DNA of 64,000 bases from Punctularia strigosozonata HHB-11173 SS5 (Eukaryota > Basidiomycota > Agaricomycetes > Corticiales > Punctulariaceae): NCBI RefSeq assembly GCF_000264995.1, contig NW_006767442.1, positions 1,329,314-1,393,313 of the forward strand, in the 5' to 3' direction. The notes under the pieces were generated by a model. It did not search any database. It saw only the letters and a list, made by a program, of their open reading frames with translations, and was not told the DNA's origin. How positions within the stretch are numbered: the first letter of the stretch is position 1; each line of letters opens with the position of its first letter. Positions 1 to 64,000 of the stretch are shown here, piece after piece. Made by a program: the position numbers and the translations under genes.

Positions 1-496
1 ACTCCAGCTGCCTGGGCTACTACGCAAAGACAAAGACGTGGCCACTGGGCTACACATTACTATCTAGCTTTCTGCAACTACTCTATTCTTCACCGATCTC
101 GTCGTACTGGATGCCTGGGCGTAAGCGCAAGCAACATCCGTCGCATTCGGGCCGTCGACGCGGTAGAGATAACGATTCGTCATGGAACGAACCGGGGACA
201 TCGGACGCCTTCGACCCTTGCCTCTTCATTCAAGCCCATGAAGCGGACATTGTACGAGGACCGCAGGCTTGGAGCTCGGCCGCCGCGCTGGAACTCCGGG
301 TGGTCGACGGTGCGACAGCACCGGGAGAAGGACTGCTACGGTGGGGTGGCGAAGGCAATGAAAGGAAGCAGCATATGTGGGATGAGTACGGAGAAGGGGA
401 CGACGGGGTTCAAGACGCTGTATGGGTAGATAGGTACGCTGCAATCATGAAGACAGATGTTTTACTACTGGAGGACTGCGTAAACTGGTTCGCTGT
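1..496. other. Window edge, 5' flank of the first gene
   Basis: Short open frames of 60-130 codons overlap here on both strands. None has a recognisable domain and none joins cleanly by splice sites to the gene that follows. The stretch may be 5' untranslated region or an unresolved first exon. I see no repeat or RNA gene. Confidence 0.3.
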
Positions 497-1324
497 ATGA
501 CGAGGACCAGCTTGTTATGATTCGCTAGTTTCCCGTCGGACAAGGATACGACCACTTCTTCGTTTTGGGTCTGCCTGAGACGGCACGCTGAAGTATGTTT
601 CTACAGGTTCGATGCCCGCCTCCTTCTGGACACCTTGCCGGAGAATGATGGCACAACCACTACGCCGACTCATGAAGCCAGCGACGTGCTCGCCCGCGTC
701 GGCTGGGACGACCTTCCGTCGGACAGCGAGGACACGTTCTTCCTCGGGCCTTCCGAAATCGAGGACTATCGCCGCGAGAAACGGCGGCGCGTCCTCGCGG
801 AGAACCACGCTGCCCGCATGCGGGCCTTGCTCGAGGACGAACCAGAGGCAGAACCCGAGGAACGGTGGCTGAGCGACGAGGAGCCGGAGCCGCACCAGAA
901 GGAGCTGATGGACCGCACGGCGGGGCATCTCGTCGGCTCGCCCAACGCGGCGCAGCTCGAGATGAGGATACTCGCCAACCACGGAGCGGACCCGCGCTTT
1001 GCTTTCCTCAGAGGGCGGTGGAAGCGGGCTTGGGCGCTCACGAAGGCGCAGGCCGGCGCTGCAAAGAGGGAAAAGGAAATGGCAATGACCGTGCAGAAAC
1101 CCAACTTGGGCGGCCTCGCAGGATACGGGAGCGATAGCGATGAGGAGAGCGAGGTCGAGGACGTCGCGGCGGCAGTGGCGGGGAAATCAGAGCCGGATGA
1201 ACCGGCAGGTAGGGCTAACGAGGATGGAGACGAGGCCGTGAAAGAGGCCCGGCGAGCGCGAGCGAAAGAGTGGGCTGAAAAGCGGCGCGCGCAGAAAGCG
1301 AACCAGGCGGTAGATCCCTCGTAA
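497..1324 (+). CDS. Acidic, charged hypothetical protein
   Basis: The main exon (607-1324) encodes about 239 residues rich in Glu, Asp and Arg, with acidic clusters near GYGSDSDEE and a basic C-terminus. A short block LANHGADPRFAFLRGRW resembles the FAFL part of SURP/SWAP RNA-processing domains, but it is too short to assign. The exon begins after a CTACAG acceptor. I propose that it joins an ATG at 497 through an intron at about 515-606, because that restores the frame (MTRTSLFDARLLL); the 5' end is weak. The composition suggests a nuclear or RNA-associated protein, which is inference only. The gene runs towards the hydrolase array on the opposite strand. Confidence 0.5.
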
Positions 1325-1395
1325 CTGGGACCCGTGCGCGATGTAGATATGTGGATGCGTACATGCATAGGCTTGATACTACCACGTTCAAACGG

Positions 1396-3524
1396 TCATA
1401 CCCTTGTGAACCAAGCGTCGGCCCTCTCTTGTGCATTCTTGCCCCACCTCTGTCTGTCCGTAGTCTTCCCGACGACCGTGCCGATCAACCCGGCCCCCTC
1501 CACCCTCCCAGTCTCGTCCACGACGAACTCCACTGTCGCATCGCTCTCCGTCTCCCACATCCCGAACGCCGTCTTGTTTGCACCATATCCTTGCGGGAAT
1601 AGTGCGTCCATGGTGATGTTGAACGTGGTGCTGCTGTCCGCGTGCCTAACGAGACGCAAATGGCTGGACCAGAGCCGCGGCCACGCGGCGAGCAATTGAT
1701 TCGCCTTTTGCGAGGACGGCGGTGGGTTCGGCGATGCGGCATCGACCGACTCAAAGTCTTGGTGGACTTCATCGCAGTAGTGGGAAGAGCTCTTCGGGGC
1801 GCAGAGCGTGAAGGATCCGTAACCAGCATTGGTGTATGTCCCGGCGAAGATAGAGAGATCTATGCCCTCGGTCTCGACCTCGGATGAGGCTTCAACAGTA
1901 ACGTTGCGAGGACCCTGACTTCGGTGCACATCGAGCGCAGCTTTGGGGAACGGTCTACGCCATAGTCCGTGAGCACGCTGCAGGAGCCGATCATACATCA
2001 GGATGTGCTCACTCGTCTGCAGTAACCTTCAAAGCAGCTTGCAATATCTCCGTCGCCACGCGCATGGTCGCCAGCGATTTCTCGTCTGCGTTCGCGAGCA
2101 CCGCCAGACCGAGGTTATCGTTAGGGAAGAAGCCAACGAACGTCGATATCCCAGGGATACCGCCCGAGTGCCAGATGAGCTACGGAATCTCTTTCGATTA
2201 GTGATCATCGGGGGATATAGAGAAGGAAACTAACATCGCGTCCCATGTAGTGGTGCCTGAGCCAACCCATGCCGTAGCCTTGGATAGAGAGGTCATTGCT
2301 TTTCGTATAACCGTCTATGATCGCGGATGCCGTTGTTGCGGCTGCAAAGGCGGATTTCGGTATGACAACGACATTTGTATCTGGGTCAACTCCCTCGTTC
2401 ATGAGCATGCGTAACCAGCGTGACTAGAGAAGCGCGGATAAGAGGCGGATCACAAGGGATAGCAGCCTCACAGACCAGATCGGCCGCAGTGGTGATGACA
2501 CCTCCGGCACCGGCGCTAAGCTCCGCGATTTTCTTGCGTTCGAACCACCTAGGGATCCTTCGCCCATACTTGTTCCAGCTGTCGGAGAAGCGGCCGGTCT
2601 TAGCAGCCTGGTCCTGCGAGAACATGCTGTCGCTCATGTTTAACGGCTTGAAGACGCGTTCGACGACGAACTGCTCGTATGGCATGCCGGAGTACTTCGA
2701 TATGATGTAGGAGCCAACCATATACATCTGCACAAGGAATCAGCACCAACGAGTTTGGGGTAAACAAAGGAAGTTGACTGAGATCATACTTGATTATTGT
2801 ACGACCAGGTATGCCGGAGCTCGAAAGCGGCCCTGAGATCCTTCAGTCGGGAAACAACGTCCTTCGTGGTGTCTTCTGGACCATAGGAATAGTCGTGACC
2901 GGAAACCAAGCAATCATATCAGCCCTGCTTGCGAACGCCTACGAGCGTCGCCAACGTACCGCGGAAGACCAGAGACGTGGGACAGGATATCGCGTATGTT
3001 GGCCTTCTCCGTCGCCCACTCATCTTCGAGTTCCCATTCGCCCGGCAAGACAGCTTTCACTTTTGTTTCCCAGTCGAATAATCTGACGGAGGACGGGAGT
3101 GCTGTCGCGTTTCTCCCGGATGCAAAGTCGTCGATCAATATGCCCATAGATGCGGAAAGGAATGCCTTGGAGCACGATGCGATAGTGAATAACGTCTATG
3201 ATGATCAGGGCAAGGGGACCCATTAGACTGCATCGTTCAACGCCAGCATCGTAGACTCACATCGGGCTCCATATCATCGCCCTGCTCCGTTCGAATGCCC
3301 CATGCACCGAGCTCCACTTCCCCATCGGGCCGCACAACAGCAACTGAGATCCCAGAGATAGTCTCATTAGCCAGAACCTCCTGCACGAACGAACCAAATC
3401 TCTCGTCGATGATCTTGCTCTCGCTCGGAGTATCGAGAACAAGCGGCTGCTGTGTAGTCCCATACACGCCGGCGAAGTGAGGGACCACGCTCAGCAACAG
3501 CGCAAACCGAGCAACGTGAAGCAT
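1396..3524 (-). CDS. Serine beta-lactamase-like hydrolase, tandem copy 1
   Basis: Serine hydrolase of the beta-lactamase/transpeptidase-like family (penicillin-binding fold, Pfam Beta-lactamase), about 600 residues over several exons. The start at 3524 gives a signal peptide (MLHVARFALLLSVVPHFAGVYG-like), so the protein is predicted secreted. The catalytic SxxK is SCSK (IASCSKAF, near 3165), YxN is YNN (near 2800), and the KTG-equivalent is HSG (WHSGGIPG, near 2150). A C-terminal beta-rich domain (1396 to about 1890) carries GTYTNAGYGSFTLC followed by SSHYC. Exon 1 ends at 3261 (EPD) and exon 2 starts near 3195. Related fungal proteins act as esterases or peptidases, but the substrate here is unknown. 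It is the most diverged of the four copies. Confidence 0.85.
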
Positions 3525-4009
3525 CCGGCGTGCGCGAGTCGACGAGTGGTATGAGCAACTCAATTTGAGCGAGCACCAGCCGCGGAAATAGTGCGTTATC
3601 AAATGTATTTAGCCTGCGCCGTATGGACGCTGGAGTCAAAACCGCAGAGTCGCAGCTCTGGCGACTAAATTGTGGGAGCGAACATGAACGAACCGAACCG
3701 GGACAACAATTCAATCTTTCGTGCCACCGCCGTACAACCTTCGCTTCCTGACAGTTGCCTTCTCAGCCTTACTGCGCTGTGCCAATGTGATCGATGATCT
3801 TGACGCTACGTCGCAATATCGTATTTTCGTGCATATTGACTTTGTCAGGATGGGAATATTGATTCACAAGGCTAGAGCGACTGAAACGATATTACAGAGG
3901 GAGTCAGGACTTCGAGCGGTCCCGGGTTTTTGGCCAAGAAGTGCGATTGTTGTGCGCATCGAAGAGTATCTGAGCACTGCGATCGATGTCCGTTTTGAAT
4001 TGCCTCCCC
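3525..4009. other. Intergenic, promoter of hydrolase copy 1
   Basis: This stretch separates the start of copy 1 from the stop of copy 2. I see no coding exon, no clear TATA box, and no copy of the GTCA-N8-TGAC block found upstream of copies 3 and 4. Confidence 0.4.
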
Positions 4010-6140
4010 TCACTCGCGACACTGGCACGATCCTCCGGCGCTGGCGTGAGGGCGGCGCCTCTCAGGCACTTTCGCCATCCACGCATCCGCCCGCTCCTGC
4101 ACCGTCCCGCCCGCCCGCATCCTGTTCGTCACCTCTCCTGCCACCCCAAACAGCCCGAATCCAATCACCTGACCCTGCAGATTCCGCACAAACTCGGCCG
4201 TCGTCATCCCCTCTCCGAGTTTCATCATCTCGAACGGCGATGTGTCCTTGCCGTAGCCTTGCGGGTACAGGGTCGTGAAGCGGACGTCGAACACGTTCTC
4301 GTTGTCGGAATGCTGGGTGAAGCGGATGTGGCTGGACCATACGCGAGCCGAGGCGGCGAGGAGCTGCGGCGTGTCCCCCAACGACCCGTCGACGGTCGAG
4401 AAATTGGATATCACATCGTGACAGTACGACGACGAGCTTCCCGGAGCACAGAGGTTGAAAGTGCCATAGCCTGGATCGGAGTACGTTCCCGCCAGATCCA
4501 TGAGGGATATCGCCTGAGCGCGTCCTGCCGTCCGCGACTGCATAGGCATAGAGGCGGTGCTGTCTTCAGGGTCAGTTTGCCTGGAGCTTACTGATGAGGA
4601 AACCCTAGTGCGAGACTATTGTTGGACGTACCCGTCTGTCAGTTGCCCAACTATCGAAGTTATAATCTGCCCTCCTATCGCGATCGTGGCGTCAGACTTG
4701 TTGTCAGCATTCGCGAGCACGACGACAGCTGTGTTGATCTCGGGGAAAAGGGCAGCGAGTGCCGATACGCCTGGGATTGCACCAGCATGCCATATCATCT
4801 TCGTGACAGCTCAGTATAAAATAATTCTGAAAGCGATGAAGAACCTACATCCATTCCGTAGAACGTGTTCCTCATCCAGCCGAGACCGTAAACCATGACC
4901 GGGGCGATTTGGAATCCGGGGAGAGCTGGAATAATGGACGCCGGCGAGGTCACGGCATCGTACGTCGACTGAGGGAGGATCCTCTTGTTTGTGACCGGAT
5001 CGACTCCTTGGTGCAAGAACATTTGCAGCCATCGCGACTGATCGGATTCGACTGAGCGTCCGGGCTTTCGTGTAATAAAGAGACGAATGCTTACCAGGTC
5101 CGCCACGTTCGTGATGCAACCGCCGCCACCGGCGCTGATGGGCGCAATCTGGTCGTCGATCGCGTGGGGGATGCGTCGGCCGGAGGTCTCGAAAGACTGC
5201 GAGAACTTCCCTGTTGCTTCCGCATTCTTCGGCGAGTAGGTGCTGTCCTGCATCCCAAGCGGCTTGAATATGCGCTCGGTAACGAAATCCTCGTAGGACA
5301 TTCCAGAGTATTTCTTGATGATGTGCGTTCCGGTCATGTACATCTAGTGAACGAGTTAATTAGGAAGGGCATTTTAGCAGCATTCACATGCACTGTACGT
5401 GCCATGTTACTGTACAACCAGGAGTGCCGAAGTCCCGTCGACGTCCTGAGATGGCGAAGACGAGCGACGATATCCGGGGGCGATTCCTCCCGGAAATGCG
5501 ATTGGGAGTGACTAATGAAAAGGTAAATTCAGAACGGCATACTTACGATGACGAGGGAGAATATGCAGCTTACTCCGGAAGTCCAGTGGAATGGGACAGC
5601 AGGTCGCGCACATTGGTACCGTTTTCGGAGCATGCGTTATCGAGCCCCCAGTCCTCGGGCAGGAGCGCATCGATCTTCGTTTCCAAGTCGAACACCTCGA
5701 TCGACGGTGGCAGCGAGGTAACGTTCGTCCCTTTGGCAAAGTCATCCATCAGGATGCCCATCGAGGCCGACACGAACGCTTTCGACACCGAGGCAACAGC
5801 CATGAGAGTCTGCGAAGAGAGAAGTAAACGGGAAAAGGTGCTTTAGCATCGTTGGCCCCGATCGTATTGACATCGAACTTACGTCGGGGGTGAAGGCATC
5901 ACCACTTTCAGTGCGCTCGCCCCAGCCACCGGTTTCGATAACGCCGTCCGGGCGGACGATGCCCACCGAGAGCCCGTGGATAGTGTGGTTCACAAGCATT
6001 TCCTCGATATATTTCCCAAAATTGTCATCGATCACCGGAAAACCGACCTGCATGGGTTGCTGCGAGCGGAATTCGGCACGAGCGACCGCGACGGCACAGA
6101 GGAGAGTCCATCCTGCAGTTTTCTTCCTGAAGCTGAACAT
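4010..6140 (-). CDS. Serine beta-lactamase-like hydrolase, tandem copy 2
   Basis: Second paralogue with the same exon layout. I chose the start at 6140 (MFSFRKKTAGWTLLCAVAVA) because it begins a signal peptide and aligns with copy 3; a TATA-like ATATTTAAAG lies about 50 bp upstream. Catalytic motifs are SVSK (ASVSKAFVSASMG, near 5775), YSN (WLYSNM, near 5410) and HAG (WHAGAIPG, near 4790). The C-terminal domain carries GTYSDPGYGTFNLC and SSSYC, matching copies 1 and 3, and ends in a short polar extension (HASAGGSCQCRE). Predicted to be secreted and catalytically competent. Substrate unknown. Confidence 0.87.
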
Positions 6141-8781
6141 CTGATGAGTGTAGGCGAGGATGTGCTGGGCTGGAAGGCGAGCAAAGGCCGACTTTAAATA
6201 TCCCAGAGGTTGAGCCATGACCCGACCAAGCTCCATGAGCCACAGTCGAATCCCCAAAACCATCTCTTCGCTCTTCGTCTCTGGACGGCGTGGCGTGCGC
6301 ATGACGCGGGGAAAGAACGCGGCCGTTGTTGTGCGCCGCGGGGCGCGCGCATGGATAACGCTGAATGGAAGCCAGGTTGACGCGCTTTCCGATAGCTGGC
6401 CTCGACTCAGGCGTCAGCATCTCTTAGAGAAGGAATAGAATATGGGGGTGACAGGAGAGTGACCGGATACGCTTCCTCCAGCGAGCGTACATTAGTGAAC
6501 AGAGCGCTGAGGTTACTTCTTTCGAAGAGCCGTATCGTTTCCGGTGCGGGGTTTGGTAGGCCATACTTCGTGGAGCTACCCCGATTTGATCCCGCTCAAG
6601 CCCGGTGCGGGAGGTATCGATCTAGTTCTAGCATAAGGACGACGCAACGAGGACGACAAACGATTGTAGAGCGTACCTCTAGGACAATCGCTGACCGGAA
6701 TGAGTGACAAGCAACCACGCCACAACGATTCGCGTTCTTTCCCAAACGTTAAAGAAAGCCATGGAGGCTCGGTATAGCGGCTGACTGACGTCGCCACTGT
6801 AGAGAGAAGACGTGCAGCGGCCGCTAAGGAAGGCGCGGGCCAGTATAATACGTTCAGAAAGGGAAGGGGAGCGAAGAAGCGGCCGCTGCAAACTGTGATT
6901 TGCACGGCCTGCGAGTATATGGACGCGATGTAGACGAGTTGGAACACAGCGAAGACGAGGGTGTGCAGCGCTTCTGACTGCGAAAGTCGTCAACAAAATC
7001 CCCTAATCACAAACAAAATGGATCGATCGAGAAGTAACGGCAAGTGGCGGAGCGTCCTGAGACGGTCAAGGCTGTGATGACGGCCTCGATTATGGATGTG
7101 GGAATATGATAATCCGTGTACGGGTAGATACCCAGTTCATGAACACGCACGATGAGCAAGATCAAAACTAGACGCATATTTCAGCATGAACCTCCATGTA
7201 TATGTGCTTTGACTACTGACCAGATCAGCCGCAGCGATATCCCTCACAGCTAAAGGTCGGGTGTGCTGACCTTCACCAACCGGTACGGCTGCCGCAATGT
7301 TCTCCAGCCAGTCGTTTTCCAAAGGTTCGAGCAGCGAGTACATGCCTTCCGTCCAACCTCGAGCGCGATAAGTACGAGGAGGCGCGTACTCGACCACAGA
7401 ACAAGACTCGACAAAACGCAGGCCTGACGTCGCATCCGTCCGTCGAGGCATCCACCGAGAAAAACCGTTGGTTGCATCATACAAACATGTCAGCAAGGGG
7501 GACCGCCAGTTCAGTCTCGACTTCGCGAGCAATTGATCAAAACCGCGTAATCTCGGACCCCTGCGAAGTAAGAACCATGCATCGACAAGTGTGTCATAGT
7601 CCTTGAAAGTCGTGGTGCGATTCAAGCGAGCACAGTCACATTTGGTCGGATGCCAACGAGTCGTGTCGATTCTGGCAGTGGCAGGGAAAAGACACTGGAC
7701 AGAGAGAGAAAGAGATAATGCACGTGATGCGTCAATGAGGGGCGCTCCGAGCTGCTCCGAGTCCGAATCAGGCTAGATCTCTTCCTCGTTTGACCTCGTT
7801 GCAGGAGTTGCACAGCTGCACTAGCGACAATTGATTTCTGCGGATCTGCCTGAAATCCCACATTGAAACGAGAGGTGTCGCATTGTTGCGCTTCGTTCCT
7901 GTCGTTCGACCCGCATATGGTATTCATTTTGCATGAAGACAGAGACCCACCGACCGCGTGCCCTACACGTCTTTCGGCATCTAACTCTGAGTTAAAAGGA
8001 TAAAATACCATCAAGACATCTTTCTTTTCTCTACTTGTGCATCTACAACTACCCTTACCCGCTTGAGCACCCAGACGCGCCCCCTGAATCAGCCCTGTGA
8101 TTCGAATAAGAGATCTTTGGGACAACATCTGGAAAACGACAACACGACATGAAGACAGAACCTCGTTGGAACTCATAACTACTTCTCCAAAATTGACTTG
8201 GACCGGAAGGATGCCGTTAAAGCGCGCATAAAGGCTTCGATGCCTCCAATGTATAAACAGCAACATACATTCCCTCTGAATGATTACAGCAAGTGCTGTC
8301 GATGAGCCGTAGCAGTCAGTTTTTCCTTTTCCTTCCACTGAGATGCATGCTTGGTTTCTGTTACAGAATTCCAAGGATTCCTCTCCTGCACGGCAGGCTT
8401 ACAGATTGGGTGGATCAACAGGATTCCCAGCGGATTGACTGCCTCAGGCCTCATCCTGACCGCTTTCGCCCCGTCTTCGCCCCGTCTCTCGTTCCTCTTG
8501 TTCAGTATTCATTATAACATCACCGCATCGCGTATTCTACCTAAGCATATATTGTCGCGTCAGCTTGTTCGTCCGAGTTACTGTTCCCGACGATGTCGGT
8601 TTTTTTTCACGCATCCGAGCCCTCAATATACACACTCCCTTCCTATCTAATTTGACCAACAAATGAGCCAAGAATTTATCCCTGCTATCGTTACATTTGA
8701 TCGCTCCGTATATATGTCGCTATTCATGTCCGATGTCCAACCATAGCGTTTGGGCACTATGACCTTGCCGTGTGGTCCCGT
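6141..8781. other. Gap inside the hydrolase array
   Basis: A 2.6 kb gap between copies 2 and 3, much longer than the other spacers. It contains the TATA-like element of copy 2 at 6191-6203 and long minus-strand open frames at 7137-7625 and 7622-8374 with no recognised domain. The first of these may hold a decayed hydrolase fragment (listed separately). I see no transposase and no terminal repeats. Confidence 0.4.
7180..7480 (-). pseudogene. Possible decayed fragment of a hydrolase copy
   Basis: The minus-strand frame reads DIAAADL directly before a GTCAGT donor-like sequence near 7222. In all four intact copies the conserved (I)TTAADL block sits exactly at an exon end before a GT donor. About 25 codons upstream is a weak IAAAVPVGEG stretch where the intact copies have (V/I)AELCAGGGG. 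No active-site motif is left. The match is short, so the call is tentative; the alternative is an unrelated spurious frame. Confidence 0.25.
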
Positions 8782-10919
8782 CTATAGCTCCTCGTGCGCC
8801 ACTGCACGATCCCTGTGCTCCTTGACGAACCATGCGTCTGCCCTTTCCTGCACCGTCTTCCCCGTCCTCATCCGCTCTGTCGCGCCTCCCGTCGCCCCGA
8901 ACAAGCCAAACCCAATGACCTCCCCCTTGACTTCGTCTATCACGAACTCGGCCGTGATCTGACCCCTGCCCATGTTGACCGTCTCGAACGGCGTTGCGTC
9001 CGCACCGTACCCGCGCGGGTACAGGTTCGTAAAGTGCACATTAAACTTGCCGGGTTTCCCAGTACGCGGAACGAGACGGATATGGTCCGACCATACGCGG
9101 TCGGTGGCCCCGAGCAGCTGCGACCCACGATCAGACGCGTTCTTGGAAACCGCGTCCACGACCGCAAAGTCCGCTGCGACAGCGCCGCAGTAGTCAGAAT
9201 CGCTCTCGGCCGCGCAGAGGTCGAACGTTCCGTAACCCGGATCCGTGTATCTCCCTGCGAACTGTACGAGAGATTCCGTCACCGGCGTGCGTTCTGTCTC
9301 TGTCGGCTCCTTCTTCGGCTTCTGAGCGGGTGTGGCGTCTCCCTGTTTAGCACTTCATTCGTCATGTCAGGCACCGCAGCTTCTCCGCGATACGGCGGAG
9401 ATAACTTACTCGTCCAGCGGCTGCCTGAGTATCGCTTTCACTACTCGGGCCCCGATGCGCAATGCCGACGTTGACTTGCTGTCGGCGTTGGCGAGGATGA
9501 CGACTCCGGCGTTGATTTGAGGGAAGAAGGACACGAGCGCGGACACGCCCGGGATAGCACCGGCGTGCCATATCATCTGCATGTCGTATGAGTGGAATGA
9601 TGGACCAAACAATAATCAATTACGAACATCAAGGCCGCTGTACGAGTTCCTGAGCCAGCCTAGGCCATAATTCAGCACCGGCACTTCCATGAACCCAGGG
9701 AGAGCTGGAACAATGGAAGTCGGCGCGATCACGGCATCGTAGACCGACTTCGGCAAGACCGTGGTGTTCGTATCGGGGTTAACTCCCTGATGGAGGAACA
9801 TACGCAACCATTGCGCCTGCCAGGAAGTTGTGAGTGCTCCTGCATCGGAACGTGACCCTCGATGAAGGGTGCGCTCACCAAGTCCGCCGCGGTAGTGATC
9901 GTGCCTCCTCCCCCTGCACAAATGTCTGCAATCTCGTCGTTGATCAGACGCGGGATGCGCCGGCCATGGCTCGTGAAGGACTGCGAGAATCGTCCCGTCT
10001 TTTCTGCCTGCGAAGGCGAGTAGGTGCTGTCCTTCATTCCGAGCGGCTTGAATATCCGCTCGGAGACGAAGTCCTCGTACGACATTCCCGAGTACTTGGC
10101 GATGATGTGCGTTCCGGTCATGTACATCTAGGTTCGGAAGTAAAAAATGGTGAGCGGAAGTATCCAGCACGCCGAACAGTACCATCAACGCACTACATTG
10201 CTATACAACCAACTGTGCCGAATACCCGACGTAGACCTTAGATGCTTCATACGAGCAATGATATCCTTGGGCGTCTCACTGCGGGTGTGAGAGTGGGGAT
10301 GGCTGTCAACGGTACCAGATCAGACTACCGTCCCATCATGGAAACGCAACACAAGTAGCGTACTCGGGCATTCCGGTGTGATGGGCAAATAAGTCGCGCA
10401 AATTGACGCCGTCGGTCGCACACCGATCGTCGAGCTCCCACTCATCGGGCAAGAGTGCTGTGAGCTTGGTATCCCAGTCGAAGACCTCGATAGACGCAGG
10501 AAGCGCCGTCACGTTCGTCCCTTTCGCAAAATCATCCATCATGATACCCATTGCGGCAGGTACGAACGCCTTCGACACCGACGCAACAGCTGTCAGAGTC
10601 TAACGCAAGAATTCGCGAATACAGGGGCACATGAGCGCCAATCCGGGAATACGTCTGGGCCGGGACTTACTGTGTCTTCAAAAGGATCGCCTGCTTCTGT
10701 ACGGATGCCCCAGCCTCCAAGCTCAACACCGCCATCCGGACGAATAACGGCCATCGAAATGCCAGGGATGGTATCGCTCGCCAGAACTCCTTCCACGAAC
10801 GTCCCAAATGCGGAGTCGAGGACGGGCGCATAGTCATTCAGCGGCTTCTGCGTCGTGTTGGCGCTCACGATTATGCTCCAGAGCAAAACCCAGCCTGCGC
10901 GACCTTTAGGCGGATACAT
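8782..10919 (-). CDS. Serine beta-lactamase-like hydrolase, tandem copy 3
   Basis: Third paralogue. It starts at 10919 with a signal peptide (MYPPKGRAGWVLLWSIIVSA). The catalytic motifs are SVSK (in the exon 10336-10578), YSN (WLYSNVV, near 10205) and HAG (WHAGAIPGVSALVSFFP, near 9560). The C-terminal domain has GRYTDPGYGTFDLC with a second cysteine in SDYC. Exon ends fall at the same positions as in copies 2 and 4. Upstream lie a TATA-like TACTTCAAGA near 11000 and the GTCA-N8-TGAC block. Predicted to be secreted and active; function otherwise unknown. Confidence 0.87.
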
Positions 10920-11605
10920 CGTAGCAGTAGTAGTGACCGGCCCTAGATCCAGTCTCCAAGGAGGCTCGCTGTCGAGAAAGCGACGTGGAGGTCAGTTCTT
11001 GAAGTAGTCTGGGGTCCAGGGCTTCGCCCCGGGTCGTCAAATCACCATGACAAGCCTGCATTGCAGAACGCGCCGTGGTAGCCTGACCGCGGGCGCGCGC
11101 GCTAGTAACGCGGGGAGGAAGCGGGGGAAGCGTGCGAACGTTCTCATCCATCGAGGATCCGGACGTGCGGCCCGGGCCGACCTACCCAATGGGATAGCGG
11201 CAAGACGGCGGCTGGTACGCAACCTGACCTTGGTCTCGTTGACTCGTGGAGAAGGGTCTCGGAACCAAACGCACGAAACCGGTAAACGCGATTTCAATCA
11301 GATCGTTCACAATGAGTTTGCCAAACTGTTGAAGCGATCCGCGTACTCCTGCTGGATACACTTCGATCATACGACACGTTGGTGGCATTACGGTTCGATG
11401 CATGATGCATTCTCGACACGAAGGAACTGATCATGCGCGTTGATATGCACGAGGAACCTGCCCCGAACCCTAACATGTCGGACTGAAGCTGCCCAGTGGG
11501 GCATATGCTCGCCCTGTTCTGGCAGTCCAAGCCATTCTTTGCAACCGGATCACGCAATCCCCCTTGTCCGATCGCGCCGCTGGGACGGAAAGGATTCACT
11601 TACAG
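10920..11605. other. Intergenic between hydrolase copies 3 and 4
   Basis: This is the promoter region of copy 3. Blocks similar to the copy 4 promoter include the GTCA-N8-TGAC block, a GAACRTTCSCACGC block near 11130 and a TACTTCAAGA element near 11000. There are no coding exons that I can support. Confidence 0.5.
11036..11051 (-). promoter_or_regulatory. Conserved promoter block of hydrolase copy 3
   Basis: The plus strand reads GTCAAATCACCATGAC, about 120 bp upstream of the copy 3 start. The ends GTCA and TGAC form an inverted pair around 8 bases. The same 16 bp with one change lies upstream of copy 4. The layout suits a dimeric regulator, which is inference. Confidence 0.45.
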
Positions 11606-13720
11606 CTACTCGTGCGCTTCGACCCGGGGCCCACGCTCCCTCACGAACCACACGTCCGCCCTCTCCCACACCGTCTTCCCTGTCCTCATCCTCTCCGTCT
11701 TCCCTCCCGCCACGCCAAACATCCCGAATCCCAACACCTCGCCCTCCTCGTCCATCACAAACTCGGCCGTGGCCTGCGCGCCGGGCCCGAGCTGCGCCGT
11801 CGTCTCGAACGGCGTCGCGTCCGCCCCGTACCCCCGCGGGTACAGCATCGTGAACCGGACGTCGAACGTGTCTGCGCGATCGGCGCGCGGGACAAAGCGG
11901 ACGTGGCTCGAGAACACGCGGTTCCAGGCGGCGAGGAGCTGCGGCCCCGCCGAATCCCCCTTCGCTGCATCCACGCTCGCGAAATCAGCTATCACAGCAT
12001 CGCTGTAGCGCGAAGCACTCTCGGAGGCGCGTAGGTTTAAAGTTCCGTATCCGGGATCGGAGTAAATACCCGCGAGATGTGCGAGAGAAGGCGCCATCGC
12101 CGGAGCGCTTGATGCAGCAGGAGGCGGCACGCCCACGGATCTGTGAGCGGCAGGGCTAGCTCCTTGTTCGCCAGCTTCGGTACTAGAGCGCATGCGTCTA
12201 TCAAACATCTTGAGCGCGCGGGGAAATCGACTTACTCCTGGAGAGGTTGTTTGAGTACGGACTTCAGGATACGCATCCCAACCCGCACTGTGGCCGACGT
12301 GGTGTTGTCCGCATTTGCAAGGACTACTACTCCGGCCTTGACCTGCGGGAAGAATGCTGCGAGAGCTGATACGCCCGGAATAGCGCCAGCGTGCCATATC
12401 ATCTGCGCCAGCACTGAATGACGTGGAAGCTCAACAGGCGACGAATAACCTACATCTAAGCCTTCCAACGAGTTCCTGATCCATCCCAGACCGTAGTTCA
12501 TGATGGGTACTTGTATGAACCCAGGAAGACCCCGGACGATGGAAGCCGGCGCGATCGCGACGTCATAGACAGACTTCGGGAGCACCGTCTCGTTCGTGAC
12601 CGGATCCACCCCTTGGTGTAACCACATTCGCACCCATCGCGCCTTACGATGAATCCTTGTCAGAATCCATACATGAATCGATCTCATTGAACTCTCACCA
12701 TGTCGGCGGAGGTGGTGATCACACCACCGCCACCCGCGCAGAGCTCCGCGACCTGGTCATCTATAAAGTGTGGGATACGTCGGCCGGATCTGGTCCAGGA
12801 ATGGGAGAACCGGCCGGTGCTTTCCGCTCGGGAAGGTGAATATGTGGTGTCTTTCATTCCGAGGGGCTTGAATATACGATCGGCGACGAAGTCCTGATAT
12901 GTCATGCCAGAGTACTTCGAGATTATGTACGTCCCCGTCATGTACATCTACAGGAAGAAGTGAAATGAGTTGCTTCTTCAACTGCGGAGGGGTGCATACC
13001 ATGTTGTTGTACAACCACGACTGGCGAATTCCAGATGTCGACCGAAGATGTTTGAAACGAGCGATGATGTCCTGAGGCATATCGTCGCGACCATGCGAGT
13101 GCGTATGACTGTCGAAAGCATCTGCGATTAAAGCAATCCATTATACTCGAGGGGGGCGACGTCCACGTACTCTGACAGGCCAGTATGATGGGCGAATATG
13201 TCGCGCAAGTTGATCCCTTCGGTCGCACAATGATCTTGTAGCTCCCACTCGTCAGGCAAAAGCTCTTTGATCTTCGTGTCCCAGTCCAGAACCTCGATAG
13301 AGGGAGGGAGCGACGTAACGTTCTTCCCTTTTGCAAAGTCGTCTATCATGATACCCATCGCGGCTGGTACGAACGCCTTAGACACGGATGCGACAGCTAC
13401 CAAGGTCTATCACAGGTACGCGAAGGATGGAATGAGCGAAGGACCCGGAAGCATCAGATCGAAGGGGAACTTACATCGGTTTCGAAGGGGTCACCCTCTT
13501 CCGTTCGAACACCCCAGGCCCCGAGCTCGATCCCGCCGTCCGGGCACACCACGGCGACGGAGAGGCCAGGTATAGCGTCGTGTGCGAGAATGCCTTCTAC
13601 GAACGACTTGAAGGCCGCGTCGACAACCGGCGCGGCGTCGCTCTTCATAGGCTCCTGCGGCGCGAAAGCACCTTGATCGGGCGTAGCACAACTCTTGAGT
13701 CCTTCCTTCGCTGCTGACAT
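11606..13720 (-). CDS. Serine beta-lactamase-like hydrolase, tandem copy 4, probably not secreted
   Basis: Fourth paralogue, closest to copy 3. The catalytic set is intact: SVSK (ASVSKAFVPAAMG, near 13385), YNN (WLYNNM, near 13010) and HAG (WHAGAIPG, near 12390). The start at 13720 (MSAAKEGLKSCATPDQGAFA) has no hydrophobic stretch. The sequence just upstream matches the 5' leader and TATA region of copy 2, so a missing signal-peptide exon is unlikely. In the C-terminal domain the two cysteines kept in copies 1-3 are changed: GYGTLNLRASESASRYS has Arg and Ser, each explained by one base change (TGC to CGC, TGC to AGC). The protein is therefore predicted to be intracellular with an intact active site. 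Confidence 0.87.
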
Positions 13721-14254
13721 CCGTGTCGGGCTAAGTCTGGAGAATCTTGCTGAGGAGAAGCCGGCCAGCACGCTCTTGAAGTATCCTGCCTCAGGCCACA
13801 GAGCTGTATTCGTTCCGCCCCGGCAGTCAAATCATCATGACCCATCGCGCCGTTTGCGCAGCTGCATTGCGCGCCGGACGTCTGTCGAAGCGGGGGTGGA
13901 AGCAAATGCTAGCGTGGGAATGTTCGTTCGTGCTCGGCCCGGGCCGAGAGCGTACCAGGGAGGAAGTTAGGTTGCTACGTATTGTTGGCGGCGTTGAATT
14001 GGAACTTCAATCCCCGGAAGCGCAGGAAGAAGGTGCAGAGAACACACGACTCTAGATCGGCACTAGGTTGTTCAGGTACATACAACGAGGCAGTTGCTAC
14101 AACAGTACGGGTGTTTCTCGGCGAACGGACGGAGTTCAACGTAAGTGAGTGTCTAGGGAGGGTATCGATTTCATTTTTGTAGGGGCGCGAAGTCATGACC
14201 GGTCAGCCGGTCGCACACTCCGACGCGAACCGGGTCACAGCTCAGCGCCAAGTG
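13721..14254. other. Intergenic between hydrolase array and glucoamylase
   Basis: Holds the promoter of copy 4 and the 3' flank of the glucoamylase gene; both lie on the minus strand. No coding exon is supported. Confidence 0.45.
13826..13841 (-). promoter_or_regulatory. Conserved promoter block of hydrolase copy 4
   Basis: The plus strand reads GTCAAATCATCATGAC, about 105 bp upstream of the copy 4 start. It is the one-mismatch partner of the block upstream of copy 3. A TATA-like GATACTTCAAGAG lies between it and the ATG, near 13775. Confidence 0.45.
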
Positions 14255-16688
<2,434 letters not shown>

Positions 16689-16746
16689 TTCGCTAGATGA
16701 CTACCGGGTAGGAATGCGGTGGATCAAATTGGCCTTTGTAGCTATC

Positions 16747-16754
16747 CTTATATA
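16747..16754 (-). promoter_or_regulatory. TATA box of the glucoamylase gene
   Basis: TATATAAG on the minus strand, about 60 bp upstream of the glucoamylase ATG, the usual position for a fungal TATA element. Confidence 0.6.
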
Positions 16755-17781
16755 CGGAAAAAGACGAGCGGCAGGCAACCGAGGAGTATCGCTGCAATAC
16801 CAGTAATAATCACCTCCTTCGTCCAGACAAGGCAGTCGCGGGTTGATCAGAACGCCAAGATGGCAGATCCATGACCGGATGACCAGTTGTCTTTCTGCCT
16901 GCCAGCCTTCGTTGCTCACGCCCGTCGCACGACAGTTGGCGCGTCGATCACGGAGACGGATGGGAGAATGACGCAGTCCATCTCTCGACACGCGACGACC
17001 ATGCGACCCAGTCAAATTTCCGGCGGGCAGGGATTGTTAGAATATTGGTTCCGAACCTCCGCGCATTCGAGAGGGCGAACGCGCATCGAGATGATGGTCA
17101 AAGGGAAAGAGGCGCGTTTTCACGTGATTGCGGTCCCGCCCAGAAATCGACCGACAGCGACTCTTTGCCATCTTCCTCGACGTCCAGCCTCAAACGTTGA
17201 CAGCGCCCTCACCGAGCTCTTCGGTTTACTTGGACGAGTTTTGCCCGAGCTCCACAGTCGAGCATCCTGTGTCTATTTTTTGAGACCGGCCATGCGCAGG
17301 TTCTGCAGCTGACCCCCATCTTCACGGAACCGAAGCGAGGAAGCCTGCGGCGACCGCGCCTTGACTGGGTGTTCCTGGGATCTCGTCACGAGTCGGCGTT
17401 GCGGCTTCTTTGTTGCGATGATTGAGAGACTCTGAGAGTTCCTGGGTTTCGAAGAATTTGGAGAAGGAAACGTCGGAGGCTGTCGGGGGCTGTCGGGGGC
17501 CACCCGTGTTCCGGATCTCGTGGTCACTGATCAAAAGCTGATGTCAAGGCTGACGAAAACGTGCGTTGCATCTCAAAAGTCGACCTGCTTCTCACCAGCA
17601 CGACCGCGTCGGGGAGCGTCGGGAGCGTCGGGGCGTAAATCGTGCGCGTCAAGAACCCGCCCGCTTGTGCACCTTTGGCCCGACGTTAGGCGGTATCGTC
17701 CCGATCTCTTGCCTTTTTGGTCCAAAAGCACCAAAGTGTGGTATCGGTTGTACCTCGCTGGCGGGGTCCGTACACAGGATT

Positions 17782-17807
17782 GAATGTTCAATTCGAATGT
17801 TCAATTC
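17782..17807. repeat. Perfect 13-bp tandem repeat with palindromic arms
   Basis: GAATGTTCAATTC occurs twice back to back (17782-17794 and 17795-17807). Each unit has inverted arms GAAT and ATTC, and the flanks GATT and AATC extend the symmetry. It lies about 300 bp from the 3' end of the permease gene and 1.1 kb from the glucoamylase start. Confidence 0.7.
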
Positions 17808-18110
17808 TAATCAGATTTCTTGCTCGGTCGCTTACCCCGTGCGAGCGCTATTCAACTCCACATCTACCACCCCATGATATGCGCGTTTCACCCTCCTAGA
17901 TGGGACCAGTTGCATCGATCCCATTCCCATACTTCCCCGGCTCAAGTTCCCTGTACTAACCAACGAATGGCGGCTTTGCCGGGCGGCAACGAAGTACGCA
18001 GAAAGAGCGCTATGTTTGCGACTTGTCACGAGCAGATCATGACATGACACTCACGTACGAGAGCTGTATACAACACACTAATGATACAACAATAAACCAT
18101 AGCCGCCCTC

Positions 18111-20970
18111 TCAAATCGTATACCGGAAGTCAGGCGCTCTGTCGCCCATCTTCCTCAACTCTTGCTCGCTGAACGTGGGCTTTCCATCCCCGTTCATGAG
18201 CCTCTCCCTCTTACTATTGATTCGCTTGTACAGAATCACGACGATAGGCAGCGCAATGAACCCAATGCCGACGAACATGAGTTCGATAGCATCTGTATAG
18301 TCCAGTGCATAAGCATGGTCTTTGTGAAGATTGTAGTGAGTAAAGAAGACTTACGCCCAACGATGTAACGCGGTGCGTCTTTAGTCCTGTAGATATTCGA
18401 CGCGAAGGCGCCCCCGAAGTTGCCTTTGAGACACCGGTTGTCAAGGCGGTCAGCATTCGGCGGGATTGCATCGGTACCTCCCTCGGGAATGGAAGACAGT
18501 CGCTACGACTCACCGATGCCAATGTGCGCAGCCATGCCCACACCTCGCTTGTACTGGCCCGCGAGGTTGTTGCCGAGCCTGAGGGTTTGACAAGCATGGG
18601 GGATTGCACCTTAGACACGAACACCGACGGTCACTCACCAAGCAACCACGCCGGGGAATGCGGCGTACGATCCCGCCACGACCAGGAACTGGATATGTTT
18701 ATCCATCAGGTGGCGGCGTTCGACATAGCAGCAGTACCGATCGCTCTTACCGTGCCAAAATACTGGGACGAACGATCACTTTGAGCAATTTCTCTATGGA
18801 ACAGACGGTTGAACCCCACCTTAACGCCGATAGGGACATCACTGATGTTTATGGAAAACCCGATAAGACACATCACCAGTCCGGCCAAAATAAACGGATA
18901 GCGCATCTTGATGCGATCGGACCAGACGGCGAAGATGATGAGCACGATCGCTACACGAAAACACAGTGCGAAGCCGTCAGATGCGGAAGTATCGGGAGCG
19001 TGTGTGTCCTCGGTGACTTACTCGCAAAGACGTACGGCGGCACGGTGAGGAGCTGGCTGATTGCCGTCGTGAACCCGAAGCTGGAGAAAAGACGTATGTG
19101 AGTGGAGACCTTACTCGGGTACGAACCGAGGAAGTTATACCCGTTGATGATGGAACTGCGATGCGCTTCAGTACTGCACGCGGTACGTAGAGCGCGTCTC
19201 GCACTCACGGCAAGAAGAGAGATATGCCGTAGAGGGGCGTTATGATAGATAAATACACCAATATGTGCATCCAAACCTAAGCGAAGGCGATGAGTTGACC
19301 GACGCACGGCCATCATCACGGCTGACGAGCTGACCTGCCAGTCCGTGAAAGCGTCGATGATGTGACGGAAGGCGAAATGCTCCTCTTCGCCCACGGAAGA
19401 GTTGTCGTATTCTATGTCGTGCGTTACGGTCGCCCGTCATCATAAGAACCTTCCGACTCACTCTTGCGCTGGATTACCCATGCACGCTCCTCGGGTGTAA
19501 GGAATTTCGCGGTATCGGGGAAGTCCACCAGCACTGAGAGACATCATCGCATCCCTTAGGCACATCCGAGAGGGGTGTATGTATATACCTACCGAATATC
19601 GAGATGAAGCCAACCACAACGGTCGCCAAGCCCTCGATGATCTGCATGAATAGTATTATTAATTGTGGTCGCAACGTTGGATCCACACCCACGAAGATCC
19701 AGGACCAGCCAAGTTTACCGTCCGTGCCACTCATGAAGCTGATACCGAAAGCGAGAAGACCCGAGAAGGCACCTGACACAGTCAAATCTTCAGTCCGAAC
19801 ACTTGGGTGCATCGAATTGTGCGACAAACCGGCGACTGTGGCCGCGCCGAAGAACAATCCAATGCGGAACTAAGTTTAGTAGATCAGATACCCGAGTTGG
19901 GTGATTGAGAGAGAGAGACCACCTGCAAATAGTGCCGTGGATACCATATGGAAAGACTACAGGGAGTTGTCAACAACATACGTTATATGAGGAGATGAAT
20001 CTCACTAGTAGACGACACCTGGGAACAATCCAGCCTCTAGCAAATTCAACCACTCGTCATCAAGAGCATCACCAAGACGTGACACATACGTACCGGCTAT
20101 TCCAAGGCAGATTCTAACACCGACAAGTTCAGGATAGCTAGATACGAAGACATAAGACGATCTGTAGAGTCGTATTGCAAGGCAGTCACGTACTTCCGTA
20201 CTAATCCCATTAGGGTCCTACCGAAACGTTAACGTTGGACTTCATGCAAGGTATAGGCACGTACATGATTACACCCCACACCATCTGATAGGAGGATGAG
20301 TGTGGTGCCTGGTACATGGAATACCAAGAACGCATACCGTAATCCCTGGAAGCCATCTCGACGGTCTAAACTTCTTCAAAACCAAACTATTCCACGTGAG
20401 TTCATACATTGGGCGAAAATCGATACACAAAAGACTTACTTGGCTGGGCATTCGCATAGGCAATATGGCTAGAAGCGAATATTTACAACCATGCGCCAAT
20501 GGGGTAATGATCGGTCTTACCACGAAGTACATAGTCTGTGATTGCGTGTTCTCAGATCGAAGTCAACTGACATATTATGGTGTACTTGAAACATACCAAC
20601 GCGATGTTGTACTTGTCGCCAGTAAGGTTCAACTGGTCCGTCAAGCCCTGTAGCTTCGCGTTGCCTAGGCAGCGTTCAGTATACACGTCATCGGCATATG
20701 ACCTGCCCCACCGATGTTCCCTAACACAAGTACGTACGTCTCAGCGATGAATATGTAGGAACGTGCTCATATACACGCACCTCTGTCCAAGAACGACATG
20801 AGATACATCAAGCTCAGCATGGGCATGAGCCTCATATCGATCTTCCTCCATAATCTCCGCTCCTCCTCAGCGGACAAAACGGGCACCACGACATCTTCCA
20901 TCGCTTTCTCCGGAGAAGCCTCCTCTACATATTCGACCGATGGCTTCTCCTCGTTCTTGCTCTCAGACAT
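18111..20970 (-). CDS. MFS permease, anion:cation symporter (ACS) family
   Basis: Major facilitator superfamily permease of the fungal allantoate/nicotinate/pantothenate type (Dal5/Tna1/Liz1-like), predicted in the plasma membrane. The start at 20970 (MSESKNEEKPSVEYVEEASP) gives the usual acidic cytosolic N-terminus, followed by the family block LWRKIDMRLMPMLSLMYLMS FLDRG and then GNAKLQGLTDQL. Later exons carry NLAGQYKRGVGMAAHIGIGN and the tail ends RAPDFRYTI at 18111. The gene is split into many short exons, so several of the 12 membrane segments were only read piecewise. Substrate unknown; it is a separate subtype from the two permeases at 42.6-48.7 kb. Confidence 0.85.
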
Positions 20971-21867
20971 GACAGAGGCCTCCAAAGTAAGCAAATAGAC
21001 TCAGATACTGTCGCCAGACCCTGTCAGCAGATGTACCTCCAGGTGAATAGAACAGAATGACTCTCTCTTGGCGAGGGAGAGTGACGACCTCTGAAAGAGC
21101 CCCACTCTTGAATCTATATAGACCATGGGCGCGCACTTCTCACAGCGTATCGAGCACGAGGCTTGGATACGCCCTGCGGGGTCCGTAACGAGCAGGGCAT
21201 CCGTGCGGGGTAAACAAAAGAAGACGGCCTTGTGACCTGCCTTTAGCTTCCTGCCCGTCCGCAGCGAGCTTCTTATAGCGTGGGAAATGGTGTACATTTT
21301 GCGGCTCTGCATTACGACGCCCGTCGATGTGGATAAGACGCGAGCTCTGAGGGGAAATAATATGATAGTTTGCTCGCGTCAGATGCAAATAACTGACCAA
21401 GAACCTCGGTCATCCACGTAGCGAGACCTCTGGTTGCACCTAGCGAATACGAAACGTATGCTACGCCACCAGACGTCTTCTCAAGCCCCCAATCCGGCTG
21501 CCCTAAGCGTGCGGTGCCGGATCAGCAGCCGCTCCTTTGATAGTGGATCTGTCTCATGACATCAAGAGCAGGCTCAAATATATGAAATGGTGAGATGGAA
21601 CGCTCACCTAAGTACGCTCCTGACGCCGCTTTCTCACTACCACCCGCTGCTACCCACAAACGTCCTGGGACAGGATGCTTATACAGGTGAACGAGCGTCA
21701 GTATCATAAGCAGGTACCATCTAGCTACGCCACCACGGAGCACGTGGGCCAAGGGAACGCGGAGTCCATGAAGGTGGCTTGGCAGATTAAAACTCAATAT
21801 CACAGCGATAACGTACAACACATCTAGTACATCCATAGATCACCCACCAGACACATGACAAGCGCGA
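20971..21867. other. Intergenic, no supported gene
   Basis: About 0.9 kb between the permease promoter and the 3' end of thymidylate synthase. Open frames are short and match no family that I recognise. Confidence 0.45.
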
Positions 21868-22820
21868 TCAAACACTCATCTTCATCGCGATACTAGGATG
21901 GGGATCGTACCCTACCACCTCGAGGTCCTCCGCCACGAACTCATCGATGTCGTTCACCTCCCTCTTCCATTTCAACTTCGGGAACGCGCGTGGCTCGCGC
22001 TCGAGCTGCTTCTGCAACGCCTCAACGTGGTCCTTGTAAACGTGCGCGTCGCCGAGCTGGATGATCAATTCGTGCGCTTCGGTCCCTGTGACTTGCGCGA
22101 CCATATGCGTAAGGAGGGCGTAGGACGCGATGTTGAACGGAATGCCGAGGCCGAGGTCGGCAGAGCGCTGGTACATGAGACAGGACAATCTCGGTTTCTC
22201 GGAAGGCGCGGAAGGGAGGTGCACGTAGAATTGGCACATCATGTGACAGGGAGGTAACGCCATTTGCGGGATGTCTATATCCAGCGCGTTAGACTTGGAT
22301 AAACACGCATGGAGGAACGGCACGTACCCCTCGGATTCCACGCGCTTAGGATAATCCGGCGATCTGTGGGATCCTCCTTGATTTTGCGTATACATTCCTT
22401 CAGCTGGTCGACGCCCTCCCCGGTATAGTCCTTATCGCAGTCGGTGTACTCGGCACCAAAGTGCCTCCATTGGAACCCGTATACGGGACCCAGGTCTCCT
22501 TCTCGCCGATGGCCCAAGCCACGTTTCTCCAAAAACTCCTTGCTCCCGTTACCATCCCATATCTTCACGCCCTTCTCCGAGAGCAGCTTCGAGTCGGTCG
22601 AGCCCCGTATAAACCAAAGAAGTTCGAGAAGTATGCCACGTAAGAAAGTTCGTTTCGTGGTCAGGAGAGGTAGAGTGTTGTAGGCGAGAGAGAAACGAAG
22701 CGGATTCGGCGCGAAGATGGAAAGGGTGCCAGTGCCGGTACGGTCGGCTCGGGACTCCCCAGTCGCGATGACGCGTCGAATAAGATCCAGATACTGATAC
22801 TCTTCGTGTGCTTTCGACAT
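21868..22820 (-). CDS. Thymidylate synthase
   Basis: Converts dUMP to dTMP using methylene-tetrahydrofolate; essential for DNA synthesis. The product is 299 residues, a normal length. Signatures in order: [77 protein letters not shown], the catalytic cysteine in [46 protein letters not shown] and the C-terminal [11 protein letters not shown]. One 53-nt intron (donor GTACGT, branch CTAAC) splits NPR from DIPQM. Divergent from the NTF2-like gene with about 250 bp between. Confidence 0.96.
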
Positions 22821-23070
22821 GGCGCAGGGAGGGGAACTGTGAGGAGGAGAAAGAGGAGGAGGGGGAAGATGAGGCCACGAAAACGCGTGAACGGTGAAGG
22901 TCCCAACGCGTAATGCATATGAGTCAGGCCGTTTGAACGCGTCTGTGGCGTGGAATTTTCTTCGATTTCTGCTTTCACGTGCGTCGTATCTATGACGTCT
23001 CTCGCAATGCCGTCGACAACAGCGGCCATGCACCGGCTCAACTCTGCTCTCACTTTTCCTCTCGTCAATC

Positions 23071-23940
23071 ATGCAAAGTCCTGTGGATGAAATTGTTCCT
23101 CTCGTTAAGCGTTTGACGACAGCTCCCGATCTCAAAGCGTTACAAGAGGATGTGGAACGGTAGATGTCTAGCGGATTAACATCCAACTTGATCATTGGAA
23201 CTATATCTTTCAGGTACTTCACATGGGACGCGGGATTCAGACACCCGCTCTGCTACGTGCCTCCAGGTCCCAAGTCTCGAGACCAATTGCTAGCGATCTA
23301 TCTTCACTATCGCGCTATCTCTCCCAATACTATGTCTGATGTGCGCGTTCTTGGCAAGTCAATCGTGATTATAACTGGTGGGGGCTAATCATGTTCTTGA
23401 CAGCATACGATGCATCCCAGGATGTTCTTGTCATTGAGACTGTCCAAGTGTTCCATTTGTTCTTTAGTTTGCTGCGTCCCGCGCCCTCGCGGTTCGTGCA
23501 CTATCCTTTCTTTCGCTATCACATTCGCCTATTAAATTTCGTTGTACAGACTAGTCACTACTCTAACCCTGCGACGAGAAAACGGTCTTCACTATGTTGC
23601 GCTTCAGGAGGATTTCTATCATCCCGACGTACGTTCATATTCTCTATTGGATGCTTCCGTGCGGCTCGACACTATAGTATAACAGCATTTCCTCAATCTT
23701 CTCATTCCACCTCTCGCACCGATCATCCGCCTCGTGTTGTATCTCACTACCCTCCTCTGCGTCGTCGCTATCTGGGTGAGAGGCTCATCAGTCCTCCCCT
23801 TTCCCCGTTGCTTACGCTCCAACATGAGTTCGAACCGATACTCGGACTCTTTCCTCTACGCGGCCCAGGCAAAGTCATATCGGCCTTCGATGCGGCTATT
23901 CGTCGGCGTGGCCTTAGGAATACGAATAAAGATAATGTGA
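23071..23940 (+). CDS. SigF-like NTF2-like domain protein with membrane segment
   Basis: Fungal protein of the SigF-like NTF2 family, function unknown. Exon 1 starts at 23071 ([20 protein letters not shown]) and joins [19 protein letters not shown] at 23214. Further exons give [20 protein letters not shown], then [20 protein letters not shown] and DFYHPD, then a hydrophobic segment [18 protein letters not shown]. Splicing of four short introns is needed and each has good GT/AG signals. The C-terminal reading to the stop at 23940 could be shortened or spliced differently. The NTF2 fold plus membrane helix suggests a lipid or small-ligand role at a membrane, which is inference. Confidence 0.8.
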
Positions 23941-24454
23941 TGGGGATGACAGGTCACATAGGCGAACTCCAGAACGGGCTCAGCAGAGTCAGTGCTACAC
24001 GGAAGGAGAACGATCAGACATAACAGAGCATGACACTCATTATTTGACGAGGAGGTGATGATCACTTCCTGCTGGCCGCGTCTGCTGACAAGCCATTGCC
24101 ATACAATCCGTACAAGGTAATCGATATGCAAACACGTGTAGTTACTCTCCCTTAAATACGCGATATAATTGACGACGATGTTACACTTGATTGCATTTCC
24201 GCCACGATGCGAGCGGACCCGTGTTCAAGCTTGCCAGGTTGTAACGCGGTAGTAGTTTTTTGCCACTGATTCCGCCTCGACACTTCGTCTCTGAAACTCA
24301 CGTAGCGCTACGTCTCACAATCGTCAACGGGTGGTATAAGGGTTCATGGAAAGACTGCGATTCATAAGGGGTTCAATAGTTGAACCATTAGGCAGCTCTA
24401 GTATATCTATCCGGGGTCTTCGCATCGGCTGGCGAAGTATGTAGCGTATGACGT
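23941..24454. other. Intergenic between convergent genes
   Basis: Contains a perfect hairpin GGTTCAA-TAG-TTGAACC at 24370-24386, about 70 bp downstream of the stop of the small minus-strand gene. Nothing else is supported. Confidence 0.45.
24370..24386. terminator. Perfect hairpin downstream of the small amphipathic gene
   Basis: GGTTCAA-TAG-TTGAACC: a 7-bp perfect stem with a 3-nt loop, about 70 bp downstream of the minus-strand stop at 24455. It may be a 3' UTR structure; a role in RNA processing is inference. Confidence 0.35.
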
Positions 24455-24828
24455 CTAATAGGTGGTGCCTGCTGTTGTCCCCGTCGTCCCGACGCCCCTA
24501 CGGCCGAAACCGCGCCTTCGCCGGCCCGTGGCCATCGTCGAACGCCGGGAACCGAAGCACCGACAGCATATGATATCGAGGAATACATCCCAAATAGTGA
24601 CGAGCACCTAATAGGCAGCAGCGAGTTAGCCTATGGTGTAGGGGAACAGTAGACACGAAGCACATACCGTTACGATGGCGCTAATGATTGTCTCGATAAC
24701 GCCGGCGATAGCGGAAATTACGGCGTTGATGCCGGCGCCGATGGCAGAAACGATAGATCCCTGCAAAATTCGGAGATCGAGTCAGGACCTCAAGTGGCGG
24801 GCCTGAAAATCGGATATACACGAACCAT
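24455..24828 (-). CDS. Small amphipathic protein, 'GAGINAVISAI' basidiomycete family
   Basis: An 82-residue protein encoded in three exons. Exon 1 is only the ATG (24826-24828), followed by a 65-nt intron with a GTTCGT donor. Exon 2 gives GSIVSAIGAGINAVISAIAG and VIETIISAIVT. A 60-nt intron precedes exon 3, VLVTIWDVFLDIICCRCFGS, followed by an Arg-rich patch and a Gly/Thr-rich tail ending in TTY at 24455. A repeated Ile-Ser-Ala-Ile pattern forms a small-residue hydrophobic helix; the CCRC cluster beside a basic patch resembles an S-acylated membrane anchor. Similar small proteins are common in Agaricomycetes and have no known function. A TATAAA lies at 24919-24924. Confidence 0.8.
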
Positions 24829-25837
24829 ATTCGGTGATTTATGTTCGTTAAAGTCGTGAGGTGGGTATCGTGAAAGAGGTTGATGTCAAAGTGCAGAGCA
24901 AGCTGGTCGGGGCCGCGGTTTATAAGCCTGCGAGGGCAAAGATAGGCGCAATGACGTGGGTGTAACCAGCTGGAGCGTACGTTGGAGATCCTTCCAGCAT
25001 GCTGCATTGCGGTGGCGCTCTGCGTTAGCATGTTATGACGTCAACGAGACCGGTGGGGATGTGGATTGTTTGGCACATTCACGCCAGCTCTGCTGTTCTG
25101 TGTTCAACTCGGCTGATCGAGTCTCGCAGTCATTCATGCTATCGAATGAATCAATAGCCGGCTGAAGCGGACGATGTTGGAGTGTTGAAGGCCAAATGGG
25201 ACCGGAGAATTGTGAGGGGACGGCCTTGGGCGTTTCGACGTTGGTCATGCGAAACCCACCAAGCCGTTGCATAGGAGGATTCGTATCCTTTCATATCGAC
25301 ATGCATCCGTCCGAGAGGAGCCCGAGGAGGCATTCTAGCGAGCAAAGTTCGTGGTCCTGCCTGAGAAGCTACTGTTCGTCTGCGGAGAAGAGTAAACTAC
25401 AGCGGCTGCGACTTACTTTGCTATGCCTTTAGTTCACTAGTGCCTTCATTCTAGAGCCTTAAGTCCCGACGATAGTCCATGAGTATGCGAGACGTCCAAT
25501 GAACAAGAAAGACGCAAGAGTTGGCACTGCTTATCCCGGTGAAAATGGAATGTGAGAGCGCCTGTGCGGCGGAGACCGTCGAACCTCCATACGCGTCCAA
25601 ACTTCCCAAGCAAGCTGGATTATAGAGTATATCTGGCAATTGTTCAGGCAGATAGTGTAGCCATTAGTCTATTGCAACGAGCATGTGTAGACATGCGTGT
25701 GGTGAACGTATAAAGACCAGCAAAATGACCGGCACTTCAACGCCACCGCGTCTGCCATCTGGACGGCCGAACCTGCACACGCCCACCGACCTCCCACACC
25801 ATTCGCATCCTTCATCCGGCCCTCCTCGTCGCCCGCC
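24829..25837. other. Divergent intergenic region
   Basis: About 1 kb between two divergent genes. It holds the TATA box at 24919. Other open frames are short and unrecognised, and the long minus-strand frame over 25664-26152 is the antisense shadow of the Whi2-like gene. Confidence 0.45.
24919..24924 (-). promoter_or_regulatory. TATA box of the small amphipathic protein gene
   Basis: TATAAA on the minus strand, about 90 bp upstream of the ATG at 24828. Confidence 0.5.
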
Positions 25838-27021
25838 ATGGCGACCGCAAACAGTCCCATTACTCAGGTCTCGCAGACCCCGCAATACTCCAATCTGCAC
25901 CAGCCCCAGCTCCTGACGAGGCTCCTGCTCGACCTGCGCGGCAAGCGCTTCTCGGTCGACCGCGAGACGATTATGAACCTGCCGGAATCGGTGTTGCTGT
26001 GCTTGTTCCCAAATGGACTTGTTCTGAGCCGACAGAGCATGGCGCTCTCTGAAAATGGCGAGGAGGCGGAGGAGGACGAGCAGCTGTATGGGGTCGATGT
26101 ACGTGATGACGCATCCTGCTCTTACCCTTTTCTTCCAGTGCAGCCTGGCCATACTGACAATGTAGCGGATAGTTTGACCCAGAATGCTTCGCCTACGTCC
26201 TCAACTTCTTCCGCACTGCCGCGGATAACTTCTACGGCACGAGCACACAACCGGGGCTGCTCGCCGCGCAACAACACCTCATCGACGGCTCGCCCTCCCC
26301 CGATCTCGGCGCTGCACCCTCGCAAAACCCGCTTCTCACCAAGCAGGCGATCATTGTCCTCCGCGAAGAGCTGGAATACTTCTCGATACCGCCCAAGAAC
26401 TCGGGCGCGGCGACGGACGCGCAGGGGATCGCTAACGACCCATTGCTCGACCTCAAGCGCCGGTGCGGCACGCACCTGCTCGAGAAGCGGAACATTTTCA
26501 CGGCCCTGCAGCGGAACGTGAACAAGGAGAACAACATCGCTGAGCAACATCTCATCGACATGCTCTGCATGAGGTACGGCACCCCTCGACCCTCCTCTCT
26601 CTTGAATATATGCTTACGCTGTCCTTTTCGTCCAACAACAGCGGCTTCGACCGCGAAGACGAATGGGGCTACCGCGCGCTCGAGCCCTCCCGGTGCTGCA
26701 TCTCCTCCATCGCCCTCGTCCTCCTCAAGACCGGCATCGTGCACCACCCGCCGCAGCCGACGGGCGAGCGTCCGGTCACGGTCGACTACAACCAGATGGC
26801 GACCGCGCAGAAGCTGCTCCTCTTCTGGCGCAAGCCGGCGCGCAAATGCTGGTGGGACGGGCTCGAGGTTGAACTTCCCGGGCCGAACGGCGTCGGCAAG
26901 GAGGTCGTGAAGCTGTGGGCGCGACGGGTGTGGACGCTCGAACTGAGTCTGGTGCGCGTTTCGCGTTTGATTCTGCGACGACTTGGTGTGCTGATCGTTA
27001 TGCGTGGCTGGGCAGGTATGA
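25838..27021 (+). CDS. Whi2-like BTB/POZ protein
   Basis: Fungal relative of Whi2, the yeast partner of Psr phosphatases in the general stress response and nutrient signalling. The start at 25838 (MATANSPITQVSQTPQYSNL) leads into a BTB-type domain: LLLDLRGKRFSVDRETIMNL PESVLLCLFPNGLVLSRQS. An intron ending GGATAG joins FDPECFAYVLNFFRTAADNF. The next exon has LREELEYFSIPP and ends LIDMLCM, joined to SGFDREDEWGYRALEPSRCC. The C-terminal domain shows RKPARKCWWDGLEVELPG and WTLELSLV. I place the stop at 27019 after a last short intron (26953-27015); reading straight on would add about 60 non-conserved residues to 27200. Confidence 0.85.
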
Positions 27022-27063
27022 TCGCCTCATGGGATACCTGGATGATATTACTGTTTATATATA

Positions 27064-27199
27064 CCCCTGTCGCAAACTTAGCTATTACGATCGCAAAACA
27101 CACGGATATATCCCCCCAAAAAACAATGCTTCCAAGGCACTATCTGATTCTGATGATATCGCACATCAGTCCGTGGTATGATATCCGAATACCGTTCTA
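27064..27199. repeat. Duplicated 3' flank, unit 1
   Basis: Begins CCCCTGTCGCAAACTTAG and ends CCGTGGTATGATATCCG. It is a diverged direct copy of the segment at 27844-27970. Each unit lies just beyond the tail of a PY-motif gene copy, so the flank was duplicated together with the gene. Confidence 0.65.
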
Positions 27200-27332
27200 A
27201 GGTTGGTCCTAGAATGCTATGCTGATGCTAAAGATTAAGGATGCGGAACGTCCTCATGGATCTTGTCTTGAACTACTTGTTCTAGGGACGAGTCCTCCAG
27301 CGCTCCAGCTGGATGTCGTGGACCGGAGGTTG

Positions 27333-27790
27333 TTATCGTTGCGCGTCCTCGACGATACGTCGTGCTTCTGCGACAACCTGGCTATAAGCCGACTGAGCGG
27401 CTTCGGGTGTTCCGGCCATGGAGGGAGCGCTGTTCATATGGCAATGATCAACACGAGTGGTGCCGCTCAACGATCAAGCAAACGACGTACGAAAGCCGTC
27501 TCCTGTGATGGTTGTTGGTCCACATCCATCGCGCTGCCGCTGCCCCCAGTCCTCGAGCACTTCCGGCGTCTTGAAATGAGTCAACCCTCATAGTATCTAC
27601 GTGGCGCTCAAGTGGTCCAGCAGTTTCTGCCATGACGTCGGGATTGCCCATCCCCTATACGATGGTTGTTTGCGCCCACAGTGCCTTGCGATTATGAGGC
27701 CGACGATGACCCCTAGGACGGCGATGCCGGCCACAGCTCCTCCTGTACATCATGGTCAGTCTCAATCTTTGACAGGGCCAGAGACATGTG
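27333..27790 (-). pseudogene. Decayed third copy of the PY-motif membrane protein
   Basis: Only the 3' half remains. The transmembrane segment GGAVAGIAVLGVIVGLIIAR is followed by a basic CGRKQPSYRG. The frame then shifts to one reading VDSFQDAGSARGLG, matching IEPFRDAGGVQG of copy B. A GTACGT donor and CAG acceptor near 27490 and 27430 match the intron in the intact copies. The tail reads AYSQVVAEARRIVEDAQR and stops at 27333. The PPP before the tyrosine is lost (QSAYSQ), and no ectodomain exon is present upstream. Best read as a truncated, frameshifted paralogue. Confidence 0.7.
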
Positions 27791-27843
27791 CTGCCTAGAA
27801 TTGAGTGCTACTCAGCGTACACCACGGTGGCGCATGATAAGTG

Positions 27844-27970
27844 CCCCTGTCGCAAGCTTGGCTAGTACTATCGCAAAGACACATGCATATGTCGCCGAAG
27901 ATGATACATAATACAACATTATCTGATAGTGGCAGACCCTGGTCCGTGGTATGATGTCCGATACTGTCCT
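27844..27970. repeat. Duplicated 3' flank, unit 2
   Basis: Begins CCCCTGTCGCAAGCTTGG and ends CCGTGGTATGATGTCCG. Direct-repeat partner of 27064-27199, lying downstream of PY-motif copy A. Confidence 0.65.
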
Positions 27971-28059
27971 GAGTTTACTGCTGGATGGCTACATAATGAT
28001 GTGTGCGTAATGCTCTGAGGTAACCCGCCATAACTGACTCGAGCTGATCGTTCTCCAGA

Positions 28060-29543
28060 TCATTCCCGCGAAGTCCGAGGTGTATGTTGCAGTGGGGTAA
28101 CATAATACTTACCTGGTACGAATGGTGGTGGTGGTCGGGCCTCGACGATAGACCGCACATCTTTGATGACCTGGCTATATGTCGGAGGAGGGAATTCAGA
28201 AGTAGCTATTGATAAAGGAGTGCTATTCACAGGTCGGCGATGAATACCAGCGATGCTGATCAGCATCGACAGAGAACTCGATATCAAGCAAACGACGTAC
28301 AGCGGTTGTCTTCGGGATCTGTTTTTCCTCATCAAGGGCGTCACGGCCGCAAAACCTTGGGCGCCTCCGGACTCTCGGAAAGGGTCTATCCTTGCCGCGG
28401 CCGGTGGGAGCTCCGGAACGGACGAGGAGCGTTTAGGAGGGTCCGCGATGGGCGTTCCCCGAACGAATGATTGTTTTCGCCAATAGCGCCTTGCGAACAA
28501 GAATCCGACGACAATGAACAGGATAAAGATTCCACCTGCAATGCCTCCGCCGATCGCGGCAGAATTGGTGTGAACATGGTTATCGGAAGGCGTTCCAGCT
28601 TGCGCTTGAAGTGATGGAATGGTGGACGGGGATTGCGATGGACTGGTCAGTGGATATTGCGAGGGACTTGTGAGCGAAGGTAGCATTGAAGTAGTAAATG
28701 AAGTTCGCGAGGAGCTGGTGGATTGCTGTGCTTGTACCAAATTGAGTGTCGTGATTGTTGTCGCTCTGGCAGCTTCGATGTAAGCGGAATCTGATACGGT
28801 GAACTAATAAAAATGAGCATGGGGATCGCGCAGTGCTAAGGAACGAGGCTTACTTACATATACCGCATCGTTGATAGCCCCGTGCTGCAGAACGCTCAGG
28901 AGCACTGGCTGGTGATTGCTCGCAACAACAACAGACGAGAGCCTGTAAAACCCCGCTGGCAGCCCGTATGTAACGTTCCCTCTCAATTCCTTCACACCTG
29001 TCTGCGGTTCGAGCGTCCGCGAAAAGGCGAAGCACGTAGGATCCGTGACGGTCGTTTGCTCGAGCGAGTGGAGCTTTTCAATCACGACCCTCGCATGCCC
29101 CCGTACCTGACCCGACGTATTCACCTGCTGCGGCGCTGACAAAAAGTTACTAGTCTCGTTCGCGATGATACCGGTCTCCACGTTCCACAAGGCAAGACGG
29201 ATTGTGAATGTGCTGTTGGACAGAAGAGTTGATCCGTGCGCTGGAAAGACAAACTTGCTGGAAGGAATGCGATTTGAAGCAACGAGGATTCCCATTGGCG
29301 CGGGATTACATGTCCCGCGGGGGTTTTGGGTCCCTTGGTGGATTGTCTGGCCGGCGCAGAAGTTGATGAAATTGTTGGTGGACGTGAGTGACGCCACCTG
29401 ACCAGGTGCGGAGCCGTTTAGACCATCTTTGGCAAACCCATTTGCAATAGCAGAGTAAAGGAGCGCTAACTCGTAAACAATGGATTAGCTCTCCTTCGCC
29501 AGGGGAGCCTCAAGTACGCACTTCTTGACCCGGATCGCGGCAT
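28060..29543 (-). CDS. Single-pass membrane protein with cytosolic PY motif, copy A
   Basis: Basidiomycete family without known function. Exon 1 (from 29543) is short, MPRSGSR, and joins TLLYSAIANGFAKDG after a GTGCGT-TTAG intron. The ectodomain has ASLTSTNNFINFCAGQTIHQ, GTCNPAPMG, PSSKFVFP, FLSAPQQVN, GHARVVIEKLHSL, LPAGFYRLSS and SVLQHGAINDAVY, with several N-x-S/T sites. A Ser/Thr/Pro-rich stalk leads to the membrane helix GGGIAGGIFILFIVVGFLFA and a basic stop-transfer (RRYWRK). The cytosolic tail has IDPFRESGGAQG and the PY motif PPPTYSQV, a WW-domain ligand type. The N-terminus is weak as a signal peptide. Confidence 0.75.
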
Positions 29544-30294
29544 GAATTTAATAAATGAGTGATGAATTGTCCGTGGTATACAGAGGGGAAGCTGGGGGCG
29601 CTGGCAGTACTTGCGGCTTTAGACATTGCGCGACCGTCGAACGAGGGCAACGACTTACGAGATATCCGTGCAGGAGGCAGAGACCCGTCTAATATTGTAG
29701 GATCAGGTTCACATGAAAGGAGTCGCTTCTTGTAGGGTGACGAGGGGATAAGAAAAGCTAGCGGGGAAGACGATGGAGCTAGATTTAACCCCCGAGGTCG
29801 CCGTGTGCGCTATGGTATCCCTGGAATCATTTGATGTTTACATCATCCAGGATCTTGGCCAGTGCAAGGAGATGATCGTCAAACGATATCGCTCTCCCTA
29901 CAGCTACACGAGAAATAATGAAGCTGTGTTGCCACCGTTCATGCGAGATTCGGCGTAAGAATACGATATATTGCTGATGCGAAGTAACGGTAGCGAGATA
30001 CCTCTTCAAATTGGTGCCAAGCTGATACACCAGTGTCTTCTATATGTATCGTATCGGGATTGCTGCAGAAAAAGATTAGGCATAGCGCCCGAATGTATAG
30101 CTTCGACATATACGATATGGTGATGTGGTCCTGACACTGTTATGTCAACCTACAGATGGAATAACCAACATCGCCGGCCCGGAATGTGGTATAGAGCGTC
30201 TATGGTTGTTAGCTCTGTTCTCAGAGAGCAATCGGCAGTGAATGAGCTCTACCTCCATCCCGAGAGATGCCGGATCCAAACGATGTCTGTAATG
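29544..30294. other. Intergenic between PY-motif copies A and B
   Basis: Promoter side of copy A, with an A/T-rich TTTATTAAATTC next to the start, and the 3' flank of copy B. Open frames near 29773-30030 are short and unrecognised. Confidence 0.4.
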
Positions 30295-31704
30295 TTATGG
30301 AGCGGGTCGGACACGGTTCTTCCGTGGTACAGGTGGGGGTCGCGATTCTTGCGCGCCTTCAACGATATGTCGTGCTTCTTCGACGATCTGGCTATAGGCC
30401 GGAGGTGGTAATTCTGAGGTACCAGCTCCTGATGCATCGTTGACCGCAGGACTGATCGCGGTGAACACGAAAGAAATAGGTTAGCTCCGGCAGTGCAAAA
30501 CATTGAAACGGGCGACGTACGACGATTGCGTCCTGTTGCTCTTCCGGACCAACTGCACCGTTGAAGAGGAACCCTGCACGCCCCCAGCATCCCGAAATGG
30601 CTCAATGGCGGTCATAGGCAACTCTATGTTGGCCGAAGAGGAACCAGGGGACTCTGCCATGAGGTCGAGGGCAAGCTTTCTCCGGTATGAACGACGTCGT
30701 CGCCATTGGCGTCTTCCGAGGAGAATTCCAATGATGATGCCCAAAAAGACGATTGAACCCGCTACCCCGCCACTGATCGCGGCCATATTGGTACGATTGC
30801 TATGTGGTCAGGTGAGCAACGCGTTGTACGTGGCGCGGCAAGGTAGGAACGCACTTGTGGTGGTTTCTAGATGCCCCGGTTTGCGCTGGTCTGGACGGGG
30901 AGGATGACGATGTGGAGGTATGTGTCGGTGGCGCGGAAGATGTTGTCGTGTTGGCTGTATCTGATACAGTGAACTGCGCAAACATATTGAGATCATGAAA
31001 GATGCGTGACACAGTAGCTCACGTATATAGCATCGTTGATCGCGCCATGTTGCTCGATGCTCACGAGAACCGGTTGATAGTTGCTAGCGATGATGACCGA
31101 CGATAGTCTGTAAAATCCGGCAGGCAGGCCGTTCGTCACGTCCCCGCTTAGCTCATCCCCGCTCCTCTGGGCCGAGAGCGTCCTCCAAAACGCGAAAAGC
31201 CGCGGATCGGTGGGTGTCGTCTGCCCCAGCGAGTCCAACGCTTCGATGACGATCGTCGCGTGCCCTAACACCGCACCTTCGCCGTTGACCTGCTGTGGCG
31301 CCGACAGAAAGTTCTCGTCTTCGTTCGCGAAGTTGCCGGTGTTGAGGTTCGCGACCGCGAGTCGGACGGTGAAGGTGCCGTTGGACGGGATGGTCGAGTT
31401 GTGCTTGGGGAAGACGAACTTGCTGGTCGGGATGACGTCCGAGGCGACGAGCATGCCCATGGGAGCAGGATTGCACGTCCCGGTACTGTTCTGAACACCC
31501 TGATGGATCGTCTGGCCTGCGCAGAAATTGATGAAGTTGTTGGTAGATGTGAGGGAGGCGACCTGGCCAGCCAAGGGTTCGTCTTGGCCATCGTTGGCGA
31601 AACCTGTGGCGATAGCAGAGGAAAGAAGAGCTGGTATATGCTTTAATTCGTGCTCTATGAGGGAATAACTGAGGATACTCACTCGGAGACCCAGACTGGG
31701 ACAT
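30295..31704 (-). CDS. Single-pass membrane protein with cytosolic PY motif, copy B
   Basis: Paralogue of copy A in the same orientation. Exon 1 reads MSQSGSP from 31704 and joins TLLSSAIATGFANDG, the same split as in copy A. The ectodomain repeats the family blocks (ASLTSTNNFINFCAGQTIHQ, GTCNPAPMG, TSKFVFPKHNST, FLSAPQQVN, LPAGFYRLSS, QHGAINDAIY). The helix GGVAGSIVFLGIIIGILLG is followed by RRQWRRRRSYRRK. The tail has IEPFRDAGGVQG, an intron with stop codons (donor GTACGT near 30521), and the PY motif LPPPAYSQIVEEARHIVE, ending RPAP at 30295. The PY motif and tail helix are the best-kept cytosolic parts, so a WW-domain partner is likely. Confidence 0.77.
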
Positions 31705-32649
31705 GAGTCAAGGAACGTGGATCGTTCGCGGACCCTGTTCGCGTAACGAGCCAACGAACCAGGCGAGGTTCGACTAAGTTGTAATATTGCTTGCAGTGAT
31801 ACCTGACCGTCGGATGGGCCGTACAGCAGATACTAATCTCAAGCAGAAAGTCGGCAGTACAGGATCGCCATGAGGGCGTAGATGCTTGACAGGAGGAGCA
31901 CCTCCATCTCACTTGGGAGATCACTAGGACCGCGCTCACGACGGATGCGTGAGTGCTGCAACGATTTGATGGTCTCATCATCACCCGCCTGCGATCTATG
32001 ACAGCGCGGAAGACAGAAGATCCCATGAAAAGGCGCCCAAGCCACGAGGGTCTCACGAAAGCTGTGTCGGATGCGCATTGAGATCCGCACGAGTCGCGCG
32101 CTCCGACCTCGGACGGTGGTCGTCAAGTAAAGGGTTGGATGGTCGTCTTCGTTATCATAAATGGAGGGAGGCTTGCTGAGCATGGACTTGGGGGAGGAAG
32201 AATCGATAACAAAGTCGGGAGAATTCCGACTCGAAACCGAAAAGCGGAAGCGATTTTATTTAGATCACGTGGGTACAGTGATGTAGAGCGCTCGACCGGG
32301 GCAAGGATTCGTTCGATGGGACACAAAGCAAGACGAATATCCTCTGCTTGTTGTACGAACAAGCAACGGCGATTGTCCACGTGAGGTGCGAGTGTCATTT
32401 TGAGGATATTCCTGAACCCGGGCCCGCCACCGCTCTGCCCGATGCCTCGATTTTAGAGGCTCAAACATCTGCAGGCGGTCCGCTCCGCCACGCGGAACGT
32501 GTCCGCATCGACATTCGGGGAGAGTGAGATGCTCCATCGTACGCGAGCAGCAGTGTCTGGCCCGCAGAAGGGCCGCGGAGTGACGTCCTCCGCTGTTTGC
32601 TACCGCGGAATGCTTCCTGATTCCATGGACTGCCGTGGGTGAGAGGCAT
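31705..32649. other. Intergenic, no supported gene
   Basis: About 0.95 kb of flank between PY-motif copy B and DPH3. I recognise no family in its open frames and see no repeat. Confidence 0.45.
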
Positions 32650-33044
32650 TCAAGCGGTGGAGGCGACTAGTGGTGCACGATCGGCGATGGAGAGGTTCTC
32701 CATGGCATCTTCAAACTCAACATCGTCGCTATCCGCGTCGCTCTCTTCTTCCCCGGAGCTGGACTGAGCGCCATCGTCTTCATCGTCGCTGGGCTCGTCC
32801 TCGAAATCAAGCTAGCAAAAAGTTAGATTTAAGTAATGATCCGAATATAAAAGCTACTCACAGGATCGTATATTACCCGTATGATCAGACTACAACTAGG
32901 ACATGTCGCGATGTCTTCGTAGTTTTTGAGCTGTTTCTTGGAGATTTCGAAGCGGTCGCCGCAGGGACAAGGATAGTGGTAGACCCGCTTTTCCTCGTCC
33001 CATACCATATCTTCAATCTCGACTTCATCGTAGTATGCGCCCAT
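32650..33044 (-). CDS. DPH3: DPH3/KTI11, CSL zinc-finger protein
   Basis: Small iron-binding protein of 114 residues. Known members donate electrons to the Dph1-Dph2 radical enzyme in diphthamide synthesis on eEF2 and, with Kti13, serve Elongator in tRNA wobble-uridine modification. The ATG is at 33044 ([20 protein letters not shown]). The CSL motif is intact: [13 protein letters not shown] with CPC, then [19 protein letters not shown] 50-nt intron precedes an acidic tail ([14 protein letters not shown]) ending in LVASTA at 32650. Only 195 bp separate its start from that of LTO1 on the other strand. Confidence 0.95.
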
Positions 33045-33239
33045 CGTCGTTTGCACGGCCTAAACAGCAGTCCCGCAATGCCAGCTCGAAGGGGGCTCGA
33101 GGAAAAGAGATGACCAAAGCTGACTCAGCGCCCCGGATCACGGATCTCGTTTGTTTGGCAACGGCCACTGAACCAAACAAAGCGCATTTGCGCGCCTTGC
33201 TCATTCACAAATTCTCTGTTCTCATTCCATTAGGCCGTT
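33045..33239. promoter_or_regulatory. Shared divergent promoter of DPH3 and LTO1
   Basis: The two ATGs face away from each other across 195 bp, so both promoters must lie here or overlap. I see no TATA box, as expected for housekeeping genes. Confidence 0.6.
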
Positions 33240-33866
33240 ATGGACGTCGACCTTAACTTTGACATCGAATCCCTTGTTCATCTTGAGCAAACGTGTGCAC
33301 TTCCGTCACATCCGTCTCGCTGAACTAAGAGCGTAAAATTGTCGGTGCGGCAGCTTCTACGATGCCGGCTACAAGGACGGCTATGATCACGGAAGAATCC
33401 ATGGGCTTATAGAGGGTCGTGCTCTCGGTCGCGAGAAAGGTTATGAGATGTGGGAAGAGCTTGCCTTCTACGAGGGCTTCGCCGTCACATGGAGAGCCAT
33501 CGTTGGCAAACAAGACCACGCCGACGAGTACGTTTCTTATCATCTTCATGTATGATTGCGGTGTGTCTTAAAGATGTGTATCACAGACGAACATTGAGTC
33601 ATATATCGCATCTGCTCAACCTCATCTCTCAATTCCCCCGCGTCAACCCGTCCACATCCGCGGAGGATGAGTCGAATGCAGTAGACATCCCGAAGCTATT
33701 CCGCCAGATTCATTCTCGATACCGCCTTCTGTGCGCGAGTCTCGGGGTGAAGCCCAGCCTTCGATCAGTCGACGGAGCGGATGGTGCAGATCCCCAAGCA
33801 AACTCGACTGAGCCTCAGAAGAAGTCGGTTTGGCCTACAACCGGAAATGTTGGACTCAGCTTTTGA
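33240..33866 (+). CDS. LTO1: LTO1/ORAOV1, Yae1-partner for ABCE1 Fe-S assembly
   Basis: About 168 residues in three exons. In yeast, Lto1 with Yae1 bridges the cytosolic iron-sulfur (CIA) targeting complex to Rli1/ABCE1, a ribosome recycling ATPase. Exon 1 reads MDVDLNFDIESLVHLEQT; exon 2 has the deca-GX3 repeat FYDAGYKDGYDHGRIHGLIE and GRALGREKGYEMWEELAFYE. Exon 3 ends at 33866 with GNVGLSF. The last three residues LSF fit the CIA-recognition C-terminus ([LIM]-[DES]-[WF]) known from Lto1 and other clients. Both introns have good GT/AG signals. Confidence 0.92.
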
Positions 33867-34325
33867 GGGCCAGGTGGCCAGGTATTTGTCACTGCGACCA
33901 TTTTCGATGCGTACCCTCGATGCAATAGTGAGCTCTGACTATTCTGTTACGATCGACGATTAATATTATCTTCTGCAGCGAAGTCATCCACACTGTTCAT
34001 GCCATCGGGTCCTGGGCAAATACGACACCGGAGTCGACTTTGGTGCTCTTGTGGAACGAAACGAAACTCCTTTTGAGCGCCCACGCTAGTATTGTCATCG
34101 TGAGTAAGCTTAGTCACATAAGCTTATCCGTCGTTTATTCAGCCTTTCAGCGACTACGCGCATGAAACATATCTGGCTTTCAATTTGAGCCTGGACGCCA
34201 AGTCCACATTGCTCGCAGGCTAGCATAGCCAAGGTCGTACTACATTGCTGCAAAGAATATCTACCAGTCTTGGTGCGCAGGACGAACTGTGTCCATTGAG
34301 CCTCAGTCGTCGCAGCGAGTTCACA
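33867..34325. other. Intergenic with an unresolved exon-like stretch
   Basis: A spliceable pair (ATG at about 33909; intron with GTGAGC donor and CTGCAG acceptor) reads MRTLDAI joined to CHRVLGKYDTGVDFGALVER and stops near 34089. An overlapping frame also looks protein-like. I recognise neither, so I do not call a gene. Confidence 0.3.
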
Positions 34326-35310
34326 CTAAGCAGTCGACGTACGATCGAGTTCCCAGGTCATCACAGAACGGTCCTGCTCCACCGATGCCAAATACGTCTG
34401 TGCCCATGTTGTCAGCATCCAGCTCCTTCGTCCGCTGATTGATGACGAATCCACTTACCATATACTAAGGCAATGGATATCAGGATGGAGAGATCATCGC
34501 CCACGGGAAAGCAGGTGGACATACGTGGACGACGTGGATGTTCTCCTTGCCGAATCCCTTGGCCAAGCTCTGGCTGAGGGAACGCAGGCCGGCTTTGCCG
34601 ATAGCGAGGACGCTGTTGCTGGCATCGCTCTTCACAGCTGCTCCCGCTCCTGTGAAGATGAACGTGCCCCGCTTGCCTCGCTCATCTAGCTCGTTAGATT
34701 GCATAGCATGTAGCGCGTGATGCGCGAAGGCGAAGCCAGCGGTGATGTTCGTCTGCAGCGATTCGATCACCTGTACGGATTCAACGTTCAGGTTCCGCAA
34801 GCCTACATATCGACCTCACCTCTGACTCGGTGATCTGCAGGAATGGTTTCCAAACCCCGTATGCCGCATTGAAGATCGCCACCCGGATTGGCGAGCCCGG
34901 CCATCTACCCCTTATGGAGGCAAATACCTCGGCAAGCGATTGGTACGTGTACTCCACCGCAAGGAAGCCCTCGATCTGTTTCTGGACTTAGAAATTCCTG
35001 ACGCAGAAACGGACAGGTCGTCACCTGGATATCATCCCCTGATGCTTTGATGGAATCTGCTGTCTTCACTAAATTTCCCGCACTACGGGCAATGAGGGCT
35101 ACGTTGTACCCAGCTTGCGCGAAGATACGTCTGTTGCGACGAATTATGATTCGGTCAGTGGCGTAAGGAAGGGAACCATCGACGCCGCAGCCCCGACCCC
35201 TGTCGTTGAATATGCACATGTCATGGAGAACACATACTGCACGAGCAAATATGACACGTACCCGTGCCCGTGCCAATCCCGGCAACGACGAAGAGAGGGC
35301 AATTAGGCAT
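34326..35310 (-). CDS. Atypical short-chain dehydrogenase, copy 1, lacking one exon
   Basis: NAD(P)-binding SDR paralogous to the gene at 38976-40096. The start at 35310 reads MPNCPLFVVAGIGTGTG, giving the nucleotide-binding glycine motif after splicing. Then come RIFAQAGYNVALIARSAGNL, RVAIFNAAYGVWKPF, NITAGFAFAHHALHAM, GTFIFTGAGAAV and VLAIGKAGLRSLSQSLAKGF. The classical YxxxK is changed: Leu stands where Tyr is expected (LAIGK). After GKENIHVVHV the next exon of copy 2, about 37 residues beginning QAIIDGGIITD, has no counterpart; the sequence goes to the last exon TYLASVEQDRSVMTWELDRT. The gene may be a decaying copy. Confidence 0.72.
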
Positions 35311-35337
35311 GCTATGCGGCCCGCTCCAGGTGGATTT

Positions 35338-35406
35338 CTGGCTCGTCATATGTCTTGAATCATCTTTCACACACCTGCCGACCCAAACGATTGTGGATGA
35401 GGGGTA
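35338..35406. repeat. Diverged direct repeat, unit 1
   Basis: Pattern CTGGCTCGTCA, CACCTGCCGACCCAAACGAT, TGTGGATGAGGGGTAG. Unit 2 at 35497-35570 reads CTGGCTCGTCA, CACCTGTCGACCCACTAGAT, TGTGGGTTAGGGGCG. The spacing is about 160 bp. Confidence 0.6.
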
Positions 35407-35496
35407 GGTAGGTAGGTAGTAGGTAGTATTATCCGGCGCGGTCCCAATATCGGAACAGCCGGTCCCGTTTTGCAAAAGGTGATTGAGGACCGATAT

Positions 35497-35570
35497 CTGG
35501 CTCGTCACCAGGATAACCTGAACCATCTTGACCCACCTGTCGACCCACTAGATTGTGGGTTAGGGGCGTA
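35497..35570. repeat. Diverged direct repeat, unit 2
   Basis: Second unit of the repeat pair starting at 35338, with the same order of blocks and scattered substitutions. Confidence 0.6.
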
Positions 35571-37165
35571 CGGGCTTTAGTCGCTGGAGATTCATCGTAA
35601 CGTATACTTCTTCCGCGAGTGATTATCTTCTTTCTTTGCTCTACGATGGTGGGCCGGTTCTTCTGGCACACTCTCAACATCTATCAACGCCGCGTATGAA
35701 TAGAAAGGGAATCAATGTGCATTAAGAGCTCGGGTGCATCAAAAAATCGATCTTGTCGGAAAAAGCTACCGGCCCGCGATCTGTAGTCTACTATTAACGT
35801 GAACGGAGCACGGATGTGTCAATCTACGGATGTGTAGGATATGCTGCGTCTATGTGGCGGAGGGAGTGGCCGTCGGGAAGGTGGCGACGAAACGATATAT
35901 GATTGGGCGTGGGACGGGACGGGATGAACACGCAAGTCGTCAAGACGGAATTCAGCAGAAATTTTTCCCTTCGTTCAACGTAGCGTTTCCGGAACGAGGA
36001 GAACGAGTCTCTACTCCCACTGAATATGTCTTTCACATGCAGAAGTTCAGCCGCAAGAAAAGCTTGTGCCTTGACCTCGCTGCGCATGAGTTTTATCCCC
36101 TATTTACATGACAAAATATTCCAGCTAGCGAAGATTGCCAGAATGTCGAACGCTTGTTCCGCTCATTGCTGTAACAGTGCAACTCTTGTAACGAGGTCGA
36201 TTAAGGTAGGCAAGCAAGCGTAATTTGGCGACCAAAATCGTATTGAAGTCATCACGTGACTGTTCCCCGTATTCGGGAGCAGGCTGGGCGCCGTCGATCC
36301 GTCGATGTAACTCTGCGCTTGCGTTCATGGCGAAGCGATCTCCTAGCTCACAACATGAATGCTGAGGACGGCAAATTCATGACCAAACCCTTCGTGGTGG
36401 ACCGGAATGGAACGATACCAGGATGTCGCGTCGTTTCAACGCGTCGATATTCCAGTCGATGGGGCGAATATCAGAGTTGAGGACTGGCGAGACATGGCTT
36501 GAGCTGATAGCCTGAACCACTCCTAGCCGCTCCAATACTTCTGTAATTGTGAGGCTATCAATATTTCGCTTCTCCCACGAGCAGTAGAATGTGAGTCCAT
36601 CATACTCTCGTCGTTGCGCACCGCACTAACTAACGACGCCACTTGATTCTTGATTCAGTACAACACGCTCACGGCGTTTCATTTGAATGCCTTAAGCTCC
36701 ATATATCCCTTGTGCATACCTCCCAAGCACCTCACTGATCAGAAGTTCCGATGAGCTCGGTCTCTGCACAACCTTACATACTCGCCGCAGCAAGGCCCAT
36801 GCCCGCAAGAGCTCCCGCACTTCACGCTGACTCTCCGCCTTGAATGGAACATATTTTGCGCTGACGAATCTATGTGCGACAACCGTCTTGGGCAATTAGC
36901 CCGTATCCCCGCTCTGGGGTTAGTTCACGCGTTTCCGTCGGCCTTCGCGGACTTGTGGAATGGTATGGCAGATTCTCTGCGGCTTATAATGACCTGAGTC
37001 GCCGAAGCTGACGGCCGTCACCCGATAGAGCTCTCTATCCCCGACCACCTCCATGATCTCTGATGAAGATGTTACTGCAGTCCGACGCCTGTCGGGAGAT
37101 ATGTGGTCGGTCAATCTGGTTTCAGGTGATTAGCATCCATCCAATCTGTCCCTAGCGGAAGTCAT

Positions 37166-38719
37166 TAACCCTATGTGACCAGTCGGTACCCTGGCATGGC
37201 TAGCGTATGATTCGATTATCACATCTGTGGACGAAGTAAGTGCGCTAAGATGCGAAGGTGGCTATCTCGCTGACACTTCCACTGCCAGCTTCGTCTCATC
37301 TGGCCGTTGAGTACACGCTTCCGAACCACATCTGAAGGAAGAGGTTGACACTGTCTTTGTAGAAGTCGATGGTCGATGACGAAGGTTCTCTACCTACTGC
37401 TAAGATATCTGACCCTTATATCCCTGAGGTAAGACCTCTCCGTGCGTGCTGTTTTCGTTGCGCCCTGCTGACCAAAATCACAGCGCGAACGTCTATGGTA
37501 TGAATCAGCGTAGACTGACCACGAGCTGTCCTTGATTCGGCTCACTCCCTACAGTGAATATTAATTATGGCCTTTCACCTCGAGTATGTCGGAGTTTCCC
37601 TCATCGCGCTCTCTCAGGTCTCACTGCTGTATCCGTAGTTGTATGTTCCTCGGAACTGCGTCGTGGATGCATCTCACTTGCCTGATAGCTGCAACGCCTG
37701 GTTGTGGTATATCACCGTGTAAGGGCAAATGCCTCAACACTAGATCGTGCTCGCTGACGTGGTTGTCAGTGCTGGTGCAACCCTTACAAGCGCACTGGGC
37801 TCGGTGATCCTCGTCTTGAGATTGTATGCTTTGTATGATCAGAACTGGAGAGGTATGTGTGTCCATCGCCTCTTCCGTTCCTCAGCACTCATTGTCAAAT
37901 GCCAGTTCTCGCGTTATGCGTTACTTTGCTGACCGCGGATATGGCTGTAAGGCTTCCTCATGCTATAAATCCCGCGAGGGCTCATTAGCCAGAAGGTTTT
38001 GCTGGTGGCCGCCTGCTTCGACGTGTTGCATACCCGGGCGGTCACAAGCGAATCCGAACTACACGTCTTGCTACCCGGATGCTTTTATACGGGGCAAGGA
38101 TTCACCCGCCTACAAACCGTACCTTCGTGCGTCACAATACGTGATTGTTTCTCTCCGGTTCGATCAAGCTGACACCATTGGAACACAGGCTGACCGAGTC
38201 CGTCGTACACGCGATCTTTTTCGCCCTGACCCTCCGCAAATTTATGGCAAACGTTAGGCATAGGCTGCACCTCCGGCACATGGCGCCGATGCTCAACCTC
38301 TTCATGCGCGACAGTGCGATGTACTTCCTCGCGCTGCTCGCCAACGCGCTCTTCTTCCTCGTGTTCTACATCAAGGAGGGGAACGTGCAGCGGCAGGTGC
38401 AGCTGCTCGGCATGCCGCTCGTCATGGCCAACAACGCGATCGTCGCCACTCGGCTCGTGCTCAACCTCCGGCGTGAGGCGGCGAGGCCGTTTCGGATCAA
38501 TAACGGAGAGGAGGACGTTACTGTCGAGCTATCGAGGATCGAATTCAAGGCGCCGTGTACGCGGCATTCCGGGATCGTGCGTATATCATTTACCCATCGC
38601 ATTCTCGTGCTGACCCAGAGGCAACGTAGCTGGGGACGGAGGCGCCCCACGGGGGCGAGCTCCCTTGTGACAACAATTTCCTCCAGCAAGAGCATCATGA
38701 CCTTGACAACAGCATGTGA
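37166..38719 (+). pseudogene. DUF6533-type seven-helix membrane protein, probably decayed
   Basis: Family blocks occur in order on the plus strand but in changing frames. TLAWLAYDSIITSVDE is followed by a GTAAGT donor; EEVDTV then needs a one-base shift to reach RSRWSMTKVLYLLLRYLTLI. CNAWLWYIT comes next, and VILVLRLYALYDQNW in a frame that needs either a 27-nt intron or a shift. Last comes a well-kept exon LTESVVHAIFFALTLRKFMA, LNLFMRDSAMYFLALLANAL and NAIVATRLVLNLRREA. The C-terminal exon would stop at 38717. DUF6533 proteins are abundant, receptor-like basidiomycete membrane proteins of unknown role. The shifts suggest a pseudogene; sequencing errors or odd splicing are alternatives. Confidence 0.6.
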
Positions 38720-38975
38720 AACGATTGTACTCGTAGAAATCTGCATAGATCGCCTACATTTTGTACACTAGCCATCACAAAACACGGATCATTCTCTTTG
38801 CATCACGAAACATCTGCGTCGGAGTCGAGAATACGTTTCGGATGACTCAATTACACATCGTGTACCGCTAGCCACTAGATGTCTGGCTGTACAGCGCTGC
38901 CCGGAAAGGAGAGTGTCCCTCGTGTTGTGATAATCACCACTTCTCGTGCGCAGGACGGACTAGACAAAGTGATCG

Positions 38976-40096
38976 TTATTCATCTTTCGTGATCGGAGAG
39001 GATAACCACCTACGGTCCAGCTCCCAAGTCAACGCGGATCTGTCTTGCTTCACTAACGCAAGATACGTCTACGGAAAGGGAAAACACGTAAGGCGCTACG
39101 AATAAGTACCTGAAACAGGGAGGGAGCCATACCTTGGCGATGCTCTCAGGGTCAAGTCGAACATCAGGGTTGTTTTCCCAAGCAGGATCCTTCCGATAGC
39201 TCTTGGAGCGGTCAGTGATGATGCCGCCATCGATGATAGCCTGAAAGCCCTAAACGTCACCACCGTATTGGGCTGATAGAGCATGAGCAGCAGACGTACG
39301 TGCGCGACATGGATGTTTTCCTTCCCGAACTCCTTCGCCAGGCTCTGGCTGAGAGCGCGAAGACCGTGTTTGCCGGCGGCGAACGCACTCGTGGTGACGT
39401 TGCCGCGGATAGAGGCCGTCGCGCCCGTGAAGATGAGCGTACCACGTTTACCGTCCTCGTTCAGCTCGTTGGACTTGAAGGCTAGGATGGCCTCGCGGGA
39501 GAAACCGAAAGCAGCGGTGATGTTCGTGTCCACTGTATCTTTGATCTGCATCATGGTGTTATTAGAGGGTTTCACTCAAGCTGGTATAGACAAGTACACA
39601 CCTCTTTCTCAGTGACGTCCAAGAACGGCTTCCAGACGCCGTGCGCCGCGTTGAATACGGCGACGCGGACGGGTGAGCCAGGCCACTTCTTCTTGATCTC
39701 GGCAAAGATGTTGGTGAAGTTGGACCAGTCATATGCAGCAGCCGGGAACGCTTCGGCCTGCAGTATAGTATGTCAACCGCTGGACCACAATGGCAGAACG
39801 TCGGCCGTACGTCACCACCTCCTGCCTGCCTGATCTCGCTCGCCGTCTTCTTCAGGCTTTCTGCATCGCGAGCGATCAAAGCCACGTTATATCCGGCTCG
39901 TGCAAAGATGCGACTGAAATTCAAGTTAGACTTCAGCGGTCTCTGCAGTGGGTGCGACAGTCAACATACGCGGATGCAGCACCGGTGCCTATGAATATGC
40001 AGGAACATCAGGTCAATCAGGCACAGCAAACCTGGGGAAGTTCATACCTGAGCCATTACCGACGCCCGCAACGATGAGAATAGGGCGGGGGGACAT
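38976..40096 (-). CDS. Atypical short-chain dehydrogenase, copy 2
   Basis: Complete SDR paralogue. It starts at 40096 with MSPRPILIVAGVGNGSG; the glycine motif is completed by TGAASA after an intron. Then RIFARAGYNVALIARDAESL, DWSNFTNIFAEIKKKWPGSP, VRVAVFNAAHGVWKPFLDV, NITAAFGFSREAILAF, GTLIFTGATASIRG and TSAFAAGKHGLRALSQSLAK. Phe stands at the usual catalytic Tyr of YxxxK (FAAGK) while Ser and Lys remain, as in a known atypical SDR subgroup. The exon QAIIDGGIITDRSKSYRKD follows and the last exon TYLALVKQDRSALTWELDRR ends at 38976. Likely NAD(P)-dependent or regulatory; substrate unknown. Confidence 0.85.
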
Positions 40097-40625
40097 GATA
40101 CTAGCGGGCTGGACTGTTCACTAAGATGTAGCTGGTAAAGACGAAAGCACGGGAGGTATCCTTACTACGTTGTCCACGGTGAGACCAAGTTATATATTCG
40201 CAGTTGCGCTCGCAAGATCGGTCAGCGGTTGCGCCTTGTCCATCTCCCGCAGTGTCAAACGAAGTAAGGCTTGGTAACAGGATTGGATCGCTTGCGTCAT
40301 TGCGCGCAATTGGACGGCGTTGGCCCGATGCAGAGCTGCCCAATGGGGTAAAGATTCCGCGAGAGTGTTCTTTTAGAACGAACAAGGCGTCTTGCCCGAA
40401 GAGTTCGATGGTGCTGAGAGAGTCGTGCTCGTCGTGGACGACGACGACGAGCGTGCGAAATATGCGTTCGGTAACGTGACCGGCACAGATGCGCCGCGGC
40501 CGTCCGCGCTCTCGCGGTCCCACCATCGTGTGCGCGCTCGTGCGTGGCACGTCGAGCTTAGAGTCGTATAATATCTGCGTTATATCGTGAAATCATCTCA
40601 ACTCGCCCTCTCGTGCTCATCAGTC
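40097..40625. other. Divergent promoter region of SDR copy 2 and the DUF2470 gene
   Basis: About 530 bp between opposite starts, with no supported exon. A CGTCGTCGTC-type triplet run lies near 40430-40450. Confidence 0.45.
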
Positions 40626-41394
40626 ATGGCCGATCCTGTCGCAGCAAAATCCGGCTTCCTGTGCATGTACATGTCCAATCATCCGGATACCCTAGTCTCC
40701 TACGCGAAGCACTGGGCAAAGTCGAAGCAGACTATCACACATGCGCAGATGACATCCATTGACACCAAGGTGAGTGCGTTACCTCGTACGATTGATAGCT
40801 TGTGTGGTAACAGTGGTATCATCTTGGTATAGGGCATGACCTTGTCGTGCAAGACGAAAGAAGGCGGAGACTCGAAATTGGATATTCGAGTACCGTTTGA
40901 CCCGCCCTTGGCAGGGTATGAAGAGGTCAAACCTAGGTTACTCGCCATGAAAGTCGATGCGGAGCAGGCACTGGGCATGGTACGCGTTCAGACTCCCTCC
41001 ATGACATCGGGACTCACGCTCCGCACAGACCCGCAACCCGCAAATTAGCACCTTCGAACCCCCGCGCGATTGGGTATACACCGCACCACCCATCCTCCTC
41101 CTCTACTATACCATGTTCGCCCCCGCCGGTGCCGGGCCCGTGTGGGAGCCCGGATTCCGGCTGCGCCAACTCGTCGGTGGCGACTCGGTGGTGAGGGGCT
41201 TCTGGATCTTCATGGTCACTGTGCACGCACTCGAGAGCCTGTACACGCTTAGCCTGTGCAGGCGACACCGGACGGGCTTCGTCGTTGGCGCGCAATACGT
41301 GCTGTACACCCTCGTGTTCGGGTTCCCTGGATGGAGGGACTTGAGAAAGCGCATTCAGGCGGCGAGGATAGAATCGATCATGAAGGGCGAATGA
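40626..41394 (+). CDS. DUF2470-domain membrane protein
   Basis: Starts at 40626 (MADPVAAKSGFLCMYMSNHP). The N-terminal DUF2470-like domain reads TLVSYAKHWAKSKQTITHAQ MTSIDTKGMTLSCKTK, then LDIRVPFDPPLAGYEEVKPR and DAEQALGM. A 45-nt intron (GTACGC to CACAG) joins TRNPQISTFEPPRDWVYTAP. The C-terminal half has two or more membrane segments: PILLLYYTMFA, GFWIFMVTVHALESLYTL and FVVGAQYVLYTLVFGFPGW. It ends with RIESIMKGE at 41394. DUF2470 also occurs in haem-utilisation-like and plant plastid proteins; the fungal membrane version has no known function. Confidence 0.82.
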
Positions 41395-42633
41395 TATCGG
41401 AACTGAGCTTGCGAAGGTATTGGATGTTGGCTTTCGTCCGCGAATGCTCTCGTTGTATTTCATCCAAATTTTAACACTCTGGAACTTTTATACTACAAAC
41501 GTCCACGTCCGTTTGTGTCAAACCGATGTCATTCTCACGAATACTGTCAGGATTACTTTTAGTGATCATGGAGCCACCATGGTCATGCCATCCGTCCGAC
41601 GAGGCTCGTCGAACGTATACAATTGTCTGAGTATCAGACGAGTCGCATACATCAATGCTGCTTTGCGACTAACCTGAATAATATCCCCACAATATGCGCC
41701 TGTGCCTGTGAGCAGTTGACCTTCCAGTGTTCTATTCCTATAGCAGTGATGTGTTGGCAGAGAGTCCATTAGCAGGCGCACTGGGACCGGGGGGGGGGGG
41801 GGTCTGACGTTGGAGGGCCAATGTCGTTGCAACCGGGAGCTACGAAGTTGGCCTTCCTCATCGCCCAGGATACCGACAAAAGGAGACGGTACGTATCCCG
41901 ACCGGCATGATGTCTGACGCGGGGCGGCTGCCCTTTCATGCAACGCGGGAAATTATTCCTGAGCGCACAAATCTCCTGTAACACGCATACTTCGTTCCGT
42001 AGGTAATATTGCCGAACTCTTATCATCGTTCACCGCTGACGGCTGGCATATCCCAGGGTCGGGGAAAACTAGGCTACCCGGTCACTTGCGTCGGGGTAGC
42101 GAGAAGATTCAGGGATGTGTGCGTGCTCAACGACTTGTCGCTCGTGTTCACTCCCAGCATCTAGGACGTGTTCCGGTATCCCACTGCCCCAGCGCAAAAC
42201 CTGCTTGAGCGACGACCCGAAGCCTCGTACAACACCTGCGACTTGCTAGATCGCTTGGCAACTGAAGGTGCGGGCTAGTTCTTTACCACTGATGTTGTCG
42301 GCGGCAAGAAGCTGACTTCCGCGTTTTCATGGAGGATGTTCGACTCCAATCACCCTGGATAGGACGGAGCAACGCTCGCGTTCTTACCGTGACAACACAT
42401 TACCTTCGGTGAATCCCCGTGGGGAAAGAACTTGCTGCAGATAGTGCAACGTTCCTTTCTGGTTGGGGCGCGGCCCGCTTTGTGTACCGGGCTGGCAACA
42501 CGGGGGTGAACTGATGATTTGGTTTGGTGATCCGTCCTGGACGGCTACGATACGGCCGCGAAGAGGTGGAAGCAGGTGGGATTGCGATGCCCTTCATACC
42601 ACAGTAATTTACAACATTGTTTTATCGGACCAA
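41395..42633. other. Intergenic with a G14 run
   Basis: About 1.2 kb without a supported gene, between the 3' ends of two convergent genes. It contains a homopolymer of 14 G at 41789-41802. Confidence 0.5.
41789..41802 (+). repeat. Homopolymer of 14 G
   Basis: Uninterrupted G14 in an intergenic region. Possible slippage site, or an assembly-uncertain tract. Confidence 0.85.
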
Positions 42634-45083
42634 CTAATAGACGTAGCGGAAGCTATAATGAACCGCCGTCAGCACCACGTCGCGCGGGCGGGCATTTGTT
42701 GTTCCACTCACTTTACGTTCTGCCTGTCGGTCAGGTCCGAGAACGCCGTGTCGTTGATGTGTGGGAGGGCATCGTTCCTTGAGCCCTTCTCGTCTTGTGT
42801 CGCGAGCGCGGTATGGGTTGAGGCAGCGAGGCGGTCGCGCTTCCTGTTCTCCTGCGCGAGGAAGACGCGAAGGATGACGTAGACGACGATCGTCAGGCAG
42901 TTGGAGACCAGTATCGATCCAATCCCGAGCCGGTACTGGCAATATCGCAAGTGAGTCAGGGATGCTTCCTGTATCTTCGGCTACTGTATGATACCAACCT
43001 GTGGTGCGTCCTGTGTACGATAGAAGAACGGTCCTTGGGCGAGACTTGGTCACTGGGCATCAATCGAAACATGCAACACGGAACCAACCGCAGATATTGC
43101 CGATGCACGCTCCGAACCATATGACGGCGCTCGTGATTTGCTAAACCTCTTCATTGAATATACTGATGTATACATCAACATTGGAAGCAACACACCTTCT
43201 TCGTCTGACCACCTGTGTTCGACGTGACAAGGCTCAGACCCATCACATATGCAGCCTGATACGACCCCGTGAGGTAGTAACACACGAGTCGTCCAGCGGA
43301 TGCGCCTTGGGGCAGGAGCAGGAACCCCAAAGAACCTGCGATGGTGGGAAGCATATATGCCATGCAGACGAATGTCCGACTGTTACGAGGGAGCTTGCGG
43401 TTGATTAAGGCAGCTACGAGGTGCGAGGTCAGAACCACGAGAATACAGATGATACTGTACGCAGGAAGTGTCTTGCCTGATGTAATCCAAAGCATGATGA
43501 GGACGCCTTGTGGTATGCCCAGGAGCGTTGTCTGCAGCTCGGAGAATCCTAGACCTTCAATGATGCTGAGTGGGGCCAATAGGTCAGTGTCGAATGCGTC
43601 CTAGGAAACGCTGTGACTGACATCGTGCTGAACTACGTGCAGATAAAGGGTATATCATGTTGAGCAAGAAGGACCAGAAGATGCCACGCACGTTAGAAAT
43701 ACCTATTGCTGTGCCATGAGTGCGAATGCCGGAATGTGAACAGTGTATTGACTAGCGCACCTCCGTTCGGGATATTCGACTACGATACATGTGGCTCAGT
43801 CCGGAAGATGCCATGGTGGGTAATGAACGCTCACGACGAAGCCAAGAAACATGAACAACCACTGTATTGTCGTCAATACAGCGGGTTTGAACACAGAGAA
43901 GAGATTGCACCGTCTTCGGATCCCTCAAGAACGCCTCCTTCACCTGCTCCACCTTGAACTCTTTCGTGTCCACTCCCGTTTGATTCTTCCGTAGCCTCGC
44001 CACCGCCATCAACCGTTGTTCGCGCGTGAGCAGCCTCGCCGTCGGCGGCGAATCCGGGAGCACGAACCAAAGCATGACCGCCCAGAGAGTGCAGGCGGCA
44101 CCGACGATGAGGAACTCGTATCGCCAGCTGGCGAGCGCTCCGCCACGTATGTGGCCAATGAAGTACCCGATGAGGCCACCGCCTGCGACGCCTAGACCGT
44201 TTGCGGTGTACCAGGTCGCGATTCGGAGCGGCTGCTCCGGGCGAGTGTAGAATGCTGTGGTGAGGAGCATGAACTGCACGTCATTGGATGAGCGATGAAT
44301 GGAGTCAGCATGGCGACGATGATCACTGACCGCGGGATCGGCGATGGCTTCGAAAGCGCCGGAGAGCACGCGGAGGACGGCGAGCTGCAGGAACGATTGG
44401 CTTGCTGCCTGACACCTACGGCATAAGTTCGAGAGGCGGTTCTTCAGCACCGAAGACGACGAAGACGTACATTAGGAGAAAGCCCCACATGAAGATGTTG
44501 AGGGAAAGGTACTTGGCACTGGGCGATTTGAGCATGAGAAGGTTCGAGGGTATCGCGCACACCAGCCAGCCAAAATAGAAGAGGGACGAAAGCCAGCTAT
44601 CATATCGTATCAGCGTCAGGGTGGGTACCAAAATATCTGGAGAGGACTGGGTACTTGTACTCCGTTTTCTCCAACTTCAAGTCGTCTTTGATTCCGAATA
44701 TGGCCGCGTACGAGAGAGTAGTCTTGTCGACGTAGTAAAACACATAGCACACGGAAAGGCTTTGATACGTCGACTGGCTAAGTAGCATCAAAGAGGTAAG
44801 ACGAGGAACGGTACCATGGAAGCACGAGCCAATCGATCTTCCGGACCAGTTTGCGTTCTTCTGCTGGGTCAATGGCCCCATCTGTGCCGTACTTACTCAA
44901 CGCCTCTGCATAGAAGTCGTCCAAAGGCTCGGTATTCCAGTTGCGGGAGCGCGACAGCCAGGATGCACCTAGCAGCTTCTGATCGGAGACTGTGGACGCT
45001 AGCGATGATTGTTCTGTGTGTTCGATCTCGACAACCTCAGATTTGGCGACGCTCTCGGATCTGCTATGAGCAAGTAAGTCCAT
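42634..45083 (-). CDS. ACS-family MFS permease, tandem copy 1
   Basis: Fungal allantoate/nicotinate-type permease. The start at 45083 (MDLLAHSRSESVAKSEVVEI) leads to NWNTEPLDDFYAEALSKYG and DPAEERKLVRKIDWLVLPW. Membrane exons follow: LSVCYVFYYVDKTTLSYAAI FGIKDDL, SWLSSLFYFGWLVCAIPSNL, LRVLSGAFEAIADPA, IATWYTANGLGVAGGGLIGY, WRYEFLIVGAACTLWAVMLW FVLPDSP, LQTTLLGIPQGVLIMLWI and GRLVCYYLTGSYQAAYVMGL. The tail HINDTAFSDLTDRQNVK joins FRYVY by a short intron and ends at 42634, the usual family ending. Predicted to be plasma membrane and functional; substrate unknown. Confidence 0.9.
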
Positions 45084-46143
45084 GGATGCAGAGGCGTATC
45101 GAGGTCGCCGCCCAGATGACCCATGGTATATGTACGTGAGATTGCAAAGGAGCCGAAGTCGATAGCGAGAAGTGCGGTTGTCAGAAACAGATCTATTGAG
45201 AGGCGCCTCTCCTCGATGCCGCGTGTGCCGATGGTAGCCGTGATTGGATGGGCGGATGCATTCGGCACGAATTCAATGAGCGCAGTTGGAAGGGGGAAAG
45301 GTTTGAGTCTCAGGATAGCCAATGCTGCCAACGGCAAGTTTGTATCCGTGCGCGTGATAAGTCGAGAGAGAGGATGAGCACATAAGTACGTGCGTTCCAC
45401 GAATATATGCGCGAGCCGAGGTGCTGGTTGCCGCATATCCAGCATGAAGCTATCCCCATAAACCCAGTCCATGCTCGGGAAAGGAAGTTGCGGAAAAACA
45501 CGCGAAGAGCGCGCATATAGGGCTGTTTGGTCAGGTGGCCAATGCATGACGATGGCCGGAGCCCGAGGCCGCATTTAACAAGGATTCTTGCTTTCGAGCG
45601 TCAAACTCACAGGCTAATCGGCATGGTCTGGCCCCAATCCACGACGACACGATATTGAGATGGTGGTGGCAGGTGCAAAAGACATTGTCAAGCGCTTACC
45701 TCATCATGCATATGAAATGAGATAAGCGCCGAACTATAAATAGTGACAATCCCTCTGTCCACTTAGCTCTCACCACCAAAACTCGAGCCATCAGATCCGC
45801 GTAGACGAAGTAACCGCCTCATCGCTACGTTCGCGACGCAGAGAGACTACGTTCGCGACAATAAGTCCTACAAAGAAAATGTGCTACCCGAAAACTCGGA
45901 TTTCTTCGAAGAGTACTCTTCTCCTCCTTCAAGAAGGGCCTCGTATGCTTATCGCTCAGAACCGGACGTGCGCATGGCGTCTAGACATGCTGAAAAGGCC
46001 GCGAGGGAGGTAAAGTTCCCGCGCGCGTTAAAGGGGGGGGGTGCGTAATCTCGTGTCACATTCCTAGTTTGGAAGCAAAGCCAAGCCCTGGTAGAAATAA
46101 GTACTACAGTAAAATACAGAATCAAGTATCGTACGTGAGACAT
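45084..46143. other. Intergenic between the two tandem permeases
   Basis: Promoter of permease copy 1 and 3' flank of copy 2. It contains a run of 9 G at 46033-46041. Open frames here are short or antisense to the permease N-terminus. Confidence 0.45.
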
Positions 46144-48718
46144 CTAATAGACGTAGCGGAAGCTGAGATGAAGGCAATCACATCAGCACTGCGTAAGGCA
46201 TCATGAGGGCGTCCAAATATACACGCCACTTACTTTACGTTCTGGATGTCCGTCAAATCCGAGAAGGCCGTGTCGTTGATGTGCGGGAGGACCTCGGAGG
46301 CGGCCCCGGACCCCTCCTTCCCTTCCTCCGCCGCGAGGAGGTCGCGCCTCCTGTTCTCGCGCGAGAGGATGACGCGGAGGATGGCGTAGACGACGATCGT
46401 GAGGCAGTTGCAGACCAGGATGGAGCCGATGCCGAGGCGGTACTGTGTGATTATTAAGAGAAGAAAAGACGCGCGGTCAGTGCGGATTTTTTGTTGAAAG
46501 GGGATGGCGAAGCCCGTGTACCTCCGGTGCGTCTTGCGTGCGATAGAAGAACGGGCCTGGAGGAAAGAGATGTTAGGATCAAGGATCGGGGCGTGTGTGT
46601 TGACCTAGGCCTAGGTCGTCCCGCCTTAGTAGTGTGGCACTAACCGCTGATGTTGCCGATGCAAGCTCCGAACCAGATGGAGGCGCTCGTGATTTGCTGT
46701 GCGCGGGCGGTCCGAGTCGGTCAGGCCTCCGTGCGCATTCCGAGCTGGAAATGGCGAATGCGCACCTTTTTGGTCTGCCCTCCCGTGTTGGATGTGATCA
46801 GGCTCAAGCCGAGGACGAAGGTGGCCTGGTAGGATCCCGTGAGGTAGTAGCACACGAGCCGCGCGGCGGACGCGGTCTGGGGTAAGAGCAGGAATCCGAG
46901 GGAGCCGGCGATGGTGGGGAGCATGTAGGCCATGCAGACGAACGTCCGGCTGTTGCGCGGGAGCTTGTGGTTGACCAGAGCGGCTATATGGGGAGTCGAC
47001 GCCAATTGTGAGTTGTTCGCGGGAATGAGGGAACGAGCGAGCGACTCACCGGAACCGATCCAGAGCATGACGAGCACACCTTGCGGGATGCCGAGGAGGG
47101 TTGTCTGCAACTCGGAGAATCCAAGGCCTTTGATGATACTACAAATGCATCAGCACCGCGGAAGGCCCGAAACGAGCGCGACTACTGACAGTGTGCTGAA
47201 CTGTAGGCGCGAGCATCACGTTACACTTGGTTGGACAGGCAGGAAACAGAATGTACGCACGTTAGATATTCCTAGAATCAGCGAACGGTGTTGGCATGAT
47301 GCTACGATAGGGAGAGAGTCTCCTCACCTCCGTTCGGCACGTTTGACTTATGGCCGACCCATCATCAGCACGAACAAGGGCGGCGTAACACCAAGGAGGA
47401 TGCACGCACCACAAATCCCAAAAACATGAACAACCACTGTCCGGGCGCCATTCAAAAACTCCAATCCCTCCGAGAAAAGAACCGAGAGCAAAAAAGCGGG
47501 GCTCACCGTCTTCGGATCCCGTAAGAACGCCTCCCTCACCTGCTCCGCCTTGAACTCCTTCGTGTCCACCCCCGTCTGGTTCTTCCGCAGGCGCGCGACG
47601 GCCATGAGCCGCTGCTCGCGCGTGAGCCGGCGCGCCGTCGGCGGCGAGTCCGGGAGGACGAACCAGAGGAGGACGCCCCAGAGCGTGCACGCGGCGCCGA
47701 CGAGGAGGAACTCGTACCGCCAGCTCGCGAGCGTGCCGCCGCGGATGTGGCCGATGCCGTAGCCGATCAGCCCGCCGCCGGCGACGCCGAGCCCGTTCGC
47801 GGTGTACCAGGTCGCGATGCGGAGCGGCTGCTCGCGGCGGGTGTAGAAGGAGGTGGTGAGGAGCATGAACTGCGGCGCACACGGTTCGTTAGAATGAGCG
47901 CCGATGAGAGCGATGGGATGGGAGGCTGACCGCGGGATCGGCGATGGCTTCGAAAGCGCCGGAGAGCACGCGGAGGACGGCGAGCTGCACGAACGAGCGA
48001 CTTGCGGCCTGGCACCTATGATCACGCTCGGTCAGCGAAACCCGTTCCCTGCGAATAGGATGGGACCGGAGGGGACGTACATCAGGAGGAAGCCCCACAT
48101 GAAGATGTTGAGCGCGAGGTACTTTCCGCTCGGAGACTTGAGCATGAGCAGGTTGGACGGTATGGCCCACACCAGCCAGCCAAAGTAGAAGATGGACGAG
48201 AGCCAGCTGCGCGTCGCGTTGGGCTTTCGATACCGCGACGAGGATACGGAATAGCCGATCGAGATGGAGGATGGCTTTCTTACCTGTATTCCGTGCTTTT
48301 CAGGTGGAGATCGTCCTTGATGCCGAATATGGCCGCGTAGGATAGAGTGGTCTTGTCGACGTAGTAAAAGACGTAGCAGACCGAGAGGCTGTTGCAGCGA
48401 GTCAGGCCACACGTGCATATACGTGTGTTCGGTCGACGGGGACGCGTCGTACCAGGGGAGGACGAGCCAGTCGATCTTCCGGACCAGCTTGCGCTCTTCC
48501 GCGGGATCGATTGCCCCGTCTTCGCCGTACTTGCTCAACGCCTCCGCGTAGAAGTCGTCCAGGCGTTCCGTGTTCCAATTGCGAGCGCGGGATAACCAGG
48601 AGGTGCCGAGCAGCTTCTCGTCCGGGATCGGGGTGACGGGGGAGAACCGCTCCGTCTGCTCGATGTCGGATTTCAGGATGTCGTCGGAAACGATATGCGC
48701 GGGCGATGGGTCCGCCAT
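46144..48718 (-). CDS. ACS-family MFS permease, tandem copy 2
   Basis: Close paralogue of copy 1 in the same orientation and with the same exon layout. It starts at 48718 (MADPSPAHIVSDDILKSDIE), then NWNTERLDDFYAEALSKYGE and DPAEERKLVRKIDWLVLPW. Shared blocks include WLSSIFYFGWLVWAIPSNLL, LRVLSGAFEAIADPA, IATWYTANGLGVAGGGLIGY, LWFVLPDSPPTARRLTREQR, ELQTTLLGIPQGVLVMLW-like and GRLVCYYLTGSYQATFVLGL-like stretches. The end at 46144 keeps the spliced FRYVY-type tail. It is more GC-rich than copy 1. The cytosolic termini differ most, so regulation or trafficking may have diverged. Confidence 0.9.
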
Positions 48719-49518
48719 GGCTGCAGAGAACGTCGCGGAGGCCGTCAGGTTCGGGTTGGATTGCCCCGCGGCACTTATACACCTTCGGATACGAGGCTGC
48801 TGGGGCCCCGCAAAGAAGTCGAAGCCCGAGAGCCCGTGTCATATTAGCCAATTCTCATGGGAGATATCACCTCCCGCTGCTTCTGTGATTGGGTAGGTGG
48901 AAGTGCCCGGGCCGGGATTATCCAAGGAGGTAAGATCGACCTTTGAATCAATTGGGGCTCTGTACTCAATGGGTTGCGAACGATCTCTGCGACAAAGTGG
49001 CAAAGCGCACTGGTCCGAGCGACCCGCGTCGAGAGATCCAACGAGATCGTTGGTGATTGGTCTATGTGATAGAAAGCACATCTGTAGCAGGTACAGAGGA
49101 AGGGACGCGTCCCGTCCCCAGGTCGTTCCCAGGTCAGCTGGTCAGCTGGTCGAGGCATCCCCGGGCTCGGAGCCCGATTTCCGGACACTGGTTCAGCCCG
49201 GATAAGGCTGCAATTTGAATTTCGCGTTCCCAGCCCACGCACTCAACGTCAAGATCATCGACAAATAGCTGCTTGCGCAAATGGTGATAGGTGGAAAAGA
49301 TTGCGCTGTGGCGAGCGCTTACCCTGCGAAATACGTACATAAACGCCCAAAAGTTTAGCGCCCGCAGCGAGATCCGCGTCATCGAGCAACGCAGGGGTTG
49401 CATGCACGTTAGCCCGACACCGCCTTCTTGGGCAGATCCCGCCTGCAGGCAGCACATGCTCCGCAATACCATCACCAACGACGACGACGACGACGACCAG
49501 CCCGACGAGCCCTGAACC
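48719..49518. other. Divergent promoter region, permease copy 2 and Fab1-like kinase
   Basis: About 800 bp. The plus-strand frame 49291-49512 ends in TGA at 49513, in frame with and only 3 nt before the kinase ATG, and ends in a GAC-repeat (Asp) run. It may be a long upstream ORF. No FYVE-like exon is visible. Confidence 0.45.
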
Positions 49519-52500
49519 ATGAGCGCAGCAACAGACCTGGAGCGCAAGCCGCTCCCCGCCATCCCGGCCCCGCCGAGCAAGGTCCAGCGCACCACCGCGA
49601 CGCTCACGGTCGAGGCGACCGCACATCTGAGAAAGTTTATCACGCACGCCCTTCGCGAGCACGACCAGGTCTTATGGAGCGACGGCGGCGTGGGGGAGGA
49701 GGAGGAGGAGGAGGAGGAGGAGGGAGATGCGACGATGCTGCTCTGGGTGGACGCGCTCGAGGCCACGCTGAACGAGCTCAACGCGCGCATCGTGTCCGGT
49801 GGCTGGCTAGCCGGCGTGCGGCGCGCGCGGAATCTGCGCAAGGAGCGGCTGAGAAGGGAGAGGGACGAGTTCGTGCAGGTCGAGAAGGAGGACGGGGAGG
49901 GAGTCTCGGGGGCGGCGGACGAGAAGAGGGTCGCTGCCGGAGACGGCGCGCTGGACGAACGGGACGCCAAGCTGTCGGAGTCGCAGGCGGAGGAGGACCG
50001 GACGAGGCTGGCGCTCGAGCAGCTCGACGAACTGGTCTCGAGGCCGGTCGTGCCGACACCGACACCGACGCCGAAACATTTGCTGCTCACCGTGGCGCCG
50101 TACGCAGGCCAGAGCGTCGCGATACGCGGCGAGGACGACGATTTCCAGTTCATATCCTCCACCGTCGCTTGCAAGTTCACATCGGGCGCCTTCTCCCTAC
50201 CGGTCTCGTTCGACAGGTCCATTGACGCCACCACGGGCGGAGCGGTGCTATACGGCTTGCGCGAATGGGACGGTACGCTCGTGCCCTTGCATAACACGCG
50301 CCTCAGCTGTGCTCATACAGATCCACGAATACACAGTCGAGATGCCGCTCGATTCCGACTCCTGTCCGCGCATCGTCGGCGGCACCTTCACCTTCAAAGG
50401 CGCCAAGTCGCGCGCGCAACACGACGCCCTCCTCTCCGTCCTCCACCTCGCCACCTACACCCGCCTCGCCCTCCTCCTCGAACAGCACTTCCTCCGCGAC
50501 TCGCACGTTCCCCTCCGCTTCCCGCCCAAAGCGCCCTCGCCTCCTCCTCCCCTCCCTCCTCCCCGCCCCCTCACCCCGGCCGTCGGCGCCTCCCAGATCT
50601 CGCGCTCGTCCAGCGACAGCAAACGCGGCGCCAAACCGGGGGGTTCCTCCCGAAACCCGGGCGGGCTCTGGGGCTTCCTGAACAACATCAACAGGAAGAC
50701 GGAGGACCTCCGCCTGCGCGCCGTGCCCATGCTCAAGCGCAGCTCGGGTTCCTTGGACCTCCCGCGGGCGGGTACCTCGCCGGACATCGCGCTACCCCCT
50801 GCCTCCCCCGCCTCTCCCTCTTCCCCGCTCTCACCGACGCACCAACAACACCTCTCCTCCGCCCCTCCCCGCACGCGCACCTTTTCCTTTCTCGACGCCG
50901 CCCGCGCGCCCTTCGTCAGCGGCCCTCTCAAGCCCAAACCTCCCACTCCCAGCCCCGACAACACCACCAATCCCTCCTCCTCCTCCTCCTCCTCCTCCTC
51001 CTCAGACGACCGCCCGTTCTCCACCGCGCTCCGCGCCGTCCTCGCCACCTCCGACCTCCTCTCCACCTCCCCGGGCGTCCGCTTCCCCCCGCCGCTCCCC
51101 CTCGTCTCCCTCGCCGCCAAAGAGGAGGCGGCGGCGGAGAAGGACGCCACCATCTCCTCGGGCACGAAGCGGCTGCGCGGCGACGAGAAGGTCGCGCTCC
51201 ACTCGCTGCTCGGCTGGCGGCGCGAGGACCGGGGGAAGGGCATGGCCGGCACGCAGGGGTTCGTCAGGCACCAGGCGTTCTGCGCGCTCTATTCGGCGCA
51301 CGTACCCGGCGCGGCCGCGGCGAAGCCGTCCGCGAGCGGCTCGGAGCTGTCGAACGCGACGACCTCGTCCTCTTCTTCGTCGTCGTCCTCTGCGTTACCG
51401 GTTCCGTCGTCCGCGGTGGGATCGTCGTCGAATCTGTCGGCGTCGACGATATCGACGGGATCGGGCAAGTCGGCGAATAGGGACGAGGCGGCGGCGGCGG
51501 CGGCGGCGTGGGCGCAGTGCAGCGAGCGCCGGACGTGGGTGTCGTATTATTACTACGATAGACGCGCCGCCGCCGCGGAGGGAGGGGAGAAGGAGAAGGA
51601 GAAAGGGATGGGGATGGGGATGGGGATGGGGACGATGTCGCTCGGGGAGGCGATCGGCGAGTGGTGCGCGAGGGCGGAGGAGCGGTGCGAGCGGCCCGAG
51701 TGCGAGGTGCCGAAGGGCGGGCACGAGATGAGGTGGATACACGCCGGGGTGCGCATACACGCGCAGATCGAGAAGGACGACGAGGAGGCGGACAGGGACG
51801 GGGACGGGGAGAAGGACAAGGACAAGGACAGGGACAAGGACGAGGAGGCCGTGTGGATGTACGAGGCGTGTAAGGTGTGCGGGAAGAGGACGGAGCGGAC
51901 GAGGATGAGCGACGGGACGCAGTAGGTGTTTCCGAAAGAGTCCGAGTTCGCGGGCGCTGAGCTGACGACGGACTTACGCGGGGCAGTCTGATGGCGTTCG
52001 GAAAGTTCCTCGAGCTGCTGGTCTATTCGCCGGCGATATGCGCGCTCCACCCGCCTTTGTGCGAGCATACGACGCCGGCGTCCACCGCGACTTCACCTTC
52101 GGCTTCGGCTTCGACTTCGACTTTGGCCAACGCCGAAAACGTGGACCTGCCCCCGTCTCGACTCGACATCATCCGCCATTTCGCCTGTAAGGGCCGCACG
52201 GTGACTTTTTCGCTGTCGACGATCGACGACGTGTTCGAGATACGCGTGCCGCGGCTGCAGATCGTGCGCGGCGCGGGAGAGAAGCCTGAAGCGGACGGGA
52301 GGGCCGCGGAGGAGAGGGAGCGGGAACGGGACAAGGTCGGCGACGAGGCGAGGGGCGTGTTAAGGCAGGAAATCGGAGCCTGGTGGAAGGGGATGGCGGA
52401 GCAGATGGATATACTGGTCAGCCTTTTCTACGTCAGCATGGCAAGCGACCCTCTCTCAACGTTATTGTCTGTCGCATCTTCGCTGTAGGAGGATCAGATC

Positions 52501-55163
52501 AATACGGACAAGGCTGCGATGATGAAGACGCTGCCGCGCCTGCCTTCGGCTGCCGCCGTCGACGACACGGAGACAGAGACGGACGACACGCCGACCCCAA
52601 AACCGTCCACCATCCGCCTCCCCGACTCTCCACCCCCGAGCGCGCCCTCCCCGCTTGCCTCAGAACGATCCAGATCCAGATCCGCCAGCCCGTCGAAACC
52701 CCCGCCGCCCAACCCGAACAAACCGTTACCGAGCATCTCGCTAGCCATGCTCGGCAACCTCCGTCGCACCTTCCAGCGGACCGAGCAGGAGCTGTATCGG
52801 CAGCTCGCGGAGACGCCGAACGGGGCGCTGAACGATGTCCGGCGCGCGTTCGAAGCGGCGGCGCGCGGGGCTGCGAAACGGCTTGCGGTGTGGAAGGGCA
52901 AGCATATCCAGGGCCAGGGCGCGTCCACACCGCCGCCGATCTTGGAAGAACCTGCGTGGTGGGGCAAGTCGTATCACGCGGTTCCCGGCGGGAGCGTCAT
53001 AGTCCGAGAAGACGATTGGGGCAGCATCATCGCGTTCACCCTCAGGTCAGTTTCGCACACGTCGTGTTTCGCGGGATCTGGTGCTGATGTCGTACCGGTA
53101 ATCGTCAGTTCTCAGGATTACCTCCGCGAACTCGCCAATTTTTCCATCACCCGGAACAGCGTCGGAGCGTCGTCAGTACCAGCGACTCCCGCGACCCCGA
53201 CCGTCACCCGCCGGTCGTACTTCCCTACCGCGGGCCCGCTCAAGTTCCTTAGACCGTCCGAGCCGCAGCCTGACCCGGACGAGGACGGCGTGATCTGGCA
53301 CGAGTCCGAGGCATGCTCGGCCGTCATCAGCCGCAAGCAGCACCCGCGCGACCCGTCCTCGCTCCTGACGCTACAGCTGCGCAAGAAGACGTCGGAGAGC
53401 CAGATGGGCTCGGCCCTCCATAACCTCAGCGTCCTCCGGTCTCGCGTGGCCAGTGCCGGCGCGCATACCCCGCCGCCGTCGGCGTACGCGAAGCCGGCGG
53501 TGGAGGTCAGCTTCCAGGCGGCAGATGGGAGGGTGGTGCGAAGTGCGGAGCGCGATGAACCGGGGGAGACGGCGGGGAAGCTGCTGCACGAGCTCGAGGC
53601 GCTGCCTGATGGCACCGCGAAGAGCACCAGCTTGTTCTCTACGGGCGTGCCGAGCACCTCTGGGTTCTTCTCGACGAACATACGCCGCCACGGTTCGCCG
53701 TCTGTTCTGGCGTCTTCGACCACCCACTCGCGGTCGTCGACGGACGACGAGCGCGACAGCCAAGCGACTGTTGGCCCTCCGCCGCTGCCGCCCAAAGATG
53801 ACGATCCGCGTCAGCCCAAGCCCGACGAGACCGCCGCTACGACGACGCCCTCGTACGCGGCGACGATCACGAACGGCATCGCGCAAGCCATGAAGCTCGT
53901 CGCGAGCGCGCGGGACGCGCTCCGTCCCGAGGCCCCGCCGCCGCGTAACCACCACGGCCTGCTCTCCGCCGACTTTGCGTTCCAGGCGATCGACGACCGG
54001 CCGCACATCAAGTACGACTGGACGATCGGCAAGCGGCTCAAGTTCAGCTGCACGGTGTACTACGCCAAGCAGTTCGACGCGCTCAGACGCCGATGTGGGG
54101 TCGAGGACGTGTTCTTGAAGAGTATGGAGCGCAGCGCGAACTGGTCGGCTGAGGGCGGCAAGTCGAAGAGCAATTTTTGGAAGACGGCGGACGACCGGTT
54201 CATCATCAAGACGCTCGTCAACGCGTGGAACGTGGCCGACTTGTAAGTCATCTCTTGGTGTGATCCCCCGACGTCGATTTGCTGACTTTGAGTCTAGGCA
54301 AGTGCTGATAGACCTAGGGCCCTCTTACTTCCGCTACATGGAGAAGACGGCGAGCAAGGCCACCGTGCTCGCCAAGTTGCTGGGCTTTTACACTGTCGAG
54401 ATCCGCAACCTGGAGACAGGGGCTACGCAAGCGAAGGCTGACCTGCTAGTGATGGAGAACCTATTCTACGACCAGAAGATTGTCAAGACCTTTGATCTGA
54501 AGGGCATGCAGGGGCGCAGAGTGAAAGCTCGGAGCGAAGGCAACAAGACGCTCTTCGATGGCGAGTGGATTGAAGGTGCGTCCCTGAATGGCTCGAGGCC
54601 TCGCCACATGAGTGACTTCCGTTCAGGCCAGCAACGGGCTCTGACATTAGTTCACCCTCATTGCAAAGTCATCCTTCGCGAGGCGATCAAGAGTGACTGC
54701 GCGTTCCTCGCAGAGAGCAATATCATGGACTACTCGTATGTGCCGATCCCCGGTCCGTATGCACTGTGTCATCTGAACATCATCCGTCAAGTCTCCTGCT
54801 AGGTATCGATGCGGAGAGGAAGCAGATCGCTTGCGGGCTCGTCGATACGATCGGCAGCTACACCTTCGCAAAGACGCTGGAATACAAGGCCAAGCACGGT
54901 CTCGCTGTCGGGGCTGGACTGGCGACGGGCGGAGGCAAGGAGAAGGACAAGGAGAAAGAAGTGACTGTCATACCCCCGCAGGAGTATCAGGATCGATTCG
55001 TCAACGCTATGGATGGTGAGTCTCGATCATCAATCAGGCGGCCGTGATCTGATGGGCGATGATGCTTTCAGCGTATTTCCTGGCATGCCCGAATAAATGG
55101 GCCAGGCCGCTGGACGGGACCAAGGAGCTCACCGATCCATGGATGCTACCCAGCGTCATCTGA
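49519..55163 (+). CDS. Fab1/PIKfyve-type phosphoinositide kinase without FYVE domain
   Basis: Makes PtdIns(3,5)P2 from PtdIns3P in known Fab1 proteins, acting at endosomes and vacuoles. The start at 49519 (MSAATDLERKPLPAIPAPPS) lies after the divergent promoter, and no FYVE or DEP domain is encoded. A long low-complexity region (Glu, Ser and Pro runs, a GMGMGMG repeat) leads to the Fab1 cysteine-rich region: HQAFCALYSAHV, MSLGEAIGEWC, CERPECEVPKGGHEMRWIHA, ACKVCGKRTERTRMSDGT and MAFGKFLELLVYSP. The C-terminal kinase has GGKSKSNFWKTADDRFIIKT, FDLKGMQGRRV, SNIMDYSLLLGID and CGLVDTIGSYTFAKTLE, then PPQEYQDRFVNAMD, and ends at 55163. Lysine and aspartate residues of the active site are present. 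Confidence 0.88.
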
Positions 55164-55463
55164 TTTCTACTATCGAACATCTTCGAGTGCGCGGATCCAA
55201 AGACGACACGGATGTGCACACATAGTTTCCCCATTGTACAACGCAACACATCACGACCAACCATGTACTAGCACATAACGCTCTGTTGGAACCCCCCCTA
55301 AATGTACTGCTGTTATATGGGCATGTCGGTTTCGCTGGAACTCGGGAAGACACAATACATTGCATTAGTTAAGTACGATGCGCGGCGGCGGAATAAATGA
55401 CATTGGGAAAGGATGAGAGATGCGAAATCGACGAGATGGAAATTTTCGGCTGCGAGAGCGTCG
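55164..55463. other. Convergent 3' flanks
   Basis: About 300 bp between the kinase stop and the SUMO stop. Nothing further seen. Confidence 0.5.
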
Positions 55464-56028
55464 CTACGCCGATCCGCCAACCTCTGCAAGTGATCGTTAG
55501 TCCTGAAGCACGACAGGGAGGGTGTTATCGCATGCTTACGTTCCACCATGACATCGATCGTGTCTAAGGGCGGTTCGTCAGCAAAGTCGAAGCGGGTGAA
55601 ACATCGCGAACAGGTCAAGTACCGTTATCCTCCATATCCAAGGTCGCCGGCGTGTCGTCTTCGTTTATCCGGTTACCATCGTACAGAAATCTACACGAAA
55701 GGACCGCATGAGCTCTCGTTTCCGCGCATATAAAGCACGCAGAGGGCGTTTGACAAACCGAATGCTGCCGACGTCCTTGCCCACTTTGTTCGCGTACGCG
55801 CCCTGGAGCTTGCTCAGCTTCGTGTTACGTTTGATCTTGAAGAAGACTTCCTCGCCGGTCGACGTGACGACCTGTAGAGTGTTTCATCATCAGCGCCTGC
55901 GCCGGTGACTATGGTCCCCAACGTCGACCATGGACCGCGCTACGCACCTTGACGTTGATGGGAGCGTTGGGGTCCTCAGACTTCACCTCGGGCTGACTCT
56001 GGCTGGGGGGTGCTTCGGTGTCGGACAT
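55464..56028 (-). CDS. SUMO precursor (Smt3)
   Basis: Ubiquitin-like modifier of about 101 residues, conjugated to lysines by the E1-Ubc9 pathway, mainly in the nucleus. Five small exons were read by splice sites. MSDTEAPPSQSQPEVKSEDP leads to NAPINVK (56028 to about 55948). VVTSTGEEVFFKIKRNTKLS joins KLQGAYANKVGKDVGSIR. FLYDGNRINEDDTPATLDME joins DN, then DTIDVMVE, and the last exon gives QVGGSA with stop at 55464. The diglycine is followed by Ser-Ala, so an Ulp-type protease must remove two residues. The flexible N-tail contains VKSE, which fits the SUMO-acceptor pattern psi-K-x-E and may allow chain formation. Confidence 0.93.
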
Positions 56029-56450
56029 GGCGGAGAATACAAAGAGGGTGGTAACACGAGCAGATAGACGTGGTCTGGTTCAGAAACGCAAGAGAGACGC
56101 GACCGACAGCCTGCCGTTCGCAAACAGCAAAAGCGTAGTGGGGCTGAAACCGGTGGCGCGCGCCACCAGATTGTGCATTATTGGCAGTCACGAGATCAGG
56201 ACTGCCGAGAGTCGGACGGCGACAGCAGAGGTAGAGGGAACTACGGATGGCGATCTTCAAGTGATCATTATATCTGGAGCTACGAGCTACAGTACAGTAG
56301 TTTGTAGATAGGAGTCCGACACTATGAGAGAGATCCGTAATGTAAGACAACGCCGCCAACGCAAGATGAAAGAATGAACGAAGATCATGGAATCGAATCA
56401 AATACAGGGCATGTTGCGCAGACAATAGTCACGCCGAACAGCATCGACGT
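56029..56450. other. SUMO promoter and 3' flank of the next gene
   Basis: About 420 bp, with no supported exon or repeat. Confidence 0.45.
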
Positions 56451-59400
56451 TCACGCCTTTGCCTTAGATTTCCCCTCCGCCTTGCGAGCGGCCCGGGTCA
56501 GCAGCCTCTTCGCCCGCCCGTAGGCCTCGTCCTCCTCGCTCGAGTCCTCCCACATATCCCTCACTTCCCCGTCCTCCCGATGATGATGCAACCTGATGCG
56601 CGAACTCCACCCGCCTCCGCTCGGCCCGTTCTCGACGGCCTGTGCGCTGGTGTGCTTCTTTTCCGTCGAGTTCCGACGTTCGAGCGAAGGACGACGCTCG
56701 AGCGAGTTCTTGCGCGCTCTCTCCTTCGTCTTGGTCTCGTCCCACGGGTACGGTGCCTTATCGTCGTCCAACGGCGGCGGCGTCCGACTGAACGTCGGCG
56801 ACAGGTTCATCCGTACGCTCTTCCGCCGCACGGGCCCTTCCGCAGAGCCACCCGCCGTCGACGCATTCGATCCGGACCCGGAGGCACTGTCCTCCATCTT
56901 GATAGGAGGTTCCGGCGCGGGAGGAGAGGGAATCGGGCGATAGGTGTCCGTCAATAGAGGCGGTGAAGGCATCCTTGGGGTAGACGCAGTCGACTCGGAT
57001 ACGTCCGAGGCCGGAGACGGCGGCGGAAGACCCTCGTTCTCGACTTCCAGCCCTTCGATCCCCGTCGCCGTAGCATACGACGAAAGCGAGGCGGTATCTT
57101 CTTCATCGTCGTCCGCAGAATCTGCCTCTTTGTCAACGGACCTGTGTTCCGCCGGATCAGGGAGAGGAATGGTGATAGCAAGCGGACCCGGAGCCGCAAT
57201 CTTGTCCCCGCTCTTCACCGGCGTGTACTCGCGCGACAACGCGGTCGCAGCCTTGCCCTCCGGACTAGCGCTCACCGCCGACCTCTGGGTCCCCCACCCA
57301 GAGATGGGTGCGTCAAGCGACCGCCGCACGCTGCTTCCCGACCCGGATGCGATGATACTCCCGCCGGACCCACTTCCTGCCATAGGCGACGGGCTGCGGC
57401 TAGTACGCAAAGCGCTCTTGAGCGGTACCAGGCCCGGGATGGGATTATGGATCGGCTCGCGGTCCTTGTTCACATCGCCCTGCTTCGGCGGGGTGTGCGG
57501 GGTCGAAGCCGACGCCCTGCTGTCTTTGCGAGGCTTCACCGGCGACGCCCAGCCGTCGGCGTCATCGGAAGATTTCTCCGGTTTCGCCTTCGCGCGCGGC
57601 TTGCTCTCCTCTTTCATCCTCCGCATCTCCGCGTCCAGGTCTAACGCGCTGAGAGGCGGTGGCGCCTTCACCACCTCGAGCTCCGGTGGAGGTGCTTTCG
57701 CCTTTGCACCGTCAGCCCCAACGCCGGTCGCGCGGGTATCCCAAGTAGCACGATTGGCGGACGAGATGGACTGGACGATGGACTGCAAGGTTTCTTCCTT
57801 ATCACCGGCCTTGGATCTCGATCCTCTGGGCGCCGCGGTGGTAGATGCCCGGCGGGTGAGATCGCCCCTCAAAGCGGGCGGGGGCGAGACAGGCGTCCTG
57901 GCGACGTCCACCGAAGACGCCCTCCTATGATTGCCGTTCGCCGCTTTTTGCGCCGCTTTCGGCTTCGGAGACGCCTTCGCCGGCGACGGCTGCTGCACGG
58001 ACAGATTCGACGAGGAGGGCGTCAACGCCGTCTTCTTCCCCGTGGCCTTTTTCGACCCGGCCCTCGCCATACCGGACCCGACCCCGCCGTCGCTATCCCA
58101 CCCTTTACCCCCTTCACCCTCTCCCTTGCCCTTGCCCTTCCCCTTCTTCAACCTCGCCGAAGGCCCACCGACGTCGCTCATCGTCGTTCGTCCCGCGGTT
58201 CTCCCCGCCACCACTCCACTCGCAGGGAAAGTCGCGGACGCGCTCAAAGGCGGCCTGTCTTCATCATCGCTGCTCATCCCGCGCGCTTTGCCTCTCCCCC
58301 TCCCCTGTGCATGCAAATACCGGTCCGTACGCGTATTCCACCCGCGCTCGCCTGCGCCTTTCCCCGCCACCGATCCGTCGTCCCCTTCCTCCTCTTCAAC
58401 CCCAGGCGATCCGAACCGCCTCTTCTTCGGACTCGTCCTAAACAGCCCGCTGAAGAACCCGCTGATGCTTGCCCGGCGCTCGCGCCCTTTGCTCCTGGAC
58501 CCGATCGTCGAGCTCGAGCCGATCGTCGGAATCGGCCCGCGCCTCTCCGTCGGCGCGACGACCGCGGACCCGTTCGCGTTCGCGTTCGCGCCCAGCTTCT
58601 TCCGCTTCGCCCCCGGCGGCAAGAACCGCTCGTTCTCGACGACGACGACGTGCGCCCGGTCCTCGTCCGAGCTCGCGCTCTCGTGCTCCGCCTCGCTCAC
58701 GTGCGACAGCGGGCGCTCGAGCCGGTGCGGGTGGGGCGCCGCGACGCGCGCAGCTGCGGCTGAGGGTAACGACAGCTCGGGCAGGGCGTGCGCGGAGGGT
58801 ATGTCGTCCGTGATGGTGTGCGCGGGCGGGATGCGCAGGGTGTAGCTCTCGGTCGAGGACCGTCGGGGGTTGGGGACGGAGGAGGCGGAGGCGGAGGAGC
58901 TGGCGTACGTCCGCTGTGAGATGGAGAGCGAGGGCGTGAGCGACGACGTGTCGGAGAACGCGTGGGAGGGATTTACCCCGTCGTGGTGGAGCGTCGTCGG
59001 TGTGATGGTTGAAGTCGAGGTGGACGCTGAAAGTGGTTGAGAGGGCGATGTGATAGCTAAAGTGCGACGACGGAGTGAATGGTCAACATACATGCATGGC
59101 GATACATATTTGAGGGGGGAAGTCGATGGGATGTATGCGCTCACCATCTCCATTTGGGACTCCTGGGTAAGACCTCGTGCTGCCTAGACCTTCAAGGGTC
59201 TTCATGCCCTCCTTTCCCGCTTCACCCCATATACGGGCACATTCGATCAGCGCCTTGCAGCGTTCTTGCAGGCCGGTGCGGACGACTTGTAGCCTGAGCG
59301 CATCAAGCGCAGCTTGCTTCTCCGCGAGAGTGGCCTCGCACGCCTGAAGCTCGACTTGGGCTTGGAGGAGCTTGGTGTTCGAAGAGGAGGAAGACAGAGA

Positions 59401-59905
59401 GAGGGACAGGGTGGAAGAGGAGTCCCGCGGGTTCGCAGGAGAAGGGCCAGAGAGGGAAGAACGATTCGAGGATGGATGTGAGGGATTCTTGATCTTGGAC
59501 GCTTTGAGGAGGCGGGTTACACTGCATATACGAATCACTCGTGAGCTAACCTGGCCGTGAAACACGCCGGTTGGGCGCGGGGTATTCGGAGACTTACAGG
59601 ATCTCTCTGTCTCGTACGACCGCCGCCAGATCCTCCTCGCGCTCTCGCAGCTCTTCCAAGCGCTCTCGCCAGCTCTGCACGCTGTCCGCATATAGCCGCA
59701 CAGCATCGTCCGCTCGGGAGAACACGACGTCCGCGAATGCGAGCGCGACATACGACGTCGGTGGTGCCGAGGCGGAGGCGAACGCGGTGAAAGTGGTGAC
59801 GGCCGACGAGGACGCCAAAAGCGAGGCGAGTAGAGATTTGTGGTACGTCGACTCGGCGGAAAGGAGGGCGGAGAGGAGGCGCATGTCCGGGGCACGGTGC
59901 GGCAT
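56451..59905 (-). CDS. BAR-like coiled-coil protein with long disordered Ser/Lys-rich region
   Basis: About 1,100 residues in three exons. The start at 59905 (MPHRAPDMRLLSALLSAEST) opens a helical N-terminal domain: YHKSLLASLLASSSAV, WRERLEELREREEDLAAVVR, then VTRLLKASKIKNPS and LLQAQVELQACEATLAEKQA ALDALRLQVV. This layout resembles BAR/IMD-type membrane-binding domains. From about 59070 a single large exon encodes a disordered region rich in Ser, Pro and Lys with basic patches (KRKK, SPKKRRFG, KKGKGKGKG), ending DSSEEDEAYGRAKRLLTRAA near the stop at 56451. The 5' introns have GTAAGT-GCAG and GTGAGC-TTAG ends. Probably a cortical or eisosome-like scaffold; inferred only. The long plus-strand frames over it are antisense artefacts. 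Confidence 0.75.
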
Positions 59906-60300
59906 TGCTGTAGTGCAAGGTTTTTGATGCGGACTGCAGTCCGTGGCGGGTGCAGTCCGGGAAGGGCGGTGGCAAGCGGTGCCTCCGATGACGCCGTCGT
60001 CGTTCGCTACTGGGAACGTTGTCGTCGGCGTTGTTGTCGTCGGCGGCGAGGGCGGGTCAGCGCCTGGCGGGAGAGAACGTGGTGACGCGGGAGGGTCCAA
60101 AAGCGGTAAGTGGGTGAATACGGCCAGGCGTCCGCGTCATTTCGGGTATACCAATCTCCGCTACATTTACCATCGGCACTCACGGCATAAAGGAGTCTGC
60201 AGAAAGCGTTTATAACGCTACGCTTCTTGCCTTTCATCACTCTCCTGGGATTCCGTGTATATATTTCATTGCAGTGACCTCGACACGCCTCTACAGCTAT
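59906..60300. other. Intergenic, promoter of the BAR-like gene
   Basis: About 400 bp with GTCGTC-type triplet runs near 60000-60050. No supported exon. Confidence 0.4.
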
Positions 60301-60550
60301 GGACGCGCTCGCGCGCAAAGAATTCAACTGCATCGCTGTCGAGGTCGAACACACCGAGCACTTTTCGCTAGCGCGGAATAACTGGAACACTGAGCCTTTC
60401 GATGACTTTTATGCAGTGCCACAGGCGTGCTGAGCAAGTACGGTGGTGATGGTGTCATTGATCCCGCAGAAGAGCGCAAGCTGGTCCGGAAACTCGAAAG
60501 ATTGGCTCGTGCTTTCACAACCCTCGTCTTGTCTTCTAAGGGAGATTCGT
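60301..60550 (+). pseudogene. N-terminal relic of an ACS-family permease
   Basis: The plus strand reads MDALARKEFN, then VEVEHTEHFSLA, NNWNTEPFDDFYA, and after a frameshift LSKYGGDGVIDPAEERKLVR K. The two intact permeases have VEIEHTEQSSLA, NWNTEPLDDFYAEALSKYG and DPAEERKLVRKIDWLVLPW at the same place. The match ends before the first membrane segment, where the 3' end of MTO1 begins on the other strand. EHTE and NTEP make it closer to permease copy 1 than to copy 2. It is in the opposite orientation, about 11.6 kb from copy 2. Confidence 0.8.
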
Positions 60551-60598
60551 CGAAGAGATTGTCACAGCAACTACGCGAGTTTCGCTCGTCTGTTCGAC

Positions 60599-63588
60599 CT
60601 AGGGCGCTGTGACGGCAGCTTGCGTCCTCAGATCCGGTTTGTTCAGCAGGTCAGCGTTGAAGGTCCTTTTGGCGTGCTTCAGCAGATAGATGATCGAGCT
60701 CGGCGTCATGCCCTCCATGCGTTTCGCCGCTCCCTGTCGCCGATATTCAATGGTTGTCAACTAACCAAGGCTAGAGAGAGAAAACTGACTATACTCGTCG
60801 GCTTGACTCTCGAAAGACGTTCCTTCACCTCCGAGCTGAGTCCCTGAATGGCATGATAGTCCATGTTGGGGTCGAGTATCAGCGACTCGTCTTCCATGAA
60901 GACGCGGAGATCGGCTTCTTGCCGCTGTAGGTGTGGGTAGTACACCGCTAGTGCCGGCGTCAGGTTGATGTTATTCGTGAAGATCGACTGCGTACCTTCG
61001 ATCGTCAAGCGATCTAACAAGTCGGCATCGATGGACGCGAGTTCGGGTACTCGCTCGATTAGGTCTTTCGCCGTGACGCTAGGATATCGGAGCATGTCCC
61101 ACGCGCTATAGTAGTAGTATGAGCGACGAGCTGTTGCACATGTACGATTCCGTGTACCTTCTCGTCACTCCATCCCGAGTTACCGAGTAGCCCAAGTTCC
61201 CCCACCCCTGGTTAACACGAAGAGTCAGCCATGAACCAACGACACATCGAGCAGCCTGACCTGCGGACTGAAGCTGACTCGCTTCAGAAGCTTTGTGCCT
61301 TGAAAGATAGCGTCCCGCGTCGCGACGAAAGACGACCATCGCGCGTCAGACACCGCGCCGGCTTTGCGCGCTGGAACAGAGCAACAAGATGAGAGACCGT
61401 CCGGTCGGCGACGGAGTGCGTGGTCGCGACGGAGACGCGAATTCCTCACCTTTCTCCGTGAGCCGCATGTCGGCGTTGTCGCTCCTGATCGTCATGCGGT
61501 ATTCCGATCTCGAGGTGAACATGCGATCTGATCACTCGTTAGCGTCCGCCGGGAAGGACGGGCTCACAGCGGCTCTCACAAGGTTCTTCGGCGCCTTTGA
61601 CAATCAGATCGTCGATCATGACGCCCAAGAATCCGTCTGCACGGGTCAAAACCAGGGGAGGCCGCTGCAGAGCCGCGAGACCAGCGTTTATTCCAGCAAC
61701 GGCACCCTGGGCGGCTGCCTCCTCGTAGCCAGTGGTGCCTATTTACCGTAATTCGTTACCAGGTCCCAAACGAAAGCATGAGTTCACTGACCGTTAATCT
61801 GACCGGCGAGAAAGAGCCCCTATGACCAGGGAAGCATGAGCGGAGACCATAACACAGCTATCCCGACGAACCTCGATCTTCTTAGTCTCCAAGGTAGCTA
61901 GGATATGAAGGTAAACATCAACCACTATGGGAGAGCATAACGAACTACTGGCTCACGTCCGAGTTCTCTAGGATCGACGTAATCGTACTCCACGCCGTAA
62001 GCCGGTCGGACTATCCGGGCGTTTCGCAATCCCGGGATGGAGTGTATCATCGCTTTCTGCACATCCTCTGGCAGACTGCACGAGATGCCGTTGGGATATA
62101 TCAGATCTGCGCGTACCAATCAGTCGGTCCGAACACGGGGCCGAAGACGTAGTGACGATCACCGGAGTCGTAACCTTCAGGCTCGAGCCAGATGACATGC
62201 GATTCTTTGTGGCCGAAACGGAGTATCTTGGCCTCCAAGGACGGGCAATATCGCGGGCCTGCCATGAGACTGGTCGGTTCATTAATCTTCGGATTGGAGC
62301 GAGCAAGCGCGGCGCACCTTTCTTGGTTTCCTGTATATGGCAGCTCAAGTGCAGATTATCGCGCACAATCTGGTGAGTTTCTTGGGTTGTACGGGTTTGG
62401 AAGCAAGCAACTTGGTTCGCCTGAAGTATCAGAATTAGCGTGAGGAGTCTACAGAGCGATGAGACGACGCACGGCGTTGTCGACTTCCTTGTGGAGATAG
62501 CTGAAGGGTAGAGGTTTCACATCCCCATCTTGTCGGTCCAGGCCGGTGAAATCAATTGTATGCTTGTCAAGACGGGCAGGCGTCCCTGTCTGCAATCGTC
62601 CGAGCTTGAATCCGGCGCGGGCGAGGGAGCCGGAAAGGCCGATAGAAGGATCTTCGCCCATTCGTCCAGCCGGGAAACGTTTCATGCCTGTAATGTCAAC
62701 CAAAGTGTACGAATGAGATCCCAGGGTCATTCAACCGACGAACGACAAACCGATGTGAATCTCTCCGGAGAGGAAGGTGCCGGTGCATATGACGACCTTC
62801 GAGCAGGAGATGATCTCGCCAGAATCTGCGCATGAGCGTAAGCACATCTTGGCGTATAACGTGAGCTGCAGAATATACCTAGCTTGACACCAGCGATCTT
62901 TCCCCATTTGCCTGAAGGTTGAGAGATGTTTCCTGGTGTAACAGAACTTGGAGGTTCGTGTTCAAAGACCAGGTCGAAGACGCTGCCGCCGCGGATGTCA
63001 AGGTTCGGGTATGCCTTGAGAGTATCTTGCATGTGCTTCTTGTATAGCTTCCGGTCGATTTGTGCACGCGGACCCTGTGAACTCTCGCTCAAAAGAGCGA
63101 GAAGGCTACAATCTGGAAATGCATGCTTACCCATACTGCAGCTCCTCTTGACCGGTTCAGGATTTGGAACTGAATGCCGGCTTTGTCTGCATAGCCAACG
63201 TCCGTAAGCAAGTTTCAATAAGCATGCTATGTTTCGCACCTGCAACGCGACCCATCACGCCGTCCAGCGCGTCGACCTCCCGAACCAGCGTCCCTTTTCC
63301 GACACCTCCGATCGACGGGTTACAGGACAGTTCCCCGATGGTGTCGAGACGTTGGGTCAGCAGAGCCGTACGAGCGCCAGTACGAGCGGATCCTGTAGCC
63401 GCTTCACACCCGGCATGTCCACCACCTATCACGCAAACTTGAAGGCGGGTCAGACCAGAGGGTTACGGCTGATACACAGATTGTAGGCTACCGTCATAAT
63501 GAGCGACAGCATTTCCCGTTGAAGTAGCGTATCTCCGCGTCTGTAATACTTTAGAGCATGCCGCCTCGAAGCACTTGCGCCCGAACAT
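60599..63588 (-). CDS. MTO1: Mitochondrial tRNA modification protein MTO1 (MnmG/GidA family)
   Basis: FAD-dependent enzyme that, with Mss1, installs 5-carboxymethylaminomethyl groups on wobble uridine of mitochondrial tRNAs. The start at 63588 gives an Arg-rich presequence ([20 protein letters not shown]). A short intron then joins [15 protein letters not shown], the FAD-binding GxGxxG-type motif. Further blocks: [163 protein letters not shown]. The C-terminal helical domain ends RTQAAVTAP at 60599. Many short introns; no disruption seen. Confidence 0.93.
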
Positions 63589-64000
63589 AAAGCAACCTGT
63601 GTGGTTCCGACTCCCCCGAAGGAGGGAGTTGGTTTTTGCGCATGGGCCTCGTCACAGTGACAGGGATGTGACCCCAGTCAAAACGTTACAAAAGCGTGAT
63701 AAAGCGTGATTATCCGCGAATATCGGACGGACGAGCGCTAGTTTTAGATGGGACGCAGCAGCGTGACATAGTAGGTGTGGGATCGCTTACATCATGTGAT
63801 AGTATCAGTTCCAAATGTTATCCGTTGGTTTGCCGAGTTGCCGAAGTCAGCGCTGACTTGATAACAATCAGTTACGTAATCGTATGGTCTACTGCGCTTT
63901 GGTTTCTCTGCGTAATGACAGTTGCCGCATTTGGGTGGATTTTTGGGCGCTTATACGATAAGATAAGATAATAACTCCATACACACTGGCCGATCGATCA
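63589..64000. other. MTO1 promoter and window edge
   Basis: About 400 bp with no supported gene. The TCCCCCGAAGGAGGGA segment at 63609-63624 contains short complementary C/G stretches. Confidence 0.4.

Follow-up and report, generated by a model that had tools for sequence, protein, structure and literature searches.

A fungal PF00144 serine hydrolase paralogue without secretory signal or conserved cysteine pair: a candidate for relocation to the cytosol

Serine-based lactamases (the SBL set) of Fusarium belong to the PF00144 family, and a table in the text covered sets in bold the accessions with signal peptides, implying that the others are devoid of them; the same text names LovD as a fungal PF00144 acyltransferase (PMC5610705). 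For the CubicO peptidase family, the characteristic motifs YAEAF/L, FFYLN and ERY have been described, and the D-aminopeptidase 1ei5 is named among the S12 structures (PMC2651629, in the text covered). Relocalisation of gene duplicates by divergence of a signal peptide is established in yeast, according to the parts of two studies considered here (PMC2397506; PMC3879971).

The window, i.e., the whole stretch of 64,000 nucleotides analysed from Punctularia strigosozonata HHB-11173 SS5, includes four neighbouring, beta-lactamase-like PF00144 genes in a row on the minus strand (1396-13720), termed copies 1-4 here (Table 1). Gene models were built with a spliced-alignment script guided by copy 4, and starts and stops were set by hand. 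All four models have seven exons and encode 589-592 residues without internal stops. Five of the six intron positions are at the identical alignment column and phase across the four copies; intron 2 is common to copies 2-4, and in copy 1 is modelled eight columns later in another phase. The introns are 50-73 nt long and 23 of the 24 are GT-AG, the exception being intron 3 of copy 2 (GC-AG). An AAG acceptor is used in 3/24, including intron 4 of copy 4, in which all six introns are GT-AG. As dS between copies is 1.17 or more, the array is considered to be old. A glycoside hydrolase family 15 gene of the glucoamylase type adjoins the array (15223-15735 and 15885-16331, minus strand; PF00723 matches in both open frames tested), and the C-terminal part of a thymidylate synthase is encoded at 21871-22395 on the minus strand (PF00303, 5.7e-53).

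Table 1. Positions in the window of the four array genes and of features in and around copy 4.
Feature	Positions	Strand	Remarks
Copy 1	1396..3524	-	591 aa; signal-peptide-like start; C457/C466; most diverged; SCSK and HSG variants
Copy 2	4010..6140	-	592 aa; signal-peptide-like start; C447/C456
Copy 3	8782..10919	-	589 aa; signal-peptide-like start; C446/C455; C-terminal HEEL
Copy 4 (coding and introns)	11606..13720	-	spliced model; 590 aa; ATG at 13720, TAG ending 11606
Copy 4 exons	13720-13475, 13406-13171, 13108-13000, 12947-12699, 12642-12454, 12402-12236, 12182-11606	-
Copy 4 N-terminus MSAAKEGLKSCATPDQGAFAPQEP	13649..13720	-	occupies the signal-peptide place of copies 1-3; placed by flanks
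SVSK of copy 4 (S89-K92)	13377..13388	-	nucleophile Ser and Lys
YNN of copy 4 (Y194-N196)	13003..13011	-
HAG of copy 4 (H347-G349)	12385..12393	-
CGC codon, R450 of copy 4	12029..12031	-	Cys in copies 1-3
AGC codon, S459 of copy 4	12002..12004	-	Cys in copies 1-3
Stop TAG of copy 4	11606..11608	-	aligned by eye with Glu codon of the final EL in copy 3
TACTTCAAGA block	13774..13783	-	counterpart upstream of copy 3 at 11006-10997; 10/10 bases, E 1.1 alone

PF00144 is matched by all four proteins (E-value up to 0.001), with copy 3 scoring 143.2 bits against a cut-off of 27. The class C beta-lactamase model NF033085 also matches all four (best E-value 1.8e-17), but copy 3 reaches only 51.4 bits, below the cut-off of 415. 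SxxK, YxN and HxG, which mark S12-type serine hydrolases, are present in this order in copy 4, and the original prediction that SVSK, YNN and HAG are intact in this copy is confirmed; across copies 1-4 the motifs read SCSK/SVSK/SVSK/SVSK, YNN/YSN/YSN/YNN and HSG/HAG/HAG/HAG. The best PDB sequence match of the four-copy profile is Pab87 (2qmi; 6.7e-20), and none of the CubicO C-terminal motifs listed above is held by any of the four proteins. A search for relatives in a collection of viral contigs revealed none in 22 and 50 stretches, and that in genome contigs one bacterial relative (L001) among 52 stretches. Judged from its sequence, copy 4 is an old, intact paralogue, a serine hydrolase from a fungus with the PF00144 (S12/beta-lactamase) fold, and it would retain catalytic activity. 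In copy 1, SCSK (3166-3177, minus strand) places a Cys beside the nucleophile, and HSG is found from 2168-2170 onwards on the same strand; with these variants and many private columns, copy 1 may act on a different substrate.

The presence of leaders was judged by Kyte-Doolittle hydrophobicity in 11-residue windows. The best means N-terminal to the Asp conserved in the mature part are 2.28, 1.99 and 2.16 in copies 1, 2 and 3, versus 0.02 in copy 4, in which residues 1-25 have a net charge of -1. When window starts at residues 1-35 are considered instead, the mean in copy 4 is 1.19 at residue 35, inside the conserved mature part. Values of 2.0-2.2 are also reached inside the mature part (at 541 in copy 2 and at 49 in copy 4), and so the figure matters only by its place at the start. 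The stretch from the ATG to the end of the QEP codons is 72 nt in copy 4, and that to QKP is 78 nt in copy 3. This place and length, rather than likeness of the middle, suggest that the N-terminus of copy 4 is the old leader turned polar. The absence of a secretory signal from copy 4, as originally claimed, is thus well supported by its hydrophobicity profile.

The second claim, that a conserved cysteine pair is replaced by Arg and Ser in copy 4, also holds: for copies 1-4, columns 465 and 474 of the alignment are C/C/C/R and C/C/C/S, and in both columns the codons TGC/TGT/TGC of copies 1-3 face CGC and AGC in copy 4, a single base change away from TGC in either case. Of the 217 columns that are common to the other three copies, copy 4 differs at 26, and the chance that both Cys columns are among these 26 is 0.014, in a test chosen post hoc; the same counts for copies 1, 2 and 3 are 87/278, 33/224 and 14/205. 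The joint loss, a single event, is in itself weak evidence that the two cysteines are paired. A search of the literature turned up no paper on this cysteine-pair loss.

The pair is located in the last exon, which encodes a separate C-terminal domain with sub-threshold matches to DUF3471 (PF11954): 20.0, 13.2, 13.7 and 16.7 bits in copies 1, 2, 3 and 4, all below the gathering score of 29.3, versus 62.7 bits in L001. Structure prediction was performed on last-exon pieces only. The predicted structure for copy 3 has a mean pLDDT of 33; in a second prediction, with the linker trimmed, copy 2 placed first and L001 added, the best model has a pLDDT of 58 and a pTM of 0.58 (the other four, pLDDT 37-45), with block means of 69 and 60 for residues 21-40. 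In this pLDDT-58 model, the first Cys (fragment residue 21) ends a strand (16-21) and the second (30) is near the start of a helix (28-36), a strand-loop-helix placement that is compatible with a disulfide in copy 2. A putative disulfide would join the two C-terminal cysteines of copies 1-3. L001 aligns at 23% identity and lacks the stretch carrying the second Cys. A Foldseek search with the last-exon model yielded 117 matches, none with E 0.001 or below; the second-ranked is 1ei5 (E 1.2, probability 0.30), which is not significant. Sequence matches of the copy 1 domain in the PDB were two de novo designs (E 0.15 and 0.19), taken as chance.

The best reading of these features, and a fairly probable one, is that copy 4 is a constrained enzyme that was relocated to the cytosol. 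The signal-peptide stretch would have turned polar, so that the protein would cease to enter the ER and would in all likelihood remain cytosolic. In the cytosol the C-terminal disulfide would be useless, and both cysteines would have been lost as a pair, with the Ser-Lys-Tyr catalytic apparatus kept. Signal loss presumably came first and cysteine loss after, from a leader that is presumably ancestral.

The polarity of this change depends on where the tree is rooted. Copies 3 and 4 are the closest (65.5% identity), and a four-point distance bootstrap joins them in 951 of 1000 replicates. Characters barely favour the two as sisters (17 vs 14 vs 14), leaving the tree node open, which counts against relocation. 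The deepest row is copy 1 by midpoint rooting only, as the branch of L001 is too long for rooting. With a root next to copy 1, a position supported by the midpoint only, the simplest reading is loss in copy 4, whatever the order of copies 2-4. A comparison covering four copies of one array in one species also counts against relocation.

Traces of a reducing compartment in copy 4 are mixed. C11 and C59 are private to copy 4 at their columns, bringing its Cys total to four, equal to copy 3, and three N-glycosylation sequons are present versus 1.34 (sd 1.07) expected by composition, i.e., no depletion; both features weigh against relocation. Of the sequon columns, one is common to all four copies, one to copies 3 and 4, and one to copies 2 and 4. 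Glycosylation would not preserve sequons in a protein long resident in the cytosol, though they may be kept for structural reasons. The original proposal of a move to a reducing compartment thus stands as far as the secretory signal is absent from a gene that looks constrained, and is qualified by the gained cysteines and the retained sequons.

Early-stage decay of copy 4, in which the signal peptide was lost by relaxed constraint with no selected intracellular role, would also predict the loss of both the targeting signal and the likely disulfide. Changes specific to copy 3 and to copy 4 number 46 vs 56 with copy 1 as outgroup, 53 vs 55 with copy 2, and 14 vs 26 where both outgroups agree; the last of these, with more unique changes in copy 4, accords with decay. 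Taken together, these counts reveal no clear acceleration of copy 4 against copy 3, and the idea of neofunctionalisation in the array, which had been put forward with the relocation, finds no backing in them. Nei-Gojobori estimates for copy 4 versus copy 3 are dN 0.245 and dS 1.38, the latter near saturation, giving a dN/dS of about 0.18. The gene looks constrained by this measure, and 590 codons stay open with six usable introns despite synonymous divergence above 1. Also, the three catalytic motifs are all kept. Decay is unlikely against this background, though not far-fetched, and relocation of a constrained enzyme remains preferred.

A further possibility is that copy 4 is still targeted, with a near-cognate upstream start or a 5' exon supplying a mitochondrial-type presequence. 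The copy 4 frame is open upstream of the ATG (13831-13721, minus strand), with the first in-frame stop at 13834, and includes the near-cognate codons GTG at 13771 and CTG at 13768 and 13801. The upstream open frame reads as a basic, serine-rich stretch resembling a mitochondrial presequence. Two one-intron models give presequence-like starts, one of them MQLRKRRDGVLAGFSSARF; both require the non-consensus donor GTCATG. Either this weak donor or a near-cognate start would add a presequence-like stretch to copy 4, contrary to cytosolic residence. The stretch overlaps the TACTTCAAGA block, which is common to the DNA upstream of copy 3, and thus is better explained as DNA of the promoter or 5' leader; targeting of this type is considered improbable.

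An upstream exon encoding a signal peptide, on the presence of which the relocation idea would fall, was searched for with no-intron and one-intron models. In the relaxed search, which allowed any GT donor and any AG acceptor up to 14260, none of the 24 models of copy 4 has a hydrophobic start (leader mean 1.9 or more), whereas the same search on the leader-bearing copies 1, 2 and 3 gives 9/18, 18/133 and 6/44; strict enumeration for copy 4 gives two models, neither hydrophobic. Shuffled upstream DNA rarely yields a hydrophobic start (1/30 relaxed, 1/60 strict), and the search therefore points to the absence of such an exon rather than to its removal.

Five short co-linear blocks are common to the upstream regions of copies 3 and 4: TCGGCCCGGGCCG, CCCCCGCTTC, GCAATGCAG, GTCATGxTGATTTGAC and TACTTCAAGA, with E 0.002 to 3.7 each. 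In copy 4, four of them are closer to the ATG than in copy 3 and one is 5 nt further from it; TACTTCAAGA starts 63 nt before the ATG of copy 4 and 87 nt before that of copy 3. This spacing suggests that nothing exon-sized is inserted in front of copy 4, provided that transcription does not begin further upstream. Between TACTTCAAGA and the ATG, 70 of 2000 shuffles match the likeness of copies 3 and 4. A GC-rich palindrome, TCGGCCCGGGCCGA, is also found upstream of copy 3 (11167-11180, one mismatch) and copy 4 (13934-13947), and the window has no further occurrence when up to two mismatches are allowed; 9/100 shuffles also give two or more occurrences. It is a possible shared regulatory site, as far as its sequence and placement suggest.

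The C-terminus bears on the compartment from which copy 4 may have departed. Copy 3 ends AHEEL (HEEL at 8785-8796, minus strand), and copy 4 ends HE, with a stop two codons earlier (11606-11620). The 3' ends read CAC GAG TAG CTG TAA in copy 4, CAC GAG GAG CTA TAG in copy 3 and CGC GAG TGA in copy 2. Comparison with copy 3 suggests a new stop in copy 4, and the Glu-stop end of copy 2 suggests the opposite direction. For human proteins of the FKBP family, HDEL or HEEL is named as the retrieval signal, in the text covered (PMC8248988). As copy 3 combines HEEL with a signal-peptide-like start, it may reside in the ER rather than outside the cell. The extracellular ancestry assumed in the original prediction is accordingly doubtful for copy 3, and an ER-luminal ancestor is possible.

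A more detailed version of relocation can be built on this ending: the lineage of copies 3 and 4 would have been ER-luminal, with signal peptide, disulfide and HEEL, and copy 4 would have lost all three, by a compensated frameshift, by Cys to Arg/Ser changes and by a stop removing EL, moving a constrained hydrolase from the ER lumen to the cytosol. The frameshift step comes from the DNA alignment of copies 3 and 4, in which a 26-27 nt block of the hydrophobic core is shifted by one frame under 4/5 gap settings while its flanks stay in frame; the loosest setting breaks the block up. In simulations of in-frame decay with this loosest setting left out (change rates 0.35, 0.45, 0.55 and 0.65; 400 each), such a block arose in 0, 1, 7 and 21 of 400 and an equal score gain in 0, 1, 6 and 41 of 400, respectively; the observed codon-only score (-2.0) falls between the simulated rates 0.55 and 0.65. 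Allowing free gaps improves the alignment of copies 2 and 3, the control pair, to almost the same extent (block 7-15 nt). A compensated frameshift in the leader core of copy 4 is weakly suggested by these alignments.

With the conserved ends (ATG and CGCAG-AGCC) included, only 2/2000 shuffles are as good as the leader DNA likeness of copies 3 and 4. Without them, 345/2000 do as well, i.e., no likeness beyond chance, and the same test gives 111/2000 for copies 2 and 4 and 205/2000 for copies 2 and 3, which both bear leaders and serve as control. As likeness is at chance without the conserved ends, the frameshift step is weakened, and the three-step ER-luminal version as a whole is distinctly improbable. 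The simpler relocation stated above does not include this step.

The same out-of-frame block would also be expected if an error in the gene model or assembly, with indels near the start, hid a working signal peptide of copy 4. Two compensating errors would be required, and the nearly equal help that free gaps give to the control pair speaks against them. In all frames, moreover, the DNA of this region resembles the copy 1 and copy 2 leaders no more than shuffles do (517 and 734 of 1000), and the copy 3 leader only weakly (89/1000) and in yet another frame. An error of this kind is very improbable. Just upstream of the copy 4 ATG, in another frame, RAGRLLLSKIL was compared with RAGWVLLWSII of copy 3 as a possible signal-peptide relic and was treated as chance, with 89/1000 shuffles for copy 3 and values for copies 1 and 2 that are not unusual.

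Leaderless secretion of copy 4, with copies 1-3 in the ER or secreted, could account for the sequon column kept in all four copies and the second one common to copies 3 and 4, but is an uncommon route to which nothing in the present data points, and as the Cys pair is missing only from the leaderless copy, it can hardly be credited.

Relocation of copy 4 to the cytosol can be compared with the systems introduced above. Like the array, the Fusarium SBL set combines a PF00144 domain bearing SxxK with large paralogous families in fungi; unlike the array, it is from Ascomycota, and a C-terminal cysteine pair is undiscussed in the text covered (PMC5610705). Pab87 shares SxxK, YxN and HxG and the order of domains, with the catalytic one first and a second one at the C-terminus, but differs in its CubicO motifs, in the lipocalin barrel of its second domain and in being an archaeal octamer (PMC2651629, in the text covered). 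The fold of the array's C-terminal domain, by contrast, is unproven. In the yeast relocalised duplicates, as in copy 4, an N-terminal targeting peptide is lost or changed in one paralogue; localisation was measured in the yeast cases described in the text covered (PMC2397506; PMC3879971), whereas for copy 4 it is deduced, with the paired loss of a likely disulfide as an added trace.

By hydrophobicity, a targeting signal is present in the paralogues and absent from copy 4. LovD works inside the cell, and in this it resembles the location proposed for copy 4, both being fungal PF00144 enzymes; unlike copy 4, LovD is an enzyme of a biosynthetic cluster and is not itself a tandem paralogue of leader-bearing genes. 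If the location is true, the adaptation of a secretory enzyme to the cytosol could be tested compactly in this one array, with nearly the same gene structure and the same active site and with a targeting signal and a likely disulfide lost together, and the array would caution against reading every fungal PF00144 array as secreted lactamases. The divergence of copy 4 would be a further case of the known targeting-peptide relocalisation of duplicates, rather than a new kind of system.
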